The notes beneath the pieces were generated by a model. It made no database searches and was not told the origin of the DNA. It saw only the letters and a list, made by a program, of their open reading frames with translations. Below, piece after piece: positions 1 through 37,697 of a stretch of DNA of 37,697 nt. The position numbers and the translations under genes were made by a program. Positions within the stretch are counted from its first letter, which is position 1. The number at the start of each line of letters is the position of its first letter. This DNA is from a virus, in IMG/VR virus record IMGVR_UViG_3300027370_000020, positions 1-37,697 of that record; one strand, given 5' to 3'.

Positions 1-318
1 ATGAAGACATCACACGTTCCATCTATTGCGGCGAGGCACCTGACGACCCTGTGGGAGCTGTTTCAAGAGCATCCGGGGTGCGCTATCGGCATGGACCTGA
101 TTCAGCTCCGTTGCGACGCGCCTGACATCTTAGCGGTGTGGCAACGGTACTCATATCTCGTCGTCATCTGTGCGATCCTGAAACTGAAACTCGAATCGTT
201 TCCGGCGTGGCTTCGAGCTATGGTCTTCAGCATCACGGCTCACATCCCGATGAAGAAACTACCCGGCTCTGAAGAGATGGAAGCGGTTTACGCCGCTAGG
301 CTGACCCGCGCTTCGTGA
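1..318 (+). CDS. Hypothetical protein, 105 aa
   Basis: No family recognised. The frame opens with an ATG at the first base of the window, so its ribosome binding site and any upstream extension cannot be seen. The product has a Trp/Leu-rich N-terminal half and a short hydrophobic stretch near residues 50-60, too short to call a membrane segment. A strong intrinsic terminator begins 18 bases after the stop, which supports this being the end of a real transcription unit. It lies on the strand opposite to the phage-like operon that begins at 633 and may belong to the flank of that element. Function unknown. Confidence 0.5.
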   Translation: MKTSHVPSIAARHLTTLWELFQEHPGCAIGMDLIQLRCDAPDILAVWQRYSYLVVICAILKLKLESFPAWLRAMVFSITAHIPMKKLPGSEEMEAVYAARLTRAS

Positions 319-336
319 CCCGCAATGTGTTGGAAG

Positions 337-369
337 AGCCGCGATCTTCGGGTCGCGGCTTTTTATTTT
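337..369 (+). terminator. Intrinsic terminator after the first gene
   Basis: A perfect 8-bp stem, AGCCGCGA at 337-344 and TCGCGGCT at 353-360, with an 8-base loop, is followed by a run of T with one A at 361-369. It ends plus-strand transcription before the small gene at 429, which therefore needs its own promoter. Confidence 0.85.
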
Positions 370-428
370 GTGTGCGTTCCGCTGGACTTGATCTGTGGGT
401 CCATGACAATCTGACTCAGGAGGAAACA

Positions 429-620
429 ATGAGATTTGTACGTTTGAATGAAGCCAAGCCGAACAAACAGACTGCTATCGTGTACATCAACCCTGATCAC
501 GTCGTCGCCATTCGAGAACTTGTGGGTGGAACTCAGATCATGTTGATCGACGGAAACAATATCATCGTGAAGGAAAATCTCACGACCACGGTGGACGCAC
601 TTCAGGGTACCAAGTCTTAA
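429..620 (+). CDS. Small protein, 63 aa, FlbD-like pattern
   Basis: The start ATG at 429 follows a very good ribosome binding site (AGGAGGAAACA just upstream); an open frame extends further upstream but runs through the terminator at 337-369, so the short form is preferred. The product alternates hydrophobic and polar residues as in a small beta-barrel: a VYINPDHVVAI segment, then GGTQIMLIDGN and VKENL. This resembles the layout of FlbD-type small proteins, but the likeness is only by pattern and no function is claimed. It converges with the tape-measure gene, whose stop lies 12 bases away, and so marks the edge of the minus-strand phage-like operon. Confidence 0.7.
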   Translation: MRFVRLNEAKPNKQTAIVYINPDHVVAIRELVGGTQIMLIDGNNIIVKENLTTTVDALQGTKS

Positions 621-632
621 AGCACGTCACCG

Positions 633-2603
633 TTAAGCCGACCTCTTGATGACCCGCCCTGTCTGTGTGGATTTGAGCGTCGCGGTCCCCTTGTTCACAG
701 CTTGATTGATCTGGCGTGTTAGTCGCTTCAGATCGGAGTGACGGAGCTGTCCGAAGAACGACCCGTTGAAGGTGTGTGACGAGCCGCCTGGACCCACTCC
801 TCCACCCATTCTCGATACGACCGCATCGGCTAGGCGACCCATTACCTCATCGTTCTCCAAAGGAAGAACAGCCTCCGAAGCATTTCCGCCTGATGCCGAG
901 TCACCAATCATTGCAAGCGTCTGTTGATTGATGAGACCTCCACCCGATAGCTTTGTCACGGTGGATGCGGGGCCTGGAGCCGCGCCACCTCCCGAGGTGA
1001 CGTTACCTGATGTCCCTGTTCCGCTGTAACTTCCTCCACCGCCCCCACCCGAGGTTGAACCCGCGATAGCAGCACCGGCGATGCCGGTCGCGAGCGCCGC
1101 CGCTTCCCACTCCGCAGCCGCTTCAAACGCACCTGGAGCCAAGCTCGCGGTCACCGGGTTCGCGGCCCATGACAACCCCTGTGCGAGCTGTGCCATCGCG
1201 TTCGCGGTACACCACTGTGACAGCGAACTCAAGGCACTACCGGCTGATTTTTCCATCGCCTTCGACCAACTCTCGGAGCCGGTCGCGGCTTTGATGAACG
1301 CCTCATTCAATTCGGAACCGAACACAGTGGCGGCTTTCTCGGCGGTGTCGAGGTTCAAAACCATCTTCATCAGATCGGTGTTGACGCTTGCAACTGGATT
1401 GGCCGCTCCGAAGTTGTTCAGTTCGACGCGAAGCTTTATGACGGCTTGACCGGCTGCTTCGAGTTGCGCCGTAGTTGCTTCCCCGCCATTCTTCAGGTCA
1501 ATAAACTTCTTGACTGCGAGATCGAGCGCCTCTTGCAGCTCGCCTCGGGTTTCCTGTCCGAAGAAGTGAGCCGCGTCCCGCGCCTTCATCTGTGCTTCGA
1601 TCATCTTTTGGAAGTCGGAAACGAAACCCGGAGTGACCTTTTCCACAGTGGCCCCGAGGGAGGCGTACTCAGCCTCTTGCACTTTGATGGAGTTCGTCAC
1701 CGCCTTATCTTCTAGCGCTGCATTCGATGCCACAACGTCGAGGGCGTGCTGTGAAACTCTCACCCGAGTGTCAGCCGCTTTCTCCCACTCATCAGCGGAC
1801 TTCTTCGCGTCCTTCTCGTCTTCGGCAGCAGCCTCCTTCATCGCAAGAGCAAGCTCCGCTCTAACCGCTTGCAGCTTGTGGAACGTCTCCTGAACCTGAC
1901 CTCCGACCTCGTCAATCGTCTTGCCGTAGGTCTTATAGTCACCGCCCATCGCCTTTAGTTGCGCTTCTTCCTGTGCAAACTTCGACTCCAGTGCATCCCG
2001 CTCCACACCCAATGTTTTCACCCGCTCACCGGCGAGTTCAGAGGCCGACTTCCCGAAGTCGTTCAAGGCCTTCTGTGCTTTCTCGAAGTCGGTTGCATCC
2101 TGTTCGAGAGTCTTGTTCATCGTGGCAATCGCGGCATCAGACTCCTTCATCGCTGAAGTGAAAATTGCTACGCTGCTAATCCAATCCGCGAGCTTCTCCG
2201 TTCCTTGGACCAAGGCCTCGATCAGGAAGAAGACAGCAGTCGCGCTGAAGGCCGCGTTGAGAGCTTGATTGACACCCGGCATCTCAGCAACAAATGTCCG
2301 AACCTCGCGGGGAAGGTGAACGCCGAAGGCTTCACCGAGGAGCATCGTCTCGCCGCGAGCTTCACGGATGGAGCCTGTGGACTTCTTCATCGACTGATCG
2401 ACCTCATCAGCGGCGTCATCCGCCTTCTGACCGGCGTCGTCGAGAGCACTACCAAATTGATTGACGTTCACGGAGGCGCGGCTCATCCCGCTCTCGATAC
2501 GAGCGTTCAGCTTATCGACACCCGCGTCGAGCTGAGTCATGTCGCCAACGAAATTTACGACGGCATCTCCGACGTTGATTCCGGCTGTTGATGTGTCTGG
2601 CAT
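633..2603 (-). CDS. Phage tail tape-measure protein
   Basis: The 656-residue product has the hallmarks of a tail tape-measure protein, which sets tail length and is thought to be ejected into the host with the DNA. The N-terminal 90 residues are Ala/Asp-rich helices (VDKLNARIESGMSRAS); a hydrophobic segment lies near residues 115-135 (FSATAVFFLIEAL); long Ala/Glu/Lys coiled-coil helices fill about 140-450; a Gly-rich linker lies near 515-545; and the C-terminus is basic. It is short for the family, suggesting a short tail or a reduced protein. An AAAGGA site 6 bases upstream sets the start. It is the last gene of the minus-strand operon; no baseplate or tail-fibre genes follow, since two plus-strand genes occupy the remaining DNA. 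Confidence 0.78.
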   Translation of the reverse strand: MPDTSTAGINVGDAVVNFVGDMTQLDAGVDKLNARIESGMSRASVNVNQFGSALDDAGQKADDAADEVDQSMKKSTGSIREARGETMLLGEAFGVHLPREVRTFVAEMPGVNQALNAAFSATAVFFLIEALVQGTEKLADWISSVAIFTSAMKESDAAIATMNKTLEQDATDFEKAQKALNDFGKSASELAGERVKTLGVERDALESKFAQEEAQLKAMGGDYKTYGKTIDEVGGQVQETFHKLQAVRAELALAMKEAAAEDEKDAKKSADEWEKAADTRVRVSQHALDVVASNAALEDKAVTNSIKVQEAEYASLGATVEKVTPGFVSDFQKMIEAQMKARDAAHFFGQETRGELQEALDLAVKKFIDLKNGGEATTAQLEAAGQAVIKLRVELNNFGAANPVASVNTDLMKMVLNLDTAEKAATVFGSELNEAFIKAATGSESWSKAMEKSAGSALSSLSQWCTANAMAQLAQGLSWAANPVTASLAPGAFEAAAEWEAAALATGIAGAAIAGSTSGGGGGGSYSGTGTSGNVTSGGGAAPGPASTVTKLSGGGLINQQTLAMIGDSASGGNASEAVLPLENDEVMGRLADAVVSRMGGGVGPGGSSHTFNGSFFGQLRHSDLKRLTRQINQAVNKGTATLKSTQTGRVIKRSA

Positions 2604-2658
2604 GGGAAATCCTTTCGCATTAGAAGCGATATGAGCGCGTTTCTCTGAAACGGTGAGG

Positions 2659-3063
2659 CTAGAGTACGTCCTGTTTCGCGGCCTCTTCGACCTTCCGCAT
2701 CGCGTAGTGACGCCACAGCTTCATCAGACACAGGTTCGTCGCCTTCACATCCTGTGGTCCGACCGGCGCGAGGTTCCGCGTCAGATCAAGAGCTTCCCGA
2801 GCGATGATGACCGACTCCGCATCGAAGAACGCCGCACACAGACCTTCGACGGCCTCCACAGTGGGGAGAGGCATCGGCGTTATCTCTGTGGTCCGCGTCT
2901 CAAGCGCCGTGACCGTCGCGGCTTGCGATTTGATCGTCGCCTCGTTCAGAGCAATGATCTCTTGCTGTTGAGCGTTGATCGCCTTCAATTGACCGATGAT
3001 CGTGTTGAGCGCCTGGGCGAGCTGTTTGTACTGGCGAATCGTTTTGAATGGTCTGAAGTTCAT
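2659..3063 (-). CDS. Hypothetical coiled-coil phage protein, 134 aa
   Basis: Not recognised. Residues 1-60 form a strong coiled coil (YKQLAQALNTIIGQLKAINA, followed by Gln/Glu/Ala heptads), and the second half is a compact helical region with one Cys. The start has an AAGGTG ribosome site. It lies just upstream of the tape-measure gene in transcription order, where tail-assembly chaperones or tail completion proteins are often found, but it has no sign of the programmed frameshift typical of those chaperones. A neighbouring frame at 2900-3133 on the same strand is taken to be a shadow because it lacks a coherent fold pattern. Confidence 0.6.
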   Translation of the reverse strand: MNFRPFKTIRQYKQLAQALNTIIGQLKAINAQQQEIIALNEATIKSQAATVTALETRTTEITPMPLPTVEAVEGLCAAFFDAESVIIAREALDLTRNLAPVGPQDVKATNLCLMKLWRHYAMRKVEEAAKQDVL

Positions 3064-3082
3064 AGGTCACCTTATGTAAGGA

Positions 3083-3115
3083 GGGCAGCCCCAACAGTTG
3101 AGGAAAAGGCTGCCC
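3083..3115 (-). other. Intercistronic stem-loop
   Basis: A perfect 8-bp inverted repeat, GGGCAGCC at 3083-3090 and GGCTGCCC at 3108-3115, lies between two minus-strand genes. In the minus-strand transcript it is followed only by TCCTTAC, so it is at best a weak terminator; an RNA processing or stabilising hairpin is as likely. Confidence 0.45.
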
Positions 3116-3157
3116 CACGTAGCACCGTTCCACGGCGAGGGTCGCGACTTCAACTCT

Positions 3158-3442
3158 TCACTGGCGCGACACAGCGTCAATCCTTGCCGGGATGATCTCA
3201 CTCGATCCTAACGACGTTCCCGGCTGACATCGGTCAGCACGATTTTTATGATGGGCCTCGGCTTGCGACATCCGGTCCATAGCAGGGTGTTGCACGCGGC
3301 GAACAGTGACCTGAAACTTTGCCGGGATCGCGGCTCCCGGTTGGCCGTTGCGCGGGTCACTGACCATCGCAAAACTTTCGGAGGGTAGAATGACATCTTC
3401 ATCCTCCATCTCGAACTCGGTTTGTGTTCTCAACCACGGCAT
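3158..3442 (-). CDS. Hypothetical phage protein, 94 aa
   Basis: Not recognised. The frame extends upstream to 3520, but the ATG at 3442 is preferred because it follows the stop of the preceding gene by only two bases, as expected for a coupled operon. The N-terminal part is acidic (FEMEDEDVILPSES) with a beta-like stretch AAIPAKFQVTVRRVQ near residues 39-53, and the C-terminal part is His/Arg-rich. An overlapping frame at 3208-3402 on the same strand gives a Ser/Arg/Trp-rich product typical of a shadow. Confidence 0.5.
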   Translation of the reverse strand: MPWLRTQTEFEMEDEDVILPSESFAMVSDPRNGQPGAAIPAKFQVTVRRVQHPAMDRMSQAEAHHKNRADRCQPGTSLGSSEIIPARIDAVSRQ

Positions 3443-3444
3443 GG

Positions 3445-4041
3445 TTAGACCGGTTCCAATCCCTTCTCCGCGAGGCTCCGAACATCGGCCTCGCTGATGA
3501 CGCCGCAATACTTTCTCCAACGCTCGGCGCGAGCTTCGATGACCGAGTTTGACTCGTTGGCCTTCGGTCCGATGTCCTTATAACCCAGAAACAGAGCGGC
3601 TTCGCGGAAACTGACTTTCATTTTTCTCGCGTAGCTCGCGATGCGCTCTTCCTTCGTTGGCCGGACTGGAGCCGCCGATTCATTCATTGCCGCTCCGTTC
3701 TTGCGCTCGACGCGTGTCACGCCGATTTTCTTCGCGATGGCGAACGACTGGAGCGCCTCCAATCTCTCGCTTTCGGTCGAGCAATTCTTCATCGACTCAT
3801 TGATCTGGACGGCGGTGACCTTACCGCTGGTAACGATCTTTTCCGTCAGATGTGCGATCTTTTCCGAAACGCTCTCGGGAAGCGGGACCTTATGTTCCTC
3901 GGCCATCTCTTTAAGCACGCTCAACCGCTGTTCATCGGTCACGATGCCCTTCGTGGCCTCGATGATCTGCGTCGCGGTGATCTTCCCACTGGCAATCGCC
4001 GCTGTTCTTAACTCCGAAAACTGTTCTGTTACTGATTGCAT
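3445..4041 (-). CDS. Hypothetical protein with an internal tandem duplication, 198 aa
   Basis: No named family recognised. Residues 10-54 and 64-108 are two copies of the same helical module: each carries a (T/A)SGK(I/V)TA(T/V)QI core, then a TDEQRL or TESERL element and a closing Lys-rich helix. The remainder (about 125-198) is a basic segment with KEERIASYARK and a possible small helical domain. The product is charged and soluble with no membrane segment. It sits in the phage-like operon between the small genes after terminase and the tail genes, where scaffold or head genes would be expected, but no capsid-like features are visible. The start has an AGGAG-type site (complement of CTCC at 4047-4050). 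Confidence 0.62.
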   Translation of the reverse strand: MQSVTEQFSELRTAAIASGKITATQIIEATKGIVTDEQRLSVLKEMAEEHKVPLPESVSEKIAHLTEKIVTSGKVTAVQINESMKNCSTESERLEALQSFAIAKKIGVTRVERKNGAAMNESAAPVRPTKEERIASYARKMKVSFREAALFLGYKDIGPKANESNSVIEARAERWRKYCGVISEADVRSLAEKGLEPV

Positions 4042-4062
4042 AAAATCTCCTTTTTGACGGTA

Positions 4063-4116
4063 GGCCGGGTTTAGAGGCGACCAAACCTTTTAGGGACCCG
4101 GCCTGACCGGGTCGCC
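4063..4116 (-). promoter_or_regulatory. Candidate pseudoknot-forming leader
   Basis: Two interleaved perfect inverted repeats occupy the gap upstream of the 198-residue gene: GGCCGGGT (4063-4070) with ACCCGGCC (4096-4103), and GGCGACC (4076-4082) with GGTCGCC (4110-4116). The second pair starts inside the first loop and closes beyond it, the topology of an H-type pseudoknot. In the minus-strand transcript it lies about 20 bases ahead of the start codon. A regulatory role is inferred only from position and symmetry. Confidence 0.4.
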
Positions 4117-4149
4117 ATGTTCAGAATCCCACAGAACTTTTCTCTGTAG

Positions 4150-4368
4150 TTAACCCTGTGTATCTCGCTTATTCCGTAGGACTTGCACGAGCGGCATGTT
4201 GAGTGAGAGCGCGTTTGCGATGAACTCGTCAGAACAACCTCTCTCGAACATTCGTCGCATGTGCACGATGAAACGCTCGGCTTCGTCCTGGTTCGTGTGA
4301 TCCCACGGACGCACGCCGCGCCGCGCTCGCATCCTCGCCGCGTGTTCGCGTTTTCGTTTTGTCATCAT
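4150..4368 (-). CDS. Small basic protein, 72 aa, HTH-like
   Basis: Not recognised by name. The N-terminal 20 residues are very basic (KRKREHAARMRARRG). The C-terminal half, RGCSDEFIANALSLNMPLVQ followed by VLRNKR, reads like a helix-turn-helix of the kind seen in small phage regulators. Its ATG overlaps the stop of the upstream gene by one base (TGATG), so translation is likely coupled. A second in-frame ATG follows at once and could be the true start. A role in regulation or DNA packaging is possible from context but unproven. Confidence 0.55.
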   Translation of the reverse strand: MMTKRKREHAARMRARRGVRPWDHTNQDEAERFIVHMRRMFERGCSDEFIANALSLNMPLVQVLRNKRDTQG

Positions 4369-4679
4369 CAGAAGGTCAACCTCGTGTTCTCGTAAGGATT
4401 CACATCATCACCGTCGTTCGACTCGGAGAGGATCGTGATAACGAGCTGAAGGCGATGTTGCATGGCCGCGAGGAAATGTTTTTCAAACTCCTTGGGCGAC
4501 GAGTATCTCTCACGCTTCGGCAACGGGAAATGCAGCAAGACGCGCTCCATCATCTGATCGAAGGCGAGGCGTGTCTCGGACTCTCGGTCTCTACGGTGAC
4601 GGCGACTGATCGCTTGTTGCCGACCAGCTTCGTGAAGTGCCTCAGCAGCCGCTTTGATTCTTGTGTCAAGGTTGTCCAT
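4368..4679 (-). CDS. Hypothetical phage protein, 103 aa
   Basis: Not recognised. The product is mostly helical and charged: an N-terminal Ala/Arg helix (MDNLDTRIKAAAEALHEAGR), a middle segment LAFDQMMERVLLHF, and a C-terminal helix FEKHFLAAMQHRLQLVITIL. Its ATG overlaps the stop of the terminase nuclease frame (TGATG), and its own stop overlaps the next start in the same way. Lying directly after terminase, it occupies the place where a portal gene is normally found, but it is far too short to be one. Confidence 0.58.
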   Translation of the reverse strand: MDNLDTRIKAAAEALHEAGRQQAISRRHRRDRESETRLAFDQMMERVLLHFPLPKRERYSSPKEFEKHFLAAMQHRLQLVITILSESNDGDDVNPYENTRLTF

Positions 4680-5530
4680 CAGAAGCCTCCCGAAAGTTTT
4701 GGCTCGCCACGAAGGAAGTCGTTGAGCGAGCAGTCTTCATCCATTTCACCGACGCCGAGGTCCCCGCTTCCCAAGCTCCAGAATCCCGCTGGAGTCTCAT
4801 CGGCGTTGCCGGGTCGGAATTTGAAGTTCGGTTTACGAAAATCGTTCGCGGTGCCGGTCGCGGTGAGCGCTCGCATCCCGTGAACGAACGCATCGACCGA
4901 GTGATCTCGCGGCGAGACGGGGAAGTTCGCCATATCTGTGATGAACTGCTCGTTCCACTCGCCCTTTAGCAACGACACAGAGCGAGCCGCCGTGTAAGGC
5001 TGCACACTCATGGCGCGGATCGGCTTCGACTTGACTGGCACGGCCTTTCCAACCGGGATTCCTTGCCGCTCAAGGAATTGAATGAGGCCGATACCGGACC
5101 CGGCGTCCTCAACGACGCACAACGGAACGTTGCGAAAGGTTCGAGCCTGCACTCGGAGCCGCTCGACGACGATCTGTGGCAACGTGTCCATGCCGAACTT
5201 GCCGGAGAAACAATCGAGCACGAGGAACGAGCCATCCGCCATCGCCGCGATAGGGACGTTACAGCTCTCGTCGTTCGCGGCTTCCGTCTTCGAGCCGGTG
5301 TCCCACGGCGACACGATGAGCATGACCTGATCGACGTTGAGCGTGTCGATGATCTGAAAATCACCGGGTGGGAACATCTGGTGAGCGCGGTCGAGCGGGT
5401 TCTGCTGATAGAGCGGTGAGAAGTGCATCCCGAGGTCTGCTCGCTTGCCCTCAAATTGTTCCGCGCTGAACGACCACGGTTGACCGGGGATCGCGAACAG
5501 GCTCGGGTATGGGTCGAAGTAAGTAATCAT
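4679..5530 (-). CDS. Terminase large subunit, C-terminal nuclease part
   Basis: This 283-residue frame holds the nuclease half of a phage large terminase, which cuts concatemeric DNA at packaging. Expected signatures are visible: LYQQNP near the N-terminus, which normally joins ATPase and nuclease; the RNase H-fold acidic residues in SPWDTGSKTEAANDES, in FLVLDCFSGKF, in VEDAGSGIGLIQF, and in the late SPRDHSVDAFVHGMRAL motif. The ATG at 5530 overlaps the stop of the ATPase frame as ATGA, and GAGGA lies about 9 bases upstream, so separate translation is possible. Equally, one missing or extra base near 5530 would fuse the two frames into an ordinary terminase. The reading frame continues open upstream to 5665, which fits either view. 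Confidence 0.85.
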   Translation of the reverse strand: MITYFDPYPSLFAIPGQPWSFSAEQFEGKRADLGMHFSPLYQQNPLDRAHQMFPPGDFQIIDTLNVDQVMLIVSPWDTGSKTEAANDESCNVPIAAMADGSFLVLDCFSGKFGMDTLPQIVVERLRVQARTFRNVPLCVVEDAGSGIGLIQFLERQGIPVGKAVPVKSKPIRAMSVQPYTAARSVSLLKGEWNEQFITDMANFPVSPRDHSVDAFVHGMRALTATGTANDFRKPNFKFRPGNADETPAGFWSLGSGDLGVGEMDEDCSLNDFLRGEPKLSGGF

Positions 5531-6204
5531 ATTCTGGTGTCCTCGATATAGCTCGATCTCCCATCTGTGTTGATAGCCGCGAGACACAGATAACGGAACT
5601 GCCGTGATTTCTTGTTGCCACGGGCGCGAGCGAGCAAACGTCCGATGAGATCGTCCAGGTGCCATCGCGTATGAATGACGACGATCCTTCCGTTCGGAAG
5701 AAGCCGCGTCTCAGCGGCGGCGAGAAAGTTTTGCCACACGCGCTCGCGGATCGTCTCGCTGTACGCCTCGCTGATGTTTTTCAGTGGGTCATCGACGAGG
5801 AGAAAGTTGGCTCGTTGGCCGGTGACCTGTCCCATGATTCCCGCCGCGTGCAAGCTCGGTCGTCCATCCCCCCCGGCGATGGTGAACTGACTCTCGGTTG
5901 CCTTCGTGAATTCCAGGCGCGGCAGATCGGGATGCTGCAAGGTCCGCAACACGTTCCCCGAAGACAGCCGTGCGAGCGAGTCGCTGTTCGCGAGTTCGAT
6001 AATGTGACGGCGCGGGTTCTCGTGTAAAAGCCACGCGGCGAAGTCGATCATCACCATCTGTGTCTTCCCGGTTCCGGGTGGGACGGCAATCGCAGCGTCG
6101 TACTCGCCGCGAGCCACACCTTCGAGTTCATAAGCCATCGTGCGATGCGGAAAATCGAAGACGAACTCGGGATGAACGGTCGAACAGAAGTCGAGAAATT
6201 TCAC
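5527..6204 (-). CDS. Terminase large subunit, N-terminal ATPase part
   Basis: The packaging motor ATPase. Walker A is AVPPGTGKT near residue 45, Walker B is FLLVDDPL near 140, and the coupling region reads VIHTRWHLDDLIGRLL near 190, all typical of the family. The start is taken as GTG at 6204, which overlaps the stop of the small terminase and has AAGGAG upstream; the open frame extends to 6363 but lies within the small terminase gene there. The frame ends in an abrupt stop at 5527, just where the nuclease domain should begin, and the nuclease continues in another frame from ATG 5530. It is thus either half of a naturally split enzyme or the 5' part of a frameshifted gene. Confidence 0.87.
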   Translation of the reverse strand: MKFLDFCSTVHPEFVFDFPHRTMAYELEGVARGEYDAAIAVPPGTGKTQMVMIDFAAWLLHENPRRHIIELANSDSLARLSSGNVLRTLQHPDLPRLEFTKATESQFTIAGGDGRPSLHAAGIMGQVTGQRANFLLVDDPLKNISEAYSETIRERVWQNFLAAAETRLLPNGRIVVIHTRWHLDDLIGRLLARARGNKKSRQFRYLCLAAINTDGRSSYIEDTRI

Positions 6205-6737
6205 GGCAACAACTCCTTCGGCGCGGGATGCCACAGTGGGGAATCCTTCGGCGGTTGCGGCATCGGCTCCGGTTTCTTTCCGGCGCGAAGCCGCTCGCAC
6301 ACTTCGGCGATGGGACCCTTGATCTCCTCGAAGCTCAGGTCGCGGGAGATGAAGCAGAACCACTGATACGGTCCGAGCTTCTGTGGATCGGCCTCGACGT
6401 TGACGCTGAGTGATTCCGTTTTCTTTGGTGCGTTCAATCCGAACAGCTCAGAGAAGTCGGACATGATCGCACGCCACGCGTTGGCCCGATCAGGAGCTAG
6501 ATCACCGGTGAGAACGTTGTCGGCTGATTCGAGCAAAGCGCGACCGACCCGGCGCTTTAGCTCTTTGATCTCCTCCGAGTTCTCCAGCACGAAGAGATCG
6601 TCGAGCGCCGACAGATCACGCCACAGTGTCCAGCGAGAGACCTTTAACTTCTCGGCAATCTCGGTTTTCGGAGTTCCATTCTTGATCTCCTCGACGACCT
6701 GTCGTCGGCGAGCGTCGCGCTTCGGTTGCTTTTTCAT
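6201..6737 (-). CDS. Phage terminase small subunit
   Basis: 178-residue protein directly upstream of the large terminase, in the standard small-large order. A helix-turn-helix lies near residues 20-45 (TPKTEIAEKLKVSRWTLWRD), suited to recognising the packaging site, followed by helices likely to form the oligomer core (EIKELKRRVGRALLESADNV) and a Pro-rich tail ending at KELLP. ATG at 6737 is chosen because it overlaps the preceding stop as ATGA and has AGGAGG just upstream; the frame extends nine codons further without support. The family assignment rests on HTH, size and neighbourhood. Confidence 0.78.
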   Translation of the reverse strand: MKKQPKRDARRRQVVEEIKNGTPKTEIAEKLKVSRWTLWRDLSALDDLFVLENSEEIKELKRRVGRALLESADNVLTGDLAPDRANAWRAIMSDFSELFGLNAPKKTESLSVNVEADPQKLGPYQWFCFISRDLSFEEIKGPIAEVCERLRAGKKPEPMPQPPKDSPLWHPAPKELLP

Positions 6738-6928
6738 CGCGCCTCCTGAAGTTTCTTCCACCACTCCGTGACAGCGACCTTGTCGAATCTTAGATTCCCG
6801 TTGACGCGAACGAATGGAAGCGGATGCTTTTGTTTTGCACGAGTCCTCGACTCCGTCATGGAATAAATCTGACGGCGGTTCATCTTCAGCAGAGACGCGA
6901 GTTCATCGACGGTTAGAATCTCACCCAC
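6734..6928 (-). CDS. Excisionase-type helix-turn-helix protein, 64 aa
   Basis: A small winged-helix DNA-binding protein of the MerR/Xis type: LTVDELASLLKMNRRQIYSM forms the HTH, and VRVNGNLRFDKVAVTEWWKK the wing and closing helix. It starts with GTG at 6928, overlapping the preceding stop by eight bases. Proteins of this kind act as excisionases or as regulators of element genes. Here it lies between the primase-helicase and the small terminase, far from IntA, so a control role over packaging genes is as likely as excision. Confidence 0.72.
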   Translation of the reverse strand: MGEILTVDELASLLKMNRRQIYSMTESRTRAKQKHPLPFVRVNGNLRFDKVAVTEWWKKLQEAR

Positions 6929-7145
6929 GGCTCACACTCCTGTACCACTCACCACCGTATGATCCGATCTCGCGTGTCGCGATACCTTGAGCGACGATGT
7001 AATCGAGCAAGTTCTGAAACTCTTCATCGTTTGCCCATTGGCAGGAATACTTCACTTGATTGCGATGAAGACGCGTGGTCTTCATCAACCGCAAGCGAAG
7101 CCGGAGAATAGATTCTTCAAACTTCAAGCTCTGTTCATCTGACAT
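6921..7145 (-). CDS. Hypothetical protein, 74 aa
   Basis: Not recognised. The sequence is helical and basic at first (ILRLRLRLMKTTRLHRNQV), then has an acidic helix with LLDYIVAQGIATRE that looks like a second HTH-like or wing segment, and ends in an aromatic tail. It sits between the primase-helicase, 8 bases upstream, and the HTH gene, whose GTG start overlaps its end. A small replication or regulatory accessory protein is possible from its position. Confidence 0.55.
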   Translation of the reverse strand: MSDEQSLKFEESILRLRLRLMKTTRLHRNQVKYSCQWANDEEFQNLLDYIVAQGIATREIGSYGGEWYRSVSRG

Positions 7146-7153
7146 ACATCACC

Positions 7154-9187
7154 TCAGTATTCCGGCGCGTCGTGTGTTTTTCGCGCCTCAAATTTCTCAA
7201 ACATGTTTTCGTTTCCAGCGATTCCCCAATACCACTTACGGCCCTTCTGAAAAGAGCGAACACCAGCGGCAGCTCTCACCCGGTCCGCACACATCGAGAT
7301 GTCAAGATCGCCCTCCTTCATAAAGGACTGACATTCGGTCGCGGCCTTCGCTCCACTTTCGAGGAATGCCCTCAACACAGGAGCGGCCTTCTGTATCAGG
7401 CCGAGGTTTTTGCGCGAGTCAGGATTGAGTGCTTGCGACGCGGTCGCCTTCGTCATCCCATCCCAAACGATCTTGATGACCTCGCTCATCTCTCGTTCGA
7501 TCTCGACGTTCACAACTTCGGTGTGATAGCGGAAGGATTCGTGTCCCTTCGGTCCACGGATCGGAGCCATGATGTGAGCGTAGTGGCCCTGGAGATTGGG
7601 ATCATCGGAACATTGCCACGCGCTTCGCGCCACGCCGACAAAAGCACGCGCACCCATAACGCGGGACATCGGGTCCTGACTCTCACCTTTGTTCAGGTGA
7701 GACACGGTGAGGACATTGAAGCGAAGCTCCTGTGCGAGCATCACCAGCGGCATCAAAGCTTCGCGGACATCCTCTTCCGCATTCATCTTCAGCTTCCCGA
7801 GGTAATTCGTGATCGGGTCAATCACGATCAGGCCGAGGTGCGGCGCGAGCTTCCGCGCTTCGGCACAGATGAGCGCGATGTCTTCCTTCAGGGCGAGCAT
7901 TCGCTGATGCGTCTTGTCGTCTTTCGATACCTGCACTCCGGTGATCGGGTGGAAGAACAGGTCGCATCCACCGGCGAGGTCGAAACGCGGAAGGATGGTG
8001 TCCTGTAAATCGTCTTCGTTGTTGAGCATGATCGAATGCAGAGGAAAATTCCGCATCTTCTGACCATCCGGCCACGTCCCATATCCGTCGTGTCCTGGAA
8101 GCTTCGACATGCGAGCGCAGAGGTCGATGGTGAGTGGAGATTTTCCTTGTGACGACTCACCGCTGAGGTTGAGCATCCCCGCTTCTCTGAGGACCGGCTT
8201 CCAACACCACCGCTCCGGCATTCGCAGTGTCCAGAGGGGATCGGGCATCACCAGAGAGCTGACCTCGGGAGAGCGCGACTGACTCTCACGGGGTGGAACC
8301 TTCCGCGCCTCTTCAATCGCGTTCGCTAGTTCCTCATGTTTGCGGCGTTCCCACTTGTTCTCGCCGCTCGGTCCCCACTTCCCCTCTGTGTACAGCTTTG
8401 ATTGTTTGAAATCGGCCTCCATTTTTTCGGGATCACAGGAGTTCTTGAGGGCGCTTTTCACGAGCAACGAGGCGACGGCTGAACTCGGGTCAGGAAACTC
8501 GGACTCAGGCTTCGCTATCATGTCCGCGAGTGTGAGATGGCTATAAGCCGACTTGCCGCGCTTCCCGGCGACCTCAACCGCCTGATCTTTTCCCGCGACC
8601 GAGGTGTACAGCTTTTCGAGTCCCGTTCTATCGAGAATCCCACCGTCAAACTCACCCCACGCAACTCCGGTGACGGTGACGTAGTTGGACCAAAACAGCT
8701 CGATCTTCTCGTGATCGGCTCCGACGTTCTTCACGACTTTCTTTTTGCCTGCACCGGCCATCCGCTCCGCGAACGCGCCGAGGACCTTCTGATCGACTCG
8801 AACCCATAGGTGAAGGCCGTGATGCGTGACTCCGGGTGATCGTTCCGCGTAGAAGATGAAGCCCTTCCAGGTATCAACGAAAACCCGCGCCCACAACTTC
8901 AGCTCGCCGTTCGGCTGAAAGCAATTGTCGAGATCGACGCAAAGGACGGAACCTCCGGCGAGGTTGTAGCCGACGAAGTCGTATCCCTTCTCATTCGCGA
9001 ACGCGATGGCTTCTTCGAGCGAGACGAGGACATCCGGCGTGTACTTCCAACAGTCGTGAAGCTTGCCGGTGACCACAGAGGTCGGAGGCTTCGTTGCCTG
9101 ACCTTTGTCGTTGATAACGATCTTCGTCACCACGTACCGCCGAGTGCGGAAGATCGGCGGTACGCTATCGACTTTCAGTTCGATCAT
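7154..9187 (-). CDS. Bifunctional primase-helicase (phage/plasmid replication protein)
   Basis: 677 residues with two enzymatic parts. The N-terminal part resembles the primase-polymerase fold found in phage and plasmid replication proteins: VLCVDLDN with D85 and D87, followed by GVTHHGLHLWVRV and an IELFWSNYVTVTG region. The C-terminal part is a RecA-fold ATPase of the RepA/AAA_25 type: Walker A GESSQGKS near residue 345, NNEDD near 385, Walker B LGLIVIDPITNYLG near 455, then VSHLNKGE and GARAFVGVARSAW. Such proteins prime and unwind DNA at the element origin. The start overlaps the ParB stop by 4 bases. With no DnaB or loader in element A, this is its probable replicative helicase. Confidence 0.82.
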   Translation of the reverse strand: MIELKVDSVPPIFRTRRYVVTKIVINDKGQATKPPTSVVTGKLHDCWKYTPDVLVSLEEAIAFANEKGYDFVGYNLAGGSVLCVDLDNCFQPNGELKLWARVFVDTWKGFIFYAERSPGVTHHGLHLWVRVDQKVLGAFAERMAGAGKKKVVKNVGADHEKIELFWSNYVTVTGVAWGEFDGGILDRTGLEKLYTSVAGKDQAVEVAGKRGKSAYSHLTLADMIAKPESEFPDPSSAVASLLVKSALKNSCDPEKMEADFKQSKLYTEGKWGPSGENKWERRKHEELANAIEEARKVPPRESQSRSPEVSSLVMPDPLWTLRMPERWCWKPVLREAGMLNLSGESSQGKSPLTIDLCARMSKLPGHDGYGTWPDGQKMRNFPLHSIMLNNEDDLQDTILPRFDLAGGCDLFFHPITGVQVSKDDKTHQRMLALKEDIALICAEARKLAPHLGLIVIDPITNYLGKLKMNAEEDVREALMPLVMLAQELRFNVLTVSHLNKGESQDPMSRVMGARAFVGVARSAWQCSDDPNLQGHYAHIMAPIRGPKGHESFRYHTEVVNVEIEREMSEVIKIVWDGMTKATASQALNPDSRKNLGLIQKAAPVLRAFLESGAKAATECQSFMKEGDLDISMCADRVRAAAGVRSFQKGRKWYWGIAGNENMFEKFEARKTHDAPEY

Positions 9188-10455
9188 CGACCGCTCCTTT
9201 GAGGCTCGATGACCGGCGCGTCTTTCAACGCGGCGATTGTTTCGCGGACGCGATCACAGATGCCATCAAGAGACGCGATGAGCTTCTTCTTGTCCGAGGC
9301 TGTGATCTGTGCGTGTCGGCGTTCTGCCTTTGAGAGGCCGAGGAAGTTGTTTCGCACCATGCAAAAGCGGTCGAATGTTTTGTTTCCCTGAGTGACGACA
9401 CTGTTCACCCACCGAACCCGGTCTTCCTCGGCGCGGCGAGCTTTCTGTTCCTCATCCTTCCGCTTCTGCTCGGCCTCGATCTCTTTCCGCCTCGCTATCG
9501 CGTCCTTCGTGCGAGTGACCTGACGACTGGCGTCCTTGACCTCGGCCTTCGCCTCTTTGATCTGTTCCTTGACCTTCTCCTCTTGCTTCGGCGCGAGCTT
9601 CTGTTGCTGTTTTTTCTGAAGCTCTTTGAGGTATTCGGCGGCCTTCTGTTCGCGCTTCTGGCGTTCGATCAAAGCCTGCGTGTTGTCGGCCTCGACGCGT
9701 TTTGCTTCTTCCTTCTGAAGCTCCGTCTTGTGCGCGTGTCTCGTGGCTGACTTCGCGTAGTCATCGAGGATGGACTGAACGACGATTCGGCCTGATCGCT
9801 TGTCACGGTAGGATTCGAGACGGCTGTACTCCCACACTTTCAGTTCGACGAGTTCGAGGAAAGCGAAAGCGGCGCGGACATCATCATTCGATTCCTTGTC
9901 GTTCTTGCAAGTGCGACCCAAGAACCGCGCCACAGAGAGCATGTTGTAGGCAAACCGGGAATCCCGGTTTGCTCCTCTCACGAAGCCGGGAGCGACGCGA
10001 ATAGCGTTGGAGTTGGATGGAATTTCGAGCTTGATCTCTCCGCTCGCGATGGCGTTGACCGTGGCCTTCACGATCTCCATCGTGAACTCGAAGCCGTGAC
10101 CATAAGCATCATCGTGATCGCGGGACATCCGCTGAAGAACTTCCGCGTCCGACAGTTTCACAACGTTGAAGTCGAACTCCTCGTTTTTTCCGTACTTGCG
10201 GCGAAGAGCTTCGAGGCGATGATGACCGAACACGATCTCGAATTGTCCCTTCGAGTTCTCGCGGACGATGATGTTCTTCCAGAAGCCGGTTGTCTCGATG
10301 GACTCGACGAGCTTTACGATCCGGTTCTCATCGAGCGGGTTGATGGTGAAGTCTCTAAAGGGACTGGCGACGACACTCGCGAGCGCGATCTTCGAGCCTC
10401 GCGCTGAGGTCACAGAGGCGGGATGAGACTTTTCGAGTTGTGGTGATTTCGACAT
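9184..10455 (-). CDS. ParB-like nuclease-fold protein with long coiled coil
   Basis: The N-terminal 110 residues match the ParB/Sulfiredoxin-type fold: NPLDENRIVKLVESIETTGF, then the diagnostic FGHHRLEALRRKYG near residue 80. A middle helical region (VVQSILDDYAKS) could bind DNA. From about residue 245 to 345 there is a long Lys/Glu/Gln coiled coil, followed by a C-terminal helical domain. No ParA gene is present, so plain plasmid-style partition is unlikely; it may bind the repeat cluster upstream of its own gene and act in replication or regulation. The ATG at 10455 is embedded in a 9-bp hairpin, with GGGAG in the loop as ribosome site. First gene of the element A operon. Confidence 0.75.
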   Translation of the reverse strand: MSKSPQLEKSHPASVTSARGSKIALASVVASPFRDFTINPLDENRIVKLVESIETTGFWKNIIVRENSKGQFEIVFGHHRLEALRRKYGKNEEFDFNVVKLSDAEVLQRMSRDHDDAYGHGFEFTMEIVKATVNAIASGEIKLEIPSNSNAIRVAPGFVRGANRDSRFAYNMLSVARFLGRTCKNDKESNDDVRAAFAFLELVELKVWEYSRLESYRDKRSGRIVVQSILDDYAKSATRHAHKTELQKEEAKRVEADNTQALIERQKREQKAAEYLKELQKKQQQKLAPKQEEKVKEQIKEAKAEVKDASRQVTRTKDAIARRKEIEAEQKRKDEEQKARRAEEDRVRWVNSVVTQGNKTFDRFCMVRNNFLGLSKAERRHAQITASDKKKLIASLDGICDRVRETIAALKDAPVIEPQRSGR

Positions 10456-10483
10456 CGAGGCGTAGAACTCCCTGCTCGATGTC
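10451..10483 (-). promoter_or_regulatory. Hairpin across the ParB start codon
   Basis: GACATCGAG (10451-10459) and CTCGATGTC (10475-10483) form a perfect 9-bp inverted repeat with a 15-base loop. The minus-strand start codon (10455-10453) lies in one arm and the likely ribosome site GGGAG lies in the loop. In RNA this would hide the start codon; in DNA it could be a protein operator. Confidence 0.6.
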
Positions 10484-10692
10484 AGTCCCTTGGTGGGTGC
10501 TCAGTCGCTTGAGCGGCGACCTGATCGTACCTTTGTTGGATTCTCGCGCCTTGCGATCAATCAAGGCTTGAGAGACTTACGGCAGGAGGTCCAAATCCAT
10601 GTTTCCCTGCCCGAGTGCATTAGCTGCGTTCCCGGCCTTTTGGCCTCCAGACGGGTCAACTGATGTGACGCTCGCCGAGCTAACGTTCTTCG

Positions 10693-10721
10693 AGTAAAAC
10701 ATGAGGGTTTATGACTGTCAA
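10693..10721 (-). promoter_or_regulatory. Candidate promoter for the element A replication operon
   Basis: On the minus strand TTGACA (plus positions 10716-10721) is followed after 17 bases by TTTACT (10693-10698). The -35 box is perfect; the -10 box is weak. It points towards ParB and the primase-helicase. One arm of the 9-bp inverted repeat at 10707-10748 lies in the spacer, which suggests repression. Confidence 0.5.
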
Positions 10722-10748
10722 CAAATATTCTTGTGTGAGGTCATAAAC
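10707..10748. promoter_or_regulatory. Inverted repeat overlapping the promoter
   Basis: GTTTATGAC (10707-10715) and GTCATAAAC (10740-10748) are perfect 9-bp arms separated by 24 bases, covering the promoter spacer and the region upstream of its -35 box. The arrangement is that of paired half-sites for a dimeric regulator. Confidence 0.55.
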
Positions 10749-10754
10749 AGCGGG

Positions 10755-10768
10755 TTACTACATAGTAA
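10755..10768. promoter_or_regulatory. Palindrome TTACTACATAGTAA
   Basis: A 14-base palindrome with a 2-base centre, seven bases from the 9-bp inverted repeat. AGTAAAC or a close form recurs at 10694, 10764 and 11052, so it may be a regulator or integrase-arm site. Function unknown. Confidence 0.45.
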
Positions 10769-10795
10769 ACTATTTTAATGACACGAGAAATCGAG

Positions 10796-10986
10796 GTCAG
10801 ATCGTCAATACGGTGTGTCCTGTGCCACCATGACGAACTGACGAACTGACGTTGTGAAAACGTAACTTTCAGAAAGAAAAGAATATAGTAAGGTTTATAT
10901 TTGCTGAAAAACACTCAAAAAGGCTCAGTTCGTCAGGCCGTCAGTTCGTCAGGATCACACAGGACCCTCTGTGTTGACGATCTGAC
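10796..10986. repeat. Nested inverted-repeat cluster of TGACGAAC octamers (origin-like)
   Basis: A 190-base region with dyad symmetry at several levels. Outer arms: GTCAGATCGTCAA (10796-10808) and TTGACGATCTGAC (10974-10986). Next: TCCTGTG (10818-10824) and CACAGGA (10958-10964). Next: octamer TGACGAAC twice in tandem plus TGACGTTG (10831-10854) on the plus strand, and on the minus strand TGACGAAC, TGACGGCC, TGACGAAC between 10953 and 10926. The centre (about 10855-10920) is AT-rich. Octamer iterons around an AT-rich core beside a primase-helicase gene and a ParB-like gene suggest a replication origin or partition site. Confidence 0.7.
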
Positions 10987-11195
10987 AATCCGGTTTTTCC
11001 GTCACCCTGCACCATGATGCACCGTGTGTCAAATTTTTAACAGTACCAAAGAGTAAACACTTTTGATGCGATTCTCGCGCCGTCGTGCGACAGCCGTGCG
11101 ACGGGCTTCCCGGACCCGCATGAACACTGTGGAGAAAAGGCGCTCACGGTCAACTGAACCGGCGCTCTTGGTCGCGCTCGGCCAACACACGACAT

Positions 11196-11230
11196 TAAAA
11201 ATTCAAACTCGACATCCCACGAGTTTGAAT
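11196..11230 (-). terminator. Intrinsic terminator after integrase A
   Basis: A perfect 11-bp stem, ATTCAAACTCG (11201-11211) and CGAGTTTGAAT (11220-11230), with an 8-base loop; on the minus strand it is followed by TTTTTAA. It lies 30 bases after the integrase stop and keeps integrase transcription out of the control region. Confidence 0.85.
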
Positions 11231-11260
11231 ACTTTTGTTAGGAGGCGTCACGGACCCACT

Positions 11261-12466
11261 TCAGCCCTTAAGCATCTTCCGCTCGTACTGTTTCATGCCG
11301 TCCGCGAATCCCTTCTTGGTGATGGTCTGTTTGTACTCGGCGAGCGTTGTGGTCATCGACTTGTGACCGGCGAGAGCCTGAGCAACCGCGTAGTTGCCGT
11401 TCGTGTTTTCGATGACCATCGTGATCGCGCCGCGTCGCCCGTTGTAAAGTCCACCCCACGCCAAGCCCTTCTTGCGGAGCGCGGGAATTACGATGCGATT
11501 GAGAGCGTTGTGTAGATCGAGCGGTGCCGGTCCACCGGCGAGATGCTTCATCTCTTCAGCGCAGCGGTCGTCTGTCAGTACACCTGTGCTCGGGAACACC
11601 CAACCTTCTGCGGGTCGTCCACTCTTATCCCACCACACCGCGAGCGGCTTCTTCACCCGCTTCACGATTGGGATGTCGCGGATCGACTCATCAGTCTTCG
11701 GCTTGCCGACGATGCCGCGCACGACATTGCGGCGCACATGCACGACACCTTTCGAGATGTCCTCCCATCGCAGCGCGTTGCATTCTCCAGGCCGGAGGCC
11801 GAGCCAACAGGTGATAGCAATCACGGCTTGCATCTCGGGATTCGCAACTAAAGCCGAGATCATGTTCTCGACCTGCTCCTGTGTGTACCAACCTTTCGGC
11901 TTGCTCTCCTTGCAGTCCTTCGGAATCTTCACACCGGCCCACGGATTCGCGGGACACAGGTCACGCTGGACGGCTTCGCTGAACATCGCGGATGCGAGTC
12001 CCCGGATGTGACGGAGCGTGTTCTTCACCTGTTTCGTCTTGATGGATGCAAGGAACCGGCGTGCCATAGCGCTGGTGTAGGCCCTGAGCGTCACGTCGCC
12101 GAAGTGTGGCTCCAGGTGTTGCCTCCAGAGCTGTTTGAAGCCCCTGACCGAGCTAGGCCGCATTCCGTGACCTCGGTAGTCTGTCTCACAGTAAGGCAAG
12201 TATTGGCCGGTCCAGAAGTCCGCGATCTTGATGTCGTCGCCGGTCGGCTGGACCTCTGTGTTCACCTTGGCGAGGATGCCGTCCGCGATGAGCTTCACGG
12301 CCTTCGAGGTGGGATACCTGTGGTCCTTGCTGTCTTTGTTGCATAGCTTCTGCGAGCGCAGGACTCGCGTAAGCTTGCCGTCCCGCATCTCGGTCACGTA
12401 ATATCGGAGGTGGAAGGCCCCATGTCTCTCGCAAATGTTCCCTGTCTGATGTCGAGTCGTCATGCA
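11261..12466 (-). CDS. Tyrosine recombinase, integrase of element A (IntA)
   Basis: 401-residue phage-type integrase. An N-terminal arm-binding part (HGAFHLRYYVTEMRDGKL) is followed by a core-binding domain (about 90-190) and a catalytic domain with Arg in GLRPGECNALRW near 224, Lys in the following strand region, YNGRRG near 342 in place of the HxxR box, GHKSMTTT near 366, and Tyr in AEYKQT near 378. Tyr/Asn instead of the first box-II His is known to me in related integrases of this type. The ATG at 12466 is preferred over 12529 because the family-like sequence begins there, though no strong ribosome site is seen. It is read away from the tRNA gene, 100 bases from it, and ends at its own terminator. 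Confidence 0.85.
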   Translation of the reverse strand, partial: CMTTRHQTGNICERHGAFHLRYYVTEMRDGKLTRVLRSQKLCNKDSKDHRYPTSKAVKLIADGILAKVNTEVQPTGDDIKIADFWTGQYLPYCETDYRGHGMRPSSVRGFKQLWRQHLEPHFGDVTLRAYTSAMARRFLASIKTKQVKNTLRHIRGLASAMFSEAVQRDLCPANPWAGVKIPKDCKESKPKGWYTQEQVENMISALVANPEMQAVIAITCWLGLRPGECNALRWEDISKGVVHVRRNVVRGIVGKPKTDESIRDIPIVKRVKKPLAVWWDKSGRPAEGWVFPSTGVLTDDRCAEEMKHLAGGPAPLDLHNALNRIVIPALRKKGLAWGGLYNGRRGAITMVIENTNGNYAVAQALAGHKSMTTTLAEYKQTITKKGFADGMKQYERKMLKG

Positions 12467-12495
12467 GGTATGGTATGGGAAAATGGGACAGAATG

Positions 12496-12519
12496 CGACA
12501 GCACGAACGTGCCGTGTCG
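12496..12519. promoter_or_regulatory. Palindrome between integrase A and the tRNA
   Basis: GCACG-AA-CGTGC (12501-12512) is a perfect palindrome, extended outward by CGACA (12496-12500) and TGTCG (12515-12519). It lies just upstream of IntA and could be an operator, an integrase site or part of an attachment region. No second copy was found in the window. Confidence 0.4.
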
Positions 12520-12566
12520 TCGGAGTCACTCAGAAGTTATTGAAAATGTTGTGTTTGTAATACCGT

Positions 12567-12643
12567 GGCGGCGTAGCTCAGGTGGCTAGAGCGACGGTCT
12601 CATAATCCGTAGGTCCGTGGTTCGAGTCCACGCGCCGCCACCA
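12567..12643 (+). tRNA. tRNA-Met (anticodon CAT)
   Basis: A full cloverleaf can be drawn: acceptor GGCGGCG pairs with CGCCGCC, then A and an encoded CCA (12641-12643); D-arm GCTC/GAGC; anticodon stem ACGG/CCGT around loop CTCATAA with anticodon CAT; T-arm CGTGG-TTCGAGT-CCACG. One T-T apposition closes the anticodon loop, as in elongator tRNA-Met. Anticodon CAT could also be an isoleucine tRNA modified at C34, which sequence alone does not settle. It is the probable integration site of element B, whose integrase frame ends inside it. Confidence 0.95.
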
Positions 12644-13866
12644 ATTAAATCAGTAACTTCTGCGAGTTCTGGCTCTACCTCGTTTTGTGCTTGGTGCGTC
12701 CCAGGTGCGGATTGGTGCGGAGTTGTTTTGTCTTCCTGCTTTGGCAGTTCGTCCAACTTGTCCACGAAAGATACGTTCGCGCCCGGAATCAGGTGACCGT
12801 AAGTGTCGACTGTTACCTGGATAGAGCTGTGCCCCATCTGCTCTTTCACGTACACGATCGAGGCTCCGCTTTGAATCAGCAGAGACCCAAACGTATGCCG
12901 CAGATCGTGAAGCCGGATCTTGCGGATGCCTGCCTTGGTGAGCACCGGCAGAAAGAACCGGTGGTACAGATTGTCGGGGTCGAGGATCGAGCCATCTGGC
13001 GAGGGGAATACCAACTCGTCCGAAACGTCATTCTTTCCCTTGAGGAAAGCTTCCAGCAACCGCTTGTCCCGTACTTCGACGAGCACGCGCCGCAGTTCTC
13101 GTGAAAGGTCGACGCGCCGGCTCTTTTTGCTTTTCGTAGTCGTGTGCTCACGTCGCACGTAGTTGTGTTGCACGATCATGAAGCGGTTGGGATCCTCGTC
13201 ATCCCTGCCGAACTGGATGTCTCCAAACTGCAGGGCGACCAGCTCGCCGCGGCGAAGACCCGCGCGCAGGGCAGTCAGGAACAGCGCCTCGTAATCAGGA
13301 CAGACCACCTTCGCGGCTTCGACGAACTGATGTGCTTCCACTGGCGTCAACGCGACACCCTTAGTCTCTTCGCCCTTCGCTGTACGGGTAAACCGCCCTA
13401 GACGCGCAGCAGGATTCGATTCAAGCACTCCTTCCTCGATTGCGTAGTTGAATATTCCTCGAATCACGCACAGAGCGTTGCGGATCGTGTTGCGCGACAG
13501 CTCCTGGGCAATCAAACCGTTCATCATCGACTTGACATCGTCGCGTTTGATGTCGGTCAGCCGTTTTGTTCCGAACCGAGGTCGAAGGTACTGCCGAAGC
13601 ACTCCCTCATAGCCTTCCGCGGTCGACGTCTTACACTCGACTTGCGCATAATCCTTCAGCCACCGGTCTGCGTAGGCACCGAACGTTGGGGACTGGCGTT
13701 CTGGATCATTCAGAAAGGCAACGTCGCCGAGGGCGAGGCGCGCCTCAATCTCGCGTCGCACCTTTTCCGCGGCTTCGCGGGTGCCAACGCACCGGTTCTT
13801 GCGTCGTCCGTGGTAGTTCACGTACACGTACCACTTGGCGCCGCGCTTTTTAATCTTCACGCCCAT
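12586..13866 (-). CDS. Tyrosine recombinase, integrase of element B (IntB)
   Basis: 426-residue phage-type integrase: N-terminal arm-binding region (KKRGAKWYVYVNYHGRRKN), a core-binding SAM-like domain with FGAYADRWLKDYAQ, and a complete catalytic domain with Arg in ALRAGLRRGELVAL near 201, HDLRHTFGSLL near 319, GHSS near 344 and the nucleophilic Tyr in VDTYGHL near 355. The last 18 residues (GGGAWTRTTDLRIMRPSL) are encoded by the antisense strand of the tRNA gene, and the stop lies in the part coding the D-loop. That is the usual sign of an element inserted at a tRNA 3' end. It is coupled to the excisionase gene upstream (TGATG overlap). Confidence 0.92.
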   Translation of the reverse strand: MGVKIKKRGAKWYVYVNYHGRRKNRCVGTREAAEKVRREIEARLALGDVAFLNDPERQSPTFGAYADRWLKDYAQVECKTSTAEGYEGVLRQYLRPRFGTKRLTDIKRDDVKSMMNGLIAQELSRNTIRNALCVIRGIFNYAIEEGVLESNPAARLGRFTRTAKGEETKGVALTPVEAHQFVEAAKVVCPDYEALFLTALRAGLRRGELVALQFGDIQFGRDDEDPNRFMIVQHNYVRREHTTTKSKKSRRVDLSRELRRVLVEVRDKRLLEAFLKGKNDVSDELVFPSPDGSILDPDNLYHRFFLPVLTKAGIRKIRLHDLRHTFGSLLIQSGASIVYVKEQMGHSSIQVTVDTYGHLIPGANVSFVDKLDELPKQEDKTTPHQSAPGTHQAQNEVEPELAEVTDLIGGGAWTRTTDLRIMRPSL

Positions 13867-14117
13867 CAGTTCGTTCCCATGACTCCAGCTACGAGTTCGT
13901 CCACAATACAGGCAACGTCAGCCGTTTTCAGCCTGTGATTTTCCAGCCATTGATCAAAAGTGCTTCTGCGAATCAAAATCTTCGTCCCAACGCGAGCGGC
14001 CGGCAGGGGATTCGTCGAGCGATGGATCCACTCGCGAAGAGTTCGCTCTGAGACACACGCGTACGCTTGCAGGGCTTTGAGATCCAGCCATTCGGGTTGT
14101 GGCCGTTCCGAAATCAT
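13866..14117 (-). CDS. Excisionase-like HTH protein, 83 aa
   Basis: A MerR/Xis-type small DNA-binding protein: WLDLKALQAYACVSERTLRE is the helix-turn-helix, followed by PAARVGTKILIRRSTFDQWL as the wing and closing helix. It is directly upstream of IntB with a one-base overlap, the standard excisionase-integrase pairing. The ATG at 14117 is chosen because the recognisable domain begins there, although the frame is open to 14300 and no clear ribosome site is seen; the extended form would add a Cys-containing stretch with no domain features. Confidence 0.75.
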   Translation of the reverse strand: MISERPQPEWLDLKALQAYACVSERTLREWIHRSTNPLPAARVGTKILIRRSTFDQWLENHRLKTADVACIVDELVAGVMGTN

Positions 14118-14241
14118 ATGTTTTTGGGTACTTGAAATTGGGGCGAAAGTCGCGACGCTAAGTCGTTGATCCAGCAAGATCGGCGCTGGCCGCTTCCAAG
14201 ACCTTTTCGGCACACGACCCACCCGCGCGGAAGGAAATAAC

Positions 14242-14955
14242 TCAGTTTCGCAATTTAGACAACGACCGGAGCTGCATGAGTTGGTCCTCTGGAGAACCAC
14301 TCACATCCTCGACCATGCAAACGTTCCCGTTTTCACTTCGAAAGAAAACGGTCGTGTGGCTTTCTTCTCGGAGAACGCGCACGTAGTTAGCTGAGCGAAC
14401 CAAAATCTGCCCCGCTATGCGGGACACTCTGCCTACGGGATTGTCTGCAACTAAGAAACTGTCGCAATCCCCGGGTCCGACCAACCACGCGGGGAAGCTT
14501 ACGTCGCTTATCTCAGTCCCACTCCTGTAGATGACCTGGACATGATTTTGTGCCCATAGCGTGAGCTGGCGCAACGCGGCTTGGATGTCGACCTCCGTTG
14601 GCTCAGCGCGAAGTTCGGATTCACGCTCACCCGGGTCGTCGGACAACCGCATCCAGGCCGAGTTAGGTCTTTTTCGGGATACCACAACACTATGTTTGCC
14701 GTCCCACCTCTCGATCTTCGCGTACCTCTGCCACTCGCCGTCCAGCACAAGAAGTGATCGTGACCCCTTGAGATGAGCGAGAAAGTTACCCGATGCGACT
14801 TCATCAAGAATCCCGCGGTAAGCCTGCGTCACGATTCCGACTCCAATCTCTACTAGCAGGGTCTGGTGTTGTTTGTTCCACTTGCACAGCAGGTCGTAAA
14901 CGGTTGGAAATGTTTGTTGTCTTCTTTGCGTTTTTGGACCCATACTTTTCGTCAT
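14242..14955 (-). CDS. Hypothetical protein, 237 aa
   Basis: No family recognised. The product is mixed alpha/beta with a Lys/Arg/Gln start, a central Arg/Glu region, and a C-terminal half rich in beta-like segments (GQILVRSANYVRVLREE, then HTTVFFRSENGNVCMVEDV). No membrane segment. The ATG at 14955 overlaps the stop of the upstream gene as ATGA and has AGAGG about 8 bases upstream, so translation is coupled. With its two upstream neighbours it forms a small block between the polyvalent-protein gene and the int-xis pair, a place where immunity or accessory genes are often carried. Nothing in the sequence shows which. Confidence 0.6.
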   Translation of the reverse strand: MTKSMGPKTQRRQQTFPTVYDLLCKWNKQHQTLLVEIGVGIVTQAYRGILDEVASGNFLAHLKGSRSLLVLDGEWQRYAKIERWDGKHSVVVSRKRPNSAWMRLSDDPGERESELRAEPTEVDIQAALRQLTLWAQNHVQVIYRSGTEISDVSFPAWLVGPGDCDSFLVADNPVGRVSRIAGQILVRSANYVRVLREESHTTVFFRSENGNVCMVEDVSGSPEDQLMQLRSLSKLRN

Positions 14956-15308
14956 TGTGCCGTGCCTCTCTGCCGCCGAACCTCTGGGCAATCCAGCGTG
15001 CATGCCTCCCCTGGCCAGTGCCCGTGAAGACAGAAAAACTCTTGGTCCTCGTGGCTTCGCTGATGAAACTGCGACATCCGTAGTTCGCTGTCCTTCCAGA
15101 GTTTTATGAGTGTCTTGTGATCCAGACCGTCTACTCGGCTCGCGCCCTGCGGCAGAGGCCCTGGCAGTGGCTCTGGCAGGCGGCCATGGACCGCAAGGTC
15201 CTCCAATTGCTTGTCAGTCAGACTGTCGAGGAAGCGTTCGCAGCGCAACCATTCGCTGAACAGATATTCCTTTTCGAGCACCTCGATTCGACCCTTGAAG
15301 GATGCCAT
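14952..15308 (-). CDS. Hypothetical protein, 118 aa, Cys/His-containing C-terminus
   Basis: Not recognised. The first 45 residues form amphipathic helices (EVLEKEYLFSEWLRCERFLD, then LTDKQLEDLAVHGRLP), followed by a Pro-rich turn and a C-terminal segment with FFCLHGHWPGEACTLDCPE, whose Cys and His residues could bind a metal. AGGTGA lies 6 bases before the ATG. It overlaps the next gene by ATGA and follows the previous one by 6 bases, so the three genes form one unit. Confidence 0.58.
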   Translation of the reverse strand: MASFKGRIEVLEKEYLFSEWLRCERFLDSLTDKQLEDLAVHGRLPEPLPGPLPQGASRVDGLDHKTLIKLWKDSELRMSQFHQRSHEDQEFFCLHGHWPGEACTLDCPEVRRQRGTAQ

Positions 15309-15314
15309 CGGTTG

Positions 15315-15698
15315 TCACCTAGAACGTGGTGTGACCGCTTCCAGCGCCTTCAGTCGAGGTTCTAGTTCCGACACCTCAATAGCGCGCAGCAAACTGGAGG
15401 CTACGTATGCCAACGCGTTTGCGGTCTTCGTATCCACCTTGCACCCGCGGATCTGCACTATCGTTTCTGCCAGAACGTCTCGCACCTGTTCGGCGGTTTT
15501 CGGGATGTCGACTTCCTTTTGAGACCCTGGTGTCGCTTCTTGCGGATCGATCGGTGGGGCAGCTTTGCGGCCATGCTTGGCGCCCATCTTCGAAGCCCGG
15601 TCTGGGTCGGAATGCAAGGCGCACTGCTTTTTTCCGGTGACTGCCCACGCACGACAGCGCTGTCCTTCTTTATTCTTGGATGAACACCGTCTAGACAT
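15315..15698 (-). CDS. Small zinc-knuckle-like protein, 127 aa
   Basis: The N-terminus (RCSSKNKEGQRCRAWAVTGK, then CALH) has the Cys-x(9)-Cys...Cys-x2-His spacing of a short metal-binding knuckle that I associate with small hypothetical proteins of soil bacteria and their phages. The remainder is helical: AEQVRDVLAETIVQIRGCKV and a long helix with ALAYVASSLLRAIE, which could be an oligomer interface. First gene of the block before xis-int; the ribosome site is weak. Zinc binding and nucleic-acid contact are inference. Confidence 0.62.
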   Translation of the reverse strand: MSRRCSSKNKEGQRCRAWAVTGKKQCALHSDPDRASKMGAKHGRKAAPPIDPQEATPGSQKEVDIPKTAEQVRDVLAETIVQIRGCKVDTKTANALAYVASSLLRAIEVSELEPRLKALEAVTPRSR

Positions 15699-15729
15699 CG
15701 TTCAAGTCCGCGCCATTTGCCGTTTTGTA

Positions 15730-15769
15730 CCGTTCAACGGTGGGGTGGCATCCCACATGCCTTGAACGG
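15730..15769. repeat. Inverted repeat CCGTTCAA / TTGAACGG
   Basis: Perfect 8-bp arms at 15730-15737 and 15762-15769, enclosing a second small palindrome GTGG-CATC-CCAC. It lies between the giant gene and the zinc-knuckle gene, where it could serve as an operator or a weak transcript end. No T-tract follows on either strand. Confidence 0.45.
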
Positions 15770-15850
15770 CCCAATAATAGGCTAATTTCGAAGGGTTCAG
15801 GCTGACTGGCTTGACATGCCTGGCGCCTTTTCCCCCAACTCATCATTTAC

Positions 15851-15894
15851 GTTCCTTTTACGTTCCTCAGTTGTTCCTTTTACGTTCCTCAGTT
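15851..15894. repeat. Two perfect tandem copies of a 22-bp unit
   Basis: The unit beginning GTTCCTTTTACG and ending CCTCAGTT occurs at 15851-15872 and again at 15873-15894, immediately downstream of the stop of the giant gene. TTTACGTTCC or a close form occurs three times in all. It may be a protein-binding array or a replication slippage product. Confidence 0.75.
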
Positions 15895-15922
15895 GTGCTC
15901 AAATCGAGCCGGGGGAGTGTGC

Positions 15923-18900
15923 TCATTTTCCGTTCTTCATTTGGAGCCTAGCCGAGTCGAGAGCGTCATTTAGCGCGTCTGCGCTGATCAGGATTTGCTT
16001 GCGCGCATCCTCCATCGACTTCAGCGTGTCCTTGCGCTCTTTCTGCGACAGGTCGCCCGCCATCTTCACGCGCTCGCTTTCTGTGTCCAAATTCTTCAAG
16101 TCTTTCGCGATCTCATCGAGGTCGTTGTGAAAGAGCAGGTAAACAGCCTTGTTTGGATCCGCTACGAACTTCTGTGCCGCTTCAGGCTCGCGTTCAGCCA
16201 GAGCGGAAAGAGTCTGAGAATAGCCCATAGACTTCGCCACATTCGCTTTTAATCGTTCTTCCGCACCGGACTTGTAGTTCGTTACTCCGACGATGCTGCC
16301 AACTCCGGTGGCTAGGTCCACATTGTCGTAACTGGCATCAAGGAACCGACTCACTGCGGGAAGGGCTTTTACTGCGCTGAAGGCAAGCGCCTTATCAAGC
16401 TGGCGCGTTGGCGCTACCTTGCCAGGGACTGCTGCGTCCTCGGGCTTCCAGATTTCCTTGGTGCCGCCAAGATACTGGCGGTTCGAGAGTAATTCCGCCG
16501 CAGCTTGAATCTCTGGACGAAGCACGCCAGCTAGTCCACCGCCGCCGCGAAGCGCTCCAGACCATGCAGCACGTGCGACATCCTGAGCGTCGCCTCCCTC
16601 AAGTGCTGCTTTTGCTGCTTCGAATACCGGCGTGGCGATGTGCAGTGCCAGAGATTCGGTGACCAGTCCGGTGCGTAATTTGCGGTCCCCATAGTGGAGG
16701 TAGGCGAAGTCGTACTTGTCGCCATCTTTGTTCTTCCCGGCGGCATTCAGCGCTAGGTTGGCGCCCAACGTGACCAGCGCAGGATACAGTGCTGTTTTGA
16801 TGGGGTGCCGCAGGAACCATTTAAGACTTGAAAAATCCCAACCTGGAAATAGCAGCGCTCGCGCCCAGCGCTTCATCCGCTCCGTCCAATTCGACTTATT
16901 GTAGTTGCCGAATCCGTCTTCGACATTCTTTGAGGCTTCTTCCTCGCCCATGCCTGCTCTGTCGCGCAGGAAATCGTAGGCGAGAACGCGGCTCTTTTGG
17001 TCGAGGCCGCCGAACCCACCCATAAATTTCGGATCAAATAGGACACCCTTGGAGAACTTACCGACCGTCTGGCGCACCCAATTCGCCGGGTTCATGTTCC
17101 CGAGAACATAGGTGTGCAGGCTGCCGATGTCCCGAGTGTTCGTATATGTTCCCCACTTCGAGAGCGCATCAATCGCATCGTCGGCGAGACCTTCAGCCAT
17201 ACGATCGCGTAGTTCTTTGCTGAAGAAAAGCTTCTGGTAGTAGGGCCAGACACGCGGGTCCCATGGGCCAGAGCCGACCACGTGCGACAGGCGACGCATG
17301 ATGTTGAGGACGTGAATGTTGGGACCGAATAAGCCAACAATCTGGTCCTGAAAGAATCGCCGGATGGAATCGTTCTCCTGCTGGCCGCGCGTCATGTCGT
17401 AGTGTTCGAGGGCGTCGACTACTTCCTTCGGAGCGAGATAGCGATCGCTGGGGCTGATTCCCGGGCGGCCTGTAGTCATTGTGCTCCAGCCATTTTCGAA
17501 GTCTCTGATCATGGCCTTATCGTCTTTGGCTGGATCGTAGGCGCGGTACTCCAGAATCTCTTTAGGACGGTTCGCTGGCTTCGCCAGTTTCATCGACTTG
17601 GCGACTTCAGGGCTGTAATAAGTTGTGCCGCGGTATTCGATCTGTGGCGGCTTCGCAGTGCCTTCCCTCCACTTGGTTGCTTCGCCGGTGAGCGAGTCGA
17701 AGATCTTTTGGTTTAAAGCAGCGTGATAGGCCTGCGTGTAGCTCTTGACGTAACCGGAGAAGTCCTTTGCGCCATGCGCGTAAAAATAATCCGCGGTCGC
17801 AAGCCGCTGCTTCCTGTCGGGTCGCGGGGGCCGGATGCCACCATGAGATGCGCCCAGGCTTGGACTTTCATCGGTCCTCCCCATTAGGGGCTCACGCAAA
17901 TGCTCTGGGTACGTGCGCTTCAGGTGATCAAGAATGTTGCCATTTGCTTCCACGTAATCCTGGGCATCCTTCTGGGAGTCGAAGGAATCAACCTCTTCGC
18001 CATTGCGATCGAGCACAGACCACCTACCGGCCTCATCCTCGAACGTCGATAGGTCACGCCGAACATGCCAGCCCAGTTTGATGCGAATTGCCGCGAGTTG
18101 GTCCTGGTATCGCTTGAAGCGGTTGACGGCATCCATGACGGCAGGATCTTCGCGGCCTTCGTCGTATTGATCCGGATAGTGTTCCTCGAGATGTTCGCGG
18201 GCGTCAGAGTCGGACAGCATCGCGGCGAGGCGAACCTGGTGCTCGTTCAAACCCCTGATTACCTGCTCGACGTTGCTCTCTGCTTTGTCGTGGAAGTAGC
18301 GCGGGGCGTTATCCTTTTCCTTCAACATCTTTGCAATGACCGGATCGTGATCCGCTACGCGTCGATACTTGTCCCCGAGGTCTAGCTTTTTGTCGATGAA
18401 CTCGTCGATAAAGTCTTTGTAGATCCTGGTGATGCGGGCCGGATTCAACGCAGCCGGGGTAGCGGTGCCACTTTCTTCGTGGGCAAGCCGGCTAACTATT
18501 CCTTCCGGTTCGAACTCTATGTTTCCGCCTCCACTCTCTTTGACCGGGTACTCTCCGAGAATCTTCTCCAAGATGCCGCCTACGCGGTCCCGCTCCTGCC
18601 GCCCCTCGGCGTTTGGCAGGTAGTAGATCGGCTGGATGCCTTTTTCGTAAAGCAGTCCCAGGCGCTTCAGGTTGTTCGCCACATCCTGATTCGGTGGAAT
18701 AAACTGCACCACTGGCTGGCGGTTTATGCGTCCCTGGCGTACTTGGATGTTCTTCTCGAGCGTGTAACTCAATCCGTTCTTGAGCACGTCGGTTTGCAGT
18801 TGGCTCGCGTTGACCGTGCTCCCACCACCAGTAATCCGGGAGAGCAGGCTGCGAATTTCTCCGCTGGGGATGTCGACACCGACCACTCGTTTCCCGCTCT

Positions 18901-21900
18901 TACTATCGACGGTCGTGTAGATATTCAGCGCCGGCGAGGCTTCATGGATGGCGTTCCACCAGCGCATGACGGCGCCCCCGATAAGGTGATGTTCTACAGT
19001 GGTGTGCGCTGGGGCTTGATTGTACTGCTGCTCCCACTGTTCTTTTGCCCAGGCTTCGGGGTCTTTGGCGAGGTCTTGAGATTTCTCAAGATCCTTGCGC
19101 AATTCGTCGATGCTCTCTCGCGCTTGCTCAACCCGGTTCTGGGCCCATGACTGCCCCGGGTAACGCTCTGCGGTTCTCACGGAGTAATCGAGTTCGCTCT
19201 CTGCGCGCGCAAGACGGTTCTGGATCTCAGTAACTTCGTCTGCTGCCTTTTCGGTGACAGCTTCCCATCCAGACAAACGTTGATGCGGCACCTTTATGGC
19301 ATTCCCCTGTCCCGGCGCAACCAGGTAGAACGCATCCGTGCTGCGTCCGTCCGCGTGGATAATGGGACTGGCATCCATCCTCAGTAGGACTTCGCCTGCC
19401 TTGTTGCGCATGAAGGCCGGGTTCTTTGCCTCGTTCGTCTTCAGGATTCTGTTGAGGTCTTTCAGAGACACGCGGTTGGTTCTGACTTGCGCGTCAATCG
19501 GATAGTAGAAGGTTTCCGCGTTTGTTTTCGGGTCGTGCGAGATGGAGCGCTCCTCTTTCACGGAGAACTCATCCCCTGGCAGTGTTTTGACTCCTGTGTC
19601 GAGCGTGCCATCTTCTACCGCCTGCTGCACGACCGCCTGGAAGATGTCATAGAAGTAGTTGTAGACGGAGTTCTGATTATCCGGGTCGAGCGCCAGGAGC
19701 CGGTTCAAAAGCCGAGTGACGTTGGTACGATCAGCGGGTGGAACGGTCTTAGCCCCAGTTGTCGTGTCTGTCTTCAGTACACGCAGGTCGGTGAGAACTT
19801 GCATGCCGGCCAGCTTGGTCCCCGGAATCGACCGATTCGCAAGCATCGCGTTGTAGAAAGCATTGGTCGCCTTCTGCCCCTCGGGACTTTCGAAGTTGAC
19901 CTTCTCCATCAGGTCCGTCCCAGCATTGGCGTTGCTCTGCCCTTTCGAGAGGGCGCCGAGTGAACCCATTCTCTTCGCCAGCGTCGACGTGAAACGCTTC
20001 TCCCCGCCAAGATCGGAGGTCAGCATCGCATACTCGGGCTGGTGCGCTTCGTTCGAACGGTGAGTGCGACCTAGCATCTGCATGGCTTTGTCCGCACTCC
20101 ATCCCACCTGTAGAGTGATGTGGCGGCGCTTTTGTTGGTTGGCGACGTCGTTACCAGCGTGAAGGGAGATACCGGTACCCGCCGCGGAGGATAGAATCGC
20201 CACCCTTTTCTTGCCTGCTTGGAACGCTCGCATCTCGGAGAGATTAATTTCGTCGCGCTTTACGTTCGGGTCGCCGCGGGGAACAAACTTGCCAGAGGCT
20301 TCATCGTAGCGTTCTTTGCGGCCGGTGAGCTCTGCTACGTTTTTCGGGCCACCTAAGCTGTTAATGAGGATATCCAGTGGGTTCGCGGGCATCTTCAAAT
20401 CGCGGTCGAGTTCGGCAAGCAGCTTGTCTCGTTCCTTGATGGCTTCCGGGTTGGTCAATGGAATGTCGCGACCATCCGCGTCTTTGATGGAAGCAGGAAC
20501 TTTGATGGGGCGCCCTTCTGAGTCCACGTCGTCCACAAACTGCTGGATTGGGTAATGCTCGCGAACCAGATCCTTGAGCATTTCGCCGGGCCCAAAGTCG
20601 TAGTCTGGAATTTCGTCAGAGTCTTCCCCGCCGCGATCTCGGTTCTTTTCCCGGTTCTGCGCTGCTTCGTTCGTGTTGACCAGGGAAATGACCACCGACT
20701 TGCCAGCCTCCAGCGCTTTGTTAGCCTCGTCGACCGCCGTCGGAATCTTCAGCGTTGTGAGCAGTACATTGAAGAAACGAAGCTGCGCGCCGTAGAACAG
20801 GGACATAAACCGAGACTTTGCCAGTGCGCCGCCATTGGTGGTGTTCTTGATGGTATCCTCTGCCTGCTGCACTACGGAGGCCCACGCTTTGGTTGCAGTC
20901 CGGTAGAGCGCCTTCTGTTCGTCCGTAAGAACGTGCTCGACTTCCTGATAGGTAACTCCCTTGTAACTTAGAGTGCGCGAAACATACTTGCCCTGAGCCT
21001 TCAACTCGCGCGCGACCATCTCCATCGCGGACATGCCGCCGCTGGCAATCTGCGCCTGAAATTCTCCGAATCCTTCAGGGAACGGCGTGCCCGGCCCCCA
21101 CAGTCCAAGCCGATCAAGATACCCTAGGTTGATCACATCGGTTGCGGCTGTCGCGGAAAGCGATGCTGACCTAATCTTGGGATTCTTTTCCATCAGTTTC
21201 TTGATGGCCGCGCCGATCTGAGAGACTTGCTGCGCCTGTGCTGCGACGGCATTCTTGAGGTTGTGGGATTCGTCGTAGATGATGTACGCGCCGTCACCTT
21301 CGTCCTGCCCACGCATCCAGTGCTCAAGCTGGCCGACGCGGGTGTTCCCTTTCTTGTCAGCAGAGCGGATCAGTGCGTAGGTGGTGAACAGGATGCCTTG
21401 GTGGTCTATCGGATCGATCGCGGAGATCTTACCGAACGGTTTTATAGTCTTCGCGAGGTCCGTGGCACCGATGCCATTCAGGTCGCGAATAGCATCCTGC
21501 ATAAGATCCCACTTCTCTGACACCCACACCAATCGTTTACGACCCTGGCGGAAGTTGTCCCAGAGAATGCCCGCTGCGATGCGGCCTTTGCCTACACCGG
21601 TGCCGTCTCCAATCAGCGCAGTCGAGCGTGCGCCGCTTGGCAAGGTGAGCGAGTTCTGCTGGCCAGCGATGGAGATGGCTTCAAGCTGCACTGCAGACAA
21701 CTTGCCCTCTTTGATAACTGACTCAGGTAGGGATGGCTGGTAAGTAATTTTCGGCAGCGGCACGGTGGCCATCGTGCGTGTCTCTACGATGTTTGCCGGG
21801 TGCGCAGGACCCTTCAGAGTCGGTCGGTACGCGACGTAGGCGGCGGAATCTTCTTCCTCTTTGTGAACTAGAGAAGAATCTTCACGCCCGAGGCTTAGAG

Positions 21901-23332
21901 CTGCATCGCTTGTTTCGGTGCCTGATAGCGGTCGCTCTCGGTCAGCATTTTTAATACTGCCTTCAGAGCTTCGAGTGGGCTCTGTTTGGGAATGTTCTTC
22001 AGTTCGAATTTCGGGTTGGCGTACTGGAACTCGTTCACTCCTCGCACTGGGTTGGTTTCCGCCAAGATTTCGGTCAGGTTGATGAGGTCGATTGGCAGGT
22101 TCGATTCTTCCGCCAGTTGTTGGCTCTGCTCGTAGTCCACTTCGATCGCTTGGTTGACTAGCGACTCCAGTTGCAGCCACGCGAGCTGCGGGCTGACTTT
22201 CCCGAGGGCTACTTGAGCGTCGAAGTTCAGTAGCGGGTTTTGATTCGGCGACATTGGGTCTGCTCTCCGCAACGTCCTTGAGCGCATCATACGCCTCTTC
22301 CAGCGTGTTGACGTTGCCTTGTTTTACTGAATCCCAAGTCTTTATCTGGCCTGGGGTGGTGCGGGACGGCGTAGGGCCGTCCTTGTCAATTACGATGATT
22401 CGTGTTGCGAACGCGGTGCCGTATTTTTGGTACTCCTTGCCATGCACCCGGACGTTGGCGCGCACGTTGTATTTTTCGGCAATCCTCTCGAACCATTGGC
22501 CGGAGGATCCGGTTGTCAGGCTGGCGCCCCCGTTCGGCTCATTCGCCTGCCCACCGCCAAGGATTGCAACCAGCCTGCCGCCAGGCTCTAACCGTTGCAG
22601 CGCAGAGTCGACGTGATTGAATCCGTACTGATTGCGATTCTTCGATTCGTATGACTTGATTGCGCTCGCGGAGAATGGGGGGTTCATCAGAACCACGGTC
22701 GGCTTGATCTTCCGATCGAGCAGCGAGTTGATGATCTCGCCATCGTGCGCGGTCGGTTTGTCGAAGCCTACTTCCTTCAGCATCTCCTGTCGGCGTGGCG
22801 CGATTTCATTGACGTGCACTGCCGCGCCGATCGCCTTAGGCCACACTGCGAGACCGCCGTTGCCAGCGGATGGTTCGAGTACAACGTCCGAGGGTTTCAG
22901 CCCTGCGACCTTCGCCGCGACGTAAGATTCAGTAGGTGGTGTCGAGAACTGCTGATTCTTGATCTGCTCCTCGGTGCGTACGCCTTGCGACGTGACACCT
23001 TTCATCAGATTGCGCAGCACTTGCAGCGCTTCAGGCACGGGCCGCGCCATGGTCTCTTTGCCGATGTGAAGGAGGTACTTGTTGACCCCTGCTTCCATAG
23101 CATCAAAGGCGTCCTTCGGACTCCACTTGCCAGAGACGCGCGATGAGCCGAAGTGTTGTTCGGCCAGTTTATTGAACTCTGTGACGTTGCCAAGGGATTC
23201 CCCAGTTCTCAGCTTTTGGAAAACGGCATCAGCCAAGGCAGGAGCGCCACTCGCCTGAGTGGTTGCAGTTTTCCGGTTCGAACTCAACCGCATGAGCGGA
23301 AGACGATTTCGATGCCGATGCATCTGCCCCAC
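15923..23332 (-). CDS. Giant polyvalent protein: N6-adenine methyltransferase + strawberry-notch helicase (DarB-like)
   Basis: 2469 residues. Order: N-terminal helical part (1-110); class I methyltransferase with VVLEPSAGNGGLAV near 150 and catalytic NPPF near 216; Ser/Arg/Pro-rich linker (about 355-520); superfamily 2 helicase with GTGVGKGR near 577, DESHN near 689, SATAATDVIN, then SSAAGTGISLHAG near 1050 and QMLGRTHRSN near 1090; a long coiled-coil middle; and a C-terminal region with hydrophobic helices (FPGWDFSSLKWFLRHPIKTA near 2167) resembling large-polyvalent-protein-associated domains. Phage P1 DarB is a known methylase-helicase ejected to protect DNA from restriction; this is the likely role by analogy. 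GTG 23332 is the longest start; ATG 23323 and 23293 are alternatives. The start overlaps the upstream gene by 104 bases, odd for this tight operon. Confidence 0.85.
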   Translation of the reverse strand: MGQMHRHRNRLPLMRLSSNRKTATTQASGAPALADAVFQKLRTGESLGNVTEFNKLAEQHFGSSRVSGKWSPKDAFDAMEAGVNKYLLHIGKETMARPVPEALQVLRNLMKGVTSQGVRTEEQIKNQQFSTPPTESYVAAKVAGLKPSDVVLEPSAGNGGLAVWPKAIGAAVHVNEIAPRRQEMLKEVGFDKPTAHDGEIINSLLDRKIKPTVVLMNPPFSASAIKSYESKNRNQYGFNHVDSALQRLEPGGRLVAILGGGQANEPNGGASLTTGSSGQWFERIAEKYNVRANVRVHGKEYQKYGTAFATRIIVIDKDGPTPSRTTPGQIKTWDSVKQGNVNTLEEAYDALKDVAESRPNVAESKPATELRRSSSPRESQPAARVAATGVASQPSDRSGLRAEPTTGGRIEPANRPHQPDRNLGGNQPSARSERVPVRQPEIRTEEHSQTEPTRSSEGSIKNADRERPLSGTETSDAALSLGREDSSLVHKEEEDSAAYVAYRPTLKGPAHPANIVETRTMATVPLPKITYQPSLPESVIKEGKLSAVQLEAISIAGQQNSLTLPSGARSTALIGDGTGVGKGRIAAGILWDNFRQGRKRLVWVSEKWDLMQDAIRDLNGIGATDLAKTIKPFGKISAIDPIDHQGILFTTYALIRSADKKGNTRVGQLEHWMRGQDEGDGAYIIYDESHNLKNAVAAQAQQVSQIGAAIKKLMEKNPKIRSASLSATAATDVINLGYLDRLGLWGPGTPFPEGFGEFQAQIASGGMSAMEMVARELKAQGKYVSRTLSYKGVTYQEVEHVLTDEQKALYRTATKAWASVVQQAEDTIKNTTNGGALAKSRFMSLFYGAQLRFFNVLLTTLKIPTAVDEANKALEAGKSVVISLVNTNEAAQNREKNRDRGGEDSDEIPDYDFGPGEMLKDLVREHYPIQQFVDDVDSEGRPIKVPASIKDADGRDIPLTNPEAIKERDKLLAELDRDLKMPANPLDILINSLGGPKNVAELTGRKERYDEASGKFVPRGDPNVKRDEINLSEMRAFQAGKKRVAILSSAAGTGISLHAGNDVANQQKRRHITLQVGWSADKAMQMLGRTHRSNEAHQPEYAMLTSDLGGEKRFTSTLAKRMGSLGALSKGQSNANAGTDLMEKVNFESPEGQKATNAFYNAMLANRSIPGTKLAGMQVLTDLRVLKTDTTTGAKTVPPADRTNVTRLLNRLLALDPDNQNSVYNYFYDIFQAVVQQAVEDGTLDTGVKTLPGDEFSVKEERSISHDPKTNAETFYYPIDAQVRTNRVSLKDLNRILKTNEAKNPAFMRNKAGEVLLRMDASPIIHADGRSTDAFYLVAPGQGNAIKVPHQRLSGWEAVTEKAADEVTEIQNRLARAESELDYSVRTAERYPGQSWAQNRVEQARESIDELRKDLEKSQDLAKDPEAWAKEQWEQQYNQAPAHTTVEHHLIGGAVMRWWNAIHEASPALNIYTTVDSKSGKRVVGVDIPSGEIRSLLSRITGGGSTVNASQLQTDVLKNGLSYTLEKNIQVRQGRINRQPVVQFIPPNQDVANNLKRLGLLYEKGIQPIYYLPNAEGRQERDRVGGILEKILGEYPVKESGGGNIEFEPEGIVSRLAHEESGTATPAALNPARITRIYKDFIDEFIDKKLDLGDKYRRVADHDPVIAKMLKEKDNAPRYFHDKAESNVEQVIRGLNEHQVRLAAMLSDSDAREHLEEHYPDQYDEGREDPAVMDAVNRFKRYQDQLAAIRIKLGWHVRRDLSTFEDEAGRWSVLDRNGEEVDSFDSQKDAQDYVEANGNILDHLKRTYPEHLREPLMGRTDESPSLGASHGGIRPPRPDRKQRLATADYFYAHGAKDFSGYVKSYTQAYHAALNQKIFDSLTGEATKWREGTAKPPQIEYRGTTYYSPEVAKSMKLAKPANRPKEILEYRAYDPAKDDKAMIRDFENGWSTMTTGRPGISPSDRYLAPKEVVDALEHYDMTRGQQENDSIRRFFQDQIVGLFGPNIHVLNIMRRLSHVVGSGPWDPRVWPYYQKLFFSKELRDRMAEGLADDAIDALSKWGTYTNTRDIGSLHTYVLGNMNPANWVRQTVGKFSKGVLFDPKFMGGFGGLDQKSRVLAYDFLRDRAGMGEEEASKNVEDGFGNYNKSNWTERMKRWARALLFPGWDFSSLKWFLRHPIKTALYPALVTLGANLALNAAGKNKDGDKYDFAYLHYGDRKLRTGLVTESLALHIATPVFEAAKAALEGGDAQDVARAAWSGALRGGGGLAGVLRPEIQAAAELLSNRQYLGGTKEIWKPEDAAVPGKVAPTRQLDKALAFSAVKALPAVSRFLDASYDNVDLATGVGSIVGVTNYKSGAEERLKANVAKSMGYSQTLSALAEREPEAAQKFVADPNKAVYLLFHNDLDEIAKDLKNLDTESERVKMAGDLSQKERKDTLKSMEDARKQILISADALNDALDSARLQMKNGK
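21895..22254 (-). CDS. Candidate overprinted gene inside the polyvalent-protein linker, 119 aa
   Basis: A second reading frame on the same strand, shifted by one base relative to the giant gene, runs through its low-complexity linker. The ATG at 22254 has GGAGAG 8 bases upstream. The product looks like a real folded protein: NPLLNFDAQVALGKVSPQLA, then LESLVNQAIEVDYEQSQQLA and NLTEILAET, with regular hydrophobic spacing, Leu/Asn/Gln/Glu-rich, and mostly G or C at third codon positions. In the same stretch the giant protein reads as Ser/Arg/Pro/Glu disorder. Both frames are open throughout. No family is recognised. It may instead be that the linker frame is the passenger, open by chance or under weak constraint. 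Confidence 0.55.
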   Translation of the reverse strand: MSPNQNPLLNFDAQVALGKVSPQLAWLQLESLVNQAIEVDYEQSQQLAEESNLPIDLINLTEILAETNPVRGVNEFQYANPKFELKNIPKQSPLEALKAVLKMLTESDRYQAPKQAMQL

Positions 23333-25385
23333 CCTTTGTTCCTGTAAGTTTGACTACTTCCGTCGTTCCGTCTTTGTGGACGATAGCTACCGAATCAATC
23401 GTGAACTTCTTACTATCAGTGACCGACATCCCTTTATAGCGGTTGGCGGCTTCTGGCTTCACGTAAGCCACAGTGGCGTGCGGCCGAAAATCTGGATGCG
23501 TGGACTTCGCGAAGTCGCCATGTCTTTGAATCTCATCATTCAATCGGTGGAGTTCGGGCGCTTCAATCGGCGCCATGACTACCGCGGCGCCATCGGAAGA
23601 CTTGCTGGGCGGGAATACGTCCGTCTTTCCGAGAGTGGCTTCGAACGGTGCCTGCTCGGACAGGAACTTCTTGATGCCTTCAGTGTCGTCGCCTTGAATC
23701 CCGTAACGCACGGTGACATGGTTGCCTTCTACGTTCTTCCCCTGGCCGGCTAAGTCGGAGTCAGAGATACGAGCCCGCGCGGTTTCGAGAGCTTCATGGG
23801 CTTCCGAACCTTCTGGGATATTGGCTTGGGTGTTGCCGAATTTATGAACTGGCGGTGGCTCGCTGGGCGCAGACGCTACTTGCTCGGCTCTCTGCGGTGC
23901 AGGCGTGGCAATTGGCTTTGCCACTTCCTGAGTCTTCCCGGCAGGAGCAATCTGTTGAGCAGGACGCTGAGGTAATACTGCGGCAGGCTTCGCGGGACCT
24001 TCCGATCGGGCAAGTTCGGTCTCCGGAGTAAAGTCGATTTCGGGCGTTTGTGCGGCAGGCCCAGCGGGAGTACGAGCGTCGTGAATTTGAGGCCGTGATG
24101 CAAAAGGTGCGACGACTGGAGCCGGTGCCGGAGGTTGAGTTACCGGCTTCACTGCTCGTTCTCTGGAGGCCAGTTCCCGCGCAGCGTCGGGGTCGTAGTT
24201 CGTGCGTTCTAAGTATTCGGAGGCTTCCGCTCGAGTGATGGGCGGCTGTCCGGTTCCCAATTGCGGTTGGGTGACAACTGGCTTTGGTCCAACGTACTCG
24301 CCTTCAACTGGCGTGCTCGGTTGCTGCGTTCTGGATTCGCGCCAGATGCGAACGGCATCTCCGAAACTGACAGGATTCTTCTTTAGAATCGCTTGGGCGG
24401 CCGCGCGCGCATCCGCCTCAGAGGTAATCCGTAACTGCTGGCCCTTGGCGTCATCGACAAATCCGCGCTTCCAGAGCAGTGTTGCTAGGCTGTCCTCGAT
24501 GGGTTTGAAGTTTGCAAGTGCGCGTTCATCGGCAGCACCGGAGATTCCACCACCAATCGCACCCACTGTTGCGGCTGCCTCTCCTATGAGTGCTTTCGCT
24601 TCTGGCGAAGCATGAAGTCTGTCCGCGACAACCTCTGCGCCTTTCTGAGCACCGACACTCCCAATGATCGCCTCAATGGTAGTAATCGGCGCAGCCGCTG
24701 CGCCTACGACCATGGCCGGGCGTGCCACCTCTCCCAATCCACCTAGCACCCCAGCACCCGCAGACTCGGCTGTCCGCGCAGAAGGATAGGGCTGTGTTGC
24801 GGTCGGAACCAACGTCTTCAATCCGCTGGCGACTTTCGGGATTCCCGATACGCCGGTTGCGCCCTGCAGTGCTTCGTTAGAGGAAGCATTCAACCGTGCA
24901 GCTTCTTCGCGGCCTTCGATGCTGCCATCATTCGCAATCCAAACCGGCGCTCCGAAGCCGGTCGAGACAAGTGTGACGCGTTGCTTCGGTTCGGCAGGCT
25001 CCCCTGTCGGCAACGTCGGCTGTCCGATTGCTGGGCGCGGAACTGGAGTGATTTGATTCTGTACGGCTGGCGGTGGAGATAGCGGAGTCGGCTTTGCGGT
25101 CGGCTGTAAAGTCAGCGGCGGTCCAGCTTGGCGCTCAACCTCCTGTGTTGCCGTTCCCTGATGCGGCGGCGCGATACTGAGACGATTCTGCGCCGGTGGC
25201 AAGACAGGCGATGGTGTCGGGCGTATTGCTTGATCGATTTGCGCTGAAGCAGAAGCGCGCGAAGTCCACGGTTGAGTTTGTTGAATCAGACTGCCAACCG
25301 AGGGCATTGGCGGGCCTGGCTGCTCGGGCTCAAAATCTACTTGCTGAGATTCCGGCTCGAAGTCGATGGTGGCAGTATCAGGCAT
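23229..25385 (-). CDS. Phage ejection-type protein with C-terminal 2H phosphoesterase domain
   Basis: 718 residues. The first 150 are Pro/Gln/Thr-rich with IDFEPE and VDFEPE motifs and PSVGSLIQ. A hydrophobic, Gly/Ala-zipper region (about 210-290; GEVARPAMVVGAAAAPITTI) could enter membranes. A second low-complexity part contains IDFTPE. The C-terminal 170 residues are a LigT/2H phosphoesterase: NHVTVRYG near 556 and HATVAYV near 636 give the paired HxT motifs. The end carries a third VEFEPE. 2H domains are known partners in phage polyvalent proteins, where they may act on cyclic nucleotide or RNA ends of host defences. The stop lies 104 bases inside the giant gene. Confidence 0.75.
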   Translation of the reverse strand: MPDTATIDFEPESQQVDFEPEQPGPPMPSVGSLIQQTQPWTSRASASAQIDQAIRPTPSPVLPPAQNRLSIAPPHQGTATQEVERQAGPPLTLQPTAKPTPLSPPPAVQNQITPVPRPAIGQPTLPTGEPAEPKQRVTLVSTGFGAPVWIANDGSIEGREEAARLNASSNEALQGATGVSGIPKVASGLKTLVPTATQPYPSARTAESAGAGVLGGLGEVARPAMVVGAAAAPITTIEAIIGSVGAQKGAEVVADRLHASPEAKALIGEAAATVGAIGGGISGAADERALANFKPIEDSLATLLWKRGFVDDAKGQQLRITSEADARAAAQAILKKNPVSFGDAVRIWRESRTQQPSTPVEGEYVGPKPVVTQPQLGTGQPPITRAEASEYLERTNYDPDAARELASRERAVKPVTQPPAPAPVVAPFASRPQIHDARTPAGPAAQTPEIDFTPETELARSEGPAKPAAVLPQRPAQQIAPAGKTQEVAKPIATPAPQRAEQVASAPSEPPPVHKFGNTQANIPEGSEAHEALETARARISDSDLAGQGKNVEGNHVTVRYGIQGDDTEGIKKFLSEQAPFEATLGKTDVFPPSKSSDGAAVVMAPIEAPELHRLNDEIQRHGDFAKSTHPDFRPHATVAYVKPEAANRYKGMSVTDSKKFTIDSVAIVHKDGTTEVVKLTGTKGGADASASKSSSAHAVEFEPENCNHSGEWRSCLG

Positions 25386-25391
25386 GGGAAT

Positions 25392-26933
25392 CTACCAAGT
25401 GCCGTATTGGCCACTCTGCGTAGCCTGTTTTAGTTGGCTTTGTGGAATCTGGCCGCGGGTGCCCGTCTTTTTGTCGTATACCCAGACCTTTCCAGGCTTC
25501 GGAGGTGTGGTAGGCTTCGCGGGGATGGCGCCGGCGGGCGGGGGTTGGGACGGTGTACTCGCGGGAGTGTTACCCGACTTCGATTGAAGCGCGCCACCTT
25601 TCTTGGTGAGTCCCAGGAGTTTATCGGCTTCATCGCTGGCTTGCTGTTCCCGAGGCGCGTACTTTGCATCGAGGTTCGCATCAATCTTCTGCCTCTCGGC
25701 CGCCAGAGCGTCGGCGTTGTATTTCAATTTGAGGTTGCTGTCTGCTTCTTTGTAGAGCCTGGCGCGTTCCGATTCTTTCTCTTTGGCCACACGGTCGAGC
25801 ATGTTGGACTTTTGATTCTGGATGGCGATGATCTTTGCGAGATCGGCGGCGGAGGTATCTTTCCCGGCAGCTTTCAGTGCAGCAAGTTGATCGATGGCTC
25901 CCTTGAGTGCGGCCTTTTTCTTGGGATCGGCTTCCGTGTTGTACGCTTGGACGAGTTCGACTTCGTTACTGGGTTGTTTGGGCTGGAGGTCCTTCTTTGC
26001 CTGTGCCTCTCTTAGATCGTTTTGCGATTGTACTAACTGGCCGCGAATCGCCGCGTTCTCGCCAGCGGCGTTCGCCCGACCTTCAGCGGCCTCCGCCGTC
26101 TTCTCTCGTGCTTCTCCCAACTGCGTCTCATACGCCGACTTCATCGCCGCGTTGTAAAGATTCTGCTGCTCGGTGTTGAGTTTTTCTGTGTTCCCAATTT
26201 CCGTATCGAGGTTAGAGACGTTCTCCTGCTGTAGGGATTTGTCGCGTGCAAAGCGGGCGTTGGTGGCACCAGGACCAACGTAGATCGGTTCTGCTCCCCC
26301 GCGTGAACCAAATCCCATTGCAAAATTAGCCAAGGTTCCGAGAAGCCTCTGGCCGAGTCCCATTCGGTACATCGGCTTGCCCGTCTGCGGGTCGACCGCC
26401 GCCGGATTAATCGGTTGACCTGCTTGCGCGCGTCGCGAAATTAACGAGAGAAGATTGTTGTTTCCTGGCTGCGGAATTTCGGAAGGGAGGGGGCTGGTTT
26501 TTACGGCGGCAGTCGGCGGCCTTGGACCACCTTCGCCCGCAATGATCGATCCGACCGAGGGCGGTTGTGGAGTGCTGGCTGGATCGCTTACCGGAGCCGG
26601 CTGTGCGACAGCAGTACCAGCAGGCGGCAGTGGAGCAGGAGTAACAGCGTCGCCGGCGGACGCCATGAGCCTACTACGCACCGCAGGTGGGTAAACTTTA
26701 GGCAACCGCACTTCAACTGGCTGTGCAGATCGCGCAATAATGTCGCCCACGGAACCAGACTGTGGCCCCGAACTGGCCATCGTTGCGGGGGCGGGTTGAT
26801 TTTCTGGCGAAGCGGGAGCGCCAGAGACCGGCGGCGCTCCACTGCCTGCGGACGCCATGAGTTGCCGCCGCAGTTCTTCGTAGTCGACTGCGTCTGGACC
26901 GCTCGACTCATCGTCTCCCCATTCAGTAGGCAT
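25392..26933 (-). CDS. Ala/Pro-rich protein with coiled coil, probable ejected or virion-associated protein
   Basis: 513 residues. The N-terminal 170 are Pro/Ala/Ser-rich and contain repeated modules: RRQLMASAGSG and RSRLMASAGDA, and SVGDIIARSAQP and SVGSIIAGEGGP. A short hydrophobic patch (GQRLLGTLANFAMGFGSRGG, about 195-215) is followed by a long Gln/Ala/Glu/Lys coiled coil (about 240-430) and a Pro-rich tail. No enzyme motif. GAGGAGAAATT before the ATG is an excellent ribosome site. It is placed between DnaB and the 2H protein; SVGxII-type motifs shared with that protein suggest a common handling signal. Confidence 0.6.
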   Translation of the reverse strand: MPTEWGDDESSGPDAVDYEELRRQLMASAGSGAPPVSGAPASPENQPAPATMASSGPQSGSVGDIIARSAQPVEVRLPKVYPPAVRSRLMASAGDAVTPAPLPPAGTAVAQPAPVSDPASTPQPPSVGSIIAGEGGPRPPTAAVKTSPLPSEIPQPGNNNLLSLISRRAQAGQPINPAAVDPQTGKPMYRMGLGQRLLGTLANFAMGFGSRGGAEPIYVGPGATNARFARDKSLQQENVSNLDTEIGNTEKLNTEQQNLYNAAMKSAYETQLGEAREKTAEAAEGRANAAGENAAIRGQLVQSQNDLREAQAKKDLQPKQPSNEVELVQAYNTEADPKKKAALKGAIDQLAALKAAGKDTSAADLAKIIAIQNQKSNMLDRVAKEKESERARLYKEADSNLKLKYNADALAAERQKIDANLDAKYAPREQQASDEADKLLGLTKKGGALQSKSGNTPASTPSQPPPAGAIPAKPTTPPKPGKVWVYDKKTGTRGQIPQSQLKQATQSGQYGTW

Positions 26934-26955
26934 AATTTCTCCTCGTTTGCTTCCT

Positions 26956-28278
26956 CTATCGGTTGGTTCGCTCGTGAAAAGTTAAGGTCTTGGAATCAAA
27001 ATAAACTAGCTCATTGCTCACGGGGCCGTGTCGTTGCTTCGCAATGATCAATTCATCCTCGCCGGACGGATTCCCAAACTCATCGACTGGGCGGTACGTC
27101 AGGATGATCACGTGTGCGTCGTTCTCTTGCGAGCCGGACTCTTTCAAATGAAACTTGTTTGGCCTAGCGTTGAGGCTGCCATCTTTCGGCCGTGATAATT
27201 GACTGATCGCGACCACAGGAACTCCGGTGTCTTTCGCTAGGGCACGCAGTGCATTCGAAACTTTTGTCAGACGTTCCTTCTCGTCCCGGGCCGGCACCGA
27301 GATCAACTGCACATAGTCCACTATCAAGAGTTGCACTTTCTCCCGCCGGATCAGCAGGCGTGCTTTCGCGATGAGCTTCTGGATAGATAAGGAACTGTCT
27401 TCGACCACGAACAAGGGCCACTGCCCGACGTCACCCATGGCGAGCCGGATGCGCGTTCTCATTTCGGGCTCTAACCGGCGTGGGTAGCGAATGCACTGAA
27501 ACGGGATTTTCCCGTCGTGTGACCAGAGCCGTTGCAGAAGATCACCCTGGCCCATTTCGATCGAGAATATGGCGACCGGAATTTCGTTGCGGCAATTCGC
27601 TGCGGCGATCTGCAGCGAGAGTGCGGTTTTGCCGTCTCCCGTGCGGCCGCCTACCAGCCACAACTCTCCCTTGCGAATCCCCGTTGTTGCCAGATCCAAG
27701 CAATCGAGGCTGGTAGTAAGACCGATCAGGTCTCCACTGCCATCAGCAAGCTTTTCCCATTCGTTGTAAACCTGGTCTGTAAAGGAAACAACACGCTGCG
27801 CGGGAGCATCGTCGGAACCGGTTTGGATTTGGAGAATGTTTTCTCCCAGTGCTTCGATCGCTTGTTGCGATGAACAACCATCGCCGATCACACCGATGGT
27901 CGAGTGGCACGCATGGACGAGCCTGCGTTGCATTGCTTTCTCGCGCACGATCCTGACGTAGTGCCGAATGCTCGGTCGATCCGGAACACCGTCTAGAAGC
28001 CCCGAGATGTAACCGTAATCACCAACGGCCTCGAGTTGCCGATGGCTCGACAACTCTTCTGACAGGGTCACGAGGTCGATAGGGCGGCCAGTGTCAGCGA
28101 TCGCTTGCATTGCTAAATAAATGCGCCGGTGGGAATCGAGGGACAACTCCCCCGCGGCGAGTCCGAGGGCAGCGGCCTCGTCGTAAGCCTTCGCATCCAA
28201 CAAAATTGCGCCAAGCACTGACCGTTCGGCTTCTAAGTTCGTGGGCAACGCTCGATCGATGTAGTCGAGGGTACTCAA
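26956..28278 (-). CDS. dnaB: Replicative DNA helicase, DnaB family
   Basis: 440 residues, close to the usual length. N-terminal domain: LPTNLEAERSVLGAILLD and RRIYLAMQAI, with LVTLSEEL. C-terminal RecA-fold motor: GELWLVGGRTGDGKTALSLQ as Walker A near 210, FSIEMGQGDL, LLIVDYVQLISVP as Walker B near 325, and the late GSQENDAHVIILTYR and IAKQRHGP motifs. It unwinds DNA at the replication fork of the element. It begins with TTG at 28278, with AGGGGAG just upstream and overlap with the stop of the loader gene, so loader and helicase are made together. Phage or element copy rather than the host gene, judged by context. Confidence 0.92.
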   Translation of the reverse strand: MSTLDYIDRALPTNLEAERSVLGAILLDAKAYDEAAALGLAAGELSLDSHRRIYLAMQAIADTGRPIDLVTLSEELSSHRQLEAVGDYGYISGLLDGVPDRPSIRHYVRIVREKAMQRRLVHACHSTIGVIGDGCSSQQAIEALGENILQIQTGSDDAPAQRVVSFTDQVYNEWEKLADGSGDLIGLTTSLDCLDLATTGIRKGELWLVGGRTGDGKTALSLQIAAANCRNEIPVAIFSIEMGQGDLLQRLWSHDGKIPFQCIRYPRRLEPEMRTRIRLAMGDVGQWPLFVVEDSSLSIQKLIAKARLLIRREKVQLLIVDYVQLISVPARDEKERLTKVSNALRALAKDTGVPVVAISQLSRPKDGSLNARPNKFHLKESGSQENDAHVIILTYRPVDEFGNPSGEDELIIAKQRHGPVSNELVYFDSKTLTFHERTNR

Positions 28279-29234
28279 TGCGCTCCCCTGGCCACGTTCC
28301 GCTCTTGGCGGATTCGCTCACTGGCAGGAACGTAATTCGCGGGCAGTTTTGCGGCGCCGTTACCATTGACTACTCCGTTCCTTTCGCTTCTCCAATCCCC
28401 TTCGTCATCCCAGAAGGATCCAGCGCTCAACCAGCTCGCCGGATAGGGAATGAACTCCGGATCGCACCCCTGAACACATCGAGCGTAGAGTGTGATCCGC
28501 TGGGCAAGGTAGTTGAGCGCCTCCTCGAGAGGCATAGCGGGGTGATCATGGTCCCCGGCAATTACTATTCCCACTGCTTTACAGATGGCTTTCTTCGCTG
28601 CCAACTTGTCGCGCTTTCGAGGATAAAGGCTGTAAAGCTGCTCGATCTGAGCTTCGGTTGGTTTTGATCTATTCGTGTCAACGGCGAGCGCGCGATGATC
28701 CGCAAACGCAGTTTGCGGGAAAGTACTTATATCCTGTTCCTGCTCCTGCTCCTGCTCCTGATTCGGCAAAGCCTTTACTGAAGGCTTTTGAAAAGTCTTG
28801 TCGAAAGCCTTTCCGAACTCCTCTCCAACCCCGTAAATCACTGACTTTATGGTCTCGAACGCTTCGCGTTTCAGATCACACTCTGGTATCAAGTGCCACT
28901 CACAAGCCCACGAGATGACTACATTCGGTGACTGGGGGAGGTTGCACTTTATGGCGTTCGGGATCCACACGACGCGTGCTCTCCAATCGGCTTTCGCTAT
29001 ACCTAACTGAAAGACTTCCGCGAAGGCTTTATCGAAGGCTTCCTGCGCCCATCCAAGTTCCTCAGCCAGCGCAGCGCGACCCGCACGAAACAACCCTGGA
29101 ATCGGACCAGTGTGTGGCCCGGTAAGGAGGAAAAGCCAGAGGGCCTGACCTGATGGCAGAAGAGGTGAGAGGGTGCGGTACTTCTCATCGCCCCACATGC
29201 GTACTTCGATTTTGCGGTAACGGTTTTCGGCCAT
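28275..29234 (-). CDS. Phage replication protein / putative helicase loader (DnaD/DnaT-like)
   Basis: 319 residues. The N-terminal part (RYRKIEVRMWGDEKYRTLSP, LTGPHTGPIPGLFRAG, LAEELGW) has the winged-helix pattern of phage replisome organisers that bind the origin. A Gln-Glu repeat linker follows, and the C-terminal half (QIEQLYSLYPRKRDKLAAKK, then RITLYARCV and PYPASWLSAGSFWDD) matches the region of such proteins that contacts the helicase. The DnaB gene follows with overlap, which supports a loader role. The start lies only 16 bases after a strong terminator, and there is no clear ribosome site. Confidence 0.75.
   Translation of the reverse strand: MAENRYRKIEVRMWGDEKYRTLSPLLPSGQALWLFLLTGPHTGPIPGLFRAGRAALAEELGWAQEAFDKAFAEVFQLGIAKADWRARVVWIPNAIKCNLPQSPNVVISWACEWHLIPECDLKREAFETIKSVIYGVGEEFGKAFDKTFQKPSVKALPNQEQEQEQEQDISTFPQTAFADHRALAVDTNRSKPTEAQIEQLYSLYPRKRDKLAAKKAICKAVGIVIAGDHDHPAMPLEEALNYLAQRITLYARCVQGCDPEFIPYPASWLSAGSFWDDEGDWRSERNGVVNGNGAAKLPANYVPASERIRQERNVARGAH
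28733..28760. repeat. Hexanucleotide repeat coding for Gln-Glu
   Basis: CCTGCT-type hexamers repeat about four and a half times (one unit reads CCTGTT), giving QEQEQEQEQ in the loader protein. The unit length keeps the reading frame, so copy-number change would alter linker length only. Confidence 0.8.
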
Positions 29235-29250
29235 TCAGCGTCGGCTTCTG

Positions 29251-29280
29251 AAAAAAAAGCCGTCGCTTCCGGCGACGGCT
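29251..29280 (-). terminator. Strong terminator directly upstream of the replication operon
   Basis: On the minus strand a perfect 9-bp stem, AGCCGTCGC and GCGACGGCT with a 5-base loop (29258-29280), is followed by eight T residues (29251-29258 region). It lies between the XRE gene and the loader gene and ends 16 bases before the loader start codon. No promoter fits in between, so the replication genes depend on read-through or on a start within the hairpin. Confidence 0.9.
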
Positions 29281-29301
29281 CGCACGTAGTTTGACGATTT
29301 A

Positions 29302-29532
29302 TTAGGCGGTTCTGACTTGCTGCCTCTCCTGAGAGAGTAATATTCCAAACTCCTTCGCCTTGGCGGCAAGATACTCGCTCAAAGCTCGATGCACCGCCGC
29401 AATCTCGTTATCGGTGAGCGACAATTGACCGGTCTCGGCTTGCGATAATCTCATCCGCGAAATTCCGGATGCCTGGGCGAGTAAGAACTGCGTCATGCCT
29501 ATTTTTCTGCGGCGATCCTTCCAGTCAATCAT
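29302..29532 (-). CDS. XRE-family HTH regulator, 76 aa
   Basis: A Cro/C1-type helix-turn-helix: RRRKIGMTQFLLAQASGISR and MRLSQAETGQLSLTDNEIAA cover helices 1 to 4. ATG 29532 is chosen because GGAGG lies 8 bases upstream; the frame is open to 29574. Proteins of this size act as dimeric repressors of lysis-lysogeny type switches. A 16-base palindrome 45 bases upstream is a likely operator for self-control. It is separated from the replication genes by a strong terminator, so it is probably the switch protein of element B. Confidence 0.8.
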   Translation of the reverse strand: MIDWKDRRRKIGMTQFLLAQASGISRMRLSQAETGQLSLTDNEIAAVHRALSEYLAAKAKEFGILLSQERQQVRTA

Positions 29533-29577
29533 GATTCGTACCTCCGACGCAGGTGCAAAGTCGTCCGCCTGCACTTG

Positions 29578-29593
29578 TTGCCATCAGTGGCAA
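29578..29593. promoter_or_regulatory. Operator-like palindrome TTGCCA-TCAG-TGGCAA
   Basis: Perfect 6-bp arms with a 4-base centre, upstream of the XRE gene. A possible minus-strand promoter, TTCACC and TTAAAT 17 bases apart, lies just beyond it (about 29600-29630), which would place the palindrome near the transcription start. Confidence 0.55.
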
Positions 29594-29639
29594 AGGTTTT
29601 TATTTAATCGTGAAGCTTTAGGCTGGTGAAGTCGTGCGT

Positions 29640-29790
29640 AGACACGTACCGATGCGAAGCTGCGATGTGCAACGGAGCTTGTCGGTGCCGTTGAAACCGC
29701 TCTCAGTTCAGAGAGTCCCGAAAGACCTGGGTCGCGCAGCGCCCCTGTCTTTACTTGGATCGAGGGAAAATCTTGAAACTTCCCCTCGGC
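29640..29790. ncRNA. Highly structured intergenic segment, possible RNA
   Basis: Part of a 525-base gap without genes (29533-30058). ACCGA (29648-29652) pairs with TCGGT (29682-29686) and AAGCT (29657-29661) with AGCTT (29676-29680) in one stem; CAACGG in its loop (29670-29675) can pair with CCGTTG (29688-29693), giving a pseudoknot. CTCTC/GAGAG (29700-29715) and CGAGGG/CCCTCG (29761-29788) form two further hairpins. No known RNA class is recognised and the strand is undecided. Confidence 0.35.
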
Positions 29791-29934
29791 GTTCCTTCAA
29801 CGGGTAACTATACAGCAACTTTTGCCGCACGTCTCACTTTTTTTCAGAGCGGTAAATAATTAGTCACCCTTCGCATGACTTTTCCCGTTTTGTGAAGACC
29901 TGGAAAAAGAAATTATCGGGTCGTCCTCGGGAGA

Positions 29935-30008
29935 TTGACAAGTAGAACTGAGTTGGAACAGACTTGTCGTGCTCGGTAGCTGACAGTCTCCCCCCTTATC
30001 AACCGAGC
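29935..30008 (+). promoter_or_regulatory. Structured leader upstream of the PEGA gene
   Basis: TTGACA (29935-29940) is a candidate -35 box, although the -10 at 17 bases is poor. It overlaps a 7-bp inverted repeat GACAAGT/ACTTGTC (29937-29943 and 29962-29968). A second, GCTCGGT/ACCGAGC (29971-29977 and 30002-30008), follows before the ribosome site. Promoter and leader roles are inferred. Confidence 0.35.
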
Positions 30009-30058
30009 AGGGCCCCATCACAAGACTTCGCGGAAAAATCTAAGTTTTGGAGGGATGC

Positions 30059-30910
30059 ATGAATCGCGCCCGTTCTTGGCATTGGGAGTTTGCTTTTCCA
30101 TTCGTGGCACTGTATGTCGCAGTCTCTGTGATCAGCTTCGAGCCCACCGTACACGGCGAACAAAATCGGCCGAGAGTGTTTATCACCGACAGCGAGTCAT
30201 GGGAAATTGTTGGTTCTGCTGCTGGCTCTGGTGGAACATTTGCCGCCCATACGCAAGGCGGAGCCAGGCCTCAAACAGCAGAAATCATCAAAACGTTCGG
30301 GGAACGTTGCCAACAGGTCCTGGTTAACAACAAACAGGAAAAGGCCGATTACGTGGTCGTTCTGGACCACGAGGGCGGCAAAGGGTATCTACGCAGACGG
30401 AACAAGATTGCAGTCTTCAACAAGGAGGGAGACGCAATCGTAAGCCGCTCGACCCGGTCTTTGGGAAATTCTGTTCAGGACGCCTGCAACGCAATAGTCG
30501 TTGATTGGTCGGCTCAAGGTGCTGTCGCGGTCTCACCCACGCGGGGAAGTCCACTCCTTCCATCGACTCCCTCCAAACCCCAACCAGAGACTCATCCTGC
30601 TCCTGTAGTCTCCGCTGCCAAGCGCGATCCCGAAACGTCGGTTCAACCGGCGCTTGCCTCGGCTACGACGCTGGAGAAAGCGGCCGCGCCGCTGAGCGTC
30701 GACGTGGGGACTGTTTCCGTGACGTCTGATCCAGACGGGGCTGAAATATTTATCGATTCGGTCGGCTATGGTCACGCGCCGGCGATTCTGAAGTTGCCGC
30801 GCGGTAAGCACGCCATCCAGCTAGTCACGCAAGGTTATAAGGATTGGACCTCGAATGTCGAGGTTAGAGAGAACTCAATCGTTAACGTCACGGCGAATTT
30901 TGAAAAGTAG
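30059..30910 (+). CDS. Secreted or envelope protein with C-terminal PEGA domain, 283 aa
   Basis: The N-terminus (basic start, then FAFPFVALYVAVSVISFEP) is a signal peptide or single membrane anchor. Residues about 40-160 form an unassigned alpha/beta domain with ADYVVVLDHEGG, followed by a Pro/Ala/Ser-rich linker. The last 70 residues are a PEGA domain: GTVSVTSDPDGAEIFIDSVG, then APAILKLPRGKHAIQLVTQG and a closing NSIVNVTANFEK; the family is linked to surface layers and peptidoglycan-proximal proteins. ATG 30059 follows GGAGGG. It reads like a host chromosomal gene and suggests that element B ends before it. Confidence 0.8.
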   Translation: MNRARSWHWEFAFPFVALYVAVSVISFEPTVHGEQNRPRVFITDSESWEIVGSAAGSGGTFAAHTQGGARPQTAEIIKTFGERCQQVLVNNKQEKADYVVVLDHEGGKGYLRRRNKIAVFNKEGDAIVSRSTRSLGNSVQDACNAIVVDWSAQGAVAVSPTRGSPLLPSTPSKPQPETHPAPVVSAAKRDPETSVQPALASATTLEKAAAPLSVDVGTVSVTSDPDGAEIFIDSVGYGHAPAILKLPRGKHAIQLVTQGYKDWTSNVEVRENSIVNVTANFEK

Positions 30911-30941
30911 TCGGATTGCACGCCCGCACTCTCGCAGGACT

Positions 30942-31163
30942 TCAGCGCGACCAACGGGGTTCATCCCACACGTAGCGAGGACGTGTTTTAAGGACGGAGC
31001 GTCGAGCGGAGACCGAAAAAGAAAAACGCCTTTCATTTTGTGTTTGGGAGTAGCGAGCGCGGACCGCGCGGTTTCGCTCATGCTGATTCCGCTGCCAGCG
31101 GGTGTCGGCTTCCGCGTTGAACTCGGCGGCATCGCGAGGGTAGTTGGCTCCGTATTCCATCAT
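30942..31163 (-). pseudogene. Small gene or gene remnant, 73 aa
   Basis: The first 45 residues (MMEYGANYPRDAAEFNAEAD) read like coding sequence, with mostly G or C at third positions. In the same frame upstream of the ATG the codons continue sensibly (WRERYEERAA) until a TGA, so the segment may be the inner part of a longer gene that has lost its 5' end. After about residue 45 the product becomes Ser/Arg-rich and unconvincing. No function can be assigned. Confidence 0.35.
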
Positions 31164-31237
31164 GGCGGCGCGTTCTTCGTAGCGCTCACGCCAGAGTGTG
31201 GGTCAGTCGGCGGAGTAGATCGGCAGGTTGACGAACT

Positions 31238-31432
31238 TCATGGACGATCGGGCTTCTTGCTTCTTTCCAGAGCTTCGAGGAGCTCCGCTTCCATTTCGGC
31301 CGTCCAGGGCATTTTCTCCATGAAGTCCGAAAAGGCGACGGCGGCCGCGTGTCCGACGGGTAGGATGTGATAGCTTTCGGCTTCGCCTGGCGGCTTTGCC
31401 TTCCACAGCTGGTATTTCGGTTCCGTCGTCAT
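31238..31432 (-). CDS. Hypothetical protein, 64 aa
   Basis: Not recognised. A compact protein: a beta-like start (KYQLWKAKPPGEAESYHILP), a central helix AAAVAFSDFMEKMPW and an acidic helix EMEAELLEALERSKK. AGGA lies 8 bases upstream of the ATG. The reading frame has strong coding character compared with the overlapping frame at 31203-31529. Stands alone between the PEGA gene and the plus-strand gene at 31676. Confidence 0.55.
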   Translation of the reverse strand: MTTEPKYQLWKAKPPGEAESYHILPVGHAAAVAFSDFMEKMPWTAEMEAELLEALERSKKPDRP

Positions 31433-31675
31433 GTGGTGTCCTGCTCGTGGCCCGGTCTTGTGGCAGGCGCGCCCGGCCAGGAGCGCAACCTGTGGACCCT
31501 ACGGCGTTGGGACTTTGGTGCGCCGTCACCGGGTTCTTGCCGCGATGATAGCAAGGGCGGCGGGTTGGTGTCCTCGGGCCAGGACACCGAAATTTGTAAG
31601 CGATGGAAGATGGAGGGGTTTGCGGTTTCCCTCAAGTTACCGGGCGAATCGAGCTCAAGCCGGGCGGAGTATGAT

Positions 31676-31936
31676 GTGCCCGTGGCGAAACCACCCGCTA
31701 TCTCGCAGGCGCCTCGCAGACGCGGAAATCCGAACTGGGGAAAGCGGATCGAGGCGACCCCAAACGTTCCAACGGCGTTCGAAGAGCAGGTCCGGAAGCT
31801 CGGGTTGAACGAGCAGACGTGCGCAACCTCGGAAAAGCTAAAGCAGTGGTGTGAGCGCAACAAACACCGTTACTACGTCCCGGAGTCGCTGCTCAAGCGG
31901 TGGGGAATACCCGTTGACCCCAATATCAGCAGCTGA
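31676..31936 (+). CDS. Hypothetical basic protein, 86 aa
   Basis: Starts with Pro/Arg-rich, probably disordered residues (SQAPRRRGNPNWGKRIEA), then a helical domain with TAFEEQVRKLGLNEQTCATS, KLKQWCERNK and a final YYVPESLLKRWGIPV, which resembles a small DNA-binding fold. The open frame reaches upstream to 31367, but GTG at 31676 (or 31682) with GGCGGAG just before it fits the domain start. I associate such short proteins with mobile regions of Acidobacteriota; function unknown. Confidence 0.5.
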   Translation: MPVAKPPAISQAPRRRGNPNWGKRIEATPNVPTAFEEQVRKLGLNEQTCATSEKLKQWCERNKHRYYVPESLLKRWGIPVDPNISS

Positions 31937-32108
31937 GGGAAAATGGCATTCCGCTGGGCTGCAGTCTGATCCCTGGCCCGAGAGAGCAGTGAGGAGATGC
32001 GAGACCCGACTGTAGAGTGTTCAGTTTTGCTCAGACGAGAGTCGGAATCTAGTCCTAACATGTCTGTGTGGGTGACTTCATTGCCCTGTTCGTTCGACTG
32101 GAGGGACT

Positions 32109-32180
32109 ATGTTAGGTATGGGCGTGCTCGGAACAGTAATTGTGATTCTGCTGGTTGTGTGGCTTGTACGTCGCGCGTGA
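32109..32180 (+). CDS. Very small membrane protein, 23 aa
   Basis: A 24-codon frame with GGAGGG just upstream of ATG 32109. The product is one hydrophobic helix, GVLGTVIVILLVVWLV, ended by two Arg, the pattern of a single-pass membrane peptide with its C-terminus kept in the cytoplasm. Small single-span proteins of this kind often lie near stress genes; the nearest gene here is the DksA/TraR protein on the other strand. Function unknown. Confidence 0.6.
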   Translation: MLGMGVLGTVIVILLVVWLVRRA

Positions 32181-32342
32181 AGCGGGGTTACGCTTCCAGG
32201 CTTCCTCCCCAGTTAACCTAGGGCTAGCTTTTCCCTCCCGCCATCGAAATGCCGGCAGCGACAGATTGGACCAAATCCATCCGCTACGGTAAGGCAACCC
32301 AAGTCTAGCAACCGCAATCAAAGTGGGCTGAGAACATTGGCC

Positions 32343-32385
32343 AAAGAGCCGGGGCGCCGTGGATCCAGCGTTCCCCGGCTCTTTT
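32343..32385 (+). terminator. Bidirectional intrinsic terminator
   Basis: A perfect 12-bp stem, AAAGAGCCGGGG (32343-32354) and CCCCGGCTCTTT (32373-32384), with an 18-base loop and a T-run in the plus direction. The DksA/TraR stop codon lies inside its right edge, so it probably ends transcripts from both sides. Between 32181 and 32342 nothing else is seen. Confidence 0.88.
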
Positions 32386-32734
32386 ACTTTGCACGGTCAA
32401 TCAACTCCTGGCACGTGATGCAGTAGCGAACCCACGGAATCGCTTCTAGACGCTTGGCGTTAATTTCCTGGTCGCAGTTGAGGCATTGGCCGAACTTGCC
32501 CTCGGTGATCCGTTTTAGTGCCACGTCGACTGCACTCAGCAGCGCTCGGTCCCGGGATTTCTTGCCAAGATCTATTTCTCTTGCCAGAGAGGTGTTCGCA
32601 CGATCGCCCTCATCTTTGCCGTACTCATGTTGCGTAGTCAGTGACTCCCGTTGAGTCTGAGCTATGCTTTTGCGCAGCTCACGGTGGCGAGATTGGAGCG
32701 TCTTCTTAAATCGTTCGATCGATTTTCGACCCAT
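32384..32734 (-). CDS. DksA/TraR-family zinc-finger protein, 116 aa
   Basis: N-terminal coiled coil (about 1-35), then DEGDRA at residues 41-46, which keeps the DxxDxA tip that reaches the RNA polymerase active site, a second helix to about 78, and a four-Cys zinc finger at C84, C87, C105 and C108 (CLNCDQ and CITCQE). The family binds RNA polymerase through its secondary channel and tunes initiation in stress; plasmid and phage TraR forms are about 70 residues, so this longer form is nearer to DksA-like host proteins. The terminator at 32343 overlaps its end. Confidence 0.85.
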   Translation of the reverse strand: MGRKSIERFKKTLQSRHRELRKSIAQTQRESLTTQHEYGKDEGDRANTSLAREIDLGKKSRDRALLSAVDVALKRITEGKFGQCLNCDQEINAKRLEAIPWVRYCITCQELIDRAK

Positions 32735-32775
32735 GATCTGTAGGGTTAGTCAGGCAGTTCAATTCCGCTTTCCCC

Positions 32776-32994
32776 TTAGGTCGAGTTTGTGAATGTGCCC
32801 TTGCGCAGTTTGGATTTTTGCTTGTTAGCCTTCTGCGTGCGTGCTTTTGCTGCGGCCTTAGAGGCCTTGATAGCGATGCGGCGCCGTTTGTCTGCGGTAA
32901 GATTCTTCGCCCGGGTTTGCCCCCCAATGCGGCCCAGTTCTGCAGCAACTTTCTTTTGGACCTCAGTGAGTCGAAGTGTCGGGGGCTTCTTCAT
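32776..32994 (-). CDS. Small very basic protein, 72 aa
   Basis: Lys/Arg/Ala-rich product with LGRIGGQTRAKNLTADKRRR followed by a KASKAAAKARTQKANKQK tail. The GRxGGxxRAKxLT core is common in small nucleoid-like hypothetical proteins, and nucleic-acid binding is likely from charge alone. ATG 32994 is taken as start; the ribosome site is weak. It is divergent from the gene at 33161 and shares with it a control region containing two palindromes. Confidence 0.6.
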   Translation of the reverse strand: MKKPPTLRLTEVQKKVAAELGRIGGQTRAKNLTADKRRRIAIKASKAAAKARTQKANKQKSKLRKGTFTNST

Positions 32995-33005
32995 AATCAC
33001 AGATT

Positions 33006-33080
33006 ACCATTGGGGGTAAGGTGAAGCAAATATAATGTTCAATTATTTATCTTGACACCTTAGGGGGTAAGGTGAGACTG
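33006..33080. promoter_or_regulatory. Divergent control region with two G-tract palindromes
   Basis: O1 is ACCATT-GGGGG-TAAGGT (33006-33022, one mismatch) and O2 is ACCTTA-GGGGG-TAAGGT (33057-33073, perfect arms), 51 bases apart. O2 overlaps TTGACA (33052-33057), a plus-strand -35 box; a perfect TATAAT lies at 33031-33036. An inverted repeat flanking a G-tract is the operator form known for CsoR/RcnR metal and formaldehyde sensors; no such regulator is encoded in the window. Confidence 0.6.
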
Positions 33081-33160
33081 TTGGGACATTAAACGGGCTG
33101 AGCGAGTGTTCTAGCACTCACTCGGCCCTAACCGAAATGCACCTACAAAGGAGGCGCACA

Positions 33161-33415
33161 ATGGCTGTAAACCAAAGTAGCACTCAATCGCAGTCCCGCC
33201 AACACATCCCCCGTAATCGCGTCTTGATCAGCGGACTTCCCAAACTGACGCGCAAGGGAAACATAGTCCTCGACAGAGACAGGGCTTTCGATATCGCTGC
33301 CGGCATCATGGCGGTTCTCGCCTACTCCGAGAACCAGCACTACTCCCCTGAATGGGAGAGTGGCGATTTCAATGAGCTTAAGGTGCGATGTGCTCGCCGG
33401 TTTGCGAGTGCCTAG
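33161..33415 (+). CDS. Hypothetical protein, 84 aa
   Basis: Not recognised. AAAGGAGG lies 6 bases before ATG 33161, an ideal ribosome site, so this start is preferred over an earlier ATG at 33137. Gln/Ser-rich N-terminus, then RVLISGLPKLTRKGNIVLDR and an Ala-rich helix with FDIAAGIMAVLAYSEN. It is the first gene after the divergent control region and precedes the two-gene recombinase unit, from which it is separated by a hairpin. Confidence 0.6.
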   Translation: MAVNQSSTQSQSRQHIPRNRVLISGLPKLTRKGNIVLDRDRAFDIAAGIMAVLAYSENQHYSPEWESGDFNELKVRCARRFASA

Positions 33416-33426
33416 CGTCTGTGCTG

Positions 33427-33458
33427 ATCGGAAGGTGGTCAGGCGATCGCCTTCCGAT
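33427..33458. other. Intergenic hairpin
   Basis: ATCGGAAGG (33427-33435) pairs perfectly with CCTTCCGAT (33450-33458); GGCGATCGCC, a 10-base palindrome at 33442-33451, competes with it. No T-tract follows, so it is not a standard terminator. Confidence 0.5.
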
Positions 33459-33496
33459 TATTGCTCTGGATCCTCTTCAGGAAAGGATGGTTGGCC

Positions 33497-33805
33497 ATGG
33501 CAACGACGACGGAAGTCTCCCCGCAGGCATTTCGATCAGTACTCAATCCGTACCGGAACGTCCTGTTTTTCCCTTCTCCACCAAAACCCCTCAAACCCGA
33601 GTGCGGACCAACCGCAGTGTCCTTGTACGCGGCCATCATTCAGGCACCGTGCAGGCGATGGACCAAGCCCTGGAAGCACCAGAAGACAATTCTTCTGTTC
33701 GCAGAGTCGGCGCAAGCCATGAGACGGCGCCTCGAAACCGAAGGACGCGTTGGCTCTCACTGCTTTGTGCTCCAAGTTTTCAGGGTGAAGGGCGGGTCGC
33801 GATGA
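33497..33805 (+). CDS. Hypothetical protein coupled to the serine recombinase, 102 aa
   Basis: Not recognised. The start at 33497 follows an AGGAAAGGA site; the stop overlaps the recombinase start as ATGA, so the two are almost certainly co-translated. Contains AFRSVLNPYRNVLFFPSPPK, a Pro-rich turn and a Trp/Lys segment (RWTKPWKHQK), then helices. Its constant link to the recombinase suggests an accessory or directionality role, which the sequence alone cannot show. Confidence 0.55.
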   Translation: MATTTEVSPQAFRSVLNPYRNVLFFPSPPKPLKPECGPTAVSLYAAIIQAPCRRWTKPWKHQKTILLFAESAQAMRRRLETEGRVGSHCFVLQVFRVKGGSR

Positions 33806-34503
33806 ACTCCCACTCCATTCGCGTTGCACTTTACGCCCGAGTGTCCACCGCCAAGTGCGAAAAATGTGGAAAGGTTCGCGCCGAACACGACAATCACAGC
33901 CACGACTTCAAGGGGCAAGACCCTGAAGTTCAGCTCCGTGAGTTGTGCGAGTACGTCGAGCGCCGCGGCTGGCAGGTCGCCGATGTGTACACCGATGTCG
34001 GGGTATCCGGAGCAAAAGCTTCCCGGCCTGACCTAAACCGATTGATGACGGACGCCAGTCGACGACGCTTCGACGCAGTTGTTGTGTGGCGGTTCGACCG
34101 ATTCGCCAGAAGCGTCTCTCATTTGCTCCGCGTGCTCGAACAGTTTCAGGCGCTCGGAATCGATTTCGTCTCGCTCTCGGAGAACGTGGACACTAGCACG
34201 CCAACCGGCAAGATGGTTTTCACGGTGTTAGGAGCGGTTGCTGAACTGGAGCGCAGCCTGATCGTTGAACGAGTGAAGGCCGGTTTGCGCAATGCACGCG
34301 CCAAGGGGAAGAAGCTGGGTCGTCCTCGCACGCCTGTGGATGATTCCAAGGTCAAAGAGCTCCGCGATTCCGGGACTTCTTGGCGTGCGATCTCCGCTGA
34401 GTTAGGGGTTAGCACGGGAACGGCTATCCGGGCGCTCCACAGGCGTGCCAAAAACCTATGCGCTGGCATTCCTGAGAACGGTCCGGAGATGCTTTATGTG
34501 TGA
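33802..34503 (+). CDS. Serine recombinase (resolvase/invertase family) with Cys/His insert
   Basis: 233 residues. Resolvase catalytic domain: YARVST with nucleophile Ser15, VGVSGAKASRPDLNRLM, VVVWRFDRFARSVSHLL, STPTGKMVFTVLGAVAELER and the long E helix, then LGRPRTP and a C-terminal helix-turn-helix (WRAISAELGVSTGTAIRALH). Between Ser15 and the usual Gln of the next helix there is an insert of about 20 residues with C19, C22, H29, H32 and H34, a possible metal-binding loop close to the active site. The ATG at 33802 overlaps the upstream stop (ATGA); a longer frame back to 33388 exists but lies in other genes. Small invertase-type enzyme, likely acting on a local site. Confidence 0.9.
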   Translation: MNSHSIRVALYARVSTAKCEKCGKVRAEHDNHSHDFKGQDPEVQLRELCEYVERRGWQVADVYTDVGVSGAKASRPDLNRLMTDASRRRFDAVVVWRFDRFARSVSHLLRVLEQFQALGIDFVSLSENVDTSTPTGKMVFTVLGAVAELERSLIVERVKAGLRNARAKGKKLGRPRTPVDDSKVKELRDSGTSWRAISAELGVSTGTAIRALHRRAKNLCAGIPENGPEMLYV

Positions 34504-34653
34504 GCGCGCCATTCACCCCGATCAGTTGGCGGCAAGAGGGCGCTTTAGTGGGGTCGACAAGATGAAGGCATGGGAATAATATTCGTCGTTTCACAAATGA
34601 GCCGACCTTGTACATGGCGTTTGGTGAGGCAGGGAAAGCAGGGAGGTTGAAAC

Positions 34654-35088
34654 ATGAGACTTGAGGATGATGTCGTTCTGGAACCGCGGGAGCTCTGCGA
34701 TCTGATGAACTACGTTCTTGGATTCTGCGTCGCCGAAAAGAGCTCACGCCGGATCGAAGTGTTTGTGGTGAAGACTTGGAAAGGCGAGCGTAGCCGCCGC
34801 CGAGTGCAACACTGGTGTGAAGAAGTGCTCCGATCGCAGGGAGTGCTTGAGCGTAAGGTGCGTCCACTTCGTCATGAGCGAGACCGTAGCGGGCGTCCAA
34901 TCTCGTTGGTGCCGCCGCAGGAGATTCGCTACTTCTGTGGTTCCCCAGCAGAACTAGCCAGAATAGTAGGCGTCGACGAGAAGACGCTACTGGGTTGGCG
35001 ATGGGCCGAGAAATTCTCCCGGGCCGAGGCACACATCAACAGTGGCCAGGACAGTCCGAATTTCGAACTGACCGAGGCTCGCTTATGA
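34654..35088 (+). CDS. HTH protein leading the recombinase operon, 144 aa
   Basis: GGGAGG lies 8 bases before the ATG. Residues 1-75 are an unassigned alpha/beta region with RRIEVFVVKTWKGERSRRR; residues 97-117 (SPAELARIVGVDEKTLLGWR) form a helix-turn-helix of excisionase or terminase-like type. No recombinase catalytic residues are present. The stop overlaps the next start as ATGA. A DNA-binding partner that guides the two recombinases is the simplest reading. Confidence 0.65.
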   Translation: MRLEDDVVLEPRELCDLMNYVLGFCVAEKSSRRIEVFVVKTWKGERSRRRVQHWCEEVLRSQGVLERKVRPLRHERDRSGRPISLVPPQEIRYFCGSPAELARIVGVDEKTLLGWRWAEKFSRAEAHINSGQDSPNFELTEARL

Positions 35089-36173
35089 TGCGAACAGAAG
35101 AGATGGGTAGCTACACTTTAGCCAAGGTGTGGCCGGTTTGGTGGGAGCAGAAGCAACAGGAGATCGGACCGAAAACAGCCAAGTGCTATGGCGAATACAA
35201 AAAGCCGCTGCTCGCCTTTTTTGGAGCGATGAAACTTGAAGAGATCCACATAGCAGACATCGTCGCCTATCGCTCGAGTCGTGTTACCGCCGGTCCGGGT
35301 CTCATCAATCACGAAATCAACTGCCTCAGTCAGATTCTCGGAGCGGTTGGACTCTGGGAACCAATCGCAAAGCTATATAAGCAACTCAAAGTTCCAAAGT
35401 CGGGGCCCGGGATCGCTCTTCTGCCGGAAGAAGAACAGTACCTGTTCACCCTCGCGATGAATGGGTCCCAGAGGTGGAAAGTCGCATATTGCACGTCCCT
35501 GATTACCAATCATACGACCGCGGGCCCAGGGGAGCTCCGCAACCTTCGGCTGAAGGATGTTGACCTACGCAACCGCGTGCTACACATTCGGGAAGGGACG
35601 AAGAACGAATTTAGAGTGCGAGATATCCCGCTCAGTGATGAAGCGTTTTGGGCAGTGTCGGAGCTTCATACGCGGGCCGTCAAGCTGGGAGCCATCGATC
35701 CGGATCACTACCTGCTTCCCGGACGAGCCCCACGTCAAGGGGATTCTCCGGCCGTCACGAAGCCGGTGCTCGGCTGGAGAACCGCGTGGTACGCGCTGCG
35801 CAAAGAAGTCGCAAAGAAATATCCGCGCCTGGCAAAACTCCGCGTGTACGACCTTCGCCACAATACGATCACGAAGCTCTTGGAAAACCCGAATATCTCA
35901 GAAGAGGTGATTGAGAACCTCGCTGGGCACTCCGTTTCTTCCCGGATGAAAAAGCGCTATTCGCACATTCGCATGGACGCGAAAAGAAAGGCCGTTCGGG
36001 CTATCTCTAATGACGGCATATCCAGAACGCCAGTCACCCCAGCGACTCCCCCCGCGCCAGTTGGCTCTGTGCAGTGGACAGCCTCAACCCTATTTGGGCT
36101 TGGTGCTCCAATCCCGATTGCAAAGCCGATCGCTACAGCGGTGCATAGAAAACTAAGACTCGTGAAGGGATGA
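35085..36173 (+). CDS. Tyrosine recombinase 1, first catalytic Arg replaced
   Basis: 362 residues. Core-binding domain about 10-105; catalytic domain from 110. TKNEFRVRDIPL supplies Lys173; VYDLRHNTITKL has Tyr255 at the usual His, Arg258 and His259; AGHSVSSRMKKRYSHIR gives His282 and nucleophile Tyr292. At the box-I position the sequence is TAGPGE (145-150): the normally invariant Arg is replaced by Gly147. The start overlaps the upstream stop as ATGA, and its own stop overlaps the next start likewise. A C-terminal extension of 60 residues is Pro/Ala-rich. Paired recombinases of this kind recall RIT-type recombinase clusters, but only two are present here. Confidence 0.82.
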   Translation: MMRTEEMGSYTLAKVWPVWWEQKQQEIGPKTAKCYGEYKKPLLAFFGAMKLEEIHIADIVAYRSSRVTAGPGLINHEINCLSQILGAVGLWEPIAKLYKQLKVPKSGPGIALLPEEEQYLFTLAMNGSQRWKVAYCTSLITNHTTAGPGELRNLRLKDVDLRNRVLHIREGTKNEFRVRDIPLSDEAFWAVSELHTRAVKLGAIDPDHYLLPGRAPRQGDSPAVTKPVLGWRTAWYALRKEVAKKYPRLAKLRVYDLRHNTITKLLENPNISEEVIENLAGHSVSSRMKKRYSHIRMDAKRKAVRAISNDGISRTPVTPATPPAPVGSVQWTASTLFGLGAPIPIAKPIATAVHRKLRLVKG

Positions 36174-37327
36174 CCATGGCAGATCTGTTTCCGTTCTCCC
36201 GCAGACAACTCCGGAGCATCAAGGCAGAGCGCTCGGAAGAAATCAGTGAGTACGGCATCCTTGCGAAGATGCCATTGTCCAAAGCTGGCATGGCGTGGCT
36301 AGGGTCCCGACGCCCTTTCCTGTCTCCGAGGACTCAAAAGGATTATCACAACTACCTTGGCACAATCGTGAAGTTCTTTGGCGATGTTCAGCTTGAAAAA
36401 CTGGCGAACCCCGACTTGATCCGCCTTTATCAGAGAGAGCGAAATAAGACCGCCGGCGCCTCCATCATCAATCACGAATGCACGGTAATCCAACAAATGT
36501 TGAAGCGGATACGAAAGTGGGCTGCAGTGGCGCCTTTTTACCAGCCCGTCCCGCTGCCGCGCGAATCCCCGGGGCGAGCGATGACCTCGGACGAGGAGCG
36601 CAGACTCTTCGAGGCCGGCGCGCTCAATCCGAATTGGGCGGTCGCTTACTGGGCGGCGATGCTGTCCGCGCACACAGCCAGCGGACCAGCCGAGATCTGC
36701 GGTCTGCGGCTAGCCGATGTCTTCACCAGCGATCCGGAGACTGCACGAATCCACGTGCACGAGCACGTCAAGAACGTTAATCGCGTTCGAGAGATTCCGC
36801 TCAATTCTGAAGCTCTGACTGCAGCTAAAGCCTTGGTCGAAAGAGCACAACAGATTGGAGCTACACAGCCCGAGCATTTCCTCATCCCGTTCCGTGTCTG
36901 CAGGGGAACCTTCGATCCGACTCGGCATGGTTTCTGGCCGCGGACCGCCTGGAATGAGATGTGCGCTGCCGCAGGAGTCAGGTTGCGTCCCTATGATCTG
37001 CGTCATCACGCCCTGACGAAGCTGGCTGAGACTCAACCCGAACACCTTGTGCTCAAGATCGCGGGTCACGTTTCACCACGTATGCTCAGGAAGGTCTATT
37101 CGCACGTGCGATTACCTGCACTCCGGACCGCCGTCAATGCGATCAGCGCAAGTGGACGCGAGAATCAACTTCCCGAAAGACCCGGCAAGCGCGGCACACA
37201 GAAACAGGCCATGAAAATGATTGCCGCTGCAGCGGACCGGCTTAAAGTTCCTCTCTCGACTGCGATGGAACTGTTAAAGGAATACGAACAAGGCCTTGGC
37301 AGCGGCAAGGTGAAAAATGCATCCTAA
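36170..37327 (+). CDS. Tyrosine recombinase 2, first catalytic Arg replaced
   Basis: 385 residues, clearly related to its neighbour. Core-binding domain about 35-125; HVKNVNRVREIPL gives Lys201; RPYDLRHHALTKL gives Tyr275, Arg278 and His279; IAGHVSPRMLRKVYSHVR gives His300 and Tyr310. Box I reads SGPAE (171-175), so the catalytic Arg is again replaced, here by Gly172. A C-terminal Lys/Ala-rich helix (about 340-385) is extra. ATG 36170 overlaps the preceding stop as ATGA. Because both enzymes share the same change, it is likely a family property and not a random loss. Confidence 0.82.
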   Translation: MTMADLFPFSRRQLRSIKAERSEEISEYGILAKMPLSKAGMAWLGSRRPFLSPRTQKDYHNYLGTIVKFFGDVQLEKLANPDLIRLYQRERNKTAGASIINHECTVIQQMLKRIRKWAAVAPFYQPVPLPRESPGRAMTSDEERRLFEAGALNPNWAVAYWAAMLSAHTASGPAEICGLRLADVFTSDPETARIHVHEHVKNVNRVREIPLNSEALTAAKALVERAQQIGATQPEHFLIPFRVCRGTFDPTRHGFWPRTAWNEMCAAAGVRLRPYDLRHHALTKLAETQPEHLVLKIAGHVSPRMLRKVYSHVRLPALRTAVNAISASGRENQLPERPGKRGTQKQAMKMIAAAADRLKVPLSTAMELLKEYEQGLGSGKVKNAS

Positions 37328-37697
37328 CCCCCTGCGAGTCGTATCACCAGGCGAAATCGAGCGCGCCGAGGACTTGCTGTCTCAGCAGCTCAGGCGTCTT
37401 GGCATGAAACGTACCAAACAGCGCAGCACGATCCTCCGAGTCTTTTTGCAGACGACGGAACCTATATCAGCGCACGAGCTCCTGTATCTGATCAAAGAAG
37501 ATGATCTGTTGATCGGTTTCAGCACTGTTTATCGCACGCTGAAGACGATCATCGCGTGTGGCCTGGGTAAGGAAGTGATTTCTGCCGACGCCGTTGCGCG
37601 CTATGCGCATGACCACTGCAGCCATCCACATCTGGTTTGCAAGGATTGTGGAGCTCTGGTCGATGTCAACGAGAACGGAACCGCTTCGCAGGGATAA
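37317..37697 (+). CDS. Fur-family regulator, C-terminally short (126 aa)
   Basis: N-terminal winged helix typical of Fur: RRLGMKRTKQRSTILRVFLQ, SAHELLYLIK and the recognition helix IGFSTVYRTLKT (66-77). The start of the dimerisation domain is present with H98, H100, C101, H103, H105 and the CxxC of VCKDCG (C108, C111). The frame then stops after residue 126, some 20-45 residues earlier than usual, so the second metal ligands and closing strands are missing. It may be a truncated copy or a gene cut by a frameshift. It starts 11 bases before the end of recombinase 2 with AAGGTG as ribosome site, thus is translated from the recombinase operon. Confidence 0.8.
   Translation: MHPNPLRVVSPGEIERAEDLLSQQLRRLGMKRTKQRSTILRVFLQTTEPISAHELLYLIKEDDLLIGFSTVYRTLKTIIACGLGKEVISADAVARYAHDHCSHPHLVCKDCGALVDVNENGTASQG

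Follow-up and report, generated by a model that had tools for sequence, protein, structure and literature searches.

The mirrored octamer array at positions 10796–10986 of the analysed DNA (the window, a stretch of 37,697 nt) is most likely, with a probability of roughly 0.7, the iteron-type replication origin (ori) of a prophage in a soil acidobacterium of the Terriglobales. This assignment is based on comparison: relatives with the same gene order have the same architecture in the same place, built from different words. If each initiator evolves together with its iterons, conservation of the architecture and not of the letters is expected. A first-pass annotation had named an origin or a partition site as candidates. 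The origin is backed by these prophages and by word clusters beside the genes of primase-helicase relatives.

The palindrome of mirrored octamer arrays described in that annotation is real. It forms one continuous, ungapped inverted repeat with arms of 56 nt each (10796–10851 and 10931–10986, 82% complementary), which are spaced by 79 nt around an axis at about 10891 (Table 1). This inverted repeat is the longest of the whole window, and no second array of this sort is present elsewhere in the window. Its inverted-repeat score is 30, compared with a mean of 9.2 (sd 1.1, maximum 13) for 200 dinucleotide shuffles of the surrounding gap, none of which reaches 30. The single-strand fold of the array has an energy of -47.6 kcal/mol (z = -8.5). 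A chance origin of the mirrored array is excluded. The exact 7-mer count of the window array alone is marginal (matched in 2 of 100 shuffles); the case draws its strength from the long inverted repeat and from the comparison, not from this count.

Four exact copies of TGACGAAC and two copies with one mismatch are found within the 191 bp. With up to one mismatch, the order of the units is < >> (81 nt, 69% AT) << >, the arrowheads giving their orientation. The middle unit of the right octamer array (10925–10953) is degenerate. The outer 13-mers GTCAGATCGTCAA and TTGACGATCTGAC match exactly as inverses over 13 bp and contain the one-mismatch octamer copies, which are oriented opposite to the inner sets. 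These outer arms and the TCCTGTG/CACAGGA pair both lie on the common axis, as annotated. The pair TTTCAG/CTGAAA (10867–10872 and 10904–10909), formerly regarded as an inner level of symmetry, is about 3 nt off this axis; it is probably due to chance and was dropped. The AT-rich core was confirmed and is the most AT-rich 79-mer of the window. The array thereby combines three traits of iteron origins: at least three copies of a short word in tandem and/or inverted arrangement, an adjacent stretch suited as an AT-rich unwinding element, and linkage to a putative initiator gene, with the array upstream of the primase-helicase operon and the clusters of relatives beside replication genes. The array has no match in Rfam. 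No exact DnaA box was found, and one near-match lies at 11128. No target-site duplication is visible at the array ends, so a MITE-like insertion is not indicated.

Table 1. Features of the mirrored array and of its surroundings in the window.
Feature	Position	Strand	Basis
Whole mirrored array, proposed replication origin	10796..10986	.	56-nt arms; 0/200 shuffles; architecture also in L215, similar in L105, L101 and L097
Outer left unit GTCAGATCGTCAA, octamer with 1 mismatch, opposite orientation	10796..10808	-	Exact inverse of 10974-10986
TCCTGTG, mirror mate CACAGGA at 10958-10964	10818..10824	.	Common axis
Inner left iteron set, TGACGAAC x 2.6, full letters TGACGAACTGACGAACTGACG	10831..10851	+	TRF period 8, 100% match
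AT-rich core, proposed unwinding element	10852..10930	.	71% AT, rank 1 of all window 79-mers
Inner right iteron set, TCAGTTCG/TCAGGCCG/TCAGTTCG, full letters TCAGTTCGTCAGGCCGTCAGTTCGTCAGG	10925..10953	-	Direct-repeat families and inverted pairs
Outer right unit TTGACGATCTGAC	10974..10986	+	Exact inverse of outer left unit
Smaller separate inverted repeat GTTTATGAC-N24-GTCATAAAC, between array and ParB-like gene	10707..10748	.	Inverted-repeat list
ParB-like protein, 423 aa; ParB_N-like N-terminus, long charged helical C-terminal part	9184..10455	-	Pfam, PHROG
Primase-helicase: Prim-Pol-like N-terminus, RecA-like AAA_25 helicase, C-terminal winged helix; proposed initiator	7154..9187	-	AAA_25 5.7e-17 (Pfam)
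TerS and TerL, TerL in two overlapping frames	4679..6764	-	Operon direction shared; syntenic in L097, L215
Tyrosine integrase of the array's element	11261..12529, likely start 12466	-	Pfam/PHROG integrase
tRNA-Met, likely attachment locus of the integrase family	12567..12643	+	tRNA found 5' of integrase homologs

The array is located in an 805-bp non-coding gap between the stop of the integrase gene (11261) and the start of the ParB-like gene (10455), and no convincing gene is present in this gap. The adjacent operon encodes the ParB-like protein, the Prim-Pol/RecA-like helicase/winged-helix protein, TerS and TerL. The helicase gene itself is 1.6 kb away from the array. The window is an IMG/VR virus contig with prophage genes, including a tape measure candidate, the terminase in two frames, the primase-helicase, the ParB-like gene, the integrase and the tRNA-Met. 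Beyond the tRNA-Met follow a second integrase-led element and then apparent host genes (partly annotated by eye). At the right of the window, a DksA-type protein is 77% identical to that of a Terriglobales MAG, so the host is an acidobacterium of this group.

The two TerL frames (5527–6363 and 4679–5665) overlap, whereas the homolog in L097, one of the syntenic elements described below, is a single open frame. The split in 4679–6363 is either a frameshift in the prophage or a sequencing error. Searching viral contigs with TerL gave distant relatives only (22–35%). Two tyrosine integrases flank one tRNA-Met in the window (11261–13866), and the second integrase gene runs into the tRNA. L093 has a homolog of the first integrase and, next to it at the same tRNA, a remnant of the second (C-terminus 65% identical); these are tandem elements at one site. 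The integrase gene is flanked on either side by short tandem repeats, both in the window (AATGCGACAG at 12482–12501, GTGCGACAGCC at 11084–11102) and in L097 (TTAGCCGACA, at about 7370–7395 and at 9003–9024). They are possibly integrase arm-type or operator sites. Elsewhere in the window, a 718-aa protein (23229–25385) has a 2'-5' RNA ligase-like domain with a weak match to anti-CBASS Acb1 (E 8.5e-4) and may be a counter-defence protein. A perfect 22-bp tandem duplication (15851–15894) lies just downstream of a 2469-aa gene.

Five elements with a homolog of the integrase have a replication gene downstream. Four of these, all from Terriglobales (L097, L101, L105 and L215), have word clusters in both orientations between the integrase and the replication gene. 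The words comprise 7–10 bp and are different in each element. In L215, which encodes a DUF3854/DUF5906 protein, TerS and TerL, AGCTTGG words are arranged as << >> (80 nt, 66% AT) <<< > <. The layouts of L215 and of the window are almost superimposable, with unrelated words. A similar layout is found in L105 (replication-like ORF, TerS-like gene), where TGACGACA words form << >> (42 nt, 62% AT) < > < >. In L101, GTGTCCG words surround an ATATA-rich core beside the gene of an AAA_25 helicase; L097 (integrase, D5/P4-type helicase, TerS, TerL) has a cluster of the word GGCCCACC. No cluster was found in L103, in which a related AAA_25 protein follows the integrase. Conservation of the array near homologous operons had been named as a check. 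The octamer itself is not conserved there, but the architecture is, with other words in the same place. The syntenic elements do not share one family of replication genes: AAA_25, D5/P4-type and DUF3854/DUF5906 are represented, and one gene has no Pfam match, so the link between helicase and iterons is one of analogy, not of shared descent. In L094 (11520–11734, reverse-strand numbering) and L098 (13387–13549), word clusters in both orientations are located inside short genes. The resemblance of these genes to lambda O-type initiators is limited to position and size; the lambda origin likewise lies inside a gene.

In the primase-helicase of the window, the helicase and the winged helix are clear, whereas Prim-Pol is seen at the family level and weakly in the protein itself. 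Among solved structures, the family profile has matches to ORF904 of pRN1 in its Prim-Pol part and to RSF1010 RepA in its helicase part. An AlphaFold model from 19 sequences contains the winged helix at residues ~591–656 (pLDDT ~80–92), and the N-terminal third is poorly predicted. Foldseek aligns the modelled RecA-like domain with DnaB, RecA and RadA with weak scores.

Homologs of this protein (18–25% identity over the alignment) were inspected in 17 Terriglobales loci. A cluster was defined as a 7-mer that occurs four or more times within 260 nt, in both orientations, a threshold that was set after seeing examples; the same rule was applied to 3' flanks, 5' flanks and background tiles. Clusters are present in the 500 bp 3' of the gene in 10 of 17 loci, compared with 0 of 16 for the 5' flank and 5 of 442 background tiles (Fisher p = 5e-13). 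Some clusters start in the coding 3' end, and the count was limited to the 500 bp that follow the stop codon. The words differ between the loci, and most clusters include unusually AT-rich DNA. No cluster was found near the primase gene in the other 7 loci. Clusters directly 3' of AAA_25 primase-helicase genes are seen in L046, L107, L108, L109, L111, L112, L115, L120, L121 and L122, each with its own 7–9 bp word. These clusters 3' of the Terriglobales genes are candidate origins. There is no word cluster 3' of the window's own primase-helicase gene; its array is upstream of the operon, whereas the clusters of the relatives are mostly directly downstream of the gene. Searches of viral contigs with the primase-helicase and the integrase gave no homolog close enough for an alignment of the array itself.

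Among known systems, the best reading is by analogy: the array would work like the origins of SaPIs and pRN1. It is a full member of neither type, since it is placed differently from either and pRN1 lacks iterons. In the SaPI ori, two iteron sets flank an AT-rich stretch of ~80 bp, which closely resembles the 81-nt gap with 69% AT in the window. Both elements encode a replication helicase with a C-terminal DNA-binding domain and have short iterons beside the operon. The SaPI ori is directly downstream of rep, whereas the window array is upstream of the operon; furthermore, the window helicase is of the RecA-like AAA_25 type and not of the SaPI Rep families, and the two iteron sets of the window mirror each other and are each accompanied on the outside by an inverted unit. 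The C-terminal domain of SaPI Rep binds the iterons beside the rep gene, and two hexamers are presumed to occupy these short iterons (PMC7581432). In pRN1, the origin is a stem-loop of ~100 bp with a 21-nt stem and a 58-nt loop, of which the structure and not the sequence is conserved (PMC4234260). The replication protein of pRN1 combines Prim-Pol, helicase and winged helix, a layout also seen in the window protein, there with a weakly matched Prim-Pol part, and the window family profile matches ORF904. Its helicase belongs to superfamily 3, however, and its iteron-free stem-loop is downstream of the gene, whereas the stem-loop of the window comprises 191 bp, has a stem of tandem octamers and is 5' of the operon.

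Two further systems are comparable in part. The alpha protein of phage P4, an integrative element at a tRNA, joins primase and helicase in one protein and binds short repeats of either orientation, and a P4-type helicase is present behind such a cluster in L097. P4 needs two sites (ori and crr), whereas the window has one array and a helicase of another family. The oriV of RSF1010 has iterons and AT-rich DNA, and its hexameric helicase RepA is matched by the window family profile. Its iterons are 20-bp direct repeats, not mirrored octamers, and are bound by the separate protein RepC.

As an iteron origin, the array would function as follows. The octamers would serve as iterons in two mirror-image sets that face each other across the AT-rich unwinding element of ~80 bp, and each set would have one inverted unit on its outer side. 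The initiator that binds the octamers would be encoded by the element itself; the winged helix at the C-terminus of the primase-helicase is the most likely candidate, and the ParB-like protein is another possible reader. Two helicase assemblies could then form in opposite orientation on the two sets, and because these are mirror images, the helicases would load in opposite directions. The AT-rich core would open, and priming of bidirectional replication after excision would fall to the Prim-Pol domain or to host enzymes.

The main rival to an origin is that the array is a host-type dispersed repeat of Terriglobales, an intergenic hairpin-forming octamer element without special role in the prophage. 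Such repeats exist. In the genomes G278 and G100, arrays of TGACGAAC, TGACGAAT and similar words lie between ordinary genes, often as inverted pairs with loops of 20–50 nt, and an 18-mer octamer pattern (up to 3 mismatches) is matched 99 times in G278 compared with 3 in the control. The 21-mer TGACGAACTGACGAACTGACG, on the other hand, is found with up to 2 mismatches in just 4 of 397 Terriglobales genomes, between ordinary genes, and the window holds no second copy of the array. The loops that were read in G278 are not AT-rich, whereas the window core is the AT-richest stretch. A dispersed repeat also leaves unexplained the position shared with syntenic prophages, the AT-rich core and the match to L215. 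This explanation is unlikely. The only viral contig that matches the exact 21-mer (L004) has three octamers in one orientation between phage genes and is unrelated.

The chromosomal repeats were observed as dispersed mirrored octamer arrays at dozens of sites in G278 (L051, L055, L057, L128 and other loci) and at L048 in G100. In G278, they consist of TGAnGAATTG units with an inverted mate 20–50 nt off, and look like an undescribed intergenic hairpin repeat family. Their octamer unit (TGAnGAAy) and inverted pairs are similar to those of the window; they differ from it by many copies per chromosome, short loops that are not AT-rich and no replication genes noted nearby.

A regulatory role in place of an origin is improbable as well. 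The arrays would then be operators for a repressor or a regulator of the ribbon-helix-helix type that controls the early operon, with DNA looping. Tandem 8-bp boxes are typical of ribbon-helix-helix operators, as for MetJ, and the array lies upstream of the operon; its region is overlapped by two promoter-like sites on the minus strand. These sites are weak (9 of 12), and an ordinary operator-like inverted repeat is nearer to the gene at 10707–10748. This repeat has a TTGACA-like hexamer on the minus strand (read by eye) and is possibly the operator/promoter of the operon. Furthermore, the clusters of the relatives are downstream of the helicase gene, an unexpected place for its operator, and a core that is AT-rich and constant in length is not characteristic of operators. 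An operator role in addition to the origin role is possible.

The partition site of the first-pass annotation is not supported. As a parS-like centromere, the array would be bound by the ParB-like protein and segregate a plasmid-like phase. Iteron-like centromeres exist in plasmids, and the neighbouring gene encodes a ParB-like N-terminal domain (PHROG ParB-like, 2e-10). The match to Pfam ParB_N (E 1.2e-4, 22.5 bits) is below the curated cut-off of 26.3 for a canonical ParB domain. No parA-like ATPase was matched among the window proteins scanned against Pfam and PHROGs, and the syntenic elements that bear arrays yielded no ParB-like gene. The position of the element beside an integrase and a tRNA indicates an integrative element. 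Altogether, a centromere is very unlikely. Relatives of the ParB-like protein were found neither in viral contigs, genome contigs and phage records nor in the 397 Terriglobales genomes, and an AlphaFold model of the protein alone is uninformative (pLDDT 50).

An attachment site with core and arm-type sites of the integrase is excluded by position: attP sites have arm-type repeats on both sides and the integrase gene adjoins the array, but an intact two-armed attP is not expected within an integrated element, and in the window and in all integrase homologs with a detected tRNA (up to 49% identity in Terriglobales), the tRNA is at the 5' end of the integrase gene in constant orientation, which places the attachment site on the opposite side of the integrase from the array; attP, attL or attR would be sought at the element end, at the tRNA.

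The array is thus best regarded as an origin, a variant of the iteron origins. A broader generalization is tentative and rather doubtful: prophages of Acidobacteriota might share one origin blueprint, consisting of an outer inverted unit, a tandem set, an AT-rich core of ~80 bp, a mirrored tandem set and a second outer inverted unit. Unrelated helicases would use it with their own words of 7–10 bp, so that the geometry is kept while word and initiator are swapped; the reader in the window could then be the orphan ParB-like protein.

If the origin is correctly assigned, it would provide a replication origin for a group of acidobacterial prophages. About fifteen pairs of word and initiator would become directly comparable, and it could be asked which winged-helix residues choose which 8-bp word. 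It would also provide a replicon for vectors in a phylum with few genetic tools. The main interest lies in an origin geometry that is conserved despite the change of word and helicase family, which would raise the question why the geometry persists while both of these change.
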